A DNA stretch of 64,000 nt from Thiemannella venezuelensis (GTDB lineage: Bacteria > Actinomycetota > Actinomycetes > Streptosporangiales > Streptosporangiaceae), in contig NZ_JACHJJ010000013.1 in assembly GCF_014203605.1 (NCBI RefSeq), forward strand, positions 1 through 64,000, given 5' to 3'. The notes under the pieces are model-generated. The model was not told the origin of the DNA. It did no database searches and was given only the letters and a program-made list of their open reading frames with translations. The first letter of the stretch is position 1, and each line of letters begins with the position of its first letter. This document shows positions 1 to 64,000 of the stretch, in pieces. The position numbers and the translations under genes are program-made.

Positions 1-152
1 TTGCGGCCCTCGACCGTGTAGGCGCGGGAGCGCATCGCCAGCGCCTTGTTGTAGACGTAGCGGACGCAGCCGAACGTCCGGGCAAGCTCGTCGGCCTGCT
101 CGGGGGTCGGGTAGAAGCGGTACTTGTAGGCCCGCTTCACGATCTGCGCCAT
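1..152 (-). CDS. tnpB: TnpB (IS200/IS605 OrfB-type) RNA-guided nuclease, N-terminal fragment cut by window edge
   Basis: Reading leftward from the ATG at 152, the frame gives MAQIVKRAYKYRFYPTPEQA followed by a segment containing LARTFGCVRYVYNKAL. This is the conserved N-terminal signature of TnpB/OrfB proteins of IS200/IS605 and IS1341 elements. These proteins are transposon-encoded nucleases guided by a right-end RNA. Only about 50 codons lie in the window; the RuvC-like catalytic part and the right end are outside it. The region upstream of the start (to about 275) contains three stem-loops, as expected of a subterminal transposon end. No TnpA transposase is visible here, so whether the element is autonomous cannot be judged. 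Identification is firm; whether the gene is intact is unknown. Confidence 0.85.
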   Translation of the reverse strand, partial: MAQIVKRAYKYRFYPTPEQADELARTFGCVRYVYNKALAMRSRAYTVEGR

Positions 153-275
153 GCCTCACATCATACCGCGCGATCAATTAAGGATCGCGCGTGTGTTCCC
201 ATCCCTGCGGCACCGTGCCGCGTTTCCTCCCCACGCCTGAAGGCGGGGGTCTCCACGCTCAAAGGAGATTCGATG
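153..275. mobile_element. Putative left-end region of the TnpB element, three hairpins
   Basis: Three inverted repeats lie between the tnpB start and 275. The first has 9-bp arms at 167-175/183-191. The second has 6-bp arms at 207-212/216-221. The third is a GC hairpin at about 229-249 with a CCTGAAGG-type loop. They are followed by CTCC, then GGAG, and an ATGA at 273. Subterminal hairpins are what IS200/IS605 ends use for recognition. The third hairpin and its CTCC/GGAG tail recur at 3383-3428 and 34449-34496. The exact transposon boundary is inferred; it probably lies near the CGATGA at 271-276. Confidence 0.55.
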
Positions 276-353
276 AGCCTGCGCACGGAGACGGGGAAGG
301 GGCCAGGGCATGGTATGCCGGGTGGCCGCGGGACGGATGTGAAATCGAGATAA
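273..353 (+). CDS. Possible 26-residue ORF directly after the hairpin motif
   Basis: An ATG at 273 follows a GGAGA Shine-Dalgarno at 264-268 and opens a 26-codon frame beginning MSLRTETGKG and ending at TAA 351-353. I recognise no family. The other two copies of the same upstream motif end on the start codon of a real gene, so this may be the truncated 5' end of a gene destroyed by the insertion, or simply a fortuitous frame. There is no further support for expression. Confidence 0.2.
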   Translation: MSLRTETGKGPGHGMPGGRGTDVKSR

Positions 354-391
354 GCCCGTTACCGGTGGTGTACCGCTGCTTTGATGGACGC

Positions 392-1339
392 ATGTCGATT
401 CGCAGGATGTCCCTGGGCGTCACCGCAACGGCCCTGTCTCTCGCCCTCCTCCCGGCCTCCGCACTCCTCCCCGCTCGGGAGGCGCTCGCCGCCTCCGGTC
501 CGGGCGGGCCCGTCCCGCCGTCCGTGCTCTTCCCCGCTCAGGAGGTGCTCGCCGCCCTCGGCTGGGACGGGCTCGTCCCGGCCTCCGCGCCCCTCCCCGC
601 GCAGGAGGCGCCCGCCGCCGTCTCCGGCCCGGGCCGGCCGCCCATCCCGGCCTCCGCGCCCCTCCCCGCGCAGAAGGCGCCCGCCGCCTCCCGGTGGGGC
701 AGGCCCGTCCTGGAGGAGAACTTCGGCGGAACCCGCGTCAACGACCGGAAGTGGGCCGTCTACCACTCCCCCGGCGCGGAGACCAACCCCCGGACCCGCA
801 GGGCGGTCAGCGTGCGCGGCGGCGTGCTCCGGCTCAGGGGCGGGATGTACGGCGGCGCCGACCTCTCCGGCGGCATCGCCAGCCACCTGTCCCAGCGGTA
901 CGGGCGCTGGGTGGTGCGCATGCGGGCCGAGCGCGGCGCCGGGTACACCCCGCTGGCCCTGCTCTGGCCGGACCGCCAGGGCAGGCCCGACTACGCCGAG
1001 GTCGACTTCGCCGAGATCATCGACCCGCGCCGCCGGTCCGGCGGGATCTTCGTGCACCGCGGCGAGCGGCGGCAGGCCCAGCGCACGATCAGGGCCGACT
1101 TCACCCGCTGGCGCACCGTCGCGGTCGACTGGACGCCCGGGCGGCTGACCTTCTGGCTGGACGGCGAGAAGGTGTGGGACTACCGGGGGCCCAACGTGCC
1201 CCGCGGGCACTCCATGCACCTGGCCCTGCAGAACGACGTGACGTGCAACGAGTGGTCGCCGTGCCGCAACGCCTCCACCCCGGCCACGGTGAGCATGTAC
1301 GTCGACTGGGTGAAGGTCTACCCGTACCGGGGCCGGTAG
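392..1339 (+). CDS. Secreted GH16-like (laminarinase/lichenase fold) protein
   Basis: The protein has 315 residues from the ATG at 392. It starts with a signal peptide (MSIRRM, then a hydrophobic stretch to about residue 30). Next comes an Ala/Pro-rich linker made of about four degenerate copies of a PASAxLPAxEAxAA unit (about residues 22-110). A concanavalin-A-like glucanase domain follows. The segment EVDFAE carries the GH16 catalytic ExDxxE pattern, with Glu203 as likely nucleophile, Asp205, and Glu208 as likely acid/base. Proteins of this family hydrolyse beta-1,3 or beta-1,3-1,4 glycans outside the cell; the substrate cannot be read from sequence. The frame stays open upstream to 191, but the signal peptide favours 392. 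The neighbour EamA gene is convergent. Confidence 0.75.
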   Translation: MSIRRMSLGVTATALSLALLPASALLPAREALAASGPGGPVPPSVLFPAQEVLAALGWDGLVPASAPLPAQEAPAAVSGPGRPPIPASAPLPAQKAPAASRWGRPVLEENFGGTRVNDRKWAVYHSPGAETNPRTRRAVSVRGGVLRLRGGMYGGADLSGGIASHLSQRYGRWVVRMRAERGAGYTPLALLWPDRQGRPDYAEVDFAEIIDPRRRSGGIFVHRGERRQAQRTIRADFTRWRTVAVDWTPGRLTFWLDGEKVWDYRGPNVPRGHSMHLALQNDVTCNEWSPCRNASTPATVSMYVDWVKVYPYRGR

Positions 1340-1416
1340 CGTCCCTTCGGCACCGCGGCGGCACCGAGCGGCGACGGCACCCGCGGACGACGGCACGCGA
1401 CGGCGGCACCGCGCGC

Positions 1417-2319
1417 TCAGCCGGTGAGCTGCTCCTCGGCGGAGCGCGCGGACGTGCCCGCGCCGCCCTCCCGGGACGCGGTCGCCAGTACGGAGCCGCC
1501 GAGGATCAGCGCGAACGAGGCGAGGATCGGCGCGGTGAGCGGCTCCCCGAGCACGACCACGCCCGCCGCGACGGCGACCGCCGGGTTGACGTAGGTGAAC
1601 ACCAGTGCCCGGGAGGCGCCGACCTCGCGGATGAGCGCGAAGAACACGATGAACGCCAGCGCCGTGCAGACGAGCGCGAGACCGGCGAGCGCCGCCAGCA
1701 CCCGTCCGTCGGGCAGCGCGTCCGGCCAGGTCATGGCGGCCGGCGGCGCGTAGACCAGCGCCGCCAGGCCCAGGCAGGCCGCGGTCATCGGCAGCGCCGG
1801 GACGTCCTTCAGCCGCCGTGCCGCGATCAGCGGGGCGATGGCGTAGCAGACCGCGGTCAGCAGCACCTCGGCGATCGCCCAGGGGTCCCCGCCGCGCAGT
1901 TCCGGCGCGGCCAGCACCGCCACTCCGGCCAGCCCCGCGGCCAGGCCCGCCCACCTGACGGCGCCCAGCCGCTCGGTGTCCCCGGTCAGCCGTCCCAGCA
2001 GCACCGCGACGATGGGCGAGGCCGCGATGAGCAGGCCGGCCATCGAGCTGCTCAGGTGGCGTTCCGCGTCCGAGAGCAGCCACCACGGCACGATGATCTC
2101 GATCGCCGCGAAGGCGGCCAGCGGCCGCCAGTGCCGGAGGACCCCCCGCATCCGGCCGCCGCGCAGCGCCAGCGGGAGCAGCACGGCGGCGCCCACCGCG
2201 GTCCGCGCGAAGACCAGCACGGGGACGGACACCCCGTCCACCGCCACTTTGATCATCAGGTACGGGATGCCCCAGATGACGCTCATCAGGACGAACAGGA
2301 TCCAGCCACGCCTGCTCAC
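1417..2319 (-). CDS. EamA/DMT-family inner-membrane exporter
   Basis: The protein has 300 residues, starting MSRRGWILFVLMSVIWGIPY at an ATG with an AGGTG-like Shine-Dalgarno. It has about ten hydrophobic segments arranged as two EamA repeats, the normal size and topology of drug/metabolite transporter superfamily members. The N-terminal WGIPYLMIK motif is typical. Such proteins export amino acids, metabolites or drugs by secondary transport, and the substrate is unknown here. The C-terminus is short and polar. It is transcribed away from rhaM's terminator region and converges on the GH16 gene. Upstream, CCAATC at 2388-2393 and GATTGG at 2405-2410 form a small inverted repeat that could be an operator. 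Confidence 0.8.
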   Translation of the reverse strand: MSRRGWILFVLMSVIWGIPYLMIKVAVDGVSVPVLVFARTAVGAAVLLPLALRGGRMRGVLRHWRPLAAFAAIEIIVPWWLLSDAERHLSSSMAGLLIAASPIVAVLLGRLTGDTERLGAVRWAGLAAGLAGVAVLAAPELRGGDPWAIAEVLLTAVCYAIAPLIAARRLKDVPALPMTAACLGLAALVYAPPAAMTWPDALPDGRVLAALAGLALVCTALAFIVFFALIREVGASRALVFTYVNPAVAVAAGVVVLGEPLTAPILASFALILGGSVLATASREGGAGTSARSAEEQLTG

Positions 2320-2460
2320 GGGATCGCACCTCCGGCTCGGGCTCTACGGGCCATCACCCTACGAACCGGATCGGCCGCCCATAAGGTCCAATCGCGGGGT
2401 GAACGATTGGGCCAACCGAGGGGTCCGCGGAGGACGGCGGCCGCCTCCTCCGGCCTGCAG

Positions 2461-2482
2461 GCCGCCGGGCGCGCCCGGCGGC
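2461..2482 (-). terminator. Perfect 22-bp GC palindrome downstream of rhaM
   Basis: Positions 2461-2482 form a fully self-complementary GC-rich sequence, with a second small palindrome (GGCCTGCAGGCC) just beside it. It lies about 115 bp past the rhaM stop on the rhaM strand. There is no clear T-tract, which is common for actinobacterial terminators. A role in ending the rhaM transcript is inferred. Confidence 0.4.
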
Positions 2483-2596
2483 GGTCTTCCCGGGTCTGGT
2501 GCAGATGCCGCGATCCACACCGAACCCGGAGGCCCCACCCACTACAGGATCGTCTATTTCGTGTCGCCCCGTACCCGGCCTCTGCGGTCAGCACAT

Positions 2597-2914
2597 CTAG
2601 TCGAGGTGGAACACCTCCGCCAGCGGCCGCATGCCCTCGTCGGGGCGGCCGTCGAGGTCCTCGAAGAACGGCGCCATCTCCGCCTGCCAGCGCGCGTTGA
2701 CCTCGGTGGCGGCCATGCCCTCGCGGGCCTTGCCGAAGTCGTCGGTCTCCAGGTAGCCGACCAGCAGGCCGTCCTCGCCCAGGAAGAGGGAGTAGTTGCG
2801 CCAGCCGGTGGCGCGCAGGGCCTCCAGCATGTCCGGCCAGACCTCCGCGTGCCGGGCGCGGTACTCCGCCAGCCGGTCGGGCCGGACCCTCAGCAGGAAG
2901 CAGATCCGTTCCAT
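2597..2914 (-). CDS. rhaM: L-rhamnose mutarotase
   Basis: The protein has 105 residues, the usual RhaM length, starting MERICFLLRVRPDRLAEYRA. The family pattern is clear: an N-terminal YRARHAEVWPDMLEAL helix carrying the catalytic-site His, GWRNYSLFL, and a C-terminal tail with an acidic run. RhaM interconverts alpha and beta anomers of L-rhamnose so that the isomerase can use it. No other rhamnose catabolic gene is nearby. The only partner is the LacI regulator on the opposite strand 511 bp away, and two LacI-like operator sites lie between them. This may be the residue of a larger sugar operon, or the gene may serve a pathway encoded elsewhere. Confidence 0.85.
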   Translation of the reverse strand: MERICFLLRVRPDRLAEYRARHAEVWPDMLEALRATGWRNYSLFLGEDGLLVGYLETDDFGKAREGMAATEVNARWQAEMAPFFEDLDGRPDEGMRPLAEVFHLD

Positions 2915-2931
2915 CGGTGTCCTCTCCGCAC

Positions 2932-2970
2932 CCGGTACGGCTCCCGCCCGGCGGGCGGGAGCCGTACCGG
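2932..2970. repeat. 18-bp perfect inverted repeat just upstream of rhaM
   Basis: CCGGTACGGCTCCCGCCC at 2932-2949 pairs perfectly with 2953-2970 across a 3-base loop. It begins only 17 bp before the rhaM start, so it would fold in the rhaM leader RNA, or it may mark the end of a gene lost from this locus. As DNA it could also be a protein site, but 18 GC-rich base pairs suit an RNA hairpin better. Confidence 0.6.
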
Positions 2971-2982
2971 CATGCCGTCGTC

Positions 2983-3051
2983 AGAAGTCAGAGCCGCCAG
3001 AAGTCAGAGCCGCCAGAAGTCAGAGCCGCCAGAAGTCAGAGCCGCCAGAAG
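2983..3051. repeat. 16-bp tandem repeat, four full copies
   Basis: The unit AGAAGTCAGAGCCGCC occurs head to tail at 2983-2998, 2999-3014, 3015-3030 and 3031-3046, then the first five bases of a fifth copy. The copies are identical. Sixteen is not a multiple of three, so it does not encode a peptide repeat. Identity of all copies suggests recent slippage or a contracting and expanding locus. Confidence 0.85.
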
Positions 3052-3197
3052 GCCCAGCCGGGCGAACAGCCGGGCGAACAGTTCCCCGGCCTGCTCGCGC
3101 GGCGGCCCGGACGGCGCCGAACGACTTGCTCACACGCTGCAGGGCCGGAACGGGGGAACCGGGGGCGGTCTGGCACGAGCTCCCTCCGAGGGAGTTC

Positions 3198-3209
3198 TAA
3201 AACGTTTCA
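3198..3209. promoter_or_regulatory. LacI-family operator candidate 1
   Basis: TAAAACGTTTCA is an almost perfect palindrome around a central CG (AAACGTTT core), the layout typical of LacI/GalR operators. It lies between rhaM and the divergent LacI gene. Assignment to that regulator is inferred. Confidence 0.5.
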
Positions 3210-3322
3210 ATGCAGATCTGGACAGTAAGGCAGCAGCCGCAGGCGGGTCAATAGGAGGTTTCCGCGATGTTTCGTGAGAGTGGTATCGTGCCGATGACCT
3301 CTATGGAGATTCTTGCCCGGGA

Positions 3323-3344
3323 TTGATTATTACGTTTTAATCAA
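3323..3344. promoter_or_regulatory. LacI-family operator candidate 2
   Basis: TTGATTA (3323-3329) and TAATCAA (3338-3344) flank a central ACGT, giving a 22-bp palindrome with two mismatched positions per side. It lies about 80 bp upstream of the LacI-type regulator, in AT-rich sequence, and is a likely autoregulatory site. Confidence 0.5.
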
Positions 3345-3382
3345 AAGGTCCTGATCCGGGGGAACAGTGAGGCACGGTCGAG

Positions 3383-3428
3383 GGCCCCGGTCTGAAGGCC
3401 GGGGCCTCCACGCTGGAGACGATTGATG
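3383..3428 (+). repeat. Hairpin + CTCC/GGAG motif abutting the lacI start codon (copy 2)
   Basis: A perfect 8-bp stem (3383-3390 with 3399-3406, loop TCTGAAGG) is followed by CTCC at 3406-3409, GGAG at 3415-3418 and ATTGATGA, whose ATG is the start of the LacI gene. The same plan occurs at the TnpB flank (about 229-276) and before nikC (34449-34496). It may be a solo transposon end or a cis-acting RNA that masks the Shine-Dalgarno. Confidence 0.6.
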
Positions 3429-4415
3429 AACGCTGTGGGCATCAGGCAGGTCGCCGAACACGCCGGCGTGTCCCCCGGCACGGTGTCGAATGTGCTGAAC
3501 CGGCCCGAGAAGGTGTCGGCCTCGACCCGCGCCCGGGTCGAGGCGTCGATCCGGGAGCTGGGATTCGTCCGGCACGGCTCGGCCTCGACGCTGCGCGCCG
3601 GTCACAGCAAGACCGTCGGCCTGTCGGTCATCGACATCGGCAACCCGTTCTTCACCGACGTCACCGCCGGGGTCGAGGACGTGGCCAGCGACCGCGGCTA
3701 CGCCGTGATACTGAGCAACTCCGCGGGCTCGCGGAGCAAGGAGGAGCGCAACCTGCTGGTCCTGGCCGAGCAGCGGGTCCGCGGCGTGCTGATCACCCCC
3801 TCCGACGAGGACCCGGAGCCGCTCGACCGGCTGCGCGAGCGCGGGATCAACGTCGTGCTCGTCGACCACCCCGCGCACCGGGCCGACCAGTGCTCCGTCG
3901 CCGTCAACGACGTCACCGGCGGCCAGACGGCCGTCGCCCACCTGCTCTCCGGGGGCGCGGCCCGCCTCGCCTACGTGACGGGACCGCTGAGCATCCGGCA
4001 GTGCCTGGACCGCAGGACCGGCGCCGAGCGGGCCCTGCGCGGCCGGCCGCTGCGCGTCCTGGAGATGCCCGCGATGACCCCCCGCGCCGGGCAGCAGGCG
4101 GCGGAGAAGCTCCTGTCCGAGGGGGACCCGCCCGACGCCGTCTTCTGCGCCAACGACCTGCTCGCCCTCGGCATGCTGCGCGGTCTCCTGCACGCGGGGG
4201 TGCGGGTCCCGGACGACGTGGCGCTGATCGGCTACGACGACATCGACTTCGCCGCGGCCTCGGCCGTCTCGCTCACCTCGATCCGGCAGCCCACCTACCA
4301 GCTCGGCAGGGTGGCCACCGAGCTCCTCCTCGACGAGTGCGACAACCCCGGCACCCACGCGCACCAGCAGATCATGTTCCAGCCCGAGCTGGTCGTCAGG
4401 GAGTCGACCCGGTGA
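3426..4415 (+). CDS. LacI/GalR-family transcriptional regulator
   Basis: The protein has 329 residues from the ATG at 3426; a TTG three bases earlier is less likely. The N-terminal helix-turn-helix IRQVAEHAGVSPGTVSNVLN is at about residues 6-25. A hinge helix and a periplasmic-binding-protein-like sugar domain follow (VGLSVIDIGNPFFTDV to the C-terminal VALIGYDDIDFAAASAV). All parts are present and the length is normal. It probably represses or induces the divergent rhaM in response to a sugar, and itself through the palindrome at 3323-3344. The effector cannot be read from sequence. Its 3' end overlaps the convergent PucR-type gene by 20 bp. Confidence 0.85.
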   Translation: MNAVGIRQVAEHAGVSPGTVSNVLNRPEKVSASTRARVEASIRELGFVRHGSASTLRAGHSKTVGLSVIDIGNPFFTDVTAGVEDVASDRGYAVILSNSAGSRSKEERNLLVLAEQRVRGVLITPSDEDPEPLDRLRERGINVVLVDHPAHRADQCSVAVNDVTGGQTAVAHLLSGGAARLAYVTGPLSIRQCLDRRTGAERALRGRPLRVLEMPAMTPRAGQQAAEKLLSEGDPPDAVFCANDLLALGMLRGLLHAGVRVPDDVALIGYDDIDFAAASAVSLTSIRQPTYQLGRVATELLLDECDNPGTHAHQQIMFQPELVVRESTR

Positions 4416-5547
4416 GCCGGGCGGCCTTGAGCGCGAGGTGGACGACGAGGCGGTCCTCGCCGTCGGCCAGGTCGCGGCCGGTGAGCCGCTCGGCCTTGCC
4501 CAGCCGGTAGTACAGCGTCTGGCGGTGCACGCCGAGCGCGGCGGCGGTCTCCTGCACGTGCCCGGCCCGGTCGAGGTAGCTCTCCACGGTCCTGGCCAGC
4601 TCCGGGTCCGCGCTCAGCCCACCGCTCTCCGCCGCCAGCTCGCGCAGGTCCTCGGGGGCCAGCCGGGCGAGCGTCCGGTAGACGCCGAGGCCGGACCAGG
4701 CGGCGACGGGGGCGAGCTCGGGCACCCTGCCGGCGATCCGCAGCGCGTGGACCGCCTCCCGCCAGCTCCGCCAGGCCTGCCCGGGCTCGGTCCTGGCGTC
4801 GCCGATCCCGGCCGCCGTGCCGTACATGGCCTGGAGCCGGCCGGCCAGCTCCCGCGCCTGGGCCGCCGGGGCGAGCAGCCCGACCAGCGGCCCGCCGCGC
4901 TCCGGGAGCCCGGGGTCGGGCAGGCCGGGATCGGCGAGCACGTCGCGCGGGAGGGTCCACAGAGCGGCGACCCGGTCGGCCGAGGGGAGTACGGCGACCG
5001 CCGCCACCGGGCCGCGCAGGCCCAGCCGGGACAGCGCCCAGGAGCGCTCCTCGGCGTCGGCGGAGAACAGCTCCCGCAGGTGCCCGCCCAGGTCCTGGCG
5101 GCGGCGGGCCTCCTGGGCGAGGACCGTGGCCGCGCGCGCGACCGGGCCGGCGACCGAGTCGAGGAGTTCCTCGCCGAGGGTGCCGTCGTCCAGCAGCCAC
5201 AGGTATCCGTAGGTCACCCCCTGGTGCCGGAGCGGGACGCAGACGCGGGCGAGCACGCCCAGCTCGGCGTCGGCGGGGATCCGGACCCGGCCGGGCGCCG
5301 TGGCGATGCCGTACCCCTCGAAGTAGGCCCGGACCTCGTCGGACGCGCGGCGGCGGAGGATGGACTCCTGCCGCACGGTGTCGATGTCGCCGCTCTGCGC
5401 GGCGTAGGCCAGGAGCTGGAACGAGCGGTCCTCCAGGGTCGCGGAGGCGCCCAGCCTGGCGGCGATCTCGTCGACGGTCTCCTGGAGCACCCCGCCATTG
5501 TCGTACATCTGTATGAAGCCCGCTCCCCCCGATCGTGGCAGATGCAC
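4396..5547 (-). CDS. PucR/CdaR-type regulator, divergent from the proline operon
   Basis: The protein has 383 residues. The N-terminal half resembles a GAF-like sensing region (TLEDRSFQLLAYAAQSGDID). The C-terminus is a PucR-type helix-turn-helix: VESYLDRAGHVQETAAALGV then HRQTLYYRLGKAERLTGRDL. The GTG at 5547 has a good AGGTGAG Shine-Dalgarno six bases upstream. An ATG at 5508 (MYDNGG) is the alternative and may fit the family start better. It is transcribed divergently from proline dehydrogenase with a short gap. Since PucR-type activators of this layout commonly control proline catabolism in actinobacteria, that is its likely target. The ligand may be proline; this is inferred from position. 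Confidence 0.75.
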   Translation of the reverse strand: MHLPRSGGAGFIQMYDNGGVLQETVDEIAARLGASATLEDRSFQLLAYAAQSGDIDTVRQESILRRRASDEVRAYFEGYGIATAPGRVRIPADAELGVLARVCVPLRHQGVTYGYLWLLDDGTLGEELLDSVAGPVARAATVLAQEARRRQDLGGHLRELFSADAEERSWALSRLGLRGPVAAVAVLPSADRVAALWTLPRDVLADPGLPDPGLPERGGPLVGLLAPAAQARELAGRLQAMYGTAAGIGDARTEPGQAWRSWREAVHALRIAGRVPELAPVAAWSGLGVYRTLARLAPEDLRELAAESGGLSADPELARTVESYLDRAGHVQETAAALGVHRQTLYYRLGKAERLTGRDLADGEDRLVVHLALKAARLTGSTP

Positions 5548-5585
5548 ATGAGGCTCACCTGAGCTGCGGTTTTAGGCTGGAAGAC

Positions 5586-6530
5586 ATGTTCGGTCAACTT
5601 CTCCTCGCCGGGTCGCGGGCGCCGCTCGTGCGCCGCGCGGTCTCCGGCGTACCGCTGACGCGCAAGGTCGTCGACCGCTTCGTCGCGGGCGAGACCGTCC
5701 AGGACGCCGTCGGGGCCGTCCGCCGCCTGGCCGGCGCGGGTCTCACCGTCACCATCGACCACCTGGGCGAGGAGACCCGCGACGCCGGGGCCGCCGCCCA
5801 GACGGCCGAGGCCTACACCGTCCTGCTCGGCGCCCTGCGCGAGCTGGAGCTCGGCGACCGCACCGGGCCGGCCGGCCTCACCGAGGTCTCGGTGAAGCTC
5901 TCGGCGGTCGGCCAGGCGCTGGGCGCCGACGGCGACAAGATCGCCCTGGAGCACGCCCGCACGATCTGCGAGGCCGCCCATGCCGCCGGGGCGAGCGTCA
6001 CCCTCGACATGGAGGACCACACCACGGTCGACTCCACCCTCGGCATCCTGCGCGCGCTGCGCGCCGACTTCCCCGGCACCGGCGTCGCGGTCCAGGCCTA
6101 CCTGTTCCGCAGCGAGGCCGACTGCCGCGACCTGTCGCACGAGGGCTCCCGGGTCCGCCTGGTCAAGGGCGCCTACGCCGAGCCCGCCTCGGTCGCGCAC
6201 CAGAAGAAGAACGACGTGGACAAGGCCTACGTCCGGTGCCTGCGGATCCTCATGGCGGGGAAGGGGTACCCCATGGTGGCCACGCACGACGACCGGCTGA
6301 TCTCGATCACCGAGACCCTCGCCGACCGCTTCTCGCGCGCCCGGGGCGACTACGAGTACCAGATGCTGTACGGCATCCGCACCGACAAGCAGCAGGCCCT
6401 GGCCGGTGCCGGGCACACCGTGCGCGTCTACGTCCCCTACGGCGACGACTGGTACGGCTACTTCATGCGCCGCCTCGCCGAACGCCCCGCCAACGTCGCC
6501 TTCTTTCTCCGTGCCCTTGGAGGCAAGTAG
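5586..6530 (+). CDS. putB: Proline dehydrogenase (monofunctional)
   Basis: The protein has 314 residues from the ATG at 5586, preceded by GGAAG. This FAD-dependent (beta/alpha)8-barrel enzyme oxidises L-proline to pyrroline-5-carboxylate and passes electrons to the respiratory chain. Family landmarks include TEVSVKLSAVG, the strand motif SVTLDMED, RLVKGAYAEPASVAHQKK with the active-site Lys/Arg environment, VATHDDRLI, and the C-terminal YEYQMLYGIRTDKQ carrying the substrate-carboxylate arginine. The length matches stand-alone actinobacterial PRODHs. The P5C dehydrogenase gene starts 2 bp after its stop, so the two are one operon. Substrate channelling between the two proteins is plausible. 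Confidence 0.9.
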   Translation: MFGQLLLAGSRAPLVRRAVSGVPLTRKVVDRFVAGETVQDAVGAVRRLAGAGLTVTIDHLGEETRDAGAAAQTAEAYTVLLGALRELELGDRTGPAGLTEVSVKLSAVGQALGADGDKIALEHARTICEAAHAAGASVTLDMEDHTTVDSTLGILRALRADFPGTGVAVQAYLFRSEADCRDLSHEGSRVRLVKGAYAEPASVAHQKKNDVDKAYVRCLRILMAGKGYPMVATHDDRLISITETLADRFSRARGDYEYQMLYGIRTDKQQALAGAGHTVRVYVPYGDDWYGYFMRRLAERPANVAFFLRALGGK

Positions 6531-6532
6531 CC

Positions 6533-8158
<1,626 letters not shown>

Positions 8159-8232
8159 GACACCCGGCCCACTGTGCGGCCGCCTCCGCATCGCCCGGTT
8201 CCTGCCATGCCGGTGCCGATGCCGGACGGCCG

Positions 8233-8269
8233 CGACGCCCCGGGACTCGATCCGAGTCCCGGGGCGTCG
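8233..8269 (+). terminator. 17-bp perfect hairpin ending the proline operon
   Basis: Positions 8233-8249 and 8253-8269 are exact reverse complements with a 3-base ATC loop, 75 bp after the P5C dehydrogenase stop. It lacks a T-run, as is usual in high-GC actinobacteria. It also separates the operon from the regulatory palindromes that follow. Confidence 0.75.
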
Positions 8270-8297
8270 CCGTCGTCGCGGTCCGCGCCCCGACGTT

Positions 8298-8342
8298 CGT
8301 CAGCATATGTTGACGTCTCGGCTTCGTCAGCATATGCTGACG
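8298..8342. promoter_or_regulatory. Twin 18-bp palindromes upstream of the HTH/Clp-N operon
   Basis: CGTCAGCATATGCTGACG at 8325-8342 is a perfect palindrome. CGTCAGCATATGTTGACG at 8298-8315 differs by one base. Their centres are 27 bp apart, and the second ends 8 bp before the ATG at 8351. This is the classic look of a double operator bound by a dimeric regulator. The co-encoded small HTH protein is the obvious candidate for autoregulation. Confidence 0.8.
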
Positions 8343-8350
8343 ATGTGTCC

Positions 8351-8563
8351 ATGAGCACCGATCTCGAACAGGCCGTGCACGACACCGACCCGGACACGGC
8401 GCTGCGCGCCGTCGCCCGCCTGCGCCGCCTGGTGGAGCAACTGGAGGCCCAGCACGTGGCGGCGGCACGCCGGGCGGGCTGGTCCTGGCGGGACATCGCC
8501 GTCCGGCTCGGCGTCACCAAGCAGACCGTCCACCGCAAGCACCACCGCGTCCAGGAGGACTGA
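8351..8563 (+). CDS. Small helix-turn-helix DNA-binding protein
   Basis: The protein has 70 residues from the ATG at 8351 (MSTDLEQAVHD). An N-terminal amphipathic helix (LRAVARLRRLVEQLEAQHV) could dimerise. It is followed by a helix-turn-helix: AARRAGWSWRDIAVRLGV, then TKQTVHRKH. There is no clear Shine-Dalgarno, and palindromic operator sequence occupies the space just upstream, so a leaderless mRNA is possible. A GTG at 8345 is an in-frame alternative. Its stop overlaps the start of the Clp-N protein gene (TGATG), so the two are translationally coupled. It probably binds the twin palindromes and represses its own operon. Function beyond this is unknown. Confidence 0.75.
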   Translation: MSTDLEQAVHDTDPDTALRAVARLRRLVEQLEAQHVAAARRAGWSWRDIAVRLGVTKQTVHRKHHRVQED

Positions 8564-9267
8564 TGTTCCGAGGCGACCACCCCGAACTGGGCCGGGCACT
8601 GGGCCGGGCCGTGGAACTGGCCCGCGGTCTCGGCCATCCCCGCACGGGCAGCGAGCACCTGCTGCTCTCCCTCGCCGCGGGCGGCGCCGTCGCCGCCGCC
8701 CTGGCCGAGCACGGGGCGGCGGAGGCCGCGCTCCGGGAGGCCGTCCGCCGGTCGGCGCCCGCCGGGGCAGGCGCGGCCGCCGACCGGGACACCCTGGCCG
8801 CGCTCGGTGTCGACCTCGACCGCCTGCTCGGCGCTTCGGGAGCGAGGGCGCTGGACCGCCCGCCCTCACGTGAGCCGCTGCTCCCGCTGGGCGCGGCCGG
8901 GGCACGTCGCCGGTGCGCCCGGATGAGCCCGCCGCTCGGCCTCGACGCCCAGGCGGCCTACGAGGCGTCGCTGCGGCTGGCGCTCGCCCGCCGCGAGCGC
9001 GAGCACAGGACCGAGCACCTCGCCCTCGCGCTCATCGCGCTCGATCCCGGCGCGGCATGGGCGCTCTCCGCCACCGGCGCCGACAGGCGGGCGATCCTGG
9101 CCGACCTGGCCGCCGCGTTCCCGCCGCCGCGGCGCAACCCCCTCCTGCGCGCCGAGCGGCGGCTCGCCCGGCGGATCCGCCACCGCGACATCGTGCGGCG
9201 CTACCAGCGCACCACAGGACGCACCGCGACGTCGGGCCCCGCCCTCGCCGCGCTCATCGGCGCCTGA
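8563..9267 (+). CDS. Clp N-terminal-domain protein (two Clp-N repeats, no ATPase)
   Basis: The protein has 234 residues. Two copies of the Clp repeat (ClpA/ClpC N-domain) are visible. One is near residues 8-65 (LGRALGRAVELARGLGHPRTGSEHLLLSL, quoted in parts). The second is near 128-188 (AYEASLRLALARREREHRTEHLALALI, quoted in parts). The basic C-terminal tail is rich in Arg. There is no AAA+ domain, so it is not a chaperone ATPase. Stand-alone Clp-N proteins can act as adaptors or substrate sensors for Clp complexes. It is coupled to the small HTH protein, suggesting a module in which Clp-linked proteolysis controls the repressor, or the reverse. That model is inferred. Confidence 0.7.
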   Translation: MFRGDHPELGRALGRAVELARGLGHPRTGSEHLLLSLAAGGAVAAALAEHGAAEAALREAVRRSAPAGAGAAADRDTLAALGVDLDRLLGASGARALDRPPSREPLLPLGAAGARRRCARMSPPLGLDAQAAYEASLRLALARREREHRTEHLALALIALDPGAAWALSATGADRRAILADLAAAFPPPRRNPLLRAERRLARRIRHRDIVRRYQRTTGRTATSGPALAALIGA

Positions 9268-9364
9268 CGCACCCGCTCCCCCGCCGCCTCGGCGACGGCG
9301 CGGGGTCCCGCGGGGACGCGGCGGCGCCGGGCGCCGTCTGCGGCGGCCCCGCGCCGCCGGGCCT

Positions 9365-10069
9365 TCACGACGCGGGGTGCGCGGCGGCCGAAGGCGTGCG
9401 TACACCGCGGATGATCAGGTACAGCATGAGGCCGAACTCGGCGGCGGAGGTCGGCAGCGAGACGACGACCCGCACCGGATCGGGCGCGTCGGGCAGCGCG
9501 AACGCGATCAGCGGGTCGGCGATCCAGGTCAGGCAGCCGATGACGAGCAGCACGCCGAGCCAGTCGGGGAACATGCTCGACCGGTAGGCGACGTACCCCA
9601 TGGGCAGCAGCCACAGGCCGAACAGGACGCCGCCGAGGACGTAGCCGTGGTGGTGCAGGTCGAGCATCAGCAGAGCGAGCGAGTCGCGGCCCGCCGCGCC
9701 GGCTCCTGAAGCGTAGACGGGGTCCGTGGCGACGACCAGCGCCCCCGCGTGGAAGGTGAGCAGCGCCAGGATGCCGCCGGCCCCGGCGATCACCAGCGTC
9801 AGCAGCGCCGTGGCCGCGCGGGGATGGGCCGGGTGCAGCAGGCGGTGGAGGGCGAGCCCGAGCGCGATGAAGGTCGTCGCCATGAGGATGTCGGCGGCCA
9901 GACCCAGGCGGAACAGGGTCTCCCGGTCGGCGATGTTGGCGGCGGTGGCGGCGGCGTCGCCGGGGACGTATACGGGGCCTCTGCTGTAGAACTGCGCCCA
10001 GACGCCGAGGACGACGAGCGTCAGATAGAGCAGTCCCGAGATTCTGGCGATCGTTCTGGGGTGGGTCAC
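9365..10069 (-). CDS. DUF4386-family integral membrane protein
   Basis: The protein has 234 residues from a GTG at 10069 that sits behind AGGAGG. Upstream codons in frame are not needed. It starts VTHPRTIARISGLLYLTLVV and has about six hydrophobic segments with the DUF4386 features ARxxGLLYL, a glycine/proline-rich loop after the first helix, and a late WIADPLIAF segment. The family's function is unknown. It is divergent from a NarL-type two-component system with a 159-bp gap that carries two overlapping inverted repeats. It is therefore a candidate target of that system, as often seen when a membrane gene sits back-to-back with its regulator. It converges on the Clp-N gene. Confidence 0.75.
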   Translation of the reverse strand: MTHPRTIARISGLLYLTLVVLGVWAQFYSRGPVYVPGDAAATAANIADRETLFRLGLAADILMATTFIALGLALHRLLHPAHPRAATALLTLVIAGAGGILALLTFHAGALVVATDPVYASGAGAAGRDSLALLMLDLHHHGYVLGGVLFGLWLLPMGYVAYRSSMFPDWLGVLLVIGCLTWIADPLIAFALPDAPDPVRVVVSLPTSAAEFGLMLYLIIRGVRTPSAAAHPAS

Positions 10070-10144
10070 GGATCCTCCTGCGGTGTCCCGAAAGCCGGTG
10101 ACGACCACCCTGCGGGACCCGGCCGGCGGATACATCGGTAGATG

Positions 10145-10198
10145 GTCTCCTGCGCCTCCCCCCACGGGTGGAGGCGCAGGAGACGGTGGGGGGAGGCG
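10145..10198. promoter_or_regulatory. Two mutually exclusive hairpins in the leader of the two-component operon
   Basis: GTCTCCTGCGCCTCC (10145-10159) pairs perfectly with 10170-10184. CGCCTCCCCCCAC (10153-10165) pairs perfectly with 10186-10198. The left arms share 10153-10159, so only one stem can form at a time. The element ends 30 bp before the sensor-kinase ATG. It could act as an attenuator-like RNA switch, or as overlapping protein sites serving both divergent genes. Confidence 0.5.
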
Positions 10199-10228
10199 GG
10201 GGCGTGAACGGCTGCGTAGTCTTTGCTC

Positions 10229-11473
10229 ATGCCTGAGGCCGAGACCACGTCAGCGCCGCCGCGGCCGGTCGCGGCGGCGTCACGGCAGGGGTTCCCGCTG
10301 CTGCGTGCCTGGTCACGGGTATGGCGCTATGCCGCGGCCGGGGCGGCCGGGGCCGTGGCGTGGACGGCGACCGCCGCCGAGCAGGTGGCAGGTGGGCTGA
10401 CGGAGGCGCAGGAGGACGCCGTCGGCGCCATACTCGTCGTCGACTTCCTGGTCGGCATGGCCGCGCTCGGGCTCCTGCCCCTGCGGCGCCGCCGCCCGCC
10501 GGTCGCCGCCTGCCTGACGGCCGCGCTCTGCGCGGTGTCGGTCACCGGCATCGGCCCGGCGGCCGTGGCCATCGTGTCCATGGCCACGTGGCGGCGGCGC
10601 GCCTGGACGGTGGCGGCCGGGGTCGTGTTCGTGGCCGCCAGGGCCGTGTGCGAGGGCCGGTACCAGTCGCTTCTCCCGCCTCTGGAGCAGGGGCCGTCCA
10701 GGGCCGTGGTCGGCGCCCTGCTCGACGCGGGGTTCTTCGCCGCCGCCGTGCTCACCGGCCACCACGTCGCGACACGCCGCGAGCTGATCGCCTCGCTGCA
10801 CGACCGGGCGCGCACCGCCGACCGCGAACAGGCCCTGGCCGCGCGGGTGGCGCGCGACGCCGAGCGCAACCGCATAGCCAGGGACATGCACGACGTCATG
10901 GCGCACCGGCTCTCCCTGGTGGCCCTGCACGCCGGGGCGCTCGCCCACCGCGGCGACCTCGACCGGGAGCGGGCGGCGTCGACCGCCCGCACGATCCAGA
11001 CGAACGCCCAGCTCGCGCTCACCGAGCTCCGGCAGGTGCTCGGGCTCCTGAGAGCCGACCACGACGGACCGCAGCCGACCCTCGCCGAGCTGCCCGCGCT
11101 GCTCGCCGACGCGCGGGAGGCCGGTGCGACCGTACGGCTCGACACCTCCGGTGTGCGGGACGAGGATCTGCGGGCACTGCCCGAGACGCTCTCCTGCACC
11201 GCGCTGCGCATCGTGCAGGAGGCCCTGACCAACGCGCGCAAACACGCCCCCGCCGAGCCGGTCACCGTACGGCTCGCGGGCCGGCGGGGAACCCGCCTCG
11301 AACTGGAGGTCCGCAACCGGATCGGCGTCGCGCCCGGCACGGCCCCGCCGTCCGCCGGACTCGGCCTCACCGGCCTGGCGGAGCGGGTCCGCCTGGCGGG
11401 CGGCGAGCTCGAGTACGGCGAGCGGTCCGACGGGTCGTTCGCCGTACTCGCGAGGCTGCCGTGGCCGGCGTGA
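10229..11473 (+). CDS. NarL-type (HisKA_3) sensor histidine kinase
   Basis: The protein has 414 residues from the ATG at 10229. The N-terminal half has about five membrane segments without a large extracytoplasmic domain. Then comes a coiled region and the HisKA_3 phospho-acceptor motif RDMHDVMAHRLSLV with His221. The HATPase_c domain follows (RIVQEALTNARKHA, the N box, and GLGLTGLAERVRLAGG, the G box). It autophosphorylates and passes phosphate to the response regulator encoded next, whose GTG overlaps its stop codon. The signal is unknown; the intramembrane type of input domain suggests envelope sensing. Confidence 0.88.
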   Translation: MPEAETTSAPPRPVAAASRQGFPLLRAWSRVWRYAAAGAAGAVAWTATAAEQVAGGLTEAQEDAVGAILVVDFLVGMAALGLLPLRRRRPPVAACLTAALCAVSVTGIGPAAVAIVSMATWRRRAWTVAAGVVFVAARAVCEGRYQSLLPPLEQGPSRAVVGALLDAGFFAAAVLTGHHVATRRELIASLHDRARTADREQALAARVARDAERNRIARDMHDVMAHRLSLVALHAGALAHRGDLDRERAASTARTIQTNAQLALTELRQVLGLLRADHDGPQPTLAELPALLADAREAGATVRLDTSGVRDEDLRALPETLSCTALRIVQEALTNARKHAPAEPVTVRLAGRRGTRLELEVRNRIGVAPGTAPPSAGLGLTGLAERVRLAGGELEYGERSDGSFAVLARLPWPA

Positions 11474-12138
11474 CGGGGGTGCGGGTGGTCGTCGCCGACG
11501 ACGACCCCCTGGTGCGGGCCGGGCTGCGGATGATCCTCGACGACGCGCCCGGCGTCGAGGTGGTGGCCGAGGCCTCGGACGGCCGGCAGGCACTCGACGC
11601 CGTCGCACGCGAACGGCCCGACGTCGTCCTGATGGACGTCCGGATGCCGCACATGGACGGCCTCACCGCCACCCGCAGGCTCCGTGAGCGCTCGGCCGCG
11701 GTGAAGATCATCGTTCTGACCACCTTCGACGCCGACGAAACGATCTTCAGGGCGCTCCGGGACGGAGCCGCGGGATTCCTGTTCAAGGACACCTCTCCGG
11801 AGGACCTCATCCGGGCCGTGCACCGTGCCGCCCTCGGCGAGCCCGTGCTCTCCCCCGGCGTCACGAACCGCCTCATCGCGGCCGTCACCAGGCCGGCGGA
11901 CGACTCGCGGCGGCTGACGGCACGCGCGCTGCTCGGCCGGCTGACCGACCGTGAGCGCGATGTCGCCGTCGCCGTGAGCGAGGGGCTCACGAACAGCGAG
12001 ATCGCCGGCTCGCTCCACATGGGCGTCGCGACGGTCAAAACGCACATCGGGAACGTGTTCGCCAAACTCGAGGTCACCAACCGCGTCCAGGTCGCCCGCT
12101 ACGTCCACGACGCCGGCCTCGGCGCTCCGCCCGCCTGA
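11470..12138 (+). CDS. NarL/FixJ-family response regulator
   Basis: The protein has 222 residues. The GTG at 11470 overlaps the kinase stop by four bases (GTGA); a GTG at 11461 is an alternative. The receiver domain has the acidic pair in VVVADDDPLVRAGL, phospho-acceptor Asp56 in VVLMDVRMPHMDG, and the conserved Thr and Lys (LTTFDADE, FLFKDTSPEDL). The C-terminal LuxR-type helix-turn-helix is LTDRERDVAVAVSEG, then NSEIAGSLHMGVATVKTHIG. It is the partner of the preceding kinase. Likely targets are its own promoter region and the divergent DUF4386 gene; this is inferred from arrangement. Confidence 0.9.
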   Translation: MTGVRVVVADDDPLVRAGLRMILDDAPGVEVVAEASDGRQALDAVARERPDVVLMDVRMPHMDGLTATRRLRERSAAVKIIVLTTFDADETIFRALRDGAAGFLFKDTSPEDLIRAVHRAALGEPVLSPGVTNRLIAAVTRPADDSRRLTARALLGRLTDRERDVAVAVSEGLTNSEIAGSLHMGVATVKTHIGNVFAKLEVTNRVQVARYVHDAGLGAPPA

Positions 12139-12332
12139 CCCCCGCCCGGGGCGGCGCTCGCGGAAGCCGTCCGGGGAGTACGGGTCCGCCGACGCCCCGG
12201 CTCCCCCGGGCAGCCGGTCGCCACAGGGCCGGTTCCGGAAGGAGACTGGAGAATCTCGGATCCTCCTGTAACAATCCCCTCGAACCATCACTCTTGTATG
12301 ACGAACCCACCCGAACGAAACGGAAAAGCCCG

Positions 12333-12587
12333 ATGAGCGACTTCGACGTCACCACCACCGACTACTACGACACCGACGGCGACGGCAGCACCGACGTGCA
12401 GCTCATCGACACCGACGGCGACTACGTGGCCGACGAGGAGCGCTACGACACCGACGGCGACGGCGTGACCGACGTGGTCTACCTCGACCACGACGGCGAC
12501 GGCTACACCGACGAGGTCCGCGTCGACCTCAACGGCGACGGCGTCTCCGACTACACCGAGTACACCGGTCCCTTCCCCACCGCCTGA
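12333..12587 (+). CDS. Small acidic protein of calcium-binding-type DxDGDG repeats
   Basis: The protein has 84 residues from the ATG at 12333, starting MSDFDVTTTDYYDTDGDGST. It consists of about five tandem units of the form (D/N)xDGD(G/Y)xx(D/E) separated by 11-13 residues (DTDGDG, DTDGDY, DTDGDG, DHDGDG, DLNGDG). These match the loop of dockerin, EF-hand and thrombospondin type-3 calcium sites. There is no signal peptide or membrane segment, so it should be cytoplasmic or exported by an unknown route. It stands alone between the response regulator and the DinB-like gene, with a hairpin downstream. A calcium buffer or a spore/envelope structural role is possible; none is demonstrated. Confidence 0.65.
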   Translation: MSDFDVTTTDYYDTDGDGSTDVQLIDTDGDYVADEERYDTDGDGVTDVVYLDHDGDGYTDEVRVDLNGDGVSDYTEYTGPFPTA

Positions 12588-12641
12588 CCCCCGGCGGCCC
12601 TCCGCCGCCGCACCGCCGATCGCACCGCCTCCGCCGCCGGG

Positions 12642-12668
12642 CCGGAGCCCCCGTGGGACGGGCTCCGG
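12642..12668 (+). terminator. Hairpin after the calcium-repeat gene
   Basis: CCGGAGCCC (12642-12650) pairs with GGGCTCCGG (12660-12668) over a 9-base loop, 55 bp past the stop. It is followed by a 12-bp unit containing GTGCGCGGCCG repeated about three times (about 12698-12726), immediately upstream of the DinB-like gene's promoter region. Confidence 0.5.
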
Positions 12669-12795
12669 TCCGGGCCGCGACGGGACACGGGCGGCCGGTG
12701 CGCGGCCGGTGCGCGGCCGGTGCGCGGGTCAAGGATCCGTCCGCGGCGCAGAATGCGGACCCGTGCTGTCCGCTATCGCGTCTACGGTCGGAGAC

Positions 12796-13392
12796 ATGGA
12801 CCTGAACTGGAACTCCCTGCTCACGGAGCAGCTGGACTGGCACTGGGAGCACCACCTGCGACCGCGCCTGGACGGCCTGACCGACGAAGAGTACTTCTGG
12901 GAACCGGTGGACGGCTGCTGGAGCGTGCGCCCGCGCGGCGCGAGCAGCGCCCCGGTCGCCGCCGGGAGCGGTGACTTCGTCATCGAGTTCGCGCTCCCCG
13001 AACCGGACCCGGCGCCGGTGACCACGATCGCCTGGCGGCTCGGGCACCTCGTCGTCGGCGTCCTGGGCGCGCGCGCCGCGGCGCACTTCGGCGCGCCCGC
13101 CGTGGACTACCAGGGGTTCGCCTACGCCGGGACCGCCGCGGAGGCCCTGCGCCAGCTCGACGGGACGTACGCGGCCTGGCGGGACGGGGCGCGCGCGCTC
13201 GGCGCCGAGGGACTCGCCCGGCCCTGCGGTCCCGCGGAGGGCCCGTACGCCGAGGAGCCCCTGGCCGCCCTCGTGCTGCACATCAACCGCGAGGTGCTCC
13301 ACCACGGCGCCGAGATCCTGCTCCTGCGCGACCTGTACCGCAACCGCCGCAGCCTGCGGCCGTCCCCGGCCTTCGACGAGGCCTCCCCCTGA
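12796..13392 (+). CDS. DinB-like four-helix-bundle protein
   Basis: The protein has 198 residues from the ATG at 12796, behind GGAGA. It starts MDLNWNSLLTEQLDWHWEHH and contains LDGLTDEEYFWEPVDGCWSVRP and a His in the region TTIAWRLGHL. A second His motif, INREVLHHGAEILLLRDLYR, lies near the C-terminus. These are the expected positions of the metal-binding histidines of the DinB/YfiT-like superfamily (DUF664 type). Members include mycothiol- or bacillithiol-dependent enzymes. Mycothiol use is likely for an actinobacterium, but the reaction is unknown. It converges on the serine hydrolase gene. Confidence 0.75.
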   Translation: MDLNWNSLLTEQLDWHWEHHLRPRLDGLTDEEYFWEPVDGCWSVRPRGASSAPVAAGSGDFVIEFALPEPDPAPVTTIAWRLGHLVVGVLGARAAAHFGAPAVDYQGFAYAGTAAEALRQLDGTYAAWRDGARALGAEGLARPCGPAEGPYAEEPLAALVLHINREVLHHGAEILLLRDLYRNRRSLRPSPAFDEASP

Positions 13393-13449
13393 CGTCTCCG
13401 GCGGAGCTCCCGCAGGGCGCGGAGTCGCGGAATCCGGGACGCGCCGAGG

Positions 13450-14445
13450 TCAGGGGGCCAGTGCGGGCACAACGACCTCTTCCAGCACGGCCCTGGGCGT
13501 CCCGTCCTGGTCGGGCCTGTTGTAGCCGCCCGCGGTGACGGCCACGACGAGGCCGAGGTCGGGCCGGAGGAAGAGCCTCTGCCCGCCGTTGCCCGTGGCC
13601 GCGGCGCGGCCGTCCGGGCCGGCGTACCACAGGTAGCCGTAGAAGGAGTCCTTCCCGGTCGGCACGTGCGGCCGGAGCATCTCCTCGATCCAGGCCGCCG
13701 GGACCACCCGGCGGTCCAGTACGGCCTGGCCGGTCGCGGCGAGGTCGCGCGGGGTCAGCCGCAGCCCGGAGGCGGCCAGGGCCGCCCCGTCGTCGCCCGT
13801 CGCCCACGCGAAGGACGTGATGCCGAGCGGCTCGAAGAGGGCGGCGCGCGCGAACTCCTCCAGCGGGCGCCCGGTTCCCCGGGCGATGAGCCCGCCGACC
13901 AGCGCCGCGGCACCCCCGTTGTAGTTCCACCGGGTGCCCGGCTCCTCGACGATGGGCCGGTCCAGTACGAACCGGTGGCGGTCCTCCGCCATCTCCATGG
14001 CGATCTCGCTGTTCTCCGGGCCGGTGTACGGCGCGCTCTCGTCCCACTCCAGACCGAGCGTCATCGTGAGCGCGTGCTCCACGGTCAGCCGGGTCCGCCG
14101 GGGGTCGGCGGCCAGGTCGGCGTACTCGGGGAAGTGCCGCAGGATCGGCTCGCCGGGATCGGGCACCAGCCCGCCGCCGAGCGCGATGCCGTACAGCAGG
14201 CCGACGACGCTCTTGGTGATCGAACGGACGTCGTGCAGCGTCTCCGGGCCGAAGTCCACCGTGCCGAGCGGCACGTTCAGGGCGAAGTCGGGGCCGCTGC
14301 CGTAGTGCTCCAGGACCAGGTCACCGTGGCGGGCCACCACGACGCCGTGCAGGCCGGGGGCCCTCCCCTCCCGGATGAGGGCGTCGAGCCGGTCGGCCAG
14401 GTCGGGGGCGAATCCCGCCTTCTCGGGAGCGGTCTGCTGCCACAT
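13450..14445 (-). CDS. Serine hydrolase of the class C beta-lactamase-like family
   Basis: The protein has 331 residues, starting MWQQTAPEKAGFAPDLADRL. The active-site SxxK motif is S75-I-T-K78 (VRSITKSVVGLLYG). The second motif position is held by Tyr175 (WNYNGGAAALVGG), and a glycine-rich GNGGQ replaces the third-box KTG. It has no signal peptide, so it is likely a cytoplasmic esterase, peptidase or amidohydrolase of the penicillin-binding-protein-like superfamily rather than a secreted beta-lactamase. Upstream is a 17-bp direct repeat (14474-14518) that may be an operator. Confidence 0.8.
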   Translation of the reverse strand: MWQQTAPEKAGFAPDLADRLDALIREGRAPGLHGVVVARHGDLVLEHYGSGPDFALNVPLGTVDFGPETLHDVRSITKSVVGLLYGIALGGGLVPDPGEPILRHFPEYADLAADPRRTRLTVEHALTMTLGLEWDESAPYTGPENSEIAMEMAEDRHRFVLDRPIVEEPGTRWNYNGGAAALVGGLIARGTGRPLEEFARAALFEPLGITSFAWATGDDGAALAASGLRLTPRDLAATGQAVLDRRVVPAAWIEEMLRPHVPTGKDSFYGYLWYAGPDGRAAATGNGGQRLFLRPDLGLVVAVTAGGYNRPDQDGTPRAVLEEVVVPALAP

Positions 14446-14473
14446 GCGTTTCCTCCGGGTCCGTGAATGTCTC

Positions 14474-14518
14474 GGTGACAGAGCCTTTCAGGTGGCTTTC
14501 AGGTGACAGAGCCTTTCA
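14474..14518. repeat. 17-bp direct repeat upstream of the serine hydrolase gene
   Basis: GGTGACAGAGCCTTTCA occurs at 14474-14490 and again at 14502-14518, 28 bp apart start to start, in the promoter region of the minus-strand serine hydrolase gene. Additional TTTCAGGTG text lies between the copies. Direct repeats at this spacing could be an activator site; no regulator is obvious. Confidence 0.55.
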
Positions 14519-14675
14519 TTCACTTTCCATGGCATCCACCACGATTTCGGCACGCCGGCCGTATCGGCGTATCACCGCGGAAACTTTCCGTCCCGGCCCG
14601 TCGTCATAGGGTAAAGAGCAGATAAAGAGCCACATCTCCACGGGGGTCGGAGCGCACGGGGAGGTACGGGGATCG

Positions 14676-15914
14676 TTGACGGGGAGCCCGGGGGCGGCGG
14701 GGCCGCCGATGAGCGCCGAGGGGGTCGAGCACGCCCTCCGCGCCCGCCGTGAGGAGCGGGACCGCATCTCCGACGACGTCCTGGACCTGGAGGCGCACAC
14801 CGTCTTCCGCCTGCTGGCGAGTTCGCCGCTGCGCGGGGAGACCGCGCGGCGCTGGGAGCTGGTCCGGGCGCGGACGGCCCTGCTCTGGGCTCTGCTGGAC
14901 GCCTACCGCGCCACGTTCGCCCGGGCCGAGGAGGTCCGGGGCCTGCGGCGGCGGCCGGGGCCCGCCGAGCTCGCCGAGCTGACCGGGCTGCTCACCGAGG
15001 CCTCCGTACGGCTGGTGCCCGAGGCCGGTCCGGTGGAGCGGCGGTCGCTGCTCGGGACCGGGGAGCAGCGGTTCACCCTGGACGAGGCGGTGGCCGCCAT
15101 GGAGCTGGCCTTCCGCGACGTCACCGGCACGATCGCGGACGTCGACGCGGTCTGGAACACGGTGCTGCCCCGGCTCGACGCCGCCGCGGCCGCGGTCGGC
15201 GCCGCCCGGGAGCTGCTGCGCGGGCTCGGCGAGGACGGCGGCGGTCACGAGGGGGGCGGCGACGGCGGGCCGGCGGCGTGCGAGCGGGAGATCGAGCGGA
15301 TCCGCGAGGAACTCCGCCACGACCCGCTCGGCGGCGGCCGCGACGTGGACCGGGACGTGGACCGGATCGCCGCCGAGGCCGGCCGCCTGTACGACAGGGC
15401 GCGGGAGGCCGCGGCGCTGCGGCGGGTGTACGGCGAGCGGCGCGCGGCCGTCGGACAGCGGATCAGCCGGGTCGCGGCGGCCGAGGAGGAGTCCCGGCGG
15501 GTCCGCGAGGCCGTCCTGGTGAAGATCGCCTCTCCGGCGCTGCCCGATCTCGGCGAGAGCGCCCCGCTCCTTCGCGAGCGCCTGGCCGTACTGGATGCTC
15601 TGGGCACGGACGGCCGGTGGCCGGAGCGCGCGGAGCTCCTCGCCGGACTGGAGCGCGCCGCCGACGAGGCGCTGCGCCGGGCGGAGCGGGCCACGGCGGT
15701 CCTGCGCGAGCTCATCGCCCGCCGCGACGAGCTCAGGGGCCGGCTGGAGGCCTTCCGGGCGAAGGCCGTACGGCTGGGCCTCGCCGAGCACGCCGAGCCC
15801 GCCCGGCTGTACCGGCACGCACACGACCTGCTCTGGACGGCCCCGTGCGACCTGCGCAGGGCGACGGTGGCCGTCACCGGATACCAACGCGCCACCGAGG
15901 GAGCCGCCCGATGA
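14676..15914 (+). CDS. Helical/coiled-coil protein opening the PknG cluster
   Basis: The protein has 412 residues if translation starts at the TTG at 14676, which has GGGGAGG about 14 bases upstream. An ATG at 14709 (MSAEGVEHALRARREERD) is the alternative. The protein is almost entirely alpha-helical, rich in Arg, Glu, Ala and Leu, with coiled-coil-like stretches. It has no signal peptide, membrane segment or known catalytic motif. I do not recognise a family. Its stop overlaps the pknG ATG (ATGA), so it is the first gene of the signalling operon. A scaffold, or a partner of the kinase or FHA protein, is a reasonable inference. Confidence 0.6.
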   Translation: MTGSPGAAGPPMSAEGVEHALRARREERDRISDDVLDLEAHTVFRLLASSPLRGETARRWELVRARTALLWALLDAYRATFARAEEVRGLRRRPGPAELAELTGLLTEASVRLVPEAGPVERRSLLGTGEQRFTLDEAVAAMELAFRDVTGTIADVDAVWNTVLPRLDAAAAAVGAARELLRGLGEDGGGHEGGGDGGPAACEREIERIREELRHDPLGGGRDVDRDVDRIAAEAGRLYDRAREAAALRRVYGERRAAVGQRISRVAAAEEESRRVREAVLVKIASPALPDLGESAPLLRERLAVLDALGTDGRWPERAELLAGLERAADEALRRAERATAVLRELIARRDELRGRLEAFRAKAVRLGLAEHAEPARLYRHAHDLLWTAPCDLRRATVAVTGYQRATEGAAR

Positions 15915-18295
15915 GCCACTGCACGCAGCCGGACTGCACGGGGAGCATCGAGGACGGCTACTGCGACCTGTGCGGCCACGCCGCCCAGCAGCCGCCGCCC
16001 GCGAACGCCCCCGCACCGGGCGGCGCCTCCCCGCCGGGCTCCGCGCCCCTCTCCTCCCCCGGCTCCCACCCCGCACCGTCCCGCGCCCCGTCCGGGCCCG
16101 CACCGTCCCGCGCCCCGTCCGGGCCCGCGCCCTCCTCCTCGCCCGTCACGATCCCGTCCGGCGGCCGGGGTCCCGGCTCCACGCCGAGCCGGGGGACCCG
16201 GGGAACCGGGGGCTCGCGGCCGGGGCTGCTCGGCACGGGACTGGCCGAGGTCCCGCCCGTCGTCTACCGGGACCCGGTGACGGTGGTGCTGAAGGACCCC
16301 CAGGTCCCGGAGGAGAAGCGGTTCTGCAGCAGGTCCGACTGCGGCCGCCCGGTGGGCCGGAGCCGGGACGGCCGCCCCGGGCGCACCGAGGGGTTCTGCC
16401 CGCACGACGGCACCCGGTTCTCCTTCACCCCCAAGCTGCGCGAGGGCGACCTGGTGGCCGGGCAGTACGAGGTGAAGGGCTGCCTGGCGCACGGCGGGCT
16501 CGGCTGGGTCTACCTGGCCGCCGACCGCAACCTCGACGGCCGCTGGGTGGTCCTCAAGGGGCTGCTGAACACCGCCGACGCCGAGGCGCTGGCCATCGCC
16601 GAGGCCGAGCGCCGGTTCCTGACCGGCGTGGACCACGCCAACATCGTCAAGATCTTCAACTTCGTCCGGCACCGGGAGCCGGGCGCCGAGGCCGGGCGGA
16701 TGGCCGGCTACCTCGTCATGGAGTACATCGGGGGCGAGTCCCTGCACGACCAGCTCCGCCGGCGGCTGCGGGAGAGCGGCGGCCGCGACGCGCTCCCGCT
16801 CCGCCAGGCGATCCCGTACGCGCTGGAGATCCTGCGCGCCTTCGCGTACCTGCACGAGCGGGGCATGCTCTACTGCGACCTCAAGCCCGCCAACGTGATC
16901 CAGGTCGGGCGGGAGCTCAAGCTCATCGACCTGGGCGCGGTCCGGATGGCCTCCGATCAGGACAGCGCCATCTACGGAACCGTCGGATACCAGGCGCCGG
17001 AGATCGCCTCCCACGGGCCGTCGGTCGCCTCCGACCTCTACACGGTGGGACGGACTCTGGCGGTGCTGAGCTTCCCGTTCAGTCCGGTGCGCGGCGGCGC
17101 CGAGGCACCCCTGCCCGGCCTCGGGGACCTGCCGGAGCAGGTCGCCCACGAGTCCTTCCACCGCTTCCTGCGCCGCGCGACGGACCCCTCGCCCGCCACC
17201 CGGTTCTCGAGCGCCGAGGAGATGGCCGACCAGCTCCTGGGGGTCCTGCGGGAGGTGCGCGCCGCCGAGGACGGCGTCCCCTACCCCTCGCCGTCCGCCC
17301 TGTTCGGGCCCGAGCGGATCGCCGCCGGGACCGTTCTGGCCCCGCGCGGCGGCGGGCGGATCCTGCAGCCGCCCGGCGGCGCCGCCGTCGCGGCCGCCCT
17401 CCCGGTGCCGCTGGCCGACCCGGCGGACCCGGCCACCGCGTTCCTGTCCGGTCTCACCGCCCGCACCCCCGGCGAGCTGGTCGCCATGCTCGGCTCCGCG
17501 CCGGAGACGCCGGAGACGCTGCTCGCGCTCACCCGGATGAGCGCCGAGCAGGGCGCGGCGGAGGCGGACGGACTGCTGGCCAGGGCCGCCGGGGAGCTGG
17601 CTGGCGACTGGCGGGTCCTGTGGTGCCGGGGGGTGCACGAGCTCGTCTCGGGCGACCTGGCGGAGGCCGTACGGATCTTCGACCGCTGCTACGGCCTGAT
17701 GCCCGGGGAGTGCGCGCCCCGGCTGGCGCTCGCGTTCTGCCTGGAGCGCGCCGGGAACCCGGCGGAGGCCATGTGGCTGTACCGGACGGTGTGGCGCACC
17801 GACCGCTCCTACGTGAGCGCCGCGTTCGGCCTGGCCAGGACCCTGCTGGCGATCGGCGAGCCGGACATCGCGGTCGCGGCCCTCGACGAGGTGCCACCGA
17901 GTTCCAGTCACTTCGTGGCGGCGCGGCTGGCGGCCGTGGCGGTGGCCGTACGGGAGCGGCCCCTGCCCTCGCTGGACGCCGCCGCGCTGGCCGGGACGGG
18001 TGAGCGCCTGGCCGACCTCGACGGCCTCGATCCCCGGCGGCGCGCGGAGATGGCGGCCGAGGTCCTGGAGACGGCGCTCGGCTGGCTGGGCTCCGGTGCG
18101 GGTTCCGCTCCCGCCCCCGGCTCCGGCCGGGGCGCGGTGAGCGGGCGCCTGCTCGGAGCACCGTTCACCGAGCGCGGGCTCCGGCGGGAGCTGGAGCGCC
18201 TCTACCGGGGGCTCGCCCGCTCGGCGGCCACCTCCGCCGAGCGGCACGAGCTGATCGACCGGGCCAACGCCACCCGTCCCAGGACGCTGCTGTGA
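15911..18295 (+). CDS. pknG: PknG-type serine/threonine protein kinase with zinc ribbons and TPR
   Basis: The protein has 794 residues (mycobacterial PknG is about 750). An N-terminal C4 zinc ribbon (CTQPDCTGSIEDGYCDLCG) and a long Pro/Ser linker come first. A rubredoxin-like cysteine region follows (FCSRSDCGR, then FCPHDG at about residues 138-168). The kinase domain has HGGLGWVYLAADRN, Lys216 (VVLKG), the non-RD catalytic loop YCDLKPANV with Asp323, and DLG with Asp340, as in PknG. The C-terminal TPR region contains the PknG-like stretches LVWCRGVHEL-type and LDEVPPSSSHF. Soluble PknG regulates glutamate and 2-oxoglutarate metabolism by phosphorylating FHA proteins. It overlaps both neighbours by four bases. 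Confidence 0.93.
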   Translation: MSHCTQPDCTGSIEDGYCDLCGHAAQQPPPANAPAPGGASPPGSAPLSSPGSHPAPSRAPSGPAPSRAPSGPAPSSSPVTIPSGGRGPGSTPSRGTRGTGGSRPGLLGTGLAEVPPVVYRDPVTVVLKDPQVPEEKRFCSRSDCGRPVGRSRDGRPGRTEGFCPHDGTRFSFTPKLREGDLVAGQYEVKGCLAHGGLGWVYLAADRNLDGRWVVLKGLLNTADAEALAIAEAERRFLTGVDHANIVKIFNFVRHREPGAEAGRMAGYLVMEYIGGESLHDQLRRRLRESGGRDALPLRQAIPYALEILRAFAYLHERGMLYCDLKPANVIQVGRELKLIDLGAVRMASDQDSAIYGTVGYQAPEIASHGPSVASDLYTVGRTLAVLSFPFSPVRGGAEAPLPGLGDLPEQVAHESFHRFLRRATDPSPATRFSSAEEMADQLLGVLREVRAAEDGVPYPSPSALFGPERIAAGTVLAPRGGGRILQPPGGAAVAAALPVPLADPADPATAFLSGLTARTPGELVAMLGSAPETPETLLALTRMSAEQGAAEADGLLARAAGELAGDWRVLWCRGVHELVSGDLAEAVRIFDRCYGLMPGECAPRLALAFCLERAGNPAEAMWLYRTVWRTDRSYVSAAFGLARTLLAIGEPDIAVAALDEVPPSSSHFVAARLAAVAVAVRERPLPSLDAAALAGTGERLADLDGLDPRRRAEMAAEVLETALGWLGSGAGSAPAPGSGRGAVSGRLLGAPFTERGLRRELERLYRGLARSAATSAERHELIDRANATRPRTLL

Positions 18296-19410
18296 CGGCG
18301 GCGCCCGCGACGGGTCCCGATGAGACGGGTGCGGACGGGACGGGCGGCGCGCGGCGCGCGGTCTCCGGCGCGTGCCCCAGGTGCGGTTCGGGCGTGCACC
18401 CCGGGGAGCTGTTCTGCGAGTGCTGCGGGCAGCCGCTCGATGCGGCCCGGTGCGAGCGGTGCGGGCCCGCGCCCGTGGATCCGGAGGGGTACTGCGAGCG
18501 CTGCGGCCTGCGGCAGCCCTCGGAGGCCGACCACGCCGAGACCGAGGCGGGCGGCGCGGCCGGGGTGAGCGACCGCGGCCTGCGGCACTCCCGCAACGAG
18601 GACGCGATGGCGCTGGTCTCGGCGGACGGCGTGACGGTCGGCGTGGTGTGCGACGGCGTGTCCTCCTCGCCCCGGCCGGAGAGCGCCTCCGCCGCCGGCG
18701 CGGAGACCGGCGCCGCCGTGCTGCTGGCGGAGCTCCGCGCGGGCGCGGATCCGGCGGCCGCCACCCGCGCCGCCGCCGTGCGGGCCGCCGCCGCCGTGGC
18801 CGGGCTCGGTTCCTCGGTGGACGACGCGCCCGCCTGCACCTACGTCTCCGCCGTCGTGGGACCGGAGACCGTCACCGTCGGGTGGACGGGCGACAGCCGC
18901 GCCTACTGGCTCCGCGCCGGATCCCCGCCGGTGCCGTGCGACGACTCCGCCACACCCACCACGCCCGTCGCACCCACCGCGCCCGCCGGCTCCGGCACCC
19001 CCGCCGGCCCCGTGTCCGCCGGCCCCGTGTCCGCCGGCGCCTCCGCGTCCACCGGCCCCATGGTCCCGCCCGACCCCGCCTTCCGCTCCGCGCCCGTACC
19101 GCTACGCGACTCCGTCCTCCTCACCGAGGACGACGTCGTCGCGCCCAGCGTGCTGTCCGCCTGGCTCGGGGCCGACGCGGGCGAGGCCGCGCCGCGCGTC
19201 CGGGTCTTCGCCCCCCAGGAGCCGGGAGTGGTCCTGGTCTGCAGCGACGGCCTCTGGGGCTACCTGGAGGACGCCGGCTCCCTCGCCCCCTTCACCGCGC
19301 CGGGCACCCCGCTGGAGGCGGCCCGCGCACTGGTACGGCACGCGCTCGCGGCGGGGGGCCGCGACAACATCACCGTCCTGGTGATCCCGTTCTGTCCACC
19401 GCCGCCGTAG
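18292..19410 (+). CDS. PP2C-family serine/threonine phosphatase with double zinc ribbon
   Basis: The protein has 372 residues from a GTG overlapping the pknG stop. The N-terminus carries two CxxC...CxxC zinc ribbons (CPRCG and CECCG; CERCG and CERCG, about residues 30-68). The PP2C domain is complete: LRHSRNEDA, VCDGVSSSP, WTGDSRAYWL, VCSDGLWGYLE and RDNITVLVI, supplying the metal-binding aspartates. A long Thr/Pro/Ala/Ser insert with a duplicated GPVSA unit separates the GDSRAY and SDG motifs and is probably disordered. It is the likely antagonist of the upstream PknG-type kinase, dephosphorylating the same targets. Direct evidence is only co-localisation. Confidence 0.88.
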   Translation: MTAAPATGPDETGADGTGGARRAVSGACPRCGSGVHPGELFCECCGQPLDAARCERCGPAPVDPEGYCERCGLRQPSEADHAETEAGGAAGVSDRGLRHSRNEDAMALVSADGVTVGVVCDGVSSSPRPESASAAGAETGAAVLLAELRAGADPAAATRAAAVRAAAAVAGLGSSVDDAPACTYVSAVVGPETVTVGWTGDSRAYWLRAGSPPVPCDDSATPTTPVAPTAPAGSGTPAGPVSAGPVSAGASASTGPMVPPDPAFRSAPVPLRDSVLLTEDDVVAPSVLSAWLGADAGEAAPRVRVFAPQEPGVVLVCSDGLWGYLEDAGSLAPFTAPGTPLEAARALVRHALAAGGRDNITVLVIPFCPPPP

Positions 19411-19441
19411 ACCGGCCCGCACCCGATCCCGGGAGGAACGT

Positions 19442-20761
19442 GTGAGCGACCAGCCCCTGTTCACGTTGGACATCGACCAGAACAAGTACCTGCCCGCCGG
19501 CGGCGGGGAGATCCACGCCGTCCTCACCGTCGAGGCCGCCGGACCGGCGGAGTCCTCGGCCGGCCCCGTCGAGGCCGCCGAGGTGATCATCGTCGACGCC
19601 TCCGGCTCGATGGGGGGATACAAGATCACCGAAGCCCGCCAGGCGGCCCAGGCCGCGGTGGAGGCACTGCGCGACGGGGTGCACTTCGCCGTCGTCTCCG
19701 GGACCCACGAGGCGACCAAGATCTATCCGCCCCGGGCCGGGCTGGCCAGGGCGGACGCGCAGACCAGGAAGCAGGCCGCCGAGGCCCTGCGCAGGCTCCG
19801 CGCCGACGGCGGGACCGCGATCGGCAGGTGGCTGCGGCTCGCCGCCGAGCTGCTGGACGGCCACCCCGGGGCCGTCCGGCACGCCATCCTGCTCACCGAC
19901 GGGCAGAACGGCGAGAACGCGCAGGCGTTCGACGCCGCTCTGGCCCACTGCGCGGGCCGGTTCGTCTGCGACAGCCGGGGCGTCGGGACCGACTGGGCCC
20001 CCGCCGAGCTGCGGAAGGTCGCCGACGCGCTGCTGGGAACCTCCGGGTTCATCCGCGACGCCAGGGACCTGACCGCGGACTTCGAGGCGATGGTCGAGAA
20101 CACCATGGGCAAGGCGGTGGCCGACGTCGCGCTGCGGATCTGGACCCCCCAGCACGGCCGCGTGAAGTACCTCAAGCAGGTGTCGCCCACCCTCGCCGAC
20201 CTGACCGGCCTGCGCGTCCCGGCCGACCAGCTGACCGGCGACTACCCGACGGGGGCGTGGGGCGCCGAGGCGCGGGTCTACCACCTCTGCGTCGAGATCC
20301 CCGCGGGCGCGATCGGCCAGGAGGTCCGGGGCGCCTGGGTCCGGCTGGTCCGCGCCGACAGCGGCGAGGTCGTCGCCCGGGGCAACGTGCTGGCCCAGTG
20401 GACCGACGACCTGGCGCTGTCCACCCGGGTCAGTCCCGGCGTCGCCCACTACACCGGGCAGGCGGAGCTGTTCGGCCTCATCCAGGAGGGGCTGGGCGCG
20501 CGCGCCGCGGGCGACCTGGACACCGCGACCGCGCGCCTCGGCCGGGCCAGGCGGCTGGCCGAGGAGTCCGGCAACGACGGCACCGCCCGGTTGCTGGACA
20601 GGGTCGTGGAGATCGATCCGGGAACCGGTACCGCCCGGCTCCGCCGTACCGTCGACAGGGCCGACGAGATCGCACTCGACACCGGCTCGGTCCGTACGGC
20701 GCGCATGCGGAGGGACCCCGGCGAGCCGGACCCCTCCGGCGGCCGCGGCGCGGCGGGCTGA
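19442..20761 (+). CDS. Von Willebrand factor A-domain protein
   Basis: The protein has 439 residues from a GTG preceded by GGGAGG. The VWA domain has an intact MIDAS: DASGSM at residues 52-57, a Thr in DGGTAIGRWL, and LLTDGQNG. A beta-rich middle region and a helical C-terminal segment follow (ARAAGDLDTATARLGRARRL, suggesting a helical hairpin). The C-terminal tail is rich in Arg, Asp and Thr, including SVRTARM, a plausible phosphorylation target. There is no signal peptide. VWA domains bind protein ligands through Mg2+, so this could be a scaffold or effector within the PknG circuit. It is separated from the FHA gene by 13 bp. Confidence 0.85.
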   Translation: MSDQPLFTLDIDQNKYLPAGGGEIHAVLTVEAAGPAESSAGPVEAAEVIIVDASGSMGGYKITEARQAAQAAVEALRDGVHFAVVSGTHEATKIYPPRAGLARADAQTRKQAAEALRRLRADGGTAIGRWLRLAAELLDGHPGAVRHAILLTDGQNGENAQAFDAALAHCAGRFVCDSRGVGTDWAPAELRKVADALLGTSGFIRDARDLTADFEAMVENTMGKAVADVALRIWTPQHGRVKYLKQVSPTLADLTGLRVPADQLTGDYPTGAWGAEARVYHLCVEIPAGAIGQEVRGAWVRLVRADSGEVVARGNVLAQWTDDLALSTRVSPGVAHYTGQAELFGLIQEGLGARAAGDLDTATARLGRARRLAEESGNDGTARLLDRVVEIDPGTGTARLRRTVDRADEIALDTGSVRTARMRRDPGEPDPSGGRGAAG

Positions 20762-20774
20762 GAGGGAGGACGCC

Positions 20775-21713
20775 ATGGTCACCTGCCCCGCGGGACACGC
20801 CCCGGGTGAGAGCGGGCTCGCCGACGGGTACTGCGACGTCTGCGGCAGCCGCCTGACCGGCACGGCCGGAGCCGGTGCGCCCGGAACCCACACGGGCGGA
20901 ACCGGGCCGGGCGGAACCGGGGCGGCGGCCTCTTCCGGGGTCCCCGCCTCCGGAGGGCCCGCCCCGGCGGGCGTCCCGGGCGGCCCCGGCCGGGCCCCGC
21001 AATCCGGGCCACCGCAACCAGGGCCACCGCAGTCCGGGCCACCGCAGTCCGGGCCACCGCAATGCGGGCCACCGCAATCCGGGCCGCCGCAGGAGTGCCT
21101 CGCCTGCCGCGCGCCGGTCGCCGGGCGATTCTGCGAGGACTGCGGCCACGACCAGACCGCCGCCCCGGACCCGGTCGGCGCGCCCGGCGCGACACCCGTA
21201 CGGCCGTACGGCACCGGCCCCGCGGACGGCCCGCCGGGCGGGAACGGCGCCGGGAGCGCACCCTCCGGGCGGGCGTCCGGGAGCGGGCCCGGGGGCGGGC
21301 CGGCGGCAGGATGGGAGGCGACGGTCCAGGCCGACCGGGCCCACTACGACCGGATGATCGCCCAGGGCGGGCCGGACTCCGAACGGGTGCTGTTCCCGCC
21401 GTACTGCCCCCGGCGCGACATCCCGCTGGCGGGCCCGGAGATCCGGATCGGACGGCCGAGCCGGTCCAGGAACCTGGTCCCGGAGATCGACCTGAGCGGC
21501 CCGCCCGAGGACCCCGGCGTCTCCCACCTGCACGCGGTCCTGCTCCCCGGTCCCGGCGGCGGATGGACGCTGGTCGATCCCGGCTCGGCCAACGGCACCG
21601 TGGTCAACGGCAGGCAGATCGGGATCAACGAGCCGGTGCCGGTGGGTGACGGCGACCGCATCCACCTCGGCGCATGGACCCTCATCACGTTGCGGCGCAG
21701 GAGAGAGACATGA
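20775..21713 (+). CDS. FHA-domain protein with zinc ribbons and Gly-Pro-Pro-Gln repeats
   Basis: The protein has 312 residues. An N-terminal ribbon has paired cysteines (CPAGHAP, CDVCG). A low-complexity region contains about seven SGPPQ/CGPPQ repeats. A second ribbon (CLACRAPV, CEDCG) follows. The C-terminal FHA domain carries IRIGRPSRSR, VSHLHAVLL and LVDPGSANGTVVNG, the phosphothreonine-binding signature. It resembles the role of mycobacterial GarA or corynebacterial OdhI, the FHA proteins phosphorylated by PknG. It lacks the short GarA N-terminus with its ETTS-type threonine motif, so it is an analogue rather than an orthologue. Its stop overlaps the glnX-like start by four bases. Confidence 0.88.
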   Translation: MVTCPAGHAPGESGLADGYCDVCGSRLTGTAGAGAPGTHTGGTGPGGTGAAASSGVPASGGPAPAGVPGGPGRAPQSGPPQPGPPQSGPPQSGPPQCGPPQSGPPQECLACRAPVAGRFCEDCGHDQTAAPDPVGAPGATPVRPYGTGPADGPPGGNGAGSAPSGRASGSGPGGGPAAGWEATVQADRAHYDRMIAQGGPDSERVLFPPYCPRRDIPLAGPEIRIGRPSRSRNLVPEIDLSGPPEDPGVSHLHAVLLPGPGGGWTLVDPGSANGTVVNGRQIGINEPVPVGDGDRIHLGAWTLITLRRRRET

Positions 21714-23245
21714 CACCCGTCCCGGTGAACCAGACTCCCGCGGCCCCGGGCGCGGTCTCCGCGCCGGGGACGGCCCCGCCGCCGCACCGGGCCCCGGTCC
21801 CGTCCGCGCCCCCGCCGGCTCCGGGGGCGGCCCGCAGCGCTCCGGCGCCCGCCGGGACCGCGGGCGCTCCCCCGCGCCCAGGGCCGTCCCGCCTGCGGAG
21901 CGTGCCCGGCCGGGTCCTGGCCGTCACGGGCGGCACCGTGATCGCCCTCACCCTGCTGTTCGGCGCCCTGTCGTCGTCCTTCCAGACCGTCGGGGACGGC
22001 CTGGACGTCATCGGCCACGACGCCGGCCCGCAGGTCGTGGCCACGGCCGACCTCTACTTCGCGCTCAGCGACATGGACACCCAGGTCGCCACCGTCCTGC
22101 TGATCGGCGACGAGCACGGGCTCGGCAAGGGGCGTCAGCGCGCGCTGGACGTGTACGAGCGGCGCAGGAGCGACGCCGGGCGGGCGGTACTGCAGGCGTC
22201 GGCGCTGGCCGGCGGCGACCCGGCCGAGCGGCGGACCGTCCAGGCCGTGCTGGACGGCCTGGGCCGCTACGAACGGCTGGCCGCCCGCGCCATGCTCCTG
22301 GACGAGCAGGCGGGGCACGCCGCGGGCCCGCCGCCCGGGCCGGTCCTGGGGCTCTACCGGCAGGCGACCGACCTGATGCGGCTGGAACTGCTGCCCATGG
22401 CCTACAACCTCACCCTGGAGAGCGGCACCGTCGTACGCCGCGCCCACGAGGAGCAGAGTTCCGCCCTGCGGACGGGACAGGTGCTCGTGGCCGGGGCCGG
22501 GGTCCTCGCCCTCGGCGGCCTGGCCGGGCTCCAGGTGTTCCTCGCCCGGCGGTTCCGCCGGGTGTTCAACCCGGCCCTGCTGGTGGCGACGGCGATCGCC
22601 GGGACGTACACGCTGACCGGCTTCACGGTCCTCGGCAACGAGGCCGGCGTCCTGGACACCGCCAAGAGGGACGGGTTCGACTCCGTCCTCACCCTCGCCC
22701 GCGCCCGGGCCGTCGGCAACAGCATGCACGGCGACCAGAGCCGCTACCTGCTCGACCCCGAGCGTGCCGACACCTACGAGCAGACCTATCTCGACAAGTC
22801 CCAGTCGGTGCTCTACGCGCCGAGCGGCAACCTCACCGCGTACTACAAGGCGGTGGACGCGGGGGTGGAGGCCTACCCGGCCGAGGACGTGTTCCTCGGT
22901 CTCATCGGCCAGGAGGCGGCCCGCGCCCGCCTGCCCGGCAGCGAGGCGGCGGTCTCCGAGGTGCTCCGCCGGTACCGGGAGTTCCAGCGGGGCGACCGGC
23001 TGATGAGGGCGGCGAGCCCGCGCGCGGCCGTCGAGGAGCTGGTGGGACCGGTGGAGACGAGGTTCGGGGCGTACGACGCCGCGCTGGTGGAACTCGCCGG
23101 GCTCCACCGGACCGCGTTCGACCGGGCGGTGCGCAGCGGCGAGGAGCAGGTGGCGGAGCTGTGGTTCCTGCTGCCCGTGGCCATGGTCTCCACCGCTGTG
23201 CTGATCGTCGCCGGGGTCTGGCCCCGGCTGTCGGAATACCGTTGA
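21710..23245 (+). CDS. glnX: GlnX-like transmembrane signal transducer
   Basis: The protein has 511 residues from the ATG at 21710. After a Pro/Ala-rich cytoplasmic N-terminus of about 60 residues, four membrane segments are visible: about 62-82 (VLAVTGGTVIALTLLFGAL), 264-285, 295-315 and 500-517. Two helical extracytoplasmic domains lie between segments 1-2 and 3-4. This matches mycobacterial GlnX (Rv0412c), the membrane protein that, with the lipoprotein GlnH, conveys extracellular aspartate/glutamate levels to PknG. It lacks kinase or transport motifs. Placement between the FHA and GlnH genes supports the assignment. The cytoplasmic extension is longer than I expect for the mycobacterial protein. 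Confidence 0.82.
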   Translation: MTPVPVNQTPAAPGAVSAPGTAPPPHRAPVPSAPPPAPGAARSAPAPAGTAGAPPRPGPSRLRSVPGRVLAVTGGTVIALTLLFGALSSSFQTVGDGLDVIGHDAGPQVVATADLYFALSDMDTQVATVLLIGDEHGLGKGRQRALDVYERRRSDAGRAVLQASALAGGDPAERRTVQAVLDGLGRYERLAARAMLLDEQAGHAAGPPPGPVLGLYRQATDLMRLELLPMAYNLTLESGTVVRRAHEEQSSALRTGQVLVAGAGVLALGGLAGLQVFLARRFRRVFNPALLVATAIAGTYTLTGFTVLGNEAGVLDTAKRDGFDSVLTLARARAVGNSMHGDQSRYLLDPERADTYEQTYLDKSQSVLYAPSGNLTAYYKAVDAGVEAYPAEDVFLGLIGQEAARARLPGSEAAVSEVLRRYREFQRGDRLMRAASPRAAVEELVGPVETRFGAYDAALVELAGLHRTAFDRAVRSGEEQVAELWFLLPVAMVSTAVLIVAGVWPRLSEYR

Positions 23246-23256
23246 CGGGAGGGGCC

Positions 23257-24195
23257 ATGCGATCTCCGGGCCTGCTGGCGAGGACCGCGCTCACCGCGCT
23301 TCACACCGGAGCCGGGCGTGCCAGGACCGCCCAGACCAGAACGGGGCGGACCATGACGGGGCGGACCGGGACGGGGCGCGCCAGGGCGGCGCTCGCGGCG
23401 GCCTCGGCGCTGGCGCTCCTGGCGGCCGGGGCGTGCGGGAGCGGCCGCCCCTTCGCCTCGATCCTGGACCAGGCGACCCTGGTGGTCGGCGTCAAGCCCG
23501 ACCAGCCCGGCCTGGGCATGAAGGTCGGCGAGGGCCGCTACGAGGGCTTCGACGTCGACGTCGCCACCGAGGTGGCCCGGCGGATCGGGGTACCCCGCGT
23601 CAGGTTCGTCACCGTGCTGTCCTCCAACCGCCAGGACTTCCTCCAGTCCGGGAAGGTGGGCATGGTCGTCGCGACCTACTCGATCACCCCGGTCAACAGG
23701 TCCAAGGTGACCTTCGCCGGGCCGTACTATGTCGCCCACCAGGACACCCTCATCCGCGCGGAGGACAAGGCGGAGATCGACAACGTGCGGGACCTGAAGG
23801 GCCGCCGCCTCTGCCAGGCCGCCGGGTCGAACTCCTGGCGGCGGGTGAGGGAGGAGCGGCAGATCGCCGTCGAACTCGTCCCCGCCGCGACGTACGGCGA
23901 GTGCCTGGCCAAGCTGCGCGACGGCACCGTGGACGCCGTCTCCACCGACGATCTGATCCTGGCCGGGTTCTCCGCCCGCGCCGGGTCCGCGCTCAGCATC
24001 GTCAACGCGCCGTTCACCGACGAGCGGCTGGGCATCGGTCTGCGCAAGGGCGACCTCGACGGCTGCGAGGCCGTCAACCGGGCGCTCACCGCCATGTACC
24101 AGGACGGCACCGCCGAGAAGCTGCTGAAGAAGTGGTTCGGCGGCTCCGGCCTGGCGCTCACCTTCACCGTCCCCCAGTTCGAGGGCTGCGCCTGA
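23257..24195 (+). CDS. glnH: GlnH-like amino-acid-binding lipoprotein (SBP_bac_3)
   Basis: The protein has 312 residues from the ATG at 23257, behind GGGAGGGG. The lipoprotein signal ends at Cys60 (LLAAGAC). The first 40 residues are an unusual Thr/Gly/Arg repeat, so the ATG at 23353, 32 codons later, may be the true start. The mature part is a family-3 solute-binding protein: LVVGVKPDQPG, YEGFDVDVATEVARRIGV, VATYSITPVNRSKVTFAGPY, LRDGTVDAVSTDD. In mycobacteria the equivalent binds Asp/Glu/Gln and signals through GlnX to PknG. No ABC permease or ATPase is adjacent, which supports a sensory rather than transport role. It ends 3 bp before a convergent gene. Confidence 0.87.
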   Translation: MRSPGLLARTALTALHTGAGRARTAQTRTGRTMTGRTGTGRARAALAAASALALLAAGACGSGRPFASILDQATLVVGVKPDQPGLGMKVGEGRYEGFDVDVATEVARRIGVPRVRFVTVLSSNRQDFLQSGKVGMVVATYSITPVNRSKVTFAGPYYVAHQDTLIRAEDKAEIDNVRDLKGRRLCQAAGSNSWRRVREERQIAVELVPAATYGECLAKLRDGTVDAVSTDDLILAGFSARAGSALSIVNAPFTDERLGIGLRKGDLDGCEAVNRALTAMYQDGTAEKLLKKWFGGSGLALTFTVPQFEGCA

Positions 24196-24198
24196 CCG

Positions 24199-24750
24199 TC
24201 AGGAGTAGGAGGCGACCATGCCCGCGAGCGTCCCCGCCGCGCCGATCACGGTGATCACGATCCCGGCGGCCACCGCGGTGCGGCGGCCTCGCCGCACCCC
24301 GAGGAAGTACATGATCACATAGGGCAGGAAGCCCGCCAGGCCGACGCCGAGGAAGGGCAGGGTGAGCGCGGCGACCACGCCGGCCGTACCGGCCTTCACC
24401 GCGCGGTCCCCCTCGGGGGTGAGCTGGGCCCGGGTGACGTCGCCCGCCTCGGAGTCGGGGGAGGCGTCCACCGGGACGGCCGCGCCGCCGCCGTCGGGGG
24501 CGAAGCTGCCCTTGCAGTCGTAGCGGCCCTGGCCCAGCGCCTCGCACGAGACGACCGTGAGCGTGCCGGGTGTGCCGGTCCGGCCCGCCGCCAGCTCGAT
24601 GTCGCCCACCGCGAACAGGATCGGCATCAGGCAGACGGCCAGCCAGCACAGCACCAGGACCACCCGGGCGATGGGGCCCGGCAGGTTGCCCGGCTGCGGC
24701 TTCACGCCGGGCTGGATCGCGTCCACGATCTCCCCAAAAGAGTCACTCAT
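24199..24750 (-). CDS. Hypothetical membrane protein
   Basis: The protein has 183 residues from MSDSFGEIVDAIQPG at 24750; a second ATG 15 bases upstream is possible. A soluble N-terminus of about 25 residues is followed by a membrane segment (IARVVLVLCWLAVCLMPILF). An extracytoplasmic domain with two cysteines (SCEALGQGRYDC) could form a disulfide. Two or three C-terminal membrane segments end the protein. I recognise no family. It faces the GlnH gene tail to tail with 3 bp between stops, so it is probably not part of that operon. Confidence 0.65.
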   Translation of the reverse strand: MSDSFGEIVDAIQPGVKPQPGNLPGPIARVVLVLCWLAVCLMPILFAVGDIELAAGRTGTPGTLTVVSCEALGQGRYDCKGSFAPDGGGAAVPVDASPDSEAGDVTRAQLTPEGDRAVKAGTAGVVAALTLPFLGVGLAGFLPYVIMYFLGVRRGRRTAVAAGIVITVIGAAGTLAGMVASYS

Positions 24751-24809
24751 GGACACATGGTGCACTACGCCACTTACTGCTCACCTGCGTCCGGCTTGCA
24801 GCCGGATGC

Positions 24810-24834
24810 GTGCCCGGGCCGCCGGCCCGGGCAC
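24810..24834 (-). terminator. GC hairpin downstream of the acyltransferase gene
   Basis: GTGCCCGGGCC (24810-24820) pairs perfectly with 24824-24834 over a GCC loop, 15 bp beyond the acyltransferase stop on its strand. A smaller stem (CCGGCT/AGCCGG, 24791-24805) follows at once. Together they probably end the minus-strand transcript. Confidence 0.65.
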
Positions 24835-24849
24835 GTCCGGGGCGCCCGC

Positions 24850-25593
24850 CTACGGCTTGCGCCGGGCCTCGGCCTCGGCGGTGTCCAGCTCCGCGGCCTC
24901 CTCCGGGGTGGGGGCGGTGCCGCCCAGGTGCCGGGGCTGCCACCAGACGCCCTGCGGGATCTCCGGATAGCTCCGCTGGGCCCGGTCCAGCAGCTCCGCC
25001 ATGCGCTCACGCAGGTCCGCGGTGACGGCGTCGTAGTCGTCGCCGCGCTTGGGGTTCATCGCCTCGCCGACCAGGATGGTGACCGGCACATGGCGCTGGA
25101 GCAGCCGGCGCGGCCGGCCCTTGGTCCACAGGCGCTGGGTGCCCCAGAGCGCGACCGGGACCATCGGCACGCCCGCGGCGACGGCCATCCGGACGGCGCC
25201 GTTCTTGATGTCCTTGACGGTGAAGGACCGGCTGATCGTCGCCTCGGCGAAGACGCCGACGACCTCACCGCCCTTGAGCGACTTCAGCGCCGCGCCGAAC
25301 GCCGAGGCGCCCGCCGCCCGGTCGACCGGGATGTGGTGCATGCCGCGCATCAGCGGGCCGGAGATCCTGTGGTCGAAGACCTCCTTCTTGGCCATGAACC
25401 GCACCAGCCGCCCTGCCGGGCGGGCGGCGAACCCGGCGAAGATGAAGTCGAGGTAGCTGATGTGGTTACTGACCAGCACCGCACCGCCGGTCCTGGGAAT
25501 GTTCTCGGTTCCCTCGATGCGGATCTTCATGTCCAGCGCGCGGAACATGGTCAACGCCGCCCCGATGACCGGGGGGTACACGATCTCAGCCAT
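24850..25593 (-). CDS. PlsC-family 1-acyl-glycerol-3-phosphate acyltransferase
   Basis: The protein has 247 residues from the ATG at 25593 (MAEIVYPPVIGAALTMFRAL). The acyltransferase box NHISYLD supplies His44 and Asp49. Later boxes are VGVFAEATISRSF (the usual FPEGTRS position, here altered to AEATIS) and VPMVPVALWG. It transfers acyl groups to lysophosphatidate or a related acceptor at the inner face of the membrane during phospholipid synthesis. The altered third box suggests a diverged acceptor specificity. It starts 14 bp after a STAS gene on the same strand, so the two are likely cotranscribed. Confidence 0.83.
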   Translation of the reverse strand: MAEIVYPPVIGAALTMFRALDMKIRIEGTENIPRTGGAVLVSNHISYLDFIFAGFAARPAGRLVRFMAKKEVFDHRISGPLMRGMHHIPVDRAAGASAFGAALKSLKGGEVVGVFAEATISRSFTVKDIKNGAVRMAVAAGVPMVPVALWGTQRLWTKGRPRRLLQRHVPVTILVGEAMNPKRGDDYDAVTADLRERMAELLDRAQRSYPEIPQGVWWQPRHLGGTAPTPEEAAELDTAEAEARRKP

Positions 25594-25607
25594 GGCTGAA
25601 CCGTACC

Positions 25608-26207
25608 TCAGCGCGCCGGCCCGCCCCCGCGGAGGATGACGGCCGGGCACCCGCTTCTGCCGGGCCCGGCTCCCGCGCCAGGGGCACCGGCCGCGCCGGG
25701 GGCGGAGCGGTCCGGGAGGGGCTCAGGCGGGAGGGGCTCAGGCCGGAGGGACCCAGGCGGGAGGGGCCGCCGCCTGCGGGACCGGGCGCGGGAACCCGGA
25801 AGCAGGTGCCGCAGCACCGGCGCGTGCCGCCCCCGTGACGCGGGAGGCGTTCCCCCGGCCGCCTCCCGGCGCGACAGGAACACGGCGGGGCAGCCTCCGA
25901 GCGGCGCTCCGGACCACACCAGCCGCGACAGCCTGTGCATCGCCGAGGAGGCGACGACCACGAGACCGCCGCCCCTGCCGCGCAGGTCCCGATGCGCCCG
26001 CCCCAGCATCCTCAGCGCGGCGACGTCGCAGAACTCCAGCATTCCGCAGTCCACCAGGACGTGCAGCGCCCCCTCGGCGGCCAGCAGCGACAGTTCCGCC
26101 TCCACATGCCCGTGGTTGAAGGCGTCCATCTCGCCCGTCACCGATATGACCGCCGTGGCCGTGGCGGCGTCCCGGTGAACCACACTCACCGTCAGCTCCA
26201 TGCTCAT
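25608..26207 (-). CDS. STAS-domain protein lacking the phospho-acceptor serine
   Basis: The protein has 199 residues from the ATG at 26207, with a GAGG Shine-Dalgarno. Residues 1-110 form a STAS domain (LTVSVVHRDAATATAVISVT, VDCGMLEFCDVAALRMLG). Anti-sigma-factor antagonists have a phosphorylatable Ser in a DSSG motif; here the equivalent is CDVAAL (residues 60-65), with no serine. The C-terminal 85 residues are a low-complexity Arg/Pro/Gly tail encoded by a GGGAGGGGCTCAG-like DNA repeat. It lies downstream of a GAF-ANTAR gene and just upstream of a PlsC gene. It may bind an anti-sigma factor constitutively; partner unknown. Confidence 0.75.
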   Translation of the reverse strand: MSMELTVSVVHRDAATATAVISVTGEMDAFNHGHVEAELSLLAAEGALHVLVDCGMLEFCDVAALRMLGRAHRDLRGRGGGLVVVASSAMHRLSRLVWSGAPLGGCPAVFLSRREAAGGTPPASRGRHAPVLRHLLPGSRARSRRRRPLPPGSLRPEPLPPEPLPDRSAPGAAGAPGAGAGPGRSGCPAVILRGGGPAR

Positions 26208-26287
26208 GGATACCTCGCCGCGCAGCGGACCGCCGTCATTTACCAAATGTCTCACGACTTTCTTCGTGGAACCAGCGGACAGGGCGT

Positions 26288-27037
26288 TCAGCCGGGCGGG
26301 GGCGATTCGGCGGAAAGGCCCTCGAACAGCGCGACGGGCATCTCCCCCTGGATGAGGGCGCGACTGACCGCCGTGAGTTTGAGGTTGCGCGCGCGGGCGT
26401 AGCCCCGCAGCAGGGTGAACGCCTGCTCGGGCGCCAGGTGCAGGCGCCCGGCCAGCAGGCCCTTGGCCTGCTCGATGAGGATGCGGCTGTCGAGCGCAAG
26501 CTGGAGCTGCTCGCTGACGGTCTCGTGGTGGAGGACGGTGCGCCGGTTCAGGATGCCGATGGCGGCCATGTCGGCCAGGACCCGGCCGAGTGCGGCGGTC
26601 TCCTCGCCGAGCCCGCCCGCGACCGCTCCGAACAGGCTCATCGCACCGATGTGCCGGTCGCGCCGGCTCAGCGGCAGGACGTGCACCGCGCCGTACCCGG
26701 CGGCCGCGGCGGCGGGGGCGAAGAACGGCCAGCGGCCGGCGGCCGCGGCCAGGTCGGGGCAGCGCACCGGCGCCCCGCCCCGGTAGGCCTCCAGGCAGGG
26801 GCCCTCCTGGTGGTGGAGCTGGGACAGCGCCAGGATCCTGGCCTCCTCACAGGAGGCCGCCACCATGCCGAGCGGGCCGGCGGGGTCCGCCAGCAGGACC
26901 GCGCAGGCGGTGACGCCGAGCAGGTCCACGGCGTGGCAGGAGAGGCCGTCCAGGAAGTCGATGACGTCGAAGTCGTCCACCAGTGTGTCGGCCAGCTCCA
27001 CGAGAACCTGGCCGAACCGCCGTTCAGAGGAGCCCAT
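26288..27037 (-). CDS. GAF-ANTAR transcription antitermination regulator
   Basis: The protein has 249 residues from the ATG at 27037. A GAF domain occupies about residues 10-160 (FDVIDFLDGLSCHAVDLLGV through GAVHVLPLSRRDRHIGAMSL). A C-terminal ANTAR domain follows (LALDSRILIEQAKGLLAGRL, then APEQAFTLLRGYARARNLKL). ANTAR proteins bind paired RNA hairpins and prevent transcription termination; the GAF domain senses a small ligand. Such genes are common next to STAS genes in actinobacteria, and here a STAS gene follows 80 bp downstream on the same strand. A strong TTGACA promoter points the other way just upstream. Confidence 0.88.
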   Translation of the reverse strand: MGSSERRFGQVLVELADTLVDDFDVIDFLDGLSCHAVDLLGVTACAVLLADPAGPLGMVAASCEEARILALSQLHHQEGPCLEAYRGGAPVRCPDLAAAAGRWPFFAPAAAAAGYGAVHVLPLSRRDRHIGAMSLFGAVAGGLGEETAALGRVLADMAAIGILNRRTVLHHETVSEQLQLALDSRILIEQAKGLLAGRLHLAPEQAFTLLRGYARARNLKLTAVSRALIQGEMPVALFEGLSAESPPPG

Positions 27038-27159
27038 CCCTTCTCCACAAGGCGTAGGAGCGTGAAAGTGCGTTCCCCTTACCCCGCGGGAGCGGATATA
27101 GCGGCTTCACCGGAAAAATCATGGTCAGATCCGCGCCGCCGCTCTGGTAAATGTCAGAG

Positions 27160-27190
27160 TTGACACTTACACTGCACCTTAAATGCTAAT
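27160..27190 (+). promoter_or_regulatory. Sigma-70-like promoter
   Basis: TTGACA at 27160-27165 is followed 18-19 bases later by TGCTAAT, in an AT-rich stretch. It points rightward into the 816-bp region and away from the GAF-ANTAR gene. A consensus -35 is rare in this GC-rich window. What it transcribes is unclear: a leader for the STAS-dhaKLM operon, or a short RNA. Confidence 0.45.
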
Positions 27191-27362
27191 TTGTAACATG
27201 AAGCATGATTTGTACGATTTTAAATCGCACATCGTGACTTTCGGACCGTCCAGACCTCGCGGCATCGATGCCGCCATGGAAGGCCCCCGCGGGAGCCGCC
27301 GCTCGGCAGCCCTCCATGACCGGCACGAGTCCCGTACGGCGCCGGTGAGGAGTGGTGCTTCC

Positions 27363-27557
27363 ATGACCAGCAGCTCGGCCGTCCGGAGCCCGGACCGTCT
27401 CCGCAGACGCCCGCCCGCGTCTCCGGCTCCCCCCGTGGAACCCCCCGCCGGCCTCCCGTCGCCCGCGCCCCCCGCACCGCTGCGCGCGCCCTCCTTCGCC
27501 TTCCGCTCCGGCGACCGGGCCGCCGGACGCTTCCGGACCGGAGACCTCCGGCCCTGA
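27363..27557 (+). CDS. Doubtful short ORF, Pro/Arg-rich
   Basis: An ATG at 27363 with GGAG 15 bases upstream opens a 64-residue frame (MTSSSAVRSPDRLRRRPPAS, then Pro/Ala-rich sequence ending at 27557). The frame stays open upstream to 27183. Composition is what random GC-rich DNA gives, and no domain is visible. It is listed only because it follows a good promoter. I consider it probably non-coding. Confidence 0.2.
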   Translation: MTSSSAVRSPDRLRRRPPASPAPPVEPPAGLPSPAPPAPLRAPSFAFRSGDRAAGRFRTGDLRP

Positions 27558-27853
27558 ACGGGGCGGTCGCGGACCTCGCGGTCCGCACGGCCTCGCGAAC
27601 CCCTCTCCCCGGCCGCACTCTCGCGAATCGGTGGCCGGTCCCGGCTTGGTTTTCTATACTTCGTTATGAAGTTGCCCGACCACACAGTGCGATCATCTGC
27701 ATCGCCCGGTGCACTCGGCAGCCACGATCCCTGAGCCGTCCAGACCCCGCGGCCCCAGTGACACGGGCGGAGGCGAGACCACACCCGGGGCGGGACACCG
27801 CCCTGAATCCGTCTCCCCTGCGTCTCCACCGACGACGCCGCGGGGACAAGGTA

Positions 27854-28303
27854 ATGGACATATTCCGAACGACGGTCCGGCACGTGAACGGCCACGCACT
27901 GGTCGCGGTGGCCGGTGAGCTCGACATCGCCACCCGGCCGGAACTCTGCTCGTGCGTGGAGCGGGTGCTGGGCACCCGCCCCGACACGCTCGTGCTCGAT
28001 CTCGGCGGCGTCACCTTCATCGACGCCCGGGGCCTGGGCGCCCTCCTCCTGCTGCGGCGGCACGCGGCGGAGCTGGACACGAGGCTGCTGCTGTCCCATG
28101 TCTCGCCCGCCGTCCGCTCGGTCCTCGTGATGACCGGTCTGAGCGATGCCTTCACCGTGTCGGCGGAGGCCGCGTCCGTGAGCGCGTCCGTGAGCGCGTC
28201 CGTGAGCGCGTCCGTGAGCGCGGCCCCGGCGGACGCCTCCGCCGGCGGGTTCGCCCCGCCGGGCTTGCCACCGGCGGCCGGCGGGCACAGGTTGGATCTG
28301 TGA
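27854..28303 (+). CDS. STAS-domain protein coupled to dhaKLM
   Basis: The protein has 149 residues from the ATG at 27854 (MDIFRTTVRHVNGHALVAVA). The STAS fold is clear (GELDIATRPELCSCVERVLG, LVLDLGGVTFIDARGLGALL). The site of the regulatory serine (DSSG in SpoIIAA) reads DARG at residues 57-60, so it cannot be switched by serine phosphorylation there. A 12-bp repeat encodes SVSASVSASVSASVSA near residues 107-122, then a Gly/Pro tail. Its stop codon overlaps the dhaK GTG, so it is translated with the dihydroxyacetone kinase genes. That pairing is unusual and suggests regulation of, or by, the kinase. No experimental link is known to me. Confidence 0.8.
   Translation: MDIFRTTVRHVNGHALVAVAGELDIATRPELCSCVERVLGTRPDTLVLDLGGVTFIDARGLGALLLLRRHAAELDTRLLLSHVSPAVRSVLVMTGLSDAFTVSAEAASVSASVSASVSASVSAAPADASAGGFAPPGLPPAAGGHRLDL
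28172..28219 (+). repeat. 12-bp coding tandem repeat, four copies
   Basis: GCGTCCGTGAGC is repeated exactly at 28172-28183, 28184-28195, 28196-28207 and 28208-28219, adding a (SVSA)n tract near the C-terminus of the STAS protein. Being in frame, copy-number change would lengthen or shorten the tail without breaking the frame. Confidence 0.9.
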
Positions 28304-29292
28304 AGAAGCTCATCAACGCCGCCGATTCGGTCGTCACCGACGCATTGCGCGGGATCGCCGCCGCGCATCCGGAGCTCCGGGTGGACCCGGAGAACCGGAT
28401 CGTGCTGCGCGCCTCCGGGCCCCGCCCCGGCAAGGTCGGCCTCGTCTCCGGCGGAGGGTCCGGGCACGAGCCGCTGCACGGCGGGTTCGTCGGGTACGGC
28501 ATGCTCGACGCCGCCTGCCCCGGCGAGGTCTTCACCTCCCCGGTCCCCGACCAGGTGATCGAGGCCAGCACGGCCGTGCACGGCGGCGCCGGCGTGCTGC
28601 ACGTGGTGAAGAACTACACCGGTGACGTCCTCAACTTCCAGCTCGCCGCCGAGCTCTGCGCCGAGGAGGGGCTGGAGGTGGCGAGCGTGCTCGTGGACGA
28701 CGACGTGGCGGTCCGCGACTCGCTCCACACCGCGGGCCGCCGGGGCACCGGCGCCGCGGTCTTCGTGGAGAAGGTCGCCGGAGCGCTGGCCGAGGAGGGG
28801 GCGCCGCTGGCCGAGGTGGCGCGGGTGGCGCGGGAGGTCAACGCCCGGAGCCGATCCTTCGGGATCGCGCTGAGCGCCTGCACCACACCGGCCGCGGGCG
28901 AGCCCACCTTCGAGCTGGGCGAGGCCGAGGTGGAGCTCGGCATCGGCATCCACGGCGAGCCCGGCCGCGCCCGCTCGGCCATGGCCGGGGCCCGCGAGCT
29001 GGTGCGCACCGCGGTGGAGGCGGTCGACGAGGACCTGCCGGTCTCCGGTGACGTCCTCGTCATGCTGAACGGCATGGGCGGCACACCGCTGATCGAGCTC
29101 TATGTCGCCTTCGCCGAGGTCGCCGGCCTCCTGGCCGACCGGGGCGCCCGGGTCGCGCGCAGCCTCGTCGGCAACTACGTCACCAGTCTCGACATGCAGG
29201 GGTTCTCCGTCACGGTCTGCCGTCTGACCGGCGAGCTCACCCGCCTGTGGGACGCGCCCGTGCAGACTCCGGCCCTGCGCTGGGGGCGCTGA
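28300..29292 (+). CDS. dhaK: PTS-dependent dihydroxyacetone kinase, DhaK subunit
   Basis: The protein has 330 residues from a GTG overlapping the STAS stop. DhaK binds dihydroxyacetone covalently through a histidine hemiaminal. That residue is His218 in GIHGEPG, the same number as in E. coli. Other signatures are KVGLVSGGGSGHEPLHGGFVG near the start (quoted in part), NYTGDVLNFQLAAEL and MLNGMGGTPLIELY. The phosphate comes from ADP-bound DhaL, recharged by DhaM, both encoded next. The role is dihydroxyacetone or glycerol use in the cytoplasm. Length and motifs are complete. Confidence 0.92.
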   Translation: MKKLINAADSVVTDALRGIAAAHPELRVDPENRIVLRASGPRPGKVGLVSGGGSGHEPLHGGFVGYGMLDAACPGEVFTSPVPDQVIEASTAVHGGAGVLHVVKNYTGDVLNFQLAAELCAEEGLEVASVLVDDDVAVRDSLHTAGRRGTGAAVFVEKVAGALAEEGAPLAEVARVAREVNARSRSFGIALSACTTPAAGEPTFELGEAEVELGIGIHGEPGRARSAMAGARELVRTAVEAVDEDLPVSGDVLVMLNGMGGTPLIELYVAFAEVAGLLADRGARVARSLVGNYVTSLDMQGFSVTVCRLTGELTRLWDAPVQTPALRWGR

Positions 29293-29293
29293 G

Positions 29294-29983
29294 GTGGACG
29301 CGCGGTTCTTCACCGCCTGGATCGAGGAGGCCGCCCGGTCCCTCCGGGACGGCAGGGACGAGCTCACCCGGCTCGACGCCGCGATCGGCGACGCCGACCA
29401 CGGGAGCAACCTCGACCGGGGCTTCACCGAGGCGGTGCGAGCGCTCGCCGAGCGGCGCCCCGCCACCCCGGGGGCGGTTCTGGCCCTGGTGGGCGGCACG
29501 CTCATCCGCAAGGTCGGCGGGGCCTCCGGGCCGCTGTACGGCACGGCGTTCCGCGAGGCGGGCAAGGCCCTCGGCGAGACTCCGGAGGTGTCCCCGGCCG
29601 GGTTCGCGGCGGCGCTGGAGGCCGGGGTGGCCGGCGTCCGGAGACTGGGGTCGGCCGCCGAGGGCGACAAGACCATGGTGGACGCGCTCGCCCCGGCGGC
29701 CCGGGCGCTGGCGGAGGCCGTACAGGACGGGCGGGCGGCCGCGGAGACGCGGGCGGGCGCCGGCCGGGACCCGTCGGAGACCGGGCGGGGAGACGGCGGG
29801 CTCGCCCGCGCCCTGGAGGCGGCGGCCGCGGCGGCGGAGGCCGGCGCGGAGGCGACGGTCCCGATGCAGGCGCGCAAGGGCCGGGCCAGCTACCTCGGCC
29901 CGCGCAGCGTCGGCCACCTTGACCCCGGTGCCGCCTCGGCCGCGCTCATCCTCCGGGCACTCCACACGGTGGCGTCCCGGTGA
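29294..29983 (+). CDS. dhaL: Dihydroxyacetone kinase, DhaL (ADP-binding) subunit
   Basis: The protein has 229 residues from a GTG 1 bp after the dhaK stop. The Mg-ADP-binding aspartates sit in AIGDADHGSNLDRGF. GGASGPLYGTAFREAG and the C-terminal ARKGRASYLGPRSVGHLDPG (phosphate and base contacts) are present. An acidic/Gly-rich insert around residues 145-170 (AETRAGAGRDPSETGRGDGG) makes it slightly longer than the usual 210 residues. DhaL keeps a tightly bound nucleotide and passes phosphate from DhaM to the DhaK-bound substrate. Confidence 0.92.
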   Translation: MDARFFTAWIEEAARSLRDGRDELTRLDAAIGDADHGSNLDRGFTEAVRALAERRPATPGAVLALVGGTLIRKVGGASGPLYGTAFREAGKALGETPEVSPAGFAAALEAGVAGVRRLGSAAEGDKTMVDALAPAARALAEAVQDGRAAAETRAGAGRDPSETGRGDGGLARALEAAAAAAEAGAEATVPMQARKGRASYLGPRSVGHLDPGAASAALILRALHTVASR

Positions 29984-30399
29984 GCGCCCCGGCGTCCCGG
30001 GCGGACCGCGGCGACGGGGGCCGCCCGGTGGTGGGCGTCGTCCTGGTCTCCCACAGCGGCCCGCTCGCCGTCGAGACCGCGGCGCTGGCGGCGGGGATCT
30101 GCGGGACGGGCGTCCCTCCGGAGGCGGCCGGAGGCACCGGGGACGGCGGGCTCGGGACCGGCGCCGACCTGATCGCGGCCGCGATCGCCCGGGCGGACCG
30201 GGGCCTCGGGGTGGTCCTCATCCCCGATCTGGGCGGCTCGGTGCTGGCCGCCCGGCTCTTCGAGGGGCCGGGAGTCGTGGTCGCCGACGTGCCGTTCGTG
30301 GAGGGCGCGATCGCCGCCGCCGTCGCGGCGAACGCGGGCGGGTCGCTGGAGGCCGTGCTCGCCGCGGCCGAGGAGGCCCGGCACTTCCGCAAACTCTGA
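29980..30399 (+). CDS. dhaM: Dihydroxyacetone kinase phosphotransfer subunit DhaM (EIIA-Man-like)
   Basis: The protein has 139 residues from a GTG overlapping the dhaL stop (GTGA). It is a single EIIA-mannose-type domain with the phospho-histidine His25 in VVLVSHSGPLA and the later motif IPDLGGSVLAARL. It receives phosphate from HPr of the sugar phosphotransferase system and recharges DhaL. No HPr-like or EI-like domain is fused, as usual for the short actinobacterial and Gram-positive form. It has an N-terminal extension of about 15 polar residues. It is the last gene of the STAS-dhaKLM operon; doubled CGTCAGCCCGTCAG text follows the stop. Confidence 0.88.
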   Translation: MSAPASRADRGDGGRPVVGVVLVSHSGPLAVETAALAAGICGTGVPPEAAGGTGDGGLGTGADLIAAAIARADRGLGVVLIPDLGGSVLAARLFEGPGVVVADVPFVEGAIAAAVAANAGGSLEAVLAAAEEARHFRKL

Positions 30400-30480
30400 C
30401 CCGCCGGGACCCGTCAGCCCGTCAGTGCACGTCAGCCCGTCAGGAACCGGCGCGGAGTCCGCGTGCCGGGCCGCCGCTCC

Positions 30481-30897
30481 TCACGCCGGCCGGTCCTCCC
30501 CGGCCCGGACACCGGTGCGCCGCCCTCCGACGCAGAACCGGTTGCCCTCGGGATCGGCGAGCACGACGTACGGCGGCTCCTCGGGCCGGGGGTTCTCCGG
30601 GTAGTACGGCCAGTCGACGCGCTGCGCGCCCAGCGCCACCAGCCGGTCGACCTCCTCGTCGAGGTCGCGCTCCCCCGCGTCGAGGTCGAGGTGGATCCGG
30701 GGCAGCTCCTCGGCGGGGCTCTCGCTCACGTCCATCGCGATCGCGACCCCGGCCGTTCCCGGCGGAGGCTCCAGGACGATCCACTCGTCGCCCTCGAAAC
30801 GCGGTGGCCGCCGTACGTATCCGAGCGCCCGGCGCCAGAACTCCCCCGCCCGCGCATCGTCCGTGACACCCAGTGAGATCTGCGCAACCGTCGTCAT
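30481..30897 (-). CDS. VOC-superfamily (glyoxalase/bleomycin-resistance-like) protein
   Basis: The protein has 138 residues, starting MTTVAQISLGVTDDARAGEFWRRALGYV (quoted in part). It has the paired beta-alpha-beta-beta-beta units of the vicinal oxygen chelate fold: an N-terminal half with FWRRALGY and a C-terminal half ending VVLADPEGNRFCVGG. A conserved IHLDLDAGERDLDEEVDRL segment is typical of a common actinobacterial VOC subgroup of unknown substrate. Metal ligands cannot be assigned surely. It is on the minus strand between dhaM (convergent) and Smr. Confidence 0.8.
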   Translation of the reverse strand: MTTVAQISLGVTDDARAGEFWRRALGYVRRPPRFEGDEWIVLEPPPGTAGVAIAMDVSESPAEELPRIHLDLDAGERDLDEEVDRLVALGAQRVDWPYYPENPRPEEPPYVVLADPEGNRFCVGGRRTGVRAGEDRPA

Positions 30898-30927
30898 CGG
30901 CCGAGGCTACCAAGCCGTCCCGCGGCC

Positions 30928-31182
30928 CTACTTGTGCCGGAAGTAGACGAACAGGCGGCCGTGGTTCTTGGCGTCCTTGTCGATGCGGTGGTAGAGGGCC
31001 TTGATCTCTTTCTGGTCGAGGAAACGCAGGACCTTCTTCTTGAGCTGGCCCGAGCCCTTCCCCGGAATGATCTCGACCTCCGAGGCCCGCTTCCTGATGG
31101 CCTCGTCGATGATCCCCCGCAGCGCCTTGTCGATCTCCCCGCCCCGGTTGTAGATGGGGTGCAGGTCCAGCTTGAGCTTCAC
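30928..31182 (-). CDS. Small Smr-domain protein
   Basis: The protein has 84 residues consisting of one Smr (MutS2 C-terminal-like) domain. LDLHP is near residue 5, VEIIPGKGSGQLKKKVLRFL contains the conserved GKGSG loop, and an aromatic/basic C-terminus (GRLFVYFRHK) follows. Smr domains nick or bind DNA or RNA and can act in ribosome rescue or mRNA cleavage. As a stand-alone domain its target is unknown. It is Lys-rich (about 17 percent) compared with the Arg-rich proteins around it, suggesting strong conservation. It is encoded next to the broken acetyltransferase. Confidence 0.85.
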   Translation of the reverse strand: MKLKLDLHPIYNRGGEIDKALRGIIDEAIRKRASEVEIIPGKGSGQLKKKVLRFLDQKEIKALYHRIDKDAKNHGRLFVYFRHK

Positions 31183-31221
31183 AGCGTCTCCTCCGCCCGG
31201 CGGTCCGGCTGTTCGATCATG

Positions 31222-31542
31222 TCAGGCTCGGCGCGGAGCCGGCACGCTCCACGGTACGGCCTCCGGCCCGGTCACGGCGCCGCGGACCCGGGCCCGCCGT
31301 CCGGTGCACCCCACCGCCGCCCCGTCCCGCACCCGGACCTGCGCGAAGAGGACCGCCGCATCGTGGGAGAGCCGGTCCTCCAGGTACCTGTCCACCTCGG
31401 CGGCGCGGGGAACCGCGGTGAAGCGGTAGGACGAGCGGTCCTCCTCCGCGGCCCGCGCCAGATCCGGCGCGTGGCCCATCGCGAGCGGCTCCAGCCGTAC
31501 GAGCGACCCGTGGAGCACGGGGACGTCGAAGCGCAGGCTCAT
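31222..31542 (-). pseudogene. Truncated GNAT-type acetyltransferase fragment
   Basis: The 106-residue frame begins like a GNAT protein: MSLRFDVPVLHGSLVRLEPL, then AVPRAAEVDRYLEDRL and PFAQVRVRDG-like AVLFAQVRVRDGAAVGCT. After VGCT (about residue 79) the homology stops and unrelated Arg/Pro-rich sequence runs to an early stop. The acetyl-CoA-binding motif (Q/RxxGxG/A) and the C-terminal half of the roughly 190-residue family are missing. This looks like a deletion that left the first third of the gene. The identification rests on the N-terminal pattern only. Confidence 0.6.
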
Positions 31543-31711
31543 CGGCTCTCCTCATCGCTCCCGGCCTTGGCGCCTTTCCCTCGGGGCAGGTTGCCGGACC
31601 GTCGCCGGGCCGGGTCCCTCGGGTCCTCTCGATGATCTCGGCACAGATCATCGCCAGGCGCGGAACCGCATGTCAACGCCTCCCGGCCGGCGTAAAGCAC
31701 CCGACTATTAC

Positions 31712-31728
31712 TTGCAAGTGATTTGCAA
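31712..31728 (+). promoter_or_regulatory. Nur-box-like operator upstream of the nik operon
   Basis: TTGCAAGTGATTTGCAA fits the tGCaa-N5-ttGCAA pattern described for Nur, the nickel-responsive Fur-family repressor of Streptomyces. It is a perfect inverted arrangement of TTGCAA around 5 bp, in an AT-rich stretch 46 bp before the nikA ATG. Nickel repression of the transporter is therefore predicted. A Zur site is a less good alternative. Confidence 0.65.
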
Positions 31729-31773
31729 TAAGGCTAGCCTCGGGGCGCTTCGTCGATCTGCGAGAGGACCTCC

Positions 31774-33333
31774 ATGAGGCTGGCCCGGCGCCTGGCCGCC
31801 CTGACCGTGACGTCCGGCCTGCTGGCCACCGCGTGCTCCGCTCCCGCGACCGGTCCCGCGGCGCCCGCCGGCGACGCGTTCGTCATCGGCCTCGGCTCCG
31901 AGTTCGAGACGCTCAGCCCCGTGATGGGCTACGCCCCCGACGGCGGGTCCCTGATCTACGAGGGCCTGATGGCCCGGGAACCCGACCTGTCGGTGAAGCC
32001 CGTGCTCGCCGCCGCACCGCCGGTCACCTCCGGCGACGGCAGGACCGTCACCTTCACCCTCCGCGACGGTGTGAGGTTCCACGACGGCAGGCCGCTGACC
32101 AGTGCCGACGTCGAGTACACCTATGAGGCGGTGCTGGAGGAGTCCAACAACTCCCCGATCCGGGGCGACTACGCCGCGATCGAGGAGGTGGACGCGCCCG
32201 ACGCCAGGACCGTGGTGTTCCGGCTCGCCCACCCCTACGCGCCGCTGGTCCAGCGCACCACACTCGGCATCGTGCCCGCCGGCGCCCCGCTGACGGGTGA
32301 TCGGCCGGTCGGTTCCGGGCCGTACCGGTTCGTGTCCAGGATCCCCGGCGACAAGATCGTCCTGGAGGGCAGCAAGGACCACCGGGACGGCGCGCCCGCC
32401 ATCGGCAGGCTGGTGCTGGCCTTCGCCGAGGACGACAACGTGCGGGCCACGCGCATGTCGGCCGGGGAGTTCGACGCCGCGATCCTGCCGCCCAGGGCCG
32501 CCGCGCGCTTCGAGGGGCAGCCGGGTCTCACGGTGCACAAGGTGCCCAGCGCCGACTACCGGGGCATCATGTTCCCGCTCGGCCGGCCGGTCACCGGGGA
32601 CCGCGCGATCCGCAGGGCCTTCAGCCTGGCCATCGACCGCAAGGCGATGGTGGACACCGTCCTGGCCGGGGCGGGAGAACCCGCCTTCGGCCCGGTCTCC
32701 CCCGCCACCTCCTGGCACAACCCCGAGGTGACCGGCTCCCCCGCCGCCGACCCCGAGGCGGCGCGCAAGGCGCTCGAGGAGGGCGGCTGGGCGCCCGGCG
32801 AGGACGGGATCCACGTCAAGGACGGCGTGCGGGCCTCCTTCACACTCATGTACCCGGCCGGGGACTCGCTCCGCAAGGAGCTCGCGCTGGCCGTGGCCTC
32901 CGACGCCAGGAAGATCGGGGTGGACGTCCGGCTCGCCGGCCTCGACTGGGACGCGATCGAACCGCGCATGTCCCAGGACGCCCTGATCATGGGCTGGGGC
33001 AGCCCGTACGACCCCGACTACGTCAACTACGAGCTGTTCCACAGCTCCTACGCGGGCAAGGGCTTCTTCAACCCGGGCCGCTACGGCGACCCCGAGGTGG
33101 ACGACCTCCTGGAGACCGGGCGCGAGTCCGGCGACGAGGCCGTCCGGAGGAAGGCCTACCGCGACTTCCAGAAGATCGTGCGCGACGACGAGGTCTGGAC
33201 CTACCTGGTCTTCCTCAAGCACGTCTACGTGATCCGCGGGGACTACCGGGGCGTGCGGCCCGGCGTGGACGCCCACGAGCACGCCACCGGCGGGCTGTTC
33301 CGCGACATCCACACCTGGAAGCCCGCCCCGTGA
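31774..33333 (+). CDS. nikA: Nickel/peptide-class ABC substrate-binding lipoprotein
   Basis: The protein has 519 residues with a lipoprotein signal ending at Cys21 (GLLATACSAP). It is a family-5 solute-binding protein: FVIGLGSEFETLSPVMGYAP, VTFTLRDGVRFHDGRPLTSADVEYTYEAVL (quoted in part), PVGSGPYRF, and IRRAFSLAIDRKAMV. This family includes oligopeptide, dipeptide and nickel binders. The Nur-box-like operator at 31712-31728 and the NikABCDE gene order favour nickel (probably as a chelate). Substrate choice is inferred, not shown by residues. Its stop overlaps the GTG of the first permease. Confidence 0.75.
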   Translation: MRLARRLAALTVTSGLLATACSAPATGPAAPAGDAFVIGLGSEFETLSPVMGYAPDGGSLIYEGLMAREPDLSVKPVLAAAPPVTSGDGRTVTFTLRDGVRFHDGRPLTSADVEYTYEAVLEESNNSPIRGDYAAIEEVDAPDARTVVFRLAHPYAPLVQRTTLGIVPAGAPLTGDRPVGSGPYRFVSRIPGDKIVLEGSKDHRDGAPAIGRLVLAFAEDDNVRATRMSAGEFDAAILPPRAAARFEGQPGLTVHKVPSADYRGIMFPLGRPVTGDRAIRRAFSLAIDRKAMVDTVLAGAGEPAFGPVSPATSWHNPEVTGSPAADPEAARKALEEGGWAPGEDGIHVKDGVRASFTLMYPAGDSLRKELALAVASDARKIGVDVRLAGLDWDAIEPRMSQDALIMGWGSPYDPDYVNYELFHSSYAGKGFFNPGRYGDPEVDDLLETGRESGDEAVRRKAYRDFQKIVRDDEVWTYLVFLKHVYVIRGDYRGVRPGVDAHEHATGGLFRDIHTWKPAP

Positions 33334-34439
33334 AGAACCCGCCCGAATCCCCGCCCGGCCCGGTCCCGCCCGCGGCCCCGCCCTCCACGGGCGGATCCTC
33401 CGCGTCCAAGGCTCCGCAAGCCCTTCCGGGCCGCCCGGCGCGGCGGTCCTCCGGGCTGGGGGCGTCACTCGCCCGCATGGCGGCCTGGCGGCTGGCCTTC
33501 GCCGTACCGCTCCTGCTCGCGGTGACGGCCGGCATGTTCGCCCTGGCCCAGGCGTCCCCCTTCGACCCGGTCCGCCAGTACCTGGGGGACCGCGCCGTGG
33601 TCACCGACCCGGCCGTCGTCGAGCGGATCCGGGCCAACTGGGGCATCGACCGGCCGGTCCTGGAGCAGTACGCCACCTGGCTGGGCAACCTCCTGCGGGG
33701 CGACCTCGGCGACTCCCGCTCGCTGCACCTGCCGGTGGCGCAGGTCATCGCCGAGCGGCTGCCGTGGACCCTGCTCGCCACCTCCGCGGCGATCGTGCTG
33801 ATGCTGGCCGGCAGCCTGGTGGCCGGCGCCCTGGCGGCATGGCGGCGCGGCTCCTGGCTGGACCGGGTGATCGTCGGGGGCGCGTTCGCCAACGAGGCGG
33901 CCCCGGTGTTCTGGCTCGGGCTGCTGGCGATCTGGGTGTTCGCGGTGAAGCTGGCCTGGCTGCCCGCGGGCGGTCTGACCGACGCCGCCTCCACCGCCGT
34001 GGAGGTCGGGGACGTGGCCGCGCACATGGTGCTGCCGGTGACGGTGCTGGCGGTCTCCCAGTCGTCGTGGCTGGTCCTGTACGTCCGCGAGTCGGTCGTC
34101 GGCACCCTGCGGGAGGACTTCGTGACCGGCGCGCGCGCCCGCGGCCTGCGCGAGCGGACCGTGCTGGTCCGGCACGCGCTCCGCTCGGCGCTGCTGCCCT
34201 TCCTGACCCTGCTGGGCGCGCGCGTCCCGGAGCTGGTCACCGGGGCGATCCTGGTGGAGACCGTCTTCTCCTGGCCCGGCGTCGCCTCCGCCTCGGTGCA
34301 CGCCGCGCTCTCCGCGGACTTCCCGCTGCTGGCCGCGCTCACCCTGCTCGGCACCCTCGCCGTCGTCGGCGGCAACCTGCTGGCCGACGCCGCCTACACC
34401 GTCGCCGACCCGCGCGTGCGCGTCCTGGGAGTGGGCTGA
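33330..34439 (+). CDS. nikB: ABC permease, NikB/DppB type
   Basis: The protein has 369 residues from a GTG overlapping the nikA stop. A Pro/Ser-rich cytoplasmic N-terminus of about 45 residues, longer than usual, precedes the DppB fold: AWRLAFAVPLLLAVTAGMFA, WLGNLLRGDLGDSRS, and six membrane segments. The EAA-type coupling loop VTGARARGLRERTVLVRHAL contacts the ATPases. It forms the membrane channel with the next permease. The 54-bp gap to nikC contains the hairpin motif (copy 3), so NikC is not translationally coupled as the other genes are. Confidence 0.85.
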   Translation: MKNPPESPPGPVPPAAPPSTGGSSASKAPQALPGRPARRSSGLGASLARMAAWRLAFAVPLLLAVTAGMFALAQASPFDPVRQYLGDRAVVTDPAVVERIRANWGIDRPVLEQYATWLGNLLRGDLGDSRSLHLPVAQVIAERLPWTLLATSAAIVLMLAGSLVAGALAAWRRGSWLDRVIVGGAFANEAAPVFWLGLLAIWVFAVKLAWLPAGGLTDAASTAVEVGDVAAHMVLPVTVLAVSQSSWLVLYVRESVVGTLREDFVTGARARGLRERTVLVRHALRSALLPFLTLLGARVPELVTGAILVETVFSWPGVASASVHAALSADFPLLAALTLLGTLAVVGGNLLADAAYTVADPRVRVLGVG

Positions 34440-34448
34440 CGTGAGCCC

Positions 34449-34496
34449 CTCCCCGCGTCCGGCGACGGGGTCTCCGTGCTCCGAGGAGATTCGATG
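34449..34496 (+). repeat. Hairpin + CTCC/GGAG motif abutting the nikC start codon (copy 3)
   Basis: CCCCG (34451-34455) pairs with CGGGG (34466-34470), then TCTCC (34471-34475) is followed by GGAGA (34485-34489) and TTCGATGA, whose ATG at 34494 starts nikC. CTCCCC-(A/G)-CG and GGGGTCTCC plus AGGAGATTCGATGA match the flank of the TnpB element (about 227-276) closely. It interrupts an otherwise tightly overlapping operon. Confidence 0.65.
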
Positions 34497-35387
34497 ACCG
34501 CCCCCGCGACCGCCCCCGCACCGGTGCCGGAGCCCGGCGCCGCGCCCTCCCGCCGCCCCCGCACCGGCCCCCGGTGGCCGGTACGGCTCGCCGCCGCCGT
34601 CCTGGCCGCGCTCGGGCTGGCCGTCCTGCTGGTCCCGCCGCTGGTCCAGCTCGACCAGCAACTGGTGGACCTGCGCTCGGCGGGACTGCCGCCCTCCTTC
34701 GAGCACCCGCTGGGCACCGACCAGGTCGGCCGGGACGTGCTGCTCCGGTCGGTCTACGGCCTGCGCGTGTCGTTCCTCGTCGGACTGGTGGCCGCGCTGG
34801 TCAGCATGGTCATCGGCGGCCTGGTGGGCCTGGCGGCCGGCAGCCTGGGGGGCGTGCCCGACCGGCTGATCATGCGGGTGGTCGACGGCTTCACCTCCGT
34901 GCCGCACCTGCTGTTCGGCATCTTCATCGTGGCGATGTTCTCGCCCAGCCCGGTCGCGGTGGTCGTCTCGGTGGGCGTGACGCACTGGACGACGGCGGCG
35001 CGGATCGTGCGCTCGGAGGTGCTGTCGCTGCGGTCGCGGCCCTTCGTGGAGGCCGCGATCTCCGGGGGCGCGGGCCGGCTGCGGGTGGTCCGCCGCCACC
35101 TGGCACCGCACCTGGCGCCGCACCTGCTGCTGGCCACGGTGCTGATGGTGCCGCACGCGATCTGGCACGAGACCGCGCTGAGCTTCCTCGGCCTGGGGCT
35201 CCCCGCCCACCTGGCCTCGCTCGGCAACATGATCAACGACGGCCAGCGCTCCCTGCTGGCCGGGGACTGGTGGTCGAGCCTGGTGCCCGGCCTGTTCATC
35301 CTGGTCCCCACGCTGGCCGTGGCCGTGCTCGGGCAGCACTGGCGCGACCGGCTCAACCCCCGCCTGCGATCGGAGCTGTCCCTGTGA
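34494..35387 (+). CDS. nikC: ABC permease, NikC/DppC type
   Basis: The protein has 297 residues from the ATG at 34494 (MTAPATAPAPVPEPG), with GGAGA five bases upstream inside the hairpin motif. The DppC features are HPLGTDQVGRDVLLRSVYGL, then LVGLVAALVSMVIGGLVGLA. The coupling loop is FVEAAISGGAGRLRVVRRHL, and the C-terminal signature is HETALSFLGLGLPAHLASLG. It pairs with NikB to form the import channel. Six membrane segments are present. The extended Pro/Ala N-terminus is cytoplasmic. Its stop overlaps the GTG of the first ATPase. Confidence 0.87.
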   Translation: MTAPATAPAPVPEPGAAPSRRPRTGPRWPVRLAAAVLAALGLAVLLVPPLVQLDQQLVDLRSAGLPPSFEHPLGTDQVGRDVLLRSVYGLRVSFLVGLVAALVSMVIGGLVGLAAGSLGGVPDRLIMRVVDGFTSVPHLLFGIFIVAMFSPSPVAVVVSVGVTHWTTAARIVRSEVLSLRSRPFVEAAISGGAGRLRVVRRHLAPHLAPHLLLATVLMVPHAIWHETALSFLGLGLPAHLASLGNMINDGQRSLLAGDWWSSLVPGLFILVPTLAVAVLGQHWRDRLNPRLRSELSL

Positions 35388-36436
35388 CCGAGCCCATCAC
35401 CGCAGGGTCCGCCGTGCATCCCGCCCGCGCGGAACCGCCCGCCGCGCAGACGAGACGGCTGCGGGCCGAGGGGCTGACGGTCTCCTTCCGGCTCCCGGAC
35501 GCGACGGTGCGGGCGGTCTCCGGCGCGGACTTCGAGGTACGGCCCGGCCGCTGCCTGGCCCTGGTCGGCGAGTCCGGCTGCGGCAAGTCCGTGCTGGCCC
35601 ACGCGCTGCTCGGGCTGCTGCCCGGCAACGCCGAGGTCTCCGGGCGGGTCCTGCTGGAGCAGGACGGGCAGGAGCTGGAGCTCGTCGGCGCACCGCAGGC
35701 CGTACTGGCCCGGCGGGTGCGGGGGCGCTCGATCGGGCTGATCCCGCAGAGCCCCGCCACCCACCTGACCCCGGTGCGGACCGCGCGGGCGCAGCTGGAG
35801 GAGGCGCTGCGCGAGCTGGGCGCGGCCCGGCCCCGGGAGAGGGCGGACGAGCTCGCCGAGCGGCACGGCCTGCACCCGGCCGACCTCGACCGCTACCCGC
35901 ACGAGCTGTCGGGCGGCATGGCGCAGCGGGTGGCCAACGCGATGGCGCTGGCGGGGGACCCGTGGCTGCTCCTGGCCGACGAGCCGACCAGCGGGCTGGA
36001 CAGGCCGCTGGTGGACCGGGCCATGGCCGCGCTGCGGGAGCTGTGCGACGAGGGCCGGGCCGTCCTGCTGATCACGCACGACCTGCGGGCGGCGGAACGG
36101 GTCGCCGACGACGTCGCGGTGATGTACGCCGGCCGCCTGGTCGAGGCCGGCCCCGCCGGGAAGGTCCTGCACCGCCCGCGCCACCCCTACGCCGCCGGGC
36201 TGGCCGCCGCCCGGCCCGACCGGGCGTTCGTCCCGATCCCGGGCATGCCGCCGGAGCTGACCCGGCTCCCGGACGGCTGCGCCTTCGCCCCGCGCTGCTC
36301 GGCGGCGGGCGCCGCCTGCGCGGTCCCGCCGCCGACGACCGGCGGTGTGGCCTGCCACCATCCCCTTCCGGAGCAGGACGCCCGCGGCGGCGGGGGCTCC
36401 CCGGACCGCGACCCCCTGGAGAGCCGCCGTGCTTGA
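35384..36436 (+). CDS. nikD: ABC transporter ATP-binding protein, NikD/DppD type
   Basis: The protein has 350 residues from a GTG overlapping nikC. Walker A is GESGCGKS, the signature is HELSGGMAQRVANAMAL, Walker B is LLLADEP, and the switch His is in LITHD. The C-terminal oligopeptide/nickel extension (CAFAPRCSAAGAACAVPPPT) with four cysteines is present, as usual in DppD/OppD. It energises import together with NikE. The following gene begins within its last eight bases. Confidence 0.87.
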   Translation: MTEPITAGSAVHPARAEPPAAQTRRLRAEGLTVSFRLPDATVRAVSGADFEVRPGRCLALVGESGCGKSVLAHALLGLLPGNAEVSGRVLLEQDGQELELVGAPQAVLARRVRGRSIGLIPQSPATHLTPVRTARAQLEEALRELGAARPRERADELAERHGLHPADLDRYPHELSGGMAQRVANAMALAGDPWLLLADEPTSGLDRPLVDRAMAALRELCDEGRAVLLITHDLRAAERVADDVAVMYAGRLVEAGPAGKVLHRPRHPYAAGLAAARPDRAFVPIPGMPPELTRLPDGCAFAPRCSAAGAACAVPPPTTGGVACHHPLPEQDARGGGGSPDRDPLESRRA

Positions 36437-37070
36437 GGCCCGCGAGATCACCGTCCGGTACGGCCGGCAGGCCGCGCTGGACCGCCTCTCGTTCACCCTG
36501 GAACCGGGCCGGACGACCGGTCTGGGCGGACCGAGCGGCTGCGGCAAGTCGACGCTGGCCCGGGTGCTCTCGCTGATGCTGCGGCCCGCGTCCGGCACGG
36601 TGACCGTGGACGGCCGGACGGTGCGGGGGTGGCGTCAGCGCGCCCCGCGCGAGCTGCGCACCCGGGTGGCCCTGGTCTACCAGCAGCCGCGCCTGGCGGT
36701 CGATCCGCGGCTCACCCTGGCCGAGATCATCGCCGAGCCGTCGGCCGCCGCGGGCCGGGCCGACCCGGACCGGGCGGCCGCGCTGGCCGCGGAGACGGGC
36801 CTGACCCGCGACCTGCTCACCCGCCGCCCGCACGAGGTGTCCGACGGGCAGCTGCAGCGGGCGTGCGTGGCCCGGGCGCTCTCCCTGGAGCCGCGCTACC
36901 TGATCTGCGATGAGATGACCACCATGCTGGACGCCTCCACCCAGGCCCATCTGGTCGCGGTCGTCGAGGCCTACCGGGAGCGGAGCGGGGCGGGCGTGCT
37001 CGCCGTCAGCCACGACGACGTGCTCCTGTCCCGCTGGGCGCACCGCACCGTGCGGTTCGACCGGCCGTGA
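36429..37070 (+). CDS. nikE: ABC transporter ATP-binding protein, NikE type
   Basis: The protein has 213 residues from the GTG at 36429. Walker A is GPSGCGKST, Walker B is LICDEMT, and the switch His is in VSHDD. The signature reads VSDGQLQRACVARAL, with Asp replacing the first Gly of LSGGQ, a known tolerated variant in this subfamily. It lacks the C-terminal cysteine extension seen in NikD, typical of the shorter NikE partner. It ends the operon. Confidence 0.85.
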   Translation: MLEAREITVRYGRQAALDRLSFTLEPGRTTGLGGPSGCGKSTLARVLSLMLRPASGTVTVDGRTVRGWRQRAPRELRTRVALVYQQPRLAVDPRLTLAEIIAEPSAAAGRADPDRAAALAAETGLTRDLLTRRPHEVSDGQLQRACVARALSLEPRYLICDEMTTMLDASTQAHLVAVVEAYRERSGAGVLAVSHDDVLLSRWAHRTVRFDRP

Positions 37071-37381
37071 CCCGGCAGGGGCCCGTCACGGCCTCCTCCG
37101 CCGTGCGAGGTGTCCGTCCGTCCCGTCTCCGCTACGGCACGTCTCCGCTACGGCAAAGAGTCACAGGACGCCCCCGGATTCCCCTGGCATTTGTGTCAAC
37201 TTCTTGATCTAGCCGGGGGGATCACCCGAAGTTAGAGTCCCTGTCATGATCGGCTTCCCCGCCGGGCGGCCGGTCGCTTCGTCACCCAGCGGGGAGGGCC
37301 GAGGGCCTCCCCAGCCTGCCTCCACCGGGGCGGGCGGGTGGCCTCTGCGCCTTCCTGGACGGATCCCCACAGGGAGGTCTC
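37071..37381. other. 311-bp gap between the nik operon and the subtilase gene
   Basis: No gene is supported. GTCTCCGCTACGGCA is repeated at 37125-37139 and 37141-37155. An AT-richer stretch (about 37190-37235) containing TTCTTGATCTAG and TTAGAGT probably holds the subtilase promoter. A short frame from 37246 overlaps the subtilase GTG and has no recognisable content. Confidence 0.5.
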
Positions 37382-40300
37382 GTGTCAAGGAAGCCCGGTT
37401 TATCCGGTGTGAAACGCGTGGCGATGCTCGCCGCGGGCATCGGGCTCGTCGTGGCGGCGGCGCCGCCGGCGGGCGCCACCCCCACTCCCCCACCGCCCTC
37501 TCCGTCCGCGAAGTGGACGGCGACCCCGCTCACCGGGGGCGAACCCGTCCAGGGCGCGAAGTCGCCCACGGGCAAGCTGGCCCGCAGCGACGAGAAGCTG
37601 CTGAGGTCCACCTCCGGTGAGACGGTCAACGTGATGGTCAAGCTCGACTACGACTCCCTCGCCGCCTACCGGGGCGGGCTGAAGGGCCTCCCCGCGACGA
37701 GCCCGGCCAAGACCGGCAGGCCCCTCGACGTCGGCAGCGCCGACGCCAGGAAGTACGGCGAGCACATCGAGAAGATCGAGAACACCTTCCTCGCCGAACT
37801 GGAGCGGAACGTTCCCGGGGCCAGGGCCGGGCAGCGGCTGCGCACCGTCTACGGCGGCATGGCGCTGAGCATCCCCGCCGACAAGGCCGCCGAGCTGCTG
37901 AAGCTGCCCGGCGTGGCGGCGGTCCAGGACGACCGGCGCGAGCAGCTGCTCACCGACTCCAGCCCCGCCTTCATCGGGGCTCCCGCGATCTACGACAAGC
38001 TCGGCGGCAGCGCCTCCTCGGGCAAGGGCGTCGTCGTGGGCATCCTGGACTCCGGCGTCTGGCCCGAGCACCCCCAGTTCGCCGACCCCGGCACCCTGCC
38101 CGACGCGCCGCCGACCCGCGACGGCGGCCCCCGCCTCTGCGACTTCGGCGACAACCCGCTGACCCCGGCCGCCGACCCCTTCGTCTGCAACGACAAGCTG
38201 ATCGGCGGAGGACCGTTCCTGGAGACCTACAACGCCGTCGTCGGCGGCGAGGTCTACCCCGACAGCGCCCGCGACTCCAACGGGCACGGCACGCACACCG
38301 CGACCACCTCGGCGGGCGGCCCGGTGGCCGACGCCGACCCGCTGGGCATCAGCCGGGGGCCGATCCACGGCATCGCCCCGGCCGCGCACGTCTCGGTCTA
38401 CAAGGTCTGCGGCCTCGCGGGCTGCTACAACTCCGACTCGGTCCAGGCGGTCGGCCGGGCCATCCTCGACGGCGTGCAGGTGATCAACTATTCGATCTCA
38501 GGCGGCTCCTCGCCGTACAGCGACCCGGTCGAGCTGGCCTTCCTCGACGCCTACGCGGCGGGCGTGCTGGTCTCGGCCTCGGCGGGCAACGCCGGCCCCG
38601 GCGCGGACACCGTCGACCACGTCAGCCCGTGGGTGACCACCGTGGCGGCCTCCACGCAGGCCAGGACCTTCCAGTCCACGATCACGCTGGCCGGGTCCGG
38701 CGGCGCCGCGGCCACGCTGAAGGGCGCCTCCATCACGCCGGGCGTCGCCTCCCCGCTCCCGGTGGTGCTCGCCTCGGCGCCGCCGTACTCCAACGCGCTG
38801 TGCACGGCCCCCGCGCCCGCCGGCCTGTTCACCGGGAAGATCGTCGCCTGCGAGCGCGGGCCCGGCCGGGTGCTCAAGAGCTTCAACGTGCGGCAGGGCG
38901 GCGCGGCCGGGATGATCCTCTACAACACCACGCCGCTGGACGTGATGACCGACAACCACTGGCTCCCGACCGTCCACATCGACAAGCCGGAGACCGACGC
39001 CCTGCTCGCCTTCCTGTCCGCGAACCCGGGGGCGACGGCCTCGTTCACCCAGGGCGCCACGACCACCTGGCAGGGCGACGCGATCACCACCTTCTCCTCG
39101 CGCGGGCCCGGCGGGGACTTCCTCAAGCCGGACGTCTCCGCGCCCGGCCTGCACATCCTGGCCGGTCACACGCCGACGCTGGAGGACGCGGCGGGCGGCC
39201 CCCCGGGCAACCTGTACCAGGCCATCGCGGGCACCTCGATGGCGGCGCCGCACGTCGCGGGCGCCGCGGCGCTGGTGTTCGCGCTGCATCCGGACTGGAC
39301 GCCGGGCCAGGTGAAGTCCGCGCTGGAGACGACCGCCAAGACCGCGGTCACCAAGCAGGACCGGACGACCCCCGCCGACCCGTTCGACACCGGCGGCGGC
39401 CGGATCGACCTCACCAAGGCGGGCGACCCCGGCCTGACCCTGGACGAGACCGCGGCGAACTTCGCCGCCTCGGCGGCCGACCCGATGAACCGCATCGACC
39501 TGAACCTGCCGTCGGTGAACGCCCCCGTCATGCCGGGGCTCATCACCGCCAAGCGGACGGTCACCAACGTCACGGACAGAACGCTCACCTACACCGCCTC
39601 CGGCACGACCGTGGACGGTGCGAAGATCGCGGTGCTGCCGCCGGTGTTCACCGTGAAGCCGGGCAAGAGCGTCAAGCTCACCGTGGCGATCACCGCCCCC
39701 GGGCTGCCCGACGGGCAGTACTTCGGTCGGGTGAACCTCAAGCAGGTCGGCGGCAAGCGGCACCTGCACCTGCCGGTGGCGTTCTTCCGCAAGGAGGGCG
39801 CGGTCCCGGTCGAGCAGACCTGCGAGCCGGCCGTCATCGCCCGCACGACCGGTGAGTCGACCTGCACGGTCAAGGTGGACAACACCACACTTCAGGACGC
39901 CGAGGTGACGGCGCTCAGCACGCTCGACGCGCGGCTGCGGCTGAACGGCGTGACCGGGGCGACGCAGATCGGCTCCCAGATCGCCACCGTGAAGACGACG
40001 CTGGCGGCCAGGCAGCCGGACCGGCCGGGCATCGCGCCGGGCACCGGGCCCGCGCCGTACCTCCCGCTCGACGGCTTCGGGGTCGCCCCGACGCCGATCG
40101 GCGACGAGCAGGCGCTGAACTTCACCGTTCCCGAGTTCAGGTTCGCCGGGAAGACGTACACGAGGATCGGCATCGTCTCCAACGGCTACACGGTCGCCGG
40201 AGGCACCACGGGCTCGGCCGACATCGAGGTCACGCCGCAGACCCTGCCCGACCCGGCCCGGCCGAACGGGGTGCTCGCCCCCTACTGGACCGACCTGGAC

Positions 40301-40729
40301 GGCACCGCCGCCCCGGGTGTGTTCGTCGCGACCCTGACCGACGGCGTCAGCGACTGGCTGGTGGTCGAGTGGCGGCTCCACGTCTACGGGACCACCGACC
40401 TGAAGGTCTTCCAGCAGTGGATCGGGCTGAACGGGACCGAGGACATCACCTACACCTACGACCCGGGCGACCTGCCCGGTGAGCCGCCGTCCGGGTACGG
40501 CCTGACGGTCGGCGCCGAGAACGACGAGGGCACCGCCGGCGGGCAGATCGGCGGCCCGCCCACCCAGGATCTGCGGGTGACCAGCACGCCCGGCGCGCCC
40601 GGCGGCACCCTGACCTACACGATGAAGGTCAGGGGCGTCTCCCCGGGGACCGGGACGGTGACGACGAGCACGTCGACGCCGCAGGTCAAGGGCGTCACCA
40701 TCGAGGTCGACCGGATCACGGTGCAGTAG
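37382..40729 (+). CDS. Large secreted subtilisin-like serine protease (S8)
   Basis: The protein has 1115 residues from the GTG at 37382, preceded by GGGAGG. A signal peptide ends near PPAGATPT. An I9-type propeptide spans about residues 45-185. The S8 catalytic domain has the triad Asp223 ([14 protein letters not shown]), His302 ([10 protein letters not shown]) and Ser619 ([14 protein letters not shown]). A PA-like insertion lies between His and Ser (about 440-560), as in cucumisin-like subtilases. Fn3/beta-sandwich domains follow (about 700-800), then a C-terminal domain with a propeller- or lectin-like feel ([20 protein letters not shown]). It is an extracellular protein degrader. It stands alone, with a hairpin terminator downstream. 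Confidence 0.9.
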
Positions 40730-40732
40730 TGC

Positions 40733-40766
40733 CTCCGGGGGCCGGGGACGGTCCCGGCCCCCGGAG
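40733..40766 (+). terminator. 14-bp hairpin after the subtilase gene
   Basis: CTCCGGGGGCCGGG (40733-40746) pairs perfectly with 40753-40766 over a 6-base loop, only 3 bp after the stop. It may serve the convergent CBS gene as well, which ends at 40821. Confidence 0.75.
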
Positions 40767-40820
40767 CACCGCCGTACACCCGGGGCCCGGCACCCGCCGG
40801 ACCCCGGGCCGCCCGCCGGG

Positions 40821-41249
40821 TCAGCGGTGCAGGTAGTCGACCAGGGAGGCCTTCTCGGTCTCCAGGAGCTCGATGGAGCTCTTGACCACGTCGCCGATGC
40901 TGACGATCCCCACCAGGCGGCCGTCGGACACGACCGGGACGTGCCGGATGCGGTGGGTGGTCATGGCCTGGCGCAGGTGGTCGACGTTCGCCTCCGGCGG
41001 GCAGGTCCGGACCTCGGCCGTCATGATGGAGGAGACCGGGGCGCCCAGCACGTCCGCGCCGCGGTCGTGCAGGCGCCGCACCACGTCGCGCTCGGAGACG
41101 ATCCCCGCGATCGACGAGCCGTCCTCGGACACCACCACGGCGCCGATGTTGTTCTCCGCCAGCACCGCCAGCAGCTCGGTGACGGTCGCATCGGGGCGGA
41201 CGGTCGCGACGTGCGATCCCTTGCCCTGCAGAATCGTCCCGATAAGCAT
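40821..41249 (-). CDS. CBS-domain pair protein
   Basis: The protein has 142 residues from the ATG at 41249, the start with best Shine-Dalgarno spacing (AGG eight bases away); an ATG two codons upstream is possible. It consists only of two CBS motifs: VATVRPDATVTELLAVLAEN to GIVSERDVVRRL, and MTAEVRTCPPEANVDHLRQA to GIVSIGDVVKSSIE. The pair forms a Bateman module that binds adenosine nucleotides or S-adenosylmethionine. Stand-alone versions regulate other proteins in response to energy state. No partner is evident; it lies between the subtilase and the PucR-type regulator genes. Confidence 0.88.
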   Translation of the reverse strand: MLIGTILQGKGSHVATVRPDATVTELLAVLAENNIGAVVVSEDGSSIAGIVSERDVVRRLHDRGADVLGAPVSSIMTAEVRTCPPEANVDHLRQAMTTHRIRHVPVVSDGRLVGIVSIGDVVKSSIELLETEKASLVDYLHR

Positions 41250-41334
41250 CGACATCACCTCGGTTCAACCAGGCTCAGGTGTATTCCTACATTGCCCTGC
41301 CGTGCCTCCGCCTAAGCGCCTTCGGCGGCAAACC

Positions 41335-42534
41335 TCAGTTGACCGGGAGCAGCCGTACCGCGTCAAGAGCGAGGGAGAGTTCCACGATGTCCAGCGGGCG
41401 GGCCAGGGAGCGCCCGGTCAGCTGCTCGATCCTGCGGATGCGGTTGAAGACGGTGTTGCGGTGGCAGTAGAGCTGCCCGGCGGCGCGCATCGCCGAGCCC
41501 TCGCAGCGCAGCCACGCCTCCAGGGTGCCCAGCAGCACCTCGCGGTCGGCCGCGTCCAGGGCCAGGATCGGCCGGAGCACGGCGGCGCTGAGGTGGCCGG
41601 CGAGCTCGGGCTGGCTCACTACCAGGGCGGCGGGGAGCCGGTCCTCCAGGCGGGCGATCTCGGGCCCCTCCCCGGCGCAGGTCCGCAGCGCCAGTTCGGC
41701 GAGCCTGCGGGCGCGGCCCAGCTCGGCCAGCCCCTCGACGGCCGGGCTGATCCCGGCGGACCCGGTGACGTGCGGGCGCAGGGCATGGGCCAGCCCGTCC
41801 ATCTCCTCCTCGTGCAGCAGGACGACCGCCACCTCGTAGTCGGGGCGCATCCGCCACAGCAGCCGCATCGCGCCCAGGCTCGCCGGGCGGGCCCCGTCGG
41901 CGGTGTGGCCGTCGCGGCCGGGCAGCCGGGTGATGACGACCGCGTAGCGGCCGAGCTCCGGCAGGTCCAGGGCGGCCGCGGCGCTGCGGACCAGGGTGGC
42001 GTCGGCCCGGTCCTCCAGGAGCGCGTCGAGCAGCGCCTGGACCCGTTCGGCGGTGCGGCCGAACATCTCCGCCTCCCTCCTGCGGTAGGCCTCGGCCGCG
42101 GCGACCGCCTGCCGGTCGACGGCGCTCCAGACCTTGGTGGCGCTGCGGATGAGCACCGGCAGGCTGTCCGGCTCCTCCTCGGCGATGACGCCGACCAGCC
42201 CGTCCCACATCACCTGGGCGGAGACGCGGTAGCTGCGCAGCAGGGAGTCCATCGGCAGCCCCTGCTCGGCGCGGCGCAGCGCGGTCTTCTCGGCCTGCTG
42301 CAGGTCCCGCCGCTCCGCCAGGGGCACCAGGATCGCGCCGATGCCGTCCCGCATGGCCTCGTAGACGCTCTGCCAGTGGTCGTCGGTGGGCACCATCCGG
42401 CGGTAGGCCTCGTCGGTGTCGCGGGTCCTGGCCACCAGCTCATCGGTGAGCTCGGGGAGCCTCTGCAGCAGCCGGCCGGCGGCCAGGCGCATGATCCTGC
42501 GCACCTCGTCATCGGTGGTGGTCCGGATCCCCAT
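41335..42534 (-). CDS. PucR-family regulator with RsbRD-like N-terminus
   Basis: The protein has 399 residues ([20 protein letters not shown]). The N-terminal helical part ([40 protein letters not shown]) resembles the RsbRD-N/helical sensory domain. A central GGDEF-like PucR region follows. The C-terminal helix-turn-helix is [20 protein letters not shown], then [20 protein letters not shown]. It is divergent from the liv-type importer; the 183-bp gap holds GTTGTGC-TGAC-GCACAAC. It is the probable regulator of that importer. The ligand is unknown; amino acids or purine/amide compounds are possible given the family. Confidence 0.85.
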
Positions 42535-42596
42535 CGGCCAATGGTGTCAGGAACGACCCGAGCGGAACAAGGTTCTGTTCTCTTTCGTGACCCTCG

Positions 42597-42614
42597 GTTG
42601 TGCTGACGCACAAC
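42597..42614. promoter_or_regulatory. Operator candidate between the PucR-type gene and livF
   Basis: GTTGTGCTGACGCACAAC has perfect 7-bp arms around TGAC, 62 bp from the regulator start and 104 bp from the livF start. Its central position in the divergent promoter region makes it a good candidate site for the PucR-family protein. Confidence 0.55.
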
Positions 42615-42717
42615 AGGCACCGGCCCCCCGTGGGCACCAGTCCCGACTTCACCCGAGCCTCTGGACTGACGTGAACCGTCTGGGTTGGGTGCGTTCATCG
42701 GTTGTCAGGAGGCATAC

Positions 42718-43542
42718 ATGAACGTCCACGACCCCAGGCCGCCCGGAGCCTCCGGGCTCACGGTCAGGGATCTGGCGGTGAACTACGGTCCCGTGACGGC
42801 CCTGCGCGGGATCTCGCTGGACGTGCCGCGCGGAGCCGTGGTGACGGTGCTCGGCGGGAACGGCGCCGGCAAGTCCACGCTGCTGCGCGCCATCTCGGGA
42901 ACGCTCCGATTCCAGCGGGGCGGGATCACCTCGGGCGAGGTGAGCTTCGACGGGATGAGGCTGTCCGGCGCGAGCACCTCCGCCGTCGTCGCGCACGGCG
43001 TCGTCCAGGTGCCCGAGGGCCGCAAGGTCTTCACACGGATGACCGTGGAGGAGAACCTCAAGGCCGGCGCGCTCGGAGCGCGGGACCGCAGGTCCGCCGC
43101 CGAGGCAAGGGAGCGGGTGCTGGAGCTCTTCCCGGTCCTCGCCGAGCGGGCCCGGCAGCGCGCGGGCCTGCTGTCCGGCGGCGAGCAGCAGATGCTCGCC
43201 ATGGGCCGCGCGATGATGGCCTGCCCGCGGGTGCTCCTGCTCGACGAGCCGACCCTCGGCCTGGCGCCGCTGATGGCCGCCCGGATCGCCGACACCGTCC
43301 GCGAGATCAACGCCCAGGGCACCACGGTGCTCTTGGTGGAGCAGAACGCGGCCATGGCCCTCTCCCTCGCCTCCCACGCGTACGTGCTGGAGGTCGGCGA
43401 GATCGCCCTCTCCGGCCCGGCCGACGAACTCGCCGCGAGCGACGAGGTGCGCCGCCGCTACCTGGGGATCGGCGACGACACCGAGGACCTGCTGGGCGGC
43501 GTGACCGTCCGGCGCCCCGCCCTGAGCAGGTGGTCGGCATGA
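42718..43542 (+). CDS. livF: Branched-chain-amino-acid-type ABC ATP-binding protein, LivF class
   Basis: The protein has 274 residues from the ATG at 42718, behind AGGAGG. Walker A is GGNGAGKSTLL, the signature is LLSGGEQQMLAMGRAM, Walker B is LLLDEPTLGLAP, and the switch His position is Gln in LLVEQNA, as normal for LivF. The segment VPEGRKVFTRMTVEENL is typical. It energises uptake with LivG. Gene order F-G-H-M-binding protein places both ATPases first, which differs from the E. coli order. The substrate may be a branched-chain amino acid, urea or an amide. Confidence 0.88.
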   Translation: MNVHDPRPPGASGLTVRDLAVNYGPVTALRGISLDVPRGAVVTVLGGNGAGKSTLLRAISGTLRFQRGGITSGEVSFDGMRLSGASTSAVVAHGVVQVPEGRKVFTRMTVEENLKAGALGARDRRSAAEARERVLELFPVLAERARQRAGLLSGGEQQMLAMGRAMMACPRVLLLDEPTLGLAPLMAARIADTVREINAQGTTVLLVEQNAAMALSLASHAYVLEVGEIALSGPADELAASDEVRRRYLGIGDDTEDLLGGVTVRRPALSRWSA

Positions 43543-43609
43543 CCCCGCCCTCCTTCCCGCCGCCCTCCTTCCCGCTGCCCCTCTCCTCCGCATCCTTCGG
43601 ACGGTCCGT

Positions 43610-44431
43610 GTGAGCGATACATACCAACCGGACGGTATGACGTCCATCCCCCGGCTGGAGGTCCGCGACGTCACCGTGCGCTTCGCCGGCCTCACCGCGC
43701 TCGACGCGGTGAGCTTCACCATCGAGCCGGGCAGCGTCCACGCGGTCATCGGCCCCAACGGCGCCGGCAAGTCCACCTGCTTCAACGTCCTGTCCGGCGT
43801 CTACCGGGCCACCTCGGGCAGCGTGCGGTTCGGCGACGCGGAGCTGACCACCATGCCGCCCCACCGCATCGCCGGCCTGGGACTGGCCCGCACCTTCCAG
43901 AACATCGCGCTCTCACCGCTGCTGTCGGTGCGCGACAACATGATGCTCGGCCGGCACCGCCTGACCCGCGCCGGCTTCGTCGCGGCCGGGCTGCGGCTCC
44001 CGTCCGCCCGCAGGGAGGCCGCCCGGCACAACGCGCGGGCGGAGGAGATCGCCGCGTTCGTCGGCCTCACCGAGCGCCTGGACGTGCCCGTGGGGCTGCT
44101 GCCGTACGGCGTGCAGAAGCGGGTCGAGCTGGCGCGGGCCCTGTGCATGGAGCCCAGGCTGCTGATGCTCGACGAGCCGGTGGCCGGCATGAACGGCGGC
44201 GAGCGGCGCGACATGGCCGAACTGATCATGGCCGTCCGGGAGAGCCTCGGGATCTCGATCCTGCTCGTCGAGCACGACATGGGCATGGTGATGCGCCTCG
44301 CCGACGCCGTGACGGTCCTGGACTTCGGCAGGCTCATCGCCGACGGCCCCCCGCAAGAGGTCCAGAACGACCCCGAGGTCATCCGGGCGTACCTGGGCGC
44401 GACGAGCGAGACCGAGGAGGCCGCTTCGTGA
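43610..44431 (+). CDS. livG: Branched-chain-amino-acid-type ABC ATP-binding protein, LivG class
   Basis: The protein has 273 residues if the GTG at 43610 is used. An ATG at 43637 (MTSIPRLEVRDVTVRF) is a strong alternative, because a 20-bp palindrome occupies 43620-43639. Walker A is GPNGAGKST, the LivG-type signature region is LPYGVQKRVELARAL, Walker B is LLMLDEPVAGMNGGE, and the switch is LLVEHD. LivG forms the ATPase pair with LivF. There is a 67-bp gap after livF, rich in CCTCC, unlike the overlaps elsewhere in the operon. Its stop overlaps the livH GTG. Confidence 0.87.
   Translation: MSDTYQPDGMTSIPRLEVRDVTVRFAGLTALDAVSFTIEPGSVHAVIGPNGAGKSTCFNVLSGVYRATSGSVRFGDAELTTMPPHRIAGLGLARTFQNIALSPLLSVRDNMMLGRHRLTRAGFVAAGLRLPSARREAARHNARAEEIAAFVGLTERLDVPVGLLPYGVQKRVELARALCMEPRLLMLDEPVAGMNGGERRDMAELIMAVRESLGISILLVEHDMGMVMRLADAVTVLDFGRLIADGPPQEVQNDPEVIRAYLGATSETEEAAS
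43620..43639. promoter_or_regulatory. TetR-type palindrome at the livG start
   Basis: CATACCAACCGGACGGTATG is a 20-bp near-palindrome (CATACC...GGTATG around CCGG), the form of many TetR-family operators. It overlaps the possible ATG start of livG. It could be an internal regulatory site that uncouples livG onward from livF. Confidence 0.4.
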
Positions 44432-45318
44432 ACACCTTCATCGAACTACTGGTGGGCGGGATCTCCGCGGGAGCGGTGTACGCGCTGGTCGCCCTCGGGT
44501 TCGTCGTCATCTTCAAGGCGACCGAGGTGGTGAACTTCGCCCACGCCTCGCTGCTGCTGGTCGGCGGCTTCGTCATCGCCAAGATGCATCCCGTGGTCGG
44601 CTTCTGGGCCGCCCTGCTCCTCGGCGTCGCCGGGGCGGCCGCCCTGGGCGCCCTGATCGAGTTCGTGGTCATCCGCCGGGCGAACGTGGCCGTGCACAGC
44701 GTGCTGGCGATCGTGACGATCGGCGTCGACCTCATCCTGGTCACCGAGCTGACCCGGCAGCTCGGCACCGAGGTGCTCGCCCTCGGCGACCCGTGGGGCA
44801 GCGACGTCCTGCAGCTCGGCTCGGTCAACATCCCGGTGACCCGGATCGCCGCGCTCATCGCGGCGACCATCGTGATCACCGCGTTCCTGCTGGCGTTCAA
44901 GTACACCAGCTGGGGCGTGGCCATGCGCGCCAGCGCGGAGGACTCCGAGACCGCCGCCCTGATGGGCGTGCGGCGCGGCCGGGTCTCGATGGGGGCCTGG
45001 GCGGTCGCCGGGGCGCTCGCCGCCGTCGCGGCCCTGTTCATGTGCGTCTTCCCGACGCCCGGCCTGGACCGCAACGTGACGGCCGTCGCGATGAAGGCCT
45101 TCCCCGCGGCGATCCTCGGCGGCCTCGACTCCACCGGCGGGGCGCTCGCCGGCGGGTTCATCATCGGGATCACCGAGGCGCTGGTCGGCGGCTACCAGGA
45201 GGAGCTGTCCTTCCTCGGCCGGGGGCTCGGCGACGTCGCGCCGTTCCTGGTGATGGTCATCGTCCTGCTCATCCGCCCCGCGGGGCTGTTCGGGACAAAG
45301 GAGCTGGCCCGTGTCTAA
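44428..45318 (+). CDS. livH: Branched-chain-amino-acid-type ABC permease, LivH class
   Basis: The protein has 296 residues from a GTG overlapping livG. It starts MNTFIELLVGGISAGAVYAL. The LivH fold has about eight membrane segments and the conserved segments FKATEVVNFAHASLLLVGGF, GVAMRASAEDSETAALMGVR (coupling loop) and LGGLDSTGGALAGGFIIG. It is one of the two channel subunits. It overlaps livM by eight bases. It is complete. Confidence 0.9.
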   Translation: MNTFIELLVGGISAGAVYALVALGFVVIFKATEVVNFAHASLLLVGGFVIAKMHPVVGFWAALLLGVAGAAALGALIEFVVIRRANVAVHSVLAIVTIGVDLILVTELTRQLGTEVLALGDPWGSDVLQLGSVNIPVTRIAALIAATIVITAFLLAFKYTSWGVAMRASAEDSETAALMGVRRGRVSMGAWAVAGALAAVAALFMCVFPTPGLDRNVTAVAMKAFPAAILGGLDSTGGALAGGFIIGITEALVGGYQEELSFLGRGLGDVAPFLVMVIVLLIRPAGLFGTKELARV

Positions 45319-46429
45319 GATCATCACCGTCCTCTGGTGGGTCCTGGTGGCCGCGGGGGTGGTCATCGCCCCGTTCTACCTGGACGGCATCTGGCTGCAG
45401 GACGGGCTCTTCGCGATGGCGGCGGCGATCGGGGCCATCGGACTCAACCTGCTGACCGGCGCCACCGGCCAGCTCTCCATGGGGCACGCGTTCTTCCTCG
45501 CGGTCGGCGCCTTCGGCTACGTCTACTTCGCCTCCGTGCCCGAGGACGGCGGCCACGGGCTCGGCGGCCTCGGCCTGCCCACTCCCCTGGCGGCCGTCCT
45601 GGCGGTGCTCCTGTCCGGCGTGGCGGGAGGCGTCTTCAGCCCCATCGCCGGCCGGCTGAAGGGCGCCTACCTCGGCATCGCCACGCTGGCGCTGATCTTC
45701 ATCGGCCACTTCGTGATGTCCAACGCGACCCCGGTGACGGGCGGCCACAACGGCCGCCCGGTGCCGCCCATGGAGCTGTTCGGGTTCGCCTTCACCGACA
45801 CCCCGGAGCCCCTGGTGATCGCCGGGGTGCCGTTCGGCGCGCTGGAGCGGCTCTGGTTCCTCGGCGTCGCCCTCCTGGTCGGCGCGGGGCTGTTCGCCCG
45901 CGGCGTGCTACGGGGCCGCCCGGGACGGGCCATGAACACCATCCGCGACCACGAGATCGCGGCGGGCGTGATGGGCGTCCCGGTCACCCGCTACCGCGCC
46001 GGCGTGTTCGTGCTCTCGTCGATGTACGGCGGGCTCGCCGGCGTGCTGATCGCCCTGGTCTTCCGGCAGACCGTGCCGGACTACTTCGGCCTCATCCTGG
46101 CCCTGTCCTACCTCGCGATGATCATCATCGGCGGGCTCGGCTCGGTCGCGGGAGCGGTGGTCGGCGCGTTCTTCGTGTCGATGCTGCCCTCGCTGTTCAC
46201 CCGCTACAGCGACGCCCTGCCCCTGGTCGCCCCCACGGGGCAGGAGGGGGTCGGGGCCGCAGAGGCCGCCCAGATCCTGTACGGCCTGGCCGTCGTCGTC
46301 GTCGTCCTCTTCCTGCCCGGCGGGCTGTTCGGGCTCTTCACCCGCCTACGTCTCCGTCTCACCCGCCGGACGGCGCCCGCCTCGCCGGCGAAGCACGCTC
46401 TCATCCCCACTCCCGAAACAAGGAACTGA
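45311..46429 (+). CDS. livM: Branched-chain-amino-acid-type ABC permease, LivM class
   Basis: The protein has 372 residues from the GTG at 45311. It has about nine or ten membrane segments with the LivM landmarks GLNLLTGATGQLSMGHAFF, LKGAYLGIATLALIFIGHF, TIRDHEIAAGVMGVPVTRYR and YLAMIIIGGLGSVAGAVVGA. It pairs with LivH. The C-terminal region after the last membrane segment is short and basic. The binding-protein gene starts 1 bp after its stop. Confidence 0.9.
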   Translation: MSKIITVLWWVLVAAGVVIAPFYLDGIWLQDGLFAMAAAIGAIGLNLLTGATGQLSMGHAFFLAVGAFGYVYFASVPEDGGHGLGGLGLPTPLAAVLAVLLSGVAGGVFSPIAGRLKGAYLGIATLALIFIGHFVMSNATPVTGGHNGRPVPPMELFGFAFTDTPEPLVIAGVPFGALERLWFLGVALLVGAGLFARGVLRGRPGRAMNTIRDHEIAAGVMGVPVTRYRAGVFVLSSMYGGLAGVLIALVFRQTVPDYFGLILALSYLAMIIIGGLGSVAGAVVGAFFVSMLPSLFTRYSDALPLVAPTGQEGVGAAEAAQILYGLAVVVVVLFLPGGLFGLFTRLRLRLTRRTAPASPAKHALIPTPETRN

Positions 46430-46430
46430 C

Positions 46431-47705
46431 ATGAGGATTTCACGGACCTCCGCCCGGGGGCTGGCCGCCGTCGCGGTCCTGGCACTGGCCGTCACCGCCT
46501 GCGCCAGTGAGAAGGCCACCGGCGGCGCGACCGGCACCGCCGCCAGCGGCGACGGGGTGAAGACCGGCCCCGGCGTCACCGCCGACAAGATCACAATCGG
46601 CATGATCACCGACCTGACCGGGCCCTACGCCTCGTTCGGCAAGAGCCTGACCAACGCGCAGCAGCTCTACTTCGAGCAGGTCAACCAGGCCGGCGGCATC
46701 TGCGGCAGGCAGTTGGAGGCTGTCGTCCGCGACCACGGCTACGACGTGCAGAAGGCCGTCGCCGCCTACACCGAGATCGGGCCGAAGTCGGTCGCGCTCG
46801 CCCACGTCGTCGGCTCCCCCATGGTCAACGCGGTCAAGCAGCGCATCGAGGCCGACCAGATGCTCACCATCCCGCAGGCCTGGGCCACGCACCTGCTCGG
46901 CAGCAAGCCGATCCAGGTCACCGGGACCACCTACGACATCGACATGATCAACGGTGTCGACTACCTGGTCAAGGAGAAGGGCATCAAGACCGGCGACAGC
47001 ATCGGGCACCTGTACTTCGAGGGCGACTACGGCGAGACCGCGCTCAACGGCTCCAAGTTCGCCGCCGAGAAGAACGGCCTGAAGCTCGTGGAGCAGAAGA
47101 TCAAGGCGACCGACCAGGACATGACCGCCCAGGTCGCCGCCTTCAAGAAGGCCGGGGTCAAGGCCATCCTCGTCTCCGTCGGCCCCCGGCAGACCGCCTC
47201 CCTCGTCGGCGTCGCCCTGGCCGGCGGCATGAAGGTGCCGTTCCTCGGCAGCAACTCGGCCTACTCCCCGCAGCTGCTGCCCACCCCGGCGGGCCCGGCG
47301 CTGCTGGCGAGCTTCGAGTACGTGACGGCGGGCGCCCCGATGAGCTCGGACCTGCCCGCCATCAAGAAGCTGGGCGAGGACTACAAGGCGAAGTACCCCG
47401 GTGACGCCGTCGACAGCGGCGTCTCCGCCGGCTACACGGCCGCCGGCATCGTGGTCGACGCGCTCAAGAAGGCCTGTGAGAGCAAGGACCTCACCCGGGC
47501 CGGCGTGGTCGCCGCGCACCGCGGCCAGAACGCCTGGGGCGAGCAGTACGGCGGGACCATGGACTTCACCGCCTTCGACAAGCCCGCCTCCCTGCGGTCC
47601 TACGTCGTCAAGCCGGACAAGGACGCGCTGGGCGGCGCGGTCATCGTCAAGGAGCCCTTCACGGCCGACATCGTCGGCGAGTACCAGATCCCCGCGAGCG
47701 GCTGA
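46431..47705 (+). CDS. Liv-type periplasmic-binding lipoprotein
   Basis: The protein has 424 residues. The lipoprotein signal MRISRTSARGLAAVAVLALA ends at Cys24 (VTACAS). The mature part is a type-I periplasmic-binding protein of the LivJ/LivK class (ITIGMITDLTGPYASFGKSL, FEQVNQAGGICGRQLEAVVR, LYFEGDYGETALNGSKFA). Captured substrate is delivered to LivHM. The ligand pocket cannot be judged by eye, so leucine-type amino acids, urea or amides remain open. A terminator hairpin follows at 47723-47754. Confidence 0.9.
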   Translation: MRISRTSARGLAAVAVLALAVTACASEKATGGATGTAASGDGVKTGPGVTADKITIGMITDLTGPYASFGKSLTNAQQLYFEQVNQAGGICGRQLEAVVRDHGYDVQKAVAAYTEIGPKSVALAHVVGSPMVNAVKQRIEADQMLTIPQAWATHLLGSKPIQVTGTTYDIDMINGVDYLVKEKGIKTGDSIGHLYFEGDYGETALNGSKFAAEKNGLKLVEQKIKATDQDMTAQVAAFKKAGVKAILVSVGPRQTASLVGVALAGGMKVPFLGSNSAYSPQLLPTPAGPALLASFEYVTAGAPMSSDLPAIKKLGEDYKAKYPGDAVDSGVSAGYTAAGIVVDALKKACESKDLTRAGVVAAHRGQNAWGEQYGGTMDFTAFDKPASLRSYVVKPDKDALGGAVIVKEPFTADIVGEYQIPASG

Positions 47706-47722
47706 TCACCGCTCTCCTCCTG

Positions 47723-47754
47723 CGGCCCGCACCCCCTACAGTGGGTGCGGGCCG
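47723..47754 (+). terminator. 12-bp hairpin ending the liv-type operon
   Basis: CGGCCCGCACCC (47723-47734) pairs perfectly with GGGTGCGGGCCG (47743-47754) around an 8-base loop, 18 bp after the binding-protein stop. Confidence 0.8.
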
Positions 47755-47834
47755 TACGGCCCCGCGGGACGGGGCGCACCTCCGGGCCGGAGTAATGTGT
47801 GAAATACCACAGACCTTCGCTCCCCGGGGACACG

Positions 47835-49253
47835 ATGACCGAGAAGCTGAACACCGGCAGCCACGACCTGCCGGTCTCCGAGGCCCTGGCCGCCTTCATG
47901 CAGACCGGGTGGGCCGACACCCACCGCGGCGACCTGGCCGCCCTGCCGCTCGCGGCCTACACCGCCAAGCGCCGCGCGGCGCTGGCCGCACGCTTCCCCG
48001 GCGAGCGGCTGGTGATCCCGTCGGGCACCCTCAAGGCCCGCAGCAACGACAGCGACTACCGCTTCCGGGCGCACAGCGCCTTCGCCTACCTCACCGGCGA
48101 CCAGGAGCCGGACGACGTCCTGGTCGTCGAGCCCTCCGGCGCGGCCACGCTGTTCCTGCGCCCGCGCTCGCCCCGGTCGGCGCCGGGCTCGGCCGGGCAG
48201 GAGTTCTACCGCGACCGCCGCTACGGCGAGTTCTGGGTGGGCCGCCGCCCCGACCTCGCCGAGGCCGAGACGCTCTACCAGATCGACTGCGCGCCGATCG
48301 ACCGGCTCGGCGAGGCCCTGGGTGGCCCCGCGCGGGTGCTGCGCGGGGTGGACGCCTCGGTGGACGGCCGGGTCGCCCCGCACGACGGCGACGCCGAGCT
48401 GGAGACGTTCCTGTCGGAGATGCGGCTGGTCAAGGACGAGTGGGAGGTCGCCGAGCTGCAGTTCTCGGTGGACGCCACCGTCCGCGGGTTCGAGGACGTG
48501 GTGCGCGCCCTGCCGCAGGCCCTGGCCCACCCGCGCGGCGAGCGCTACCTGGAGGGGGTCTTCGGCCTGCGCGCCCGGCTGGAGGGCAACGGGGGCGGCT
48601 ACGACAGCATCGTGGCCTCCGGCGCCAACGCGTGCGTGCTGCACTGGATCCGCAACGACGGCCGCCTCCACGAGGAGGACCTGCTCCTGCTCGACGCGGG
48701 CGTGGAGACCGACGGCCTCTACACCGCCGACGTCACCCGGACCCTCCCGCTCTCCGGCCGCTTCAGCCCGGTCCAGCGCCAGGTCTACCAGCTCGTGCTC
48801 GACGCCCAGGAGGCGGCGATCGCCGCCCTGCGGCCCGGGGCGCGCTTCCGCGACTTCCACCGGGCCGCCATGCGGGTCATCGCCGAGGGCCTGCACGACT
48901 GGGGCGTGCTGAAGATCAGCGCGGACGAGGCGATGGAGCCCGGCAGCGGCCTGTACCGCCGGTACACCCTGTGCAGCAGCGGCCACATGCTCGGCATGGA
49001 CGTGCACGACTGCGCGAAGGCCCGCTCGGAGGTCTACCTGGACGGAGTGCTGGAGGAGGGCCAGGTGCTCACCGTCGAGCCCGGCCTCTACCTGCAGCCC
49101 GACGACCTGACCCTCCCGCCGGAGCTGCGCGGCATCGGCGTGCGGATCGAGGACGACCTGGTGATCACCGCGGACGGGGCCCGCCTGATGTCCTCCGGGC
49201 TGCCCCGCCGCCCCGACGAGATCGAGGTCTGGATGGCCTCCCTGCGGGCCTGA
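47835..49253 (+). CDS. pepP: Xaa-Pro aminopeptidase (aminopeptidase P, M24B)
   Basis: The protein has 472 residues from the ATG at 47835 (MTEKLNTGSHDLPVSEALAA). The N-terminal AMP-N domain includes SDYRFRAHSAFAYLTGDQEP. The pita-bread catalytic domain has the metal ligands: LLLDAGVETDGLYTADVTRT (two Asp), GHMLGMDVHD (His), VLTVEPGLYLQ (Glu) and GVRIEDDLVIT (Glu). It removes N-terminal residues preceding proline from peptides, using two Mn2+ ions. It is cytoplasmic with no signal. It is followed by the best rho-independent terminator in the window (49282-49328). Confidence 0.92.
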   Translation: MTEKLNTGSHDLPVSEALAAFMQTGWADTHRGDLAALPLAAYTAKRRAALAARFPGERLVIPSGTLKARSNDSDYRFRAHSAFAYLTGDQEPDDVLVVEPSGAATLFLRPRSPRSAPGSAGQEFYRDRRYGEFWVGRRPDLAEAETLYQIDCAPIDRLGEALGGPARVLRGVDASVDGRVAPHDGDAELETFLSEMRLVKDEWEVAELQFSVDATVRGFEDVVRALPQALAHPRGERYLEGVFGLRARLEGNGGGYDSIVASGANACVLHWIRNDGRLHEEDLLLLDAGVETDGLYTADVTRTLPLSGRFSPVQRQVYQLVLDAQEAAIAALRPGARFRDFHRAAMRVIAEGLHDWGVLKISADEAMEPGSGLYRRYTLCSSGHMLGMDVHDCAKARSEVYLDGVLEEGQVLTVEPGLYLQPDDLTLPPELRGIGVRIEDDLVITADGARLMSSGLPRRPDEIEVWMASLRA

Positions 49254-49281
49254 CCTCGGTTCCCGCGCCCGGCTCCCGGCT

Positions 49282-49328
49282 AAAGGTGTGAGGCCCTGAC
49301 AAGTTGTGATCTGGGCCTCATACCTTTT
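49282..49328 (+). terminator. 15-bp hairpin with T-run after pepP
   Basis: AAAGGTGTGAGGCCC (49282-49296) pairs with GGGCCTCATACCTTT (49313-49327), with one G-U wobble, over a 16-base loop and runs into TTTT. It separates pepP from the mce operon promoter. Confidence 0.8.
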
Positions 49329-49353
49329 CATCAAATTCCGGAGGAAGCATCGA

Positions 49354-49377
49354 CTTACTGGACTACCCGTCAGTAAG
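49354..49377. promoter_or_regulatory. Palindromic operator candidate upstream of the mce operon
   Basis: CTTACTG (49354-49360) and CAGTAAG (49371-49377) form a 24-bp inverted repeat with a 10-bp centre, 65 bp before the first YrbE gene. TetR-type lipid regulators often use TTACTG-like half sites, so repression by such a protein is plausible. No regulator gene is adjacent. Confidence 0.5.
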
Positions 49378-49441
49378 GTGACTGATCCATGGTCGGAGAC
49401 GCGGATTCCGGGGTGGTCATGGCGCAGCGGACGGCGGGTTG

Positions 49442-50251
49442 ATGGCGTACGGCAGGCGTGACGCGGTCAGCGGGTACGTCATCCGCCGGACGACCGACGC
49501 GCTCGGCCGGGTAGGCGACATGTCGGTGATCGCCCTGGAGGGCTTCCGCCGTACCTGGGACGTCAGGACCTGGTTCTGGGAGTTCGTCCAGCAGTGCTGG
49601 TTCCTCGCCCGCGTCACCAGCGTCCCCGTGCTGCTCGTCTCGCTGCCCCTGGGCGCCACCGTCGCGCTCCAGGTGGGCGAGCTGGCCTGGCAGCTCGGCG
49701 CCTCCTCGGCCACCGGCGGCGCGGTCGTCGTCGGCCTGGTCCGCGAGGTCGCCCCGATGGCCTCGGCCCTGCTCATCGCCGGGGCCGGCGGCTCGGCCAT
49801 GACCTCCGACATCGGCGCCCGCAACATCCGCGACGAACTGGCCGCCATGGAGGTCATGGCGGTCAACCCCGTCCACCGCCTGGTCACCCCCCGGCTCTGG
49901 GCGGCGAGCACGGTGGCGGTGCTGCTGGTCCCGCTGGTCATCGTGGCGGGGGCCGCCGGCGGCTACTTCTTCAACGTCATCATCCAGGGCGTCACCCCCG
50001 GCGCCTACTTCGACGGGGCGGTCTCCCTGCTGGTCACCAGCGACCTGCTGGTCACCCTGCTGAAGGCGTGGATCTTCGGCTTCATCGCGGCGATCATGTC
50101 CTGCTACTACGGGATGACCTGCCAGACCAGCCCGGTCGGGGTGGGCCGCGCGGTGAACCAGTCCACGGTCGTCACCTTCATCCTGGTCTTCGCCGTCAAC
50201 TACGTGATCACGATGATCTACTTCCTCGCCTACCCGCCGAGGGCTCTGTGA
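49442..50251 (+). CDS. yrbEA: YrbE/MlaE-family permease A of the mce operon
   Basis: The protein has 269 residues from the ATG at 49442; a TTG codon directly before is possible. It has five to six membrane segments with MlaE-family motifs: LVREVAPMASALLIAGAGGS, the conserved SAMTSDIGARNIRDELAAME loop, and MTCQTSPVGVGRAVNQSTVV near the end. YrbE proteins are the permease core of Mce lipid importers, working with Mce proteins and the MceG ATPase. Its stop overlaps the next start (TGATG). Confidence 0.92.
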   Translation: MAYGRRDAVSGYVIRRTTDALGRVGDMSVIALEGFRRTWDVRTWFWEFVQQCWFLARVTSVPVLLVSLPLGATVALQVGELAWQLGASSATGGAVVVGLVREVAPMASALLIAGAGGSAMTSDIGARNIRDELAAMEVMAVNPVHRLVTPRLWAASTVAVLLVPLVIVAGAAGGYFFNVIIQGVTPGAYFDGAVSLLVTSDLLVTLLKAWIFGFIAAIMSCYYGMTCQTSPVGVGRAVNQSTVVTFILVFAVNYVITMIYFLAYPPRAL

Positions 50252-51117
50252 TGGCGGCGGTCCCGGGAGCCCGCACCGTCGGCCACCGCGCGTACGGCGC
50301 CCTCCGCGACGGGACCGAGCGGCTGGCCTCGCTCTCGGACTGGCCGATCTTCCTGTGGAAGGTCGTCTTCTACTCGGTCCGGGACATCGTCCTGCGGGCC
50401 AAGTTCACCAAGGTCGTGCTCCGCCAGGTCAGCGACGTCGTGGTGGGCGTCGGCGCGACCGTCATCGGCGGCGGCATGGTCTTCGTGGCGTTCACGATGG
50501 CCTTCGCGGTCGGCGCCACGGTCGGTCTCCAGGGCTACCAGGGCCTGCAGGCGATCGGAGCCGAGTCGTTCATCGGCCTGGTGGGCAGTTTCGCCAACGT
50601 CCGGGAGATCACCCCGATCATCGCGGCGGTCGCACTGGCCGCCCAGGTCGGCTCGTCCTTCACCGCGGAGCTCGGCGCGATGCGGATCTCGGAGGAGATC
50701 GACGCGCTGGAGGTGATGGGCATCAACGCCTTCACCTACCTGATCTGCACCCGGGTGGTGGCCGCCCTCATCGCGCTGATCCCGGTCTACATGATCGCGC
50801 TGTTCGCCAGTTTCTTCGCCACCCGGCTGATGTGCACGGCGCTGTTCGGCATGGCGCCGGGCGTCTACGACTACTACTTCTACCTCGGCCTGCCGGTGAT
50901 GGACATCGTCTTCAGCGTGATCAAGGTGGTCGTCTTCGCGTTCGCCGTGATCAGCATCCACTGCCACTACGGGTTCAACGCCACCGGCGGCCCGGTCGGC
51001 GTGGGCGTCGCGGCCGGGCGGGCGATCCGCCAGTCGATCGTCACCGTGGTCATCCTCAACCTGCTGCTGTCCTACCTCTTCTGGGGCGAGGGCAGCGGCG
51101 TGAAGCTGACGGGGTGA
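50251..51117 (+). CDS. yrbEB: YrbE/MlaE-family permease B of the mce operon
   Basis: The protein has 288 residues. It has the same fold as its neighbour: VREITPIIAAVALAAQVGSS, the loop TAELGAMRISEEIDALEVMG, and HYGFNATGGPVGVGVAAGRA near the end. An amphipathic N-terminal segment of about 50 residues (RLASLSDWPIFLWKVVFYSV) precedes the first full membrane helix. It pairs with YrbEA. The gene overlaps yrbEA by 1 bp and ends 6 bp before mceA. Confidence 0.92.
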   Translation: MAAVPGARTVGHRAYGALRDGTERLASLSDWPIFLWKVVFYSVRDIVLRAKFTKVVLRQVSDVVVGVGATVIGGGMVFVAFTMAFAVGATVGLQGYQGLQAIGAESFIGLVGSFANVREITPIIAAVALAAQVGSSFTAELGAMRISEEIDALEVMGINAFTYLICTRVVAALIALIPVYMIALFASFFATRLMCTALFGMAPGVYDYYFYLGLPVMDIVFSVIKVVVFAFAVISIHCHYGFNATGGPVGVGVAAGRAIRQSIVTVVILNLLLSYLFWGEGSGVKLTG

Positions 51118-51123
51118 GCGGCG

Positions 51124-52149
51124 ATGGCTCCGGCGACCCGTGGTGAGACCCCGCTCCCGGTCCGGCTGGCGATCTCGGTCGTCGTGATCGTCGCCGTCGT
51201 CGCGACGCTCGTGGTCGTCGTGCAGAGCACGGCGAACCGGAGCGGGATGCGGCTGACGGCCGCGTTCACCCGCGCCGGCCAGGGGCTGGACCCCAACTCC
51301 CCCGTCAAGATCCGCGGCATCACGATCGGCGGGGTCAGCGCGGTGACCCTGGACGGCGGGGGCCGCGCCGTGGTCACGATGCACGTCGACCCCGGCGTCA
51401 GGGTGCCCGAGACCGTCACCGCCGCGATCGAGCCGACCTCGGTCTTCGGCCCGAAGTTCGTCAACCTGATCCTCGGCGCGGGCGAGACCGGCGGCCCCTA
51501 CCTGGGCGACGGGGCCGTCATCACCAGGACCCAGGCTCCGGTGGACCTCTCGGACTCCCTGGCCGACGCCTACGAGGGCCTCGGCGCGGTGGACCCCAAG
51601 GACATCACCGCCATCGTGCACACCCTCGGCCGCGGCCTGGACGGCAAGGGCCCGCAGCTCCGCGAGATCGTCGACGGCGCGGGCGAGGTCGTCGGGGTCG
51701 CGCACCGGCGGCGCGACGAGTTCCGGCGCTTCATCGGCGACGCCGCGGCGCTGAGCGGCAGCCTCTCCGACAAGGGCGACGAGATCACGGGGATCTCCGC
51801 CGACGTCAACGTGCTCACCCCGGGCCTGCTGGAGCGGGCCGACAAGATCCGCGCGCTGCTGCGGGAGTTCGACGAGCTCTCCAGCCTGACCGCGTACGGC
51901 CTGCGCAAGCACCGCGGCGACCTGAAGGCCGCGGTGAACGCCGGGGAGCGGGCGGCCGCCCTGATCTACGCGCAGCTCGGCCTGGCGGGCGACGGCGTGC
52001 GGGGGCTGAACCAGGTCCTCGTCGCGCTGAACGACCTGGCCGCGGGCCAGGGGCCGGGCGGCGCCAACCAGCTCAAGATGGCGGCCTTCGTCGCGACCGA
52101 CGTCTGCGAGCTCTTCGTCGGCGCCTGCGGCTCCACGAACGGCAGGTGA
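51124..52149 (+). CDS. mceA: Mce-family protein A
   Basis: The protein has 341 residues. One N-terminal membrane anchor (VRLAISVVVIVAVVATLVVV) is followed by the MCE/MlaD beta-barrel domain (FTRAGQGLDPNSPVKIRGIT, IGGVSAVTLDGGGRAVVTMH). A long helical region and a short C-terminus end the protein. MCE proteins form hexameric tubes that carry lipids or sterols between the outer layer and the YrbE permease. In heteromeric Mce complexes each of six proteins supplies one subunit. It is complete and of normal length. Confidence 0.9.
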   Translation: MAPATRGETPLPVRLAISVVVIVAVVATLVVVVQSTANRSGMRLTAAFTRAGQGLDPNSPVKIRGITIGGVSAVTLDGGGRAVVTMHVDPGVRVPETVTAAIEPTSVFGPKFVNLILGAGETGGPYLGDGAVITRTQAPVDLSDSLADAYEGLGAVDPKDITAIVHTLGRGLDGKGPQLREIVDGAGEVVGVAHRRRDEFRRFIGDAAALSGSLSDKGDEITGISADVNVLTPGLLERADKIRALLREFDELSSLTAYGLRKHRGDLKAAVNAGERAAALIYAQLGLAGDGVRGLNQVLVALNDLAAGQGPGGANQLKMAAFVATDVCELFVGACGSTNGR

Positions 52150-52153
52150 GCCG

Positions 52154-53212
52154 ATGGCCGGGTCCAGAGAGCAGATCCAGCGGCGCTGGACGCTGGGCAA
52201 GTTCGCCCTGTTCCTCGCCGTGACGGTGACGCTGATCGTCCTGATCGGCGCGCAGATCGCCCGGGTGGGCGTGGGCGACACCTACAGTCTCGTCGGCACC
52301 TTCGACGATGTCGCCGGACTCCACGTGGGCGACCAGGTGAAGATCGCCGGCGCGCCGGTCGGGCAGGTCGACTCGATCGAGGTGGTGAACGGCCGGGCCG
52401 AGGTCACCATGAGCGTGCAGACCTCGGTGCGGGTGCCCTCCGACAGCTCCGCCGCGGTGCGCTGGCGCAACACGATCGGCCAGCGGGTCGTCTACCTGGA
52501 GCCCGGCACGGCGAAGGACATGCTGGGCGACGGCGCGCGGGTCAGGCGGACCAGCTCGGTGGTGGACATCGGCGCGCTGGTCAGCGACCTGGGCCCGCTC
52601 ACCCGCAGTCTCGACCCCGAGCAGATCAACCAGCTGCTCACCGCGGCCGGGCAGGCTCTGGACGGCAACCAGAAGAACATCCCGAAGCTGGTGGAGAACC
52701 TGGACGACCTGACCACCACCGTCGCCGAGCGCAAGAAGATCATCCAAGGACTGCTGGAGGACTACGCCACGGTGACGGGCGTGGTCGCCCGCAGGGACGA
52801 GCAGATCTCCCGGCTGGTGGACAACCTGGTCACGCTCACCGACGCGTTCGCCCGCAACCGCAAGCTGATCGACGAGGCCCTGGTGGAGCTGTCCACCACG
52901 GTCAGGGTCAACGACCGGGTACTCGGCGAGAACTCCCGGGAGTTCGGCCGGGTGGTGGACAGCATGACCCGGCTCACCGGCGGCGTCCGGCGCAACATCA
53001 GCAGCATCGAGAGGGTGCTGGCCACACTCACCCCGCCGCTGCAGCGCTCGTTCCAGGTGACCGGCCGGGGCCACTTCGTCACCACGGCGGTGCCCTGCCT
53101 GGCGCTCGGCCCGCTGCCCTGTCCCTATCCGATGAACAGTCCCCCACCGCTGCGCGGCGGTCTCAAGCTCACCAGCACGGGGAACCTGCGGCGAGTGCTG
53201 GTGGGGCCCTGA
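52154..53212 (+). CDS. mceB: Mce-family protein B
   Basis: The protein has 352 residues, with an N-terminal anchor (FALFLAVTVTLIVLIGAQIA). The MCE domain reads VGTFDDVAGLHVGDQVKIAG then APVGQVDSIEVVNGRAEVTM. The helical needle region has heptad-like repeats (NIPKLVENLDDLTTTVAERK), and the C-terminus has a Cys pair (VPCLALGPLPCPYPMNSPPP) typical of MceB. It overlaps the mceC start by 1 bp. Confidence 0.9.
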   Translation: MAGSREQIQRRWTLGKFALFLAVTVTLIVLIGAQIARVGVGDTYSLVGTFDDVAGLHVGDQVKIAGAPVGQVDSIEVVNGRAEVTMSVQTSVRVPSDSSAAVRWRNTIGQRVVYLEPGTAKDMLGDGARVRRTSSVVDIGALVSDLGPLTRSLDPEQINQLLTAAGQALDGNQKNIPKLVENLDDLTTTVAERKKIIQGLLEDYATVTGVVARRDEQISRLVDNLVTLTDAFARNRKLIDEALVELSTTVRVNDRVLGENSREFGRVVDSMTRLTGGVRRNISSIERVLATLTPPLQRSFQVTGRGHFVTTAVPCLALGPLPCPYPMNSPPPLRGGLKLTSTGNLRRVLVGP

Positions 53213-54237
53213 TGGCGATCAAGTCGTTCCGTGACCGCAACAAGACGGTCGTCGGTGTGGTCTCGCTGGCGGTCCTCGGCGCCGTGCTGCTCGTCACCTT
53301 CCTCGTCGGCAACCTGGGCCTGCTGGAGGGCGGCTACACGATGTCGGCGATCCTGCCGGACTCCGCCGGGCTGCGCTCGGGCAACGACGTGCGGGTGGCC
53401 GGCGTGCCCGTCGGCAAGGTCACCGACGTGCGGGCCGACTACGGCAAGGGCCACGTGGTGGTGACCTGGAAGGTGGACGACGGCATCCGGCTCGGCCCGC
53501 AGACCCGTGCCGAGATCACCCTCTCCAACCTGCTGGGCGGGCGCTACGTCAAGCTCACCGGACCGGTCACCCGCCCCTACATGGACGAGCTGCCCGAGGA
53601 GAGACGGCTGATCCCGATGGAGCGGACCAGCACCCCGACGCTGATCACCGACGCGCTCAAGGACGCCACCCGGCTGCTGGACAGGCTCGACACCGACTCG
53701 GTCGACAAGCTCCTGTCGGAGCTGGCGGAGCTGGAGCCCGCTCCCCAGGGCCGGGTCAGCAAGCTGCTGGACAACATCGGCGAGCTGTCGGAGATCATCA
53801 GCGAGAGCGAGCCCGAGCTGCAGAAGCTGCTGGACAACGGGAACAAGATCATGGAGGTCCTGGAGTCCAAGGACGAGCAGCTCGGCCGCCTGATCGACTC
53901 GATCGAGATCATGCTCGACGAGCTGCGGCTCCGCCGCGACGAGCTGAAGTCCTTCCTCGGTGAGGGCAGCGACCTGGTCAACAGCATCAGCGACCTGGTC
54001 AGCCGGCACGAGAAGAACCTGATCAAGATCATGGACGACGTGACCGCGATCAGCAACCGCCTCGACTCCACCAGCGGCAAGAACCTCAACTCGGTCCTCG
54101 CCTGGGTCGGGCCCACCTTCTCGGGGCTGGCCACCACCGGCGGGCGCAACCCGTGGGTGGACGCCATCGCCGTCGGCCTCGGCCCGATCAACCCCGAGGT
54201 GCTCGGCGCCATCCGCAAGGACAGGAGTGACCGGTGA
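53212..54237 (+). CDS. mceC: Mce-family protein C
   Basis: The protein has 341 residues. It has an N-terminal anchor (TVVGVVSLAVLGAVLLVTFL) and an MCE domain (SAILPDSAGLRSGNDVRVAG, VPVGKVTDVRADYGKGHVVV). A very long Leu/Ser/Glu-rich coiled region follows (LDRLDTDSVDKLLSELAELE, ISESEPELQKLLDNGNKIME) that would build the needle. Its stop overlaps the GTG of the next gene. Confidence 0.9.
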   Translation: MAIKSFRDRNKTVVGVVSLAVLGAVLLVTFLVGNLGLLEGGYTMSAILPDSAGLRSGNDVRVAGVPVGKVTDVRADYGKGHVVVTWKVDDGIRLGPQTRAEITLSNLLGGRYVKLTGPVTRPYMDELPEERRLIPMERTSTPTLITDALKDATRLLDRLDTDSVDKLLSELAELEPAPQGRVSKLLDNIGELSEIISESEPELQKLLDNGNKIMEVLESKDEQLGRLIDSIEIMLDELRLRRDELKSFLGEGSDLVNSISDLVSRHEKNLIKIMDDVTAISNRLDSTSGKNLNSVLAWVGPTFSGLATTGGRNPWVDAIAVGLGPINPEVLGAIRKDRSDR

Positions 54238-55304
54238 CACGCCTGACGGACCTGGCCCGCCTGATCCGGCGCGGGCGGCGCGGGCTGCTCGCGGCCCTGC
54301 TCGCCGCGGTGCTGCTGGTCTCGGCGGGAGGCTGCTCGCTGCTGCCCGGCGGGGCGGGGCCGTACCGGCTGACCGCCTATTTCAGCGCGGCGCCCTCCCT
54401 GTACGAGCAGGCCAAGGTGAAGGTGATGGGCCTGGACGCGGGCACGGTGGAGAAGCTCACCGTCGAGGGGAACAGGGTCCGCGCGGACCTGCTCGTCGAC
54501 GGGCGGATCCCGCTGCCCGCCGACGTCATGGCGGTAGTCGCCCCGCAGAACACGCTGGGCGAGCGGAACGTGGTGCTCCACCCGCCGTGGAAGCCGGGCA
54601 TGCCGCGGCTCGCGCCGGGCTCGGTGATCCCCCTGGAGCGCACCGACCTGCCGGTGGAGATCGACGACGCTCTGGAGGCGTTCACCAAGCTCACCGACGC
54701 CCTCGACACCGACAAGATGGGCGACGTCGCCGGGAATCTGGCCGACAGCGTCCGGGGCCGGGGCGAGCAGATCAACCGGGCCCTGGACGACGCGGCCGCG
54801 CTGACCCGTACCCTCGCAGGGCAGGACGAGCAGCTGATCGAGCTGGCCGACGGCCTGAACGAGCTCGCCGCCAGCCTCAACAGGCGGGAGGGCCAGGTGA
54901 AGACGACCATCGACGCCTTCGCCGAGGCCAGCGCCACCCTGGCCGACGAGCGCGAGCGCATGCGGCGCTTCGTCACCGGCCTGGCCGAGTTCGTGCAGCG
55001 GGGCGACGCGCTGGTCGAGGCCTACCAGGTGAGACTGCCCCGCGGGGTGACCAACCTCGCCGAACTGGTGATCACCCTGAAGGTGAACAGCGAGTCGGCG
55101 GCCAAGGCGATCTCGGGGACCCGCAGGTTCGTCGACAACATGGTCATGTCCTGGGACAAGGAGCACCACGTGCTCAAGTTCCGCCTCGTGCTCAACGCGA
55201 TGACCCGCGCCTGGCTCACCCCGCTCTTCGACGCGCTCGGCCTGGGCAAGGTGCCCTGCCTCCCGGGCGAGCTGAGCAACTGCCCGTGGCAGGGAAGGAG
55301 GTGA
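54234..55304 (+). CDS. mceD: Mce-family protein D, predicted lipoprotein
   Basis: The protein has 356 residues from the GTG at 54234. The N-terminus has twin arginines followed by a hydrophobic stretch and a lipobox ending at Cys34 (VSAGGCSLL). This is unexpected, because in mycobacterial operons the lipoprotein is usually the fifth Mce protein. The MCE domain is LTAYFSAAPSLYEQAKVKVM, and the helical region carries RTLAGQDEQLIELADGLNEL. The C-terminus has Cys residues (KVPCLPGELSNCPWQGRR). A 156-bp repeated spacer follows instead of an overlap. Confidence 0.85.
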   Translation: MTRLTDLARLIRRGRRGLLAALLAAVLLVSAGGCSLLPGGAGPYRLTAYFSAAPSLYEQAKVKVMGLDAGTVEKLTVEGNRVRADLLVDGRIPLPADVMAVVAPQNTLGERNVVLHPPWKPGMPRLAPGSVIPLERTDLPVEIDDALEAFTKLTDALDTDKMGDVAGNLADSVRGRGEQINRALDDAAALTRTLAGQDEQLIELADGLNELAASLNRREGQVKTTIDAFAEASATLADERERMRRFVTGLAEFVQRGDALVEAYQVRLPRGVTNLAELVITLKVNSESAAKAISGTRRFVDNMVMSWDKEHHVLKFRLVLNAMTRAWLTPLFDALGLGKVPCLPGELSNCPWQGRR

Positions 55305-55459
55305 GCGGAGTGCGCGGAGCGGACGGAGCTCGCCGGATGACCCATGGGCCGGGAAGGAGGTGAGCGGAGTGCGCGGAGTGGTCGGCGCAGCGCAGCAAGC
55401 CGCCCGCGGAGCGGACGGAGCTCGCCGGATGACCCATGGGCCGGGAAGGAGGTGAGCGG
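55292..55459 (+). repeat. Duplicated 54-bp unit with triplicated Shine-Dalgarno between mceD and mceE
   Basis: A 54-bp sequence at 55314-55367 is repeated exactly at 55406-55459. GGGAAGGAGGTGAGCGG occurs three times (55292, 55351, 55443), the last copy being the ribosome site of mceE. Each repeat carries a short GTG frame ending ARRMTHGPGRR. It is the only long gap in the mce operon and looks like a recent local duplication. Confidence 0.85.
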
Positions 55460-55460
55460 C

Positions 55461-56486
55461 ATGGATGCGGTGGCGCGGTGGGGGAGGGTGACCGCGGGGC
55501 TGGCGGTGCTCTCGGTGGCGGCGGCGTGCACCCTGCAGACCGCCGGTGCGCCGTCGGGCGAGCTCACCCTCCACGCGACCTTCGACGACGTGCAGAGTCT
55601 GGTGACCGGGCACAGCGTCCAGGTCTCCGACGTGCGGATCGGCAGCGTGACCGGCATCCGGCTGGAGGGCTACCGGGCCAGGGTCACCATGTCCATCGAG
55701 GACGGGCACCGGGTGCCCGAGGGCACCACCGCGGTCATCGCCAAGACCTCGATCCTGGGTGAGAACTACGTCGAGCTGGACCTGCCGGAGGGCAGGGACA
55801 TGACCACCGGGCCGTTCCTGGCGGACGGCTCGACGATCGTGAAGACCTCGGTGGAACCGGACATCGAGCAGGTCACCGAGCGGGCCGGGCCGCTGATCGA
55901 CGCGCTCGGCGCCCAGGACGTGAACGCCATCCTGGACGCCGCGGCGACCGGGATCGGCGGCAAGGGCGAGGACCTCAACCGGCTGCTGCGGCAGACCACC
56001 GAGGTCACCGCCGCCTACGCCGAGTCCCGCCGGGATCTCGCCCGGACCATCGACGGCCTGGCCAAGCTCGGTGACGACCTGGCCGCGGGCAGCGCGGAAC
56101 TGGACAGGCTGCCCGGGAGCGTCAACGACGCCACCGCCCGGCTCAACCACGGCCGCAAGCACGTCAAGAAGACGCTCAGGGAGCTGACCGCCCTGGCCAG
56201 GGAGGTCAACGCCACCGTCTATCCGAAGCACGCGGCCCGCCTGCGGAGCCTGCTGCTGCGGCTCGACGGGATCTCCACCTCGATGGTGCGCGGCAAGGAG
56301 GATCTGAAGACCCTGATCAGCCGGGTGCAGCGGTTCATCGACCAGCCGCCGATCGTGGTCAACGGCCAGCTCCTGACCTATGTCTGGCTCAAGGGCCTGC
56401 TGCTGCCCAAGCCCAAGAAGGACGCCGGGCCCAAGCTGCCCAACTCGGTGGACGACTTCCGCCTGCTGCTGGAGCCGCCGCGATGA
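55461..56486 (+). CDS. mceE: Mce-family protein E, predicted lipoprotein
   Basis: The protein has 341 residues from the ATG at 55461 with an excellent Shine-Dalgarno (AAGGAGG). The lipobox ends at Cys23 (LSVAAACTLQ), as expected of MceE/LprK-type subunits. The MCE domain is LHATFDDVQSLVTGHSVQVS, then DVRIGSVTGIRLEGYRARVT. The helical part contains SRRDLARTIDGLAKLGDDLA. The C-terminus reads KKDAGPKLPNSVDDFRLLLE. It overlaps mceF by four bases. Confidence 0.9.
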   Translation: MDAVARWGRVTAGLAVLSVAAACTLQTAGAPSGELTLHATFDDVQSLVTGHSVQVSDVRIGSVTGIRLEGYRARVTMSIEDGHRVPEGTTAVIAKTSILGENYVELDLPEGRDMTTGPFLADGSTIVKTSVEPDIEQVTERAGPLIDALGAQDVNAILDAAATGIGGKGEDLNRLLRQTTEVTAAYAESRRDLARTIDGLAKLGDDLAAGSAELDRLPGSVNDATARLNHGRKHVKKTLRELTALAREVNATVYPKHAARLRSLLLRLDGISTSMVRGKEDLKTLISRVQRFIDQPPIVVNGQLLTYVWLKGLLLPKPKKDAGPKLPNSVDDFRLLLEPPR

Positions 56487-57859
56487 GGAACCGCATCTGG
56501 ATCAACCTCGGTTTCTTCGCGGTGCTCGGCGTCGTGATGACCGTGTGGGCGTTCACCAGCATCATCAAGCTCGACATCATCGAGCGGCCCTACCGGATCA
56601 ACGCCGAGTTCGTCTCCTCCCCCGGTCTGGTGCGCGGTTTCGACGTGGCCTACCTCGGGGTGCGGATCGGCCGGATCGACGACGTGGCGCTCGCCCCCGG
56701 CAAGATCGTGGTGGCGCTGAGCATCGACCGCGAGGTGCGGATCCCGCAGGGCGTCACCGCCGAGGTCCGCCGCAAGTCCGCGATCGGCGAGCCGTACGTG
56801 GAGATCTCCCCGCCGAAGGCCGGGGGCGCCGCGGCCCCGATGGCTCCCGGCTCCACCATCCCGCTGGCCAGCACGTCGGTCCCGCTCGACTACCGGAAGC
56901 TGTTCGACGGGGTCGGCAAGCTGCTGAACGCGGTGCCGCCCGAGGACGCCCAGACCATCGTGCACGAGCTGGCGACCGCGCTGGACGGCCGGACCACGTC
57001 GATCCGGGAGATCGTGGACAACGCGCACGATCTCACCACCACGCTCGCCGAGAACGCCGACCTGCTGGACGAGCTCTCGGTGAACCTGACCCGGCTGACC
57101 GGCACGCTGGCGGGCAAGCGGGAGGAGCTCTCCCAGGGCGTGACCGACCTGGCGGGTGTGACCCGGTCGATCCGCGACTCCCGCAAGCAGCTGTACGCCT
57201 TCCTCGACCACGGGCCCGGTTTCTTCCGCCAGGTCGACCACCTGCTCAACAGCGCGCGCCCCGGCCTGTCCTGCACGCTGACCGCCGCCGGGATGCGGCA
57301 GGGCGTGGTGTTCACCCCGCAGACCCGGGCGCACATCAGCCACGTGCTGCGCACGGTCCCCACCGCGCAGGCGCTGCTGGCCGACGTGACCGAGCGGCAC
57401 TCCGGCGGCCTGTACGGCAGGGTCACCTTCATCTTCAGCGTCCCCGGCGGCCCCCGGGTGGCGCAGGAGTACCGGGGCCCGCTGGCCCCGCCGGCGACGC
57501 CCAAGCTCCGCGCCTGCCCCAAGGGCGCCCCCGTCCCGCCCATGGACCGGGCCGACGACGATCCGGACACCGGCCCCCACCCCGACGACGCGACCCTCCC
57601 GGCGGACGGGACGGGTGCCGTACCGGACGACGGGGCGACCGCGACGCCCGAGGAGAGCCAGGGCCCGCTGGAGGCCGAGGGCACCGGGGAGCAGGGCGGG
57701 CGCCCCGCGGCCGACGACGCCGGGGTGCGCTCCGACTCCACCCCGCAGGACCTCACCCCCTTCATCGTCGCGATCTTTCTCGCCGTCGTCGTCTCCGGCG
57801 GCGTGCTCGGCTGGATCGCCGTCGGCCGGGCGGCCCGCCGCCGCGAACAGGAGCATTAG
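56483..57859 (+). CDS. mceF: Mce-family protein F with extra C-terminal membrane segment
   Basis: The protein has 458 residues. It has an N-terminal anchor (FFAVLGVVMTVWAFTSIIKL), an MCE domain (AEFVSSPGLVRGFDVAYLGV), a helical needle and a globular C-terminal part (HVLRTVPTAQALLADVTERH). A long acidic disordered tail then leads into a second membrane helix (TPFIVAIFLAVVVSGGVLGW) and a basic end (RAARRREQEH). A C-terminal anchor is not usual in Mce proteins as I know them. It would tether both ends of the chain to a membrane. It ends directly before the Mce-associated gene. Confidence 0.88.
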   Translation: MRNRIWINLGFFAVLGVVMTVWAFTSIIKLDIIERPYRINAEFVSSPGLVRGFDVAYLGVRIGRIDDVALAPGKIVVALSIDREVRIPQGVTAEVRRKSAIGEPYVEISPPKAGGAAAPMAPGSTIPLASTSVPLDYRKLFDGVGKLLNAVPPEDAQTIVHELATALDGRTTSIREIVDNAHDLTTTLAENADLLDELSVNLTRLTGTLAGKREELSQGVTDLAGVTRSIRDSRKQLYAFLDHGPGFFRQVDHLLNSARPGLSCTLTAAGMRQGVVFTPQTRAHISHVLRTVPTAQALLADVTERHSGGLYGRVTFIFSVPGGPRVAQEYRGPLAPPATPKLRACPKGAPVPPMDRADDDPDTGPHPDDATLPADGTGAVPDDGATATPEESQGPLEAEGTGEQGGRPAADDAGVRSDSTPQDLTPFIVAIFLAVVVSGGVLGWIAVGRAARRREQEH

Positions 57860-58705
57860 ATGAGTCCCACCACCCCTCGGACCGAGGAACTCCCCCGCGA
57901 GACCGTCGAGGAGCACGACGAGGCGGCCGAGACCCCGCCGGATCCCGCGCCCGCCACCGGGGGCGCCGGGGACGCCGGGCCCGCCGAGAACCCCGGGCCC
58001 GCCGAGAACCCCGGGGATACCGGGGACGCCGGGGATACCGGGGACGGAGGCGCGTCCGCCGTCTCCGCCGCGGAGGAGGAGAAGGACGGCGCCCCGGCCG
58101 CGGAGGCGCGGCGAGGGTTCGCGGGGTGGCGGGGGAGGCTGGTCGGCGCGGCCGTGGCGATGGCGGCGGCCGGCGCGGTGGCGTTCGGTGTGATCCAGTG
58201 GATGGCGGCCGAACGGCTGGCCGACCGGCTCTCGGTGGAGAAGGCCGAGCGGCTGGCGGTCTCCACCCGGGCGGGGGAGTTCGCCGTGGCGTTGCAGACC
58301 TATGACCACGCCGACCTGCAGGCCTACCGCGACCGCGTCTTCAGCCTGTCGGGGGAGGACTTCGAGCACACGTACAACGAGGCGTTCAGCCCGCTGGAGA
58401 GCATCATCACCGCGATGAAGGCCTCCTCGACGGCCTCGATCCGGGGAGTCTACGTCTCCGAGGTGGCCGAGGGGCGGGCGAAGGCCGTCACCGTGGTCGA
58501 CTCGCAGGTGAAGAGCACCGCGGGCACCCGGCGCATGCTGGGCGCCTACATGGAGCTCGGCCTGATCAAGACCGGCGGTGAGTGGCGGGTGAACGACGCG
58601 ACCGTGATGGGCGCCGCGGACGAGCTGCTGACGGACCCGGACGGCAAGACCATCGGCGAGCCCGAGCCCTCCCCCAGTCCCAGTTCCGGCAAGAAGGACA
58701 AGTAG
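57860..58705 (+). CDS. Mce-associated membrane protein (Mam type)
   Basis: The protein has 281 residues from the ATG at 57860, directly after the mceF TAG. The long acidic disordered N-terminus is rich in Glu, Pro, Gly and Asp, with short repeats (AENPG, DTGDAG). A single membrane helix follows (LVGAAVAMAAAGAVAFGVIQ). The extracytoplasmic domain is of the Mam/NTF2-like kind (ALQTYDHADLQAYRDRVFSL, YNEAFSPLESIITAMKASST). Mam proteins stabilise Mce complexes in mycobacteria. It is the last gene of the mce operon. Confidence 0.82.
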   Translation: MSPTTPRTEELPRETVEEHDEAAETPPDPAPATGGAGDAGPAENPGPAENPGDTGDAGDTGDGGASAVSAAEEEKDGAPAAEARRGFAGWRGRLVGAAVAMAAAGAVAFGVIQWMAAERLADRLSVEKAERLAVSTRAGEFAVALQTYDHADLQAYRDRVFSLSGEDFEHTYNEAFSPLESIITAMKASSTASIRGVYVSEVAEGRAKAVTVVDSQVKSTAGTRRMLGAYMELGLIKTGGEWRVNDATVMGAADELLTDPDGKTIGEPEPSPSPSSGKKDK

Positions 58706-58782
58706 GCGGGAACTCGAACCCCGGAAATCCCCCACTATGGGAAATCATCTCTCATACCTCGCGAAGCGCCTAGTCTGATCCC

Positions 58783-59451
58783 GTGCGTGACTCCCTGGTC
58801 CTGGCCGGACCCACCGACGAGCTCTATCCCGCCGCCGGACCCGCCCTGCTCACCGAGACCGAGCGTGAGCGGGCGGCCCGGTTCACCCGGGAGTCCGACC
58901 GCCGCGACTTCATCGCCGCCCACGTCCTGGCGCGGCGGTGCGCGGCCAGGCTCACCGGCGTGCCCGAGGACCGGCTGACCCTGCTCCAGGTCTGCGAGCG
59001 GCACGGACCCGGGCACGGGAGGCCGTACCTGGCGGAGATCCCCCGGCTCGGGATCAGCCTCAGCCACAGCCGCGGGTACGTGTGCGCCGCGGCGGGCCCG
59101 GGCCGGATCGGCGTGGACGCCGAGCACGTGCTGCCGGGCCCGCTCGACGAATCCCTGGCAGGGCAGGCCCTGTCCCCGGCGGAGCGCCCCCTGGTCGGCG
59201 GGAACGAGGCGCTGATCCGGCTCTGGGTCCGCAAGGAGGCGCTCGTCAAGCGCGGCGAGTTGAGCCTGGACGGCCTGCGCGCGACCGACCTGTCCGCGCT
59301 CCCCCTGGACCCGTCGAGGGAGCCGCGCACACTGGAGTGGGAGGGCAGGCACCTGCTGGAGTGGCGGACCGGGCCGGGCGGGCCGGATCTCATGGCCTGT
59401 GTGATCTCGGATCATCCCGTCACCGCCGGCTGGCGGGAGGCGCCCGCCTGA
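58783..59451 (+). CDS. Sfp-type 4'-phosphopantetheinyl transferase
   Basis: The protein has 222 residues from the GTG at 58783. It transfers phosphopantetheine from coenzyme A to carrier-protein serines. The Mg-binding motif is GVDAEHV (Asp112, Glu114), and the second motif is WVRKEALVK (148-156). RHGPGHGRPYL and ISLSHSRGYV are typical of the Sfp/AcpT class. Such enzymes activate polyketide or nonribosomal peptide synthetases, but none is in the window. Start: TAGTCT lies just upstream and there is no good Shine-Dalgarno, so the mRNA may be leaderless. Confidence 0.88.
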   Translation: MRDSLVLAGPTDELYPAAGPALLTETERERAARFTRESDRRDFIAAHVLARRCAARLTGVPEDRLTLLQVCERHGPGHGRPYLAEIPRLGISLSHSRGYVCAAAGPGRIGVDAEHVLPGPLDESLAGQALSPAERPLVGGNEALIRLWVRKEALVKRGELSLDGLRATDLSALPLDPSREPRTLEWEGRHLLEWRTGPGGPDLMACVISDHPVTAGWREAPA

Positions 59452-59597
59452 GGCGAACGCCGCCGCCTGAGGTAGGTTCGTTCCGTGACCTCTCCGCTCC
59501 CCCGTGGAGAGCGGCCTCTCGCCTCCCTCGAGACGAGGTGGGCGGCGGCCGAGCCCTGACCGTTTCGAGCAGCACCACGGCAGGGCGGCGATTCCCC

Positions 59598-59630
59598 CTG
59601 CCGGACGAATCCGGCAGTTCCCTCGCGAGG
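59598..59630 (+). promoter_or_regulatory. Hairpin and Shine-Dalgarno-masking palindrome before the MarR gene
   Basis: CTGCCGGA-CGAA-TCCGGCAG (59598-59617) is a perfect 8-bp stem with a tetraloop. CCTCGCGAGG (59621-59630) follows and covers the GGAG ribosome site of the MarR gene (ATG 59638). The plan is like that of the motifs at 3383-3428 and 34449-34496, but the sequence is different. Confidence 0.5.
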
Positions 59631-59637
59631 AGAATGG

Positions 59638-60102
59638 ATGGACACCGCGGAACCTCGCTGGCTCACCTCGATCGAGCAGCGGGCCTGGCGTGCCCACCTC
59701 GCCGCGCACAAACTCCTGGAGCACCGGCTCGACCGCGAGCTGCAGGCCTTCGGCCTCTCCGTGAACGACTACGAGATCCTGGTCAACCTCTCGGAGAGCC
59801 CCGGCCGGCGCATGCGGATGAGCGACCTGGCCGACGCCACGATCCAGTCCCGCAGCCGGCTCTCCCACCAGATCTCCCGGATGGAGGCCGCCGACCTGGT
59901 CTCCCGGGAGACCTGCCCGGACGACCGCCGCGGCACCTTCGCCGTGCTCACCGCCCACGGCTGGGAGACCATCCGCAAGGTCGCGCCGCACCACGTGGCC
60001 AGCGTGCGCGAGCACTTCATCGACCTGCTGACCGACGACCAGCTCCGCGAGCTGGAGAGGGCCTACGCCCCCGTGGTGGAGCACCTCAAGAGCCTCCGCT
60101 GA
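59638..60102 (+). CDS. MarR-family transcriptional regulator
   Basis: The protein has 154 residues from the ATG at 59638 with AGGAGA five bases upstream. It has a winged helix-turn-helix: LSVNDYEILVNLSESPGRRM, RMSDLADATIQSRSRLSHQI (recognition helix), then SRMEAADLVSRETCPDDRRG (wing). Helical dimerisation segments lie at both ends. Length is typical. It lies upstream of the lprG/P55-like pair on the same strand, with a small hairpin (60104-60120) between, so it may regulate that exporter. No operator is evident beyond the hairpin region. Confidence 0.87.
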   Translation: MDTAEPRWLTSIEQRAWRAHLAAHKLLEHRLDRELQAFGLSVNDYEILVNLSESPGRRMRMSDLADATIQSRSRLSHQISRMEAADLVSRETCPDDRRGTFAVLTAHGWETIRKVAPHHVASVREHFIDLLTDDQLRELERAYAPVVEHLKSLR

Positions 60103-60188
60103 TCCGCCGTCTCCCGGCGGGGCGGTGAAGCGAAACCGATACCGGCCGGTCCTCCCGCAGTTGACCGAGCGGTCGCTACGATCCGGCC

Positions 60189-60863
60189 ATGTCTGGTCGA
60201 CGGATCTTCATCGCCGCGGTGGTCGCCGCGCTCTCCCTGGTCACCGCGTGCAGCGGTGGTTCCGACGGAAAGGCCGCGCTGCCCAGCGGTCCCGATCTGG
60301 TCAAGAAGTCCGCGGAGGCGATGCGGAACGTCAAGTCCACCGCCTTCACCATGGAGACCGAGGGCACCCCGGCGGTCCAGGTCAAGAAGGCGGCCGGCCG
60401 CCTCAGCGCGACCGGCGACGCCGACGGGACCATCCAGGTCGACATGGCCGGCAGCCTCCTGGAGATCGAGTTCTTCCTGGTGGGAGACACGGTGCACTTC
60501 AAGGGCGTGACCGGCGGCTTCCAGCGGATGTCCCGCGGCCAGCTCGCCGCGATCTACGACCCGTCGGCCATCCTCAATCCCGAGAAGGGCGTCGTCCAGC
60601 TCCTGTCCAACGCCCTGGACCCGAGGACCCAGGGCGAGGAGAAGGTGGGCGGCGCCGACGCCTACCGGGTCTCGGCGACGCTCTCCCAGCAGATCCTCGC
60701 CACGATGGTGCCGGGACTCGCGCAGAGCGTGGACGGCACGCTCTGGATCGACAAGGCCACCGGCCGCCTGCTCAAGGCCGACCTGCCGCTGGCCGGCGGC
60801 AAGGTGATCGTGACCTTCGACGACTACGACGTGCCGGTCCAGGTGACCGCCCCGGCGGAGTGA
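60189..60863 (+). CDS. lprG: LprG/LppX-family lipoprotein
   Basis: The protein has 224 residues. The lipoprotein signal ends at Cys21 ([10 protein letters not shown]). The mature part has the LppX_LprAFG fold pattern: [59 protein letters not shown], and [20 protein letters not shown]. In mycobacteria LprG binds triacylated lipids and works with the exporter encoded by the next gene, Rv1410c/P55. The same pairing is present here, with the MFS gene starting 4 bp later. A role in moving lipids to the cell surface is therefore likely. Confidence 0.88.
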
Positions 60864-60867
60864 GCCC

Positions 60868-62448
60868 GTGACCTCCTCGCCTCCCGGTTCTCCCACCGGG
60901 CCCCCTCCCGCCCCCCTCGCCGGCCCCGCGCGGGCCGCCCGGCGGCGCGTCGCCCTCGGCGTCGGCGGCACCGCGGTGCTGCTCGCCGCACTGGACGCCT
61001 ACGTCGTCGTCACCGTCCTCATCGACATCGCCAAGGACGTCGACGTCCCGCAGAACCACCTGGAGCGGGCCACCCCGATCGTCACCGGCTTCCTGCTCGG
61101 CTACATCGCGGCCATGCCGCTGCTCGGCCAGCTCTCCGACCGGTACGGCAGGCGCCCGCTCATCCACCTGTGCCTGGCGGGCTTCGCGATCGGCTCGGTC
61201 GTCACCGCGCTCGGCGAGACGGTCCCGTGGCTGGTCGCGGGCCGCACCCTCCAGGGCGTCGCGGGCGGCGCCCTGCTGCCCATCACCATGGCGTTGGTCG
61301 GAGACCTGTGGGACGAGCGGGGCCGCCCGGTGGCGCTCGGCGCGGTGGGCGCCGCCCAGGAGCTCGGCAGCGTCCTCGGCCCGCTGTACGGCGCGGGCCT
61401 GGCCGCCCTGGTCCCGGTCACCCTGCAGCTCGGTGGCGTCCAGCTCGGCGGCTGGCGGTCCATCTTCTGGCTGAACCTCCCGCTGACGGCCGTGGCGGCG
61501 GTGGCCGTACAGCGCTCGGTGCCGCCGCCGGAGCGCGGGACCGCTCCCGCCGCCCGGGTGGACGCCGTCGGCGGGCTGCTGCTGGCCCTGGCGCTGGGCC
61601 TGCTGGTGGCCGGGCTCTACAACCCCGATCCGAGCCGGTCCGTCCTGCCTCCGTGGGGCCTTCCGGCGATCGCCGCCGGAGTCGTCGCGGGGGCCGTGTT
61701 CGTCGTGTGGGAGGCGCGCTCCCGGACCCGGCTGATCGACATGGCCGGGGTGCTGCGCGGTCCCTTCTTCGCCACCCTCGGCGTGAGCTTCCTGGCCGGC
61801 GCGGCACTGCTGGTCACCCTGGTGGACGTGCAGCTGTCGGCGCAGACGCTGCTGAAGCTGGAGACGCTGGACGGCGCGCTGGTGCTCTCCCGCTTCCTCA
61901 TCGCGCTCTCCGTGGCGGCCCTGCTCGGCGGGGTGCTGGCCCACCGGTACGGCGAACGCCCGGTGGCGGTCGCCGGGCTGGCCGTGGCCGCGGCCGGCTA
62001 CGTCCGCATCGGCCAGTGGCCGCTGGATCTGGCGGCCGCCGGGTACCGCATGGACGTCGACCTGGTGGTGGCCGGGCTCGGGCTCGGGGTGGTCATCGCG
62101 CCGGTCTCCTCCGCCGTGCTGCGCGCCGTACCGGCCGCCCAGCACGGCGTGGCCTCCGCGGCGGTGGTGGTGGCCCGGATGATGGGCATGCTGCTGGGCG
62201 TGGCGGCCCTGTCGGCGTGGGGCTTCCACCGGTTCCAGTCGCTCACCGCCCATCTGGACACGCCGCTGCCCTTCGGCGTGGAGCCCGGCGTCTACACCCG
62301 GCTGCTGGCGGAGTACGAGGCGAAGGTCCGGGCCGCCCTGCACACCGAGTACAGCGAGATCTTCCTGATCACCGCGGGCCTGTGCGCCGCGGGCGCCCTG
62401 GTCGCGCTGGCGCTGCCGCGCGGGACCGGCGGGCGGGGAACGGACTGA
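60868..62448 (+). CDS. MFS transporter, P55 (Rv1410c)-like
   Basis: The protein has 526 residues from the GTG at 60868. It has about 14 membrane segments, the DHA2-type number. MFS motifs are [20 protein letters not shown] (motif A) and the start [20 protein letters not shown], with an Asp at the position important in P55-like proteins. The lprG-MFS arrangement is the best evidence for a P55-type lipid exporter; a multidrug role is an alternative. It converges on the sensor-kinase gene with 49 bp between. Confidence 0.85.
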
Positions 62449-62497
62449 GCCGGGCCGCGCGAGACGGTGGTCCGGCCGGAGGCGTTCCGGCAGGGGC

Positions 62498-63742
62498 TCA
62501 CGACGGCGGCCGTTCCCCCGGCCGGTGATCCGCCGCGGGCAACACCACGGTGAAGCGGGCGCCCGGGTCGGCCTGGCTGTAGGTGACGTCTCCGCCGTGG
62601 GCGCGGGCCAGTTCCCGGGTGATCCACAGCCCCAGCCCGACGGACCCCGGAGCGGTGTCGGCGCTGCTGAACCGGGAGAACAGCAGCTCGCGCCTGGATT
62701 CGGGCACGCCGGGGCCGTGGTCGCGCACGTGGATGGCGACCATTCCGCCGCGGGCCGGTTCGGCGCCGACGACCACCGGAGGTTCGCCGTGGCGGACGGC
62801 GTTGGTGGTCAGGTTGATCAGGATCTGCTCCAGCCGCTCGGGGTCGGCGTCCACGACCGGATCACCGTCTATCTCGACGGCCACCGGGCAGGCCAGATAG
62901 CTCAGCGCCTCGCGGGCTGCGTCGTGGACCGGCACGGGCCGGGTGTTCAGGCGCAGCTCCCCGCGGGTGTCGACGCGATCGGCGTCCAGCAGGCCGCCGG
63001 CCAGGCGGCGGATGCGGTCGGCCTGGCGCATGCCCGCCGCGGCGATCTTCTCGCGCTGCTCCTCGCTCAGGCCGTCGTCCTCGCGCAGCGTCTCCAGCGC
63101 GAACTGCACCCCGGTCAGGGGTGAGCGCACGTCGTGGGCCAGGGTGGCCGTCAGGGCGGCCCGCCAGCGTTCGGCCCGGCGGACCTCCTCGTGGGAACGC
63201 TGCAGGGCCTCGTGGGCCCTGCGGATGGCGTCCAGGTCCCGGCGGCGCCGTTCCGACTGGTGGGCCAGGAGCACACCGGTGATCGCCAGCGTCGGGACGA
63301 ACACCAGCGCACCGTTCAGCACCGCCGGCGCATGCTCGGTGGCCGACAGCGGCGCCAGGAAGGTCACCGCCACCACCGCCACCACCGCCGCGACGGTCCG
63401 GACGGGGAAGTTCACCCCCGCCCAGACGACGAGCAGCAGGAAGAAGGGGATGTTGCCCGTCGAGGTCACGCCGAACACCCAGCCGTTGATCCCCAGGACG
63501 GCCAGCTGGCCCAGCCCCAGGCCCAGCGGAGCCCACGGTGGCCACCGCTGCCATGGCAGCCACCACCCGGCCGCGGCCAGGACCGCCTGGGCACCGCCTT
63601 CGCAGGCCAGCAGCATCCGATGCCCTTCCGGGATCACGGGCAGGACGGCCAGCGCCAGCAGCGCGCATCCGGCCAGCAGAACCGCGATCTGCCGGGCGGC
63701 CACGTGCGGGCCTTCACCGATCAGGAGCCGGCGCCACGCCAT
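62498..63742 (-). CDS. Orphan membrane sensor histidine kinase
   Basis: The protein has 414 residues from the ATG at 63742, with GGAGGGGG about 10 bases upstream. An N-terminal region of five or six membrane segments lacks a large outside domain. A coiled linker (RRRRDLDAIRRAHEALQRSH) leads to the HisKA box ATLAHDVRSPLTGVQFALET with His203. The HATPase_c domain has the N box LINLTTNAVRHGEPP and the G boxes HVRDHGPGVPESRREL and GSVGLGLWITRELARAHGGD. No response regulator is adjacent, so its partner lies elsewhere. It is divergent from the gene at the right edge. Confidence 0.87.
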   Translation of the reverse strand: MAWRRLLIGEGPHVAARQIAVLLAGCALLALAVLPVIPEGHRMLLACEGGAQAVLAAAGWWLPWQRWPPWAPLGLGLGQLAVLGINGWVFGVTSTGNIPFFLLLVVWAGVNFPVRTVAAVVAVVAVTFLAPLSATEHAPAVLNGALVFVPTLAITGVLLAHQSERRRRDLDAIRRAHEALQRSHEEVRRAERWRAALTATLAHDVRSPLTGVQFALETLREDDGLSEEQREKIAAAGMRQADRIRRLAGGLLDADRVDTRGELRLNTRPVPVHDAAREALSYLACPVAVEIDGDPVVDADPERLEQILINLTTNAVRHGEPPVVVGAEPARGGMVAIHVRDHGPGVPESRRELLFSRFSSADTAPGSVGLGLWITRELARAHGGDVTYSQADPGARFTVVLPAADHRPGERPPS

Positions 63743-63940
63743 GACCCACACCCCCTCCGCTAACAAAACGGATATGAGTGCATGAATACCCCTTTGAGGC
63801 GTTTGTTACCGCCAGCCGCAGAAGATCAGAACCCGCTCCGGCCCCCTGACCGCATGCCAAGAAGCCGCCAAGAAGTCACCAAGGCGGCCGCGCCACCCTT
63901 GGGGCGACACCACCCCAGAGTGATCCCAAGGAGCACCCCC

Positions 63941-64000
63941 GTGCGCAAGGTCTTCCTCAGCTTCGCCGCCCTCCTGCTGCTGGCCGTGCTCGTCCAGTTC
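63941..64000 (+). CDS. Start of a small membrane or secreted protein, cut by window edge
   Basis: A GTG at 63941, eight bases after AAGGAG (63928-63933), begins VRKVFLSFAALLLLAVLVQF, a hydrophobic N-terminal segment. Only 20 codons are in the window. The pattern is reminiscent of DUF6220-type small membrane proteins, but this cannot be confirmed. It is preceded by repeated GCCAAGAAG text (about 63856-63880). Confidence 0.5.
   Translation, partial: MRKVFLSFAALLLLAVLVQF

Follow-up and report, generated by a model that had tools for sequence, protein, structure and literature searches.

ClpC1 is a drug target in tuberculosis, and ClpC2 is known to act as its decoy. In mycobacteria, ClpC2 (Rv2667 and the M. 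smegmatis protein) has been described as a cyclomarin-sensing Clp-N autorepressor and sponge, which recognizes the site CGTCAAC-n5-GTTGACG in its own promoter. Many of the species analyzed there have more than one copy of this site, which overlaps the -35 and -10 elements; the authors presume a leaderless transcript, and cyclomarin A relieves the repression (sections of PMC10030653 consulted here). In the same sections, the DNA contact is assigned, on mutant evidence, to R185/R189 of the Clp-N domain, the dimer is described as important for high-affinity DNA binding, as supported by the dimerization mutant R57A and by the C-domain alone, and crystals are reported for an N-domain chain (8ADA, 72 residues) and for residues 94-252. 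The term "helix-turn-helix" (HTH) occurs 0 times in PMC10030653, and an HTH region in ClpC2 has already been noted in passing, via HHpred, in the consulted part of PMC13284704. Ecumicin and ilamycin analogues bind ClpC2 with no induction (consulted part of PMC12913811). In Streptomyces papers, as far as their consulted parts go, the name "ClpC2" refers to a Clp-ATPase, i.e., a different protein.

Here we describe a pair of genes, encoding a small HTH protein and a ClpC-type N-domain (Clp-N) protein, in a 64,000-nucleotide stretch of DNA from Thiemannella venezuelensis (hereafter "the window"). The pair is preceded, on the forward strand, by two operators of the CGTCAGC-N4-GCTGACG type located 27 bp apart, i.e., a distal operator, CGTCAGCATATGTTGACG (8298-8315), which has 18 bp and is one base off a perfect palindrome, and a proximal operator, CGTCAGCATATGCTGACG (8325-8342), which is a perfect 18-bp palindrome. 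The two nearly identical 18-bp palindromes that an earlier note on this DNA had reported are thus real, as 2 matches with up to 3 mismatches were observed in the window as compared to 0.02 expected from shuffled sequences. The genome search that the same note had proposed found, in 8,183,972 bases, the two window sites as the only matches with up to 2 mismatches; at 3 mismatches, two further places matched the operator.

Overlap of the palindromes with promoter elements is a point absent from the earlier note. The predicted promoter (8310-8338, forward strand) consists of TTGACG (8310-8315), a 17-nt spacer and TATGCT (8333-8338); read directly from the letters, the 3' half of the distal operator is the -35 element and the proximal operator contains the -10 element, so that the two palindromes hold both. 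No other promoter-like pair was detected on either strand between 8150 and 9420 (shuffle mean 0.0). As a start 6-7 nt past the -10 element would fall at approx. 8345, where GTG 8345 is the first HTH codon, the HTH-clpN mRNA is probably leaderless, with a start predicted from sequence. We also observed a perfect 17-bp inverted repeat with loop ATC (8233-8269), which separates the operators from the aldehyde-dehydrogenase-like gene upstream of them; this hairpin, which has no T run, is possibly a terminator, and the promoter/terminator scan of 8150-9420 listed no T-run terminator.

The first gene (8345-8563, forward strand) encodes an HTH protein of 72 aa if read from GTG 8345, while a start at ATG 8351 gives an ORF (8351-8563) with the 70 aa counted in the earlier note. 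Among relatives, the start codon was located 3 nt (90 loci), 4 nt (42 loci) or 2 nt (7 loci) past the 16-bp core of the proximal site, i.e., in 139 of 143 loci; as 132 of these 143 loci show a distance of 3 or 4 nt, GTG 8345 is favored, and with it a length of 72 aa. The protein passed the Pfam cut-off for HTH_23 (27.1 vs 24.6 bits), belongs to a conserved family and was modeled by AlphaFold with a mean pLDDT of 85.8 and helices at residues 3-11, 16-43, 48-55 and 59-70, the recognition helix being TKQTVHRKH (residues 58-66). Scores for sigma-70 region 4 and ECF families remained below the curated Pfam cut-offs (Sigma70_r4_2, 23.2 vs 25.7 bits; Sigma70_r4, 16.1 vs 24.1 bits; Sigma70_ECF, 18.7 vs 21.1 bits). 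A Foldseek search with the 72-aa model returned nothing at E <= 0.001, and the 50 matches listed, mainly generic HTH and sigma region-4 structures, did not include 8ADA; the argument for homology with ClpC2 is thus carried by sequence profiles. A phage- or plasmid-borne HTH was unsupported, as searches of 50,697 records from phages and 72,556 from plasmids gave no match with E <= 1e-5.

The second gene (8563-9267, forward strand) encodes a ClpC-type N-domain protein of 234 aa, and its ATG (8563-8565) shares one base with the stop codon TGA of the HTH gene (8561-8563). The Pfam Clp_N match (E 5e-08) was confined to the first repeat (residues 16-62); the second repeat gave weak phmmer matches (residues 124-199) and is visible in the AlphaFold model (mean pLDDT 83.0). 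Foldseek aligned approx. 185 columns of this model to ClpC1 N-domains (best match 8ibp, E 1.6e-05) and also aligned the model to the ClpC2 C-domains 8b9o and 8ad9. No ATPase domain was found in the 234-aa protein. The earlier description of this protein as two Clp N-domains without ATPase thus needs correction as to the domains: the protein is rather one ClpC-type N-domain of two repeats, to which an extra C-terminal helical part is added. While the protein shares its fold with the ClpC1 N-terminal domain (8ibp, 3wdb), it differs from ClpC1 in that it has no AAA+ modules and is a small protein of its own, encoded in one operon with an HTH gene.

Contrary to the earlier note, whose author knew of no described system of this layout, mycobacterial ClpC2 is a fused HTH-Clp-N autorepressor with the same promoter-operator anatomy, and the window pair looks like a widespread two-gene variant of this kind. 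Both have a Clp-N domain without ATPase, half-sites of the GTCA...TGAC type, a twin operator over the -35 and -10 elements, a leaderless start (predicted, in the window) and a homologous N-terminal HTH; a comparison of the HTHs of split pairs with the N-domains of fused proteins gave 98.2% and E 4.4e-14 in hhalign, while the window HTH alone gave a weak single-sequence match to 8ADA (E 0.083). On the other hand, the window encodes two ORFs (8345-8563 and 8563-9267) whereas ClpC2 is one polypeptide, and the window half-sites are CGTCAGC placed 4 bp apart, as compared to CGTCAAC placed 5 bp apart for ClpC2. The gap between half-sites was N5 in 9/9 fused-type loci with sites and N4 in 183/185 split-type loci with sites; 4 of 13 fused-type loci had no sites. 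A literature search, judged partly by title and weak, with subscription journals mostly outside it, found no actinobacterial HTH/Clp-N pair.

The assignment of the ClpC2 contact to R185/R189 would make the Clp-N domain, rather than the HTH, the reader of the operator. The 8ADA chain ends with SMGV, and the aligned relative at locus L124 continues directly with the recognition helix TKQAAQKRF; the homologous recognition helix of ClpC2 is missing from both ClpC2 crystals. We infer that, in ClpC2 as in the split pairs, operator recognition is the task of the N-terminal HTH and that the Clp-N domain modulates it; R185/R189 of ClpC2 may add DNA contacts.

On balance, we hold that the pair is probably a two-gene "split ClpC2" autorepressor, in which the HTH protein represses its own promoter and the Clp-N protein serves as sensor and decoy. 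The HTH protein, presumably as one dimer per palindrome, would block its own promoter at the -35 and -10 elements and thereby keep the leaderless HTH-clpN mRNA low, while the co-translated Clp-N protein would supply the pocket with which ClpC1 and ClpC2 bind their substrates as well as peptide antibiotics directed at ClpC. Once such an antibiotic or stress clients fill the pocket, the repression would be released, and the Clp-N protein would accumulate as a decoy and spare ClpC1. Overall, the pair is real, well conserved and probably self-repressing; we infer the autorepression by the HTH protein and, by analogy with ClpC2, a role of the Clp-N protein as possible ligand sensor and sponge. The residues that contact cyclomarin (F96, F172 and E181; F2, F80 and E89 in ClpC1) are F, L and E in the window as compared to F, F and E in ClpC2. 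They are kept in 5, 5 and 2, respectively, of 8 window-like Clp-N proteins and in 22, 17 and 22 of 24 other split Clp-N proteins. Given the replacement of F80 by L in the window and the drift among window-like Clp-N proteins, the ligand of the window subfamily is probably not cyclomarin-like.

A different reading, which comes near the earlier note's idea of a Clp-like adaptor that influences a repressor, is a proteolytic switch, in which the HTH protein would be a ClpC1P1P2 substrate and the Clp-N protein an adaptor or anti-adaptor controlling its degradation. ClpC adaptors such as MecA dock on Clp-N domains (according to the titles of PDB entries 2y1r and 3j3r), and the two proteins are co-translated. 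However, no adaptor family of the MecA or ClpS type was among the Pfam and NCBIfam matches of either protein at E <= 1, the Pfam matches of the pair being only HTH families and Clp_N, and in the ClpC2 precedent the repressor binds a ligand and lets go of the DNA without being degraded; we thus regard this switch as unlikely.

The two-gene form is common in actinobacteria. Among 60 relatives searched (E <= 0.001), the HTH was matched in 51 genomes, a number that takes in fused forms, and the Clp-N protein in 28; in addition, a phylum-wide draw of 159 genomes contained 50 with an HTH match at E <= 1e-6. At least 575 confirmed relatives came from a scan across named genomes, and the closest among the best 80 that were kept were five loci from Saccharothrix, Lentzea and a Hamadaea bin, with identities of 77-89% for the HTH and 63-72% for the Clp-N protein. 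Within the genus, only one further genome was searched, and it had no equally close copy (best HTH identity 53%); this patchy occurrence of the window subtype suggests horizontal transfer. In three sets of loci selected by their HTH, a Clp-N ORF was located within 900 nt downstream of 57/73, 78/78 and 23/25 split-type HTH genes, respectively.

These data also bear on the possibility that the HTH protein only autoregulates while the Clp-N protein is a mere effector (decoy or holdase), the inducer acting on the HTH or via another factor. Genes under the operator do exist as HTH without Clp-N (8/73 and 1/25 HTH genes in two sets had the operator but no Clp-N) and as Clp-N without HTH (loci L240 and L284, where the Clp-N gene is directly 3' of the twin operator), which indicates that the parts can act apart. 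Against this separation, the ClpC2 fusion couples both domains, and the genes of split pairs are tightly coupled: among the 43 pairs with a located Clp-N start (starts picked automatically, tally by hand), 37 have their genes spaced by -4 to +4 nt. We therefore give a purely effector-type Clp-N protein a low probability.

A toxin-antitoxin-like unit, with the HTH protein as a RelI-type antitoxin and the second protein as its partner, is very improbable: the RelI antitoxin of RelS-RelI is, like the window protein, a small HTH protein related to the HTH region of ClpC2 (consulted part of PMC13284704) and is weakly matched by the window HTH (9sdc, E 0.009), but the partner of RelI is, in that part of the source, a RelE-superfamily toxin, whereas the neighbor of the window HTH gene is a Clp-N protein and no RelE/BrnT-type toxin was found beside it.

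Conservation of the operator was assessed, for presence frequencies, in HTH-selected loci alone, using 168 HTH matches from 170 loci (recognition-helix pattern required; one locus counted its match twice). GTCA-N8/9-TGAC was present in the 330 nt preceding the recognition helix for 145 of the 168 matches, with two or more sites for 135, one site for 10 and none for 23. Among the 135 twin loci, the sites were spaced by 27 bp (76), 28 bp (49) or 29 bp (7) in 132 loci, and TANNNT was found inside the proximal site in 134. When the twin operator was searched alone, it was present in 230/297 family genomes, as compared to 1/297 for a reversed control pattern (read from table). Conversely, eight loci (L071, L074, L075, L076, L077, L079, L082 and L083) have no GTCA...TGAC twin upstream of the HTH; this subgroup shows, clearly in most, an asymmetric related pair, GCAAC...GTTGACTA and TAGTCAA...GTTGCT. 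Five further loci (L092, L093, L094, L098 and L099) carry HTH genes with the helix SKQAVHKKY, with no operator and no Clp-N neighbor detected.

For the analysis of covariation between recognition helix and operator, 219 of 244 ORFs were kept (at least 240 nt upstream, duplicates removed), and mutual information and a tree were computed for those 185 split-type genes whose site was suitably placed. In the proximal site, G at base 5 of the half-site was accompanied by T or S at residue 61 in 35/35 cases, and A by A or G in 156/159 and by S in 3/159. The residue following K/R-Q, i.e., T61 in the window, ranked top of 34 columns for base 5 (mutual information of 0.647 of 0.70 bits), and for base 6 the best of these columns was residue 64 (R64 in the window; 0.202 of 0.79). 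As the set includes loci found by their operator, with a search pattern that allowed A or G at base 5 and only C or T at base 6, the association for base 6 is less clean. When all half-sites were counted, T-type HTHs had G at base 5 in 71/94 and A in 23/94; in the window, the exception is an A at base 5 in the half-site that doubles as the -35 element. On the best tree, the base changed at least 8 times and the residue 7 times (6 and 7 times in another run), with 1 independent pair of changes on supported branches and 8 if unsupported branches are allowed; the covariation is thus very tight and its independent support thin, and with one such pair significance was out of reach for the tree-based test. 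Overall, covariation of recognition-helix residues with operator bases suggests, from sequence comparison, that the HTH protein very likely reads the twin operator.

The second pair of this genome (C5:229377) has A at the position of residue 61 and GTCAAC-type sites; as it differs from the window pair in both helix residue and sites, the two pairs look insulated from each other. The earlier view of a dedicated twin operator before a self-contained HTH and Clp-N unit is supported by the covariation and by the lack of any other genomic site with up to 2 mismatches. Palindromes that overlap a promoter are a common design and could belong to an unrelated global regulator, but with only two genomic sites at that threshold, and with sites that are found with the HTH gene in different families and vary in step with its recognition helix, such a regulator hardly comes into consideration.

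We also compiled 51 twin-operator loci, i.e., 30 from the operator search of family genomes, 20 hand-picked from its list and the third twin of the window genome. The operators preceded HTH and Clp-N genes in 35 loci, an HTH gene alone in 1, an HTH gene and an ABC transporter in 3, an ABC transporter without HTH in 5 and a Clp-N gene without HTH in 2; the remaining 5 preceded FAD monooxygenase-like genes (3 loci, 2 of them scanned) or DUF998-like genes (2 loci, 1 scanned). A divergent ABC gene was also located beside 5 of the 35 HTH and Clp-N loci. Few genera account for the ABC and monooxygenase cases, which lack independence, and the counts are given without a base rate for ABC genes. The ABC proteins scanned were MsbA-like permease-ATPases or DrrA-like ATPases, and one of the two DrrA-like proteins passed the curated DrrA cut-off (322.2 vs 312.45 bits). 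In three loci from one genus (L288, L289 and L291), the FAD-dependent monooxygenase-like genes begin a few nt past the twin operator; the two scanned proteins scored 296.3 and 307.4, far below the rifampin-monooxygenase cut-off of 800. The rifampicin-associated element (RAE) is also a palindrome near the promoter of resistance genes, including a monooxygenase (rox); as described in the consulted part of PMC10719064, however, it is a single 19-bp palindrome approx. 20 bp downstream of one start site, whereas the window twin covers the -35 and -10 elements, and identity of the window sites with RAE was set aside on this geometry alone.

Taken together with the pair itself, which suggests that actinobacteria have an alarm for stress or antibiotics, these loci allow a wider and tentative hypothesis, which we consider possible and would not call probable. 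Under this hypothesis, split and fused HTH/Clp-N repressors might form an actinobacterial antibiotic alarm, with Clp-N domains sensing compounds that attack the ClpC1 N-domain; one twin-operator code (residues 61 and 64) might switch on the decoy, ABC exporters and FAD monooxygenases, and the DNA reader of ClpC2 might be a helix at approx. residues 73-81. This extension of the pair to an antibiotic-response regulon is bold but unproven. If the two-gene form is common in actinobacteria, it would provide a simple genetic system for studying what Clp-N sensors detect and how the repressor is released, and it leads to a prediction of the DNA-reading part of ClpC2; with the operator code, exporters and modifying enzymes of the same response could be identified from sequence.

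The third twin operator of the window genome (C19:131398-131440; L212:1501-1543) precedes an ABC transporter and has no adjacent HTH gene, and its GTCAAC half-sites match those of the second pair (C5:229377), not those of the window pair. Elsewhere in the window, a small, very acidic ORF (12294-12587) consists largely of DTDGDG-type repeats, which we take to resemble calcium-binding repeats.
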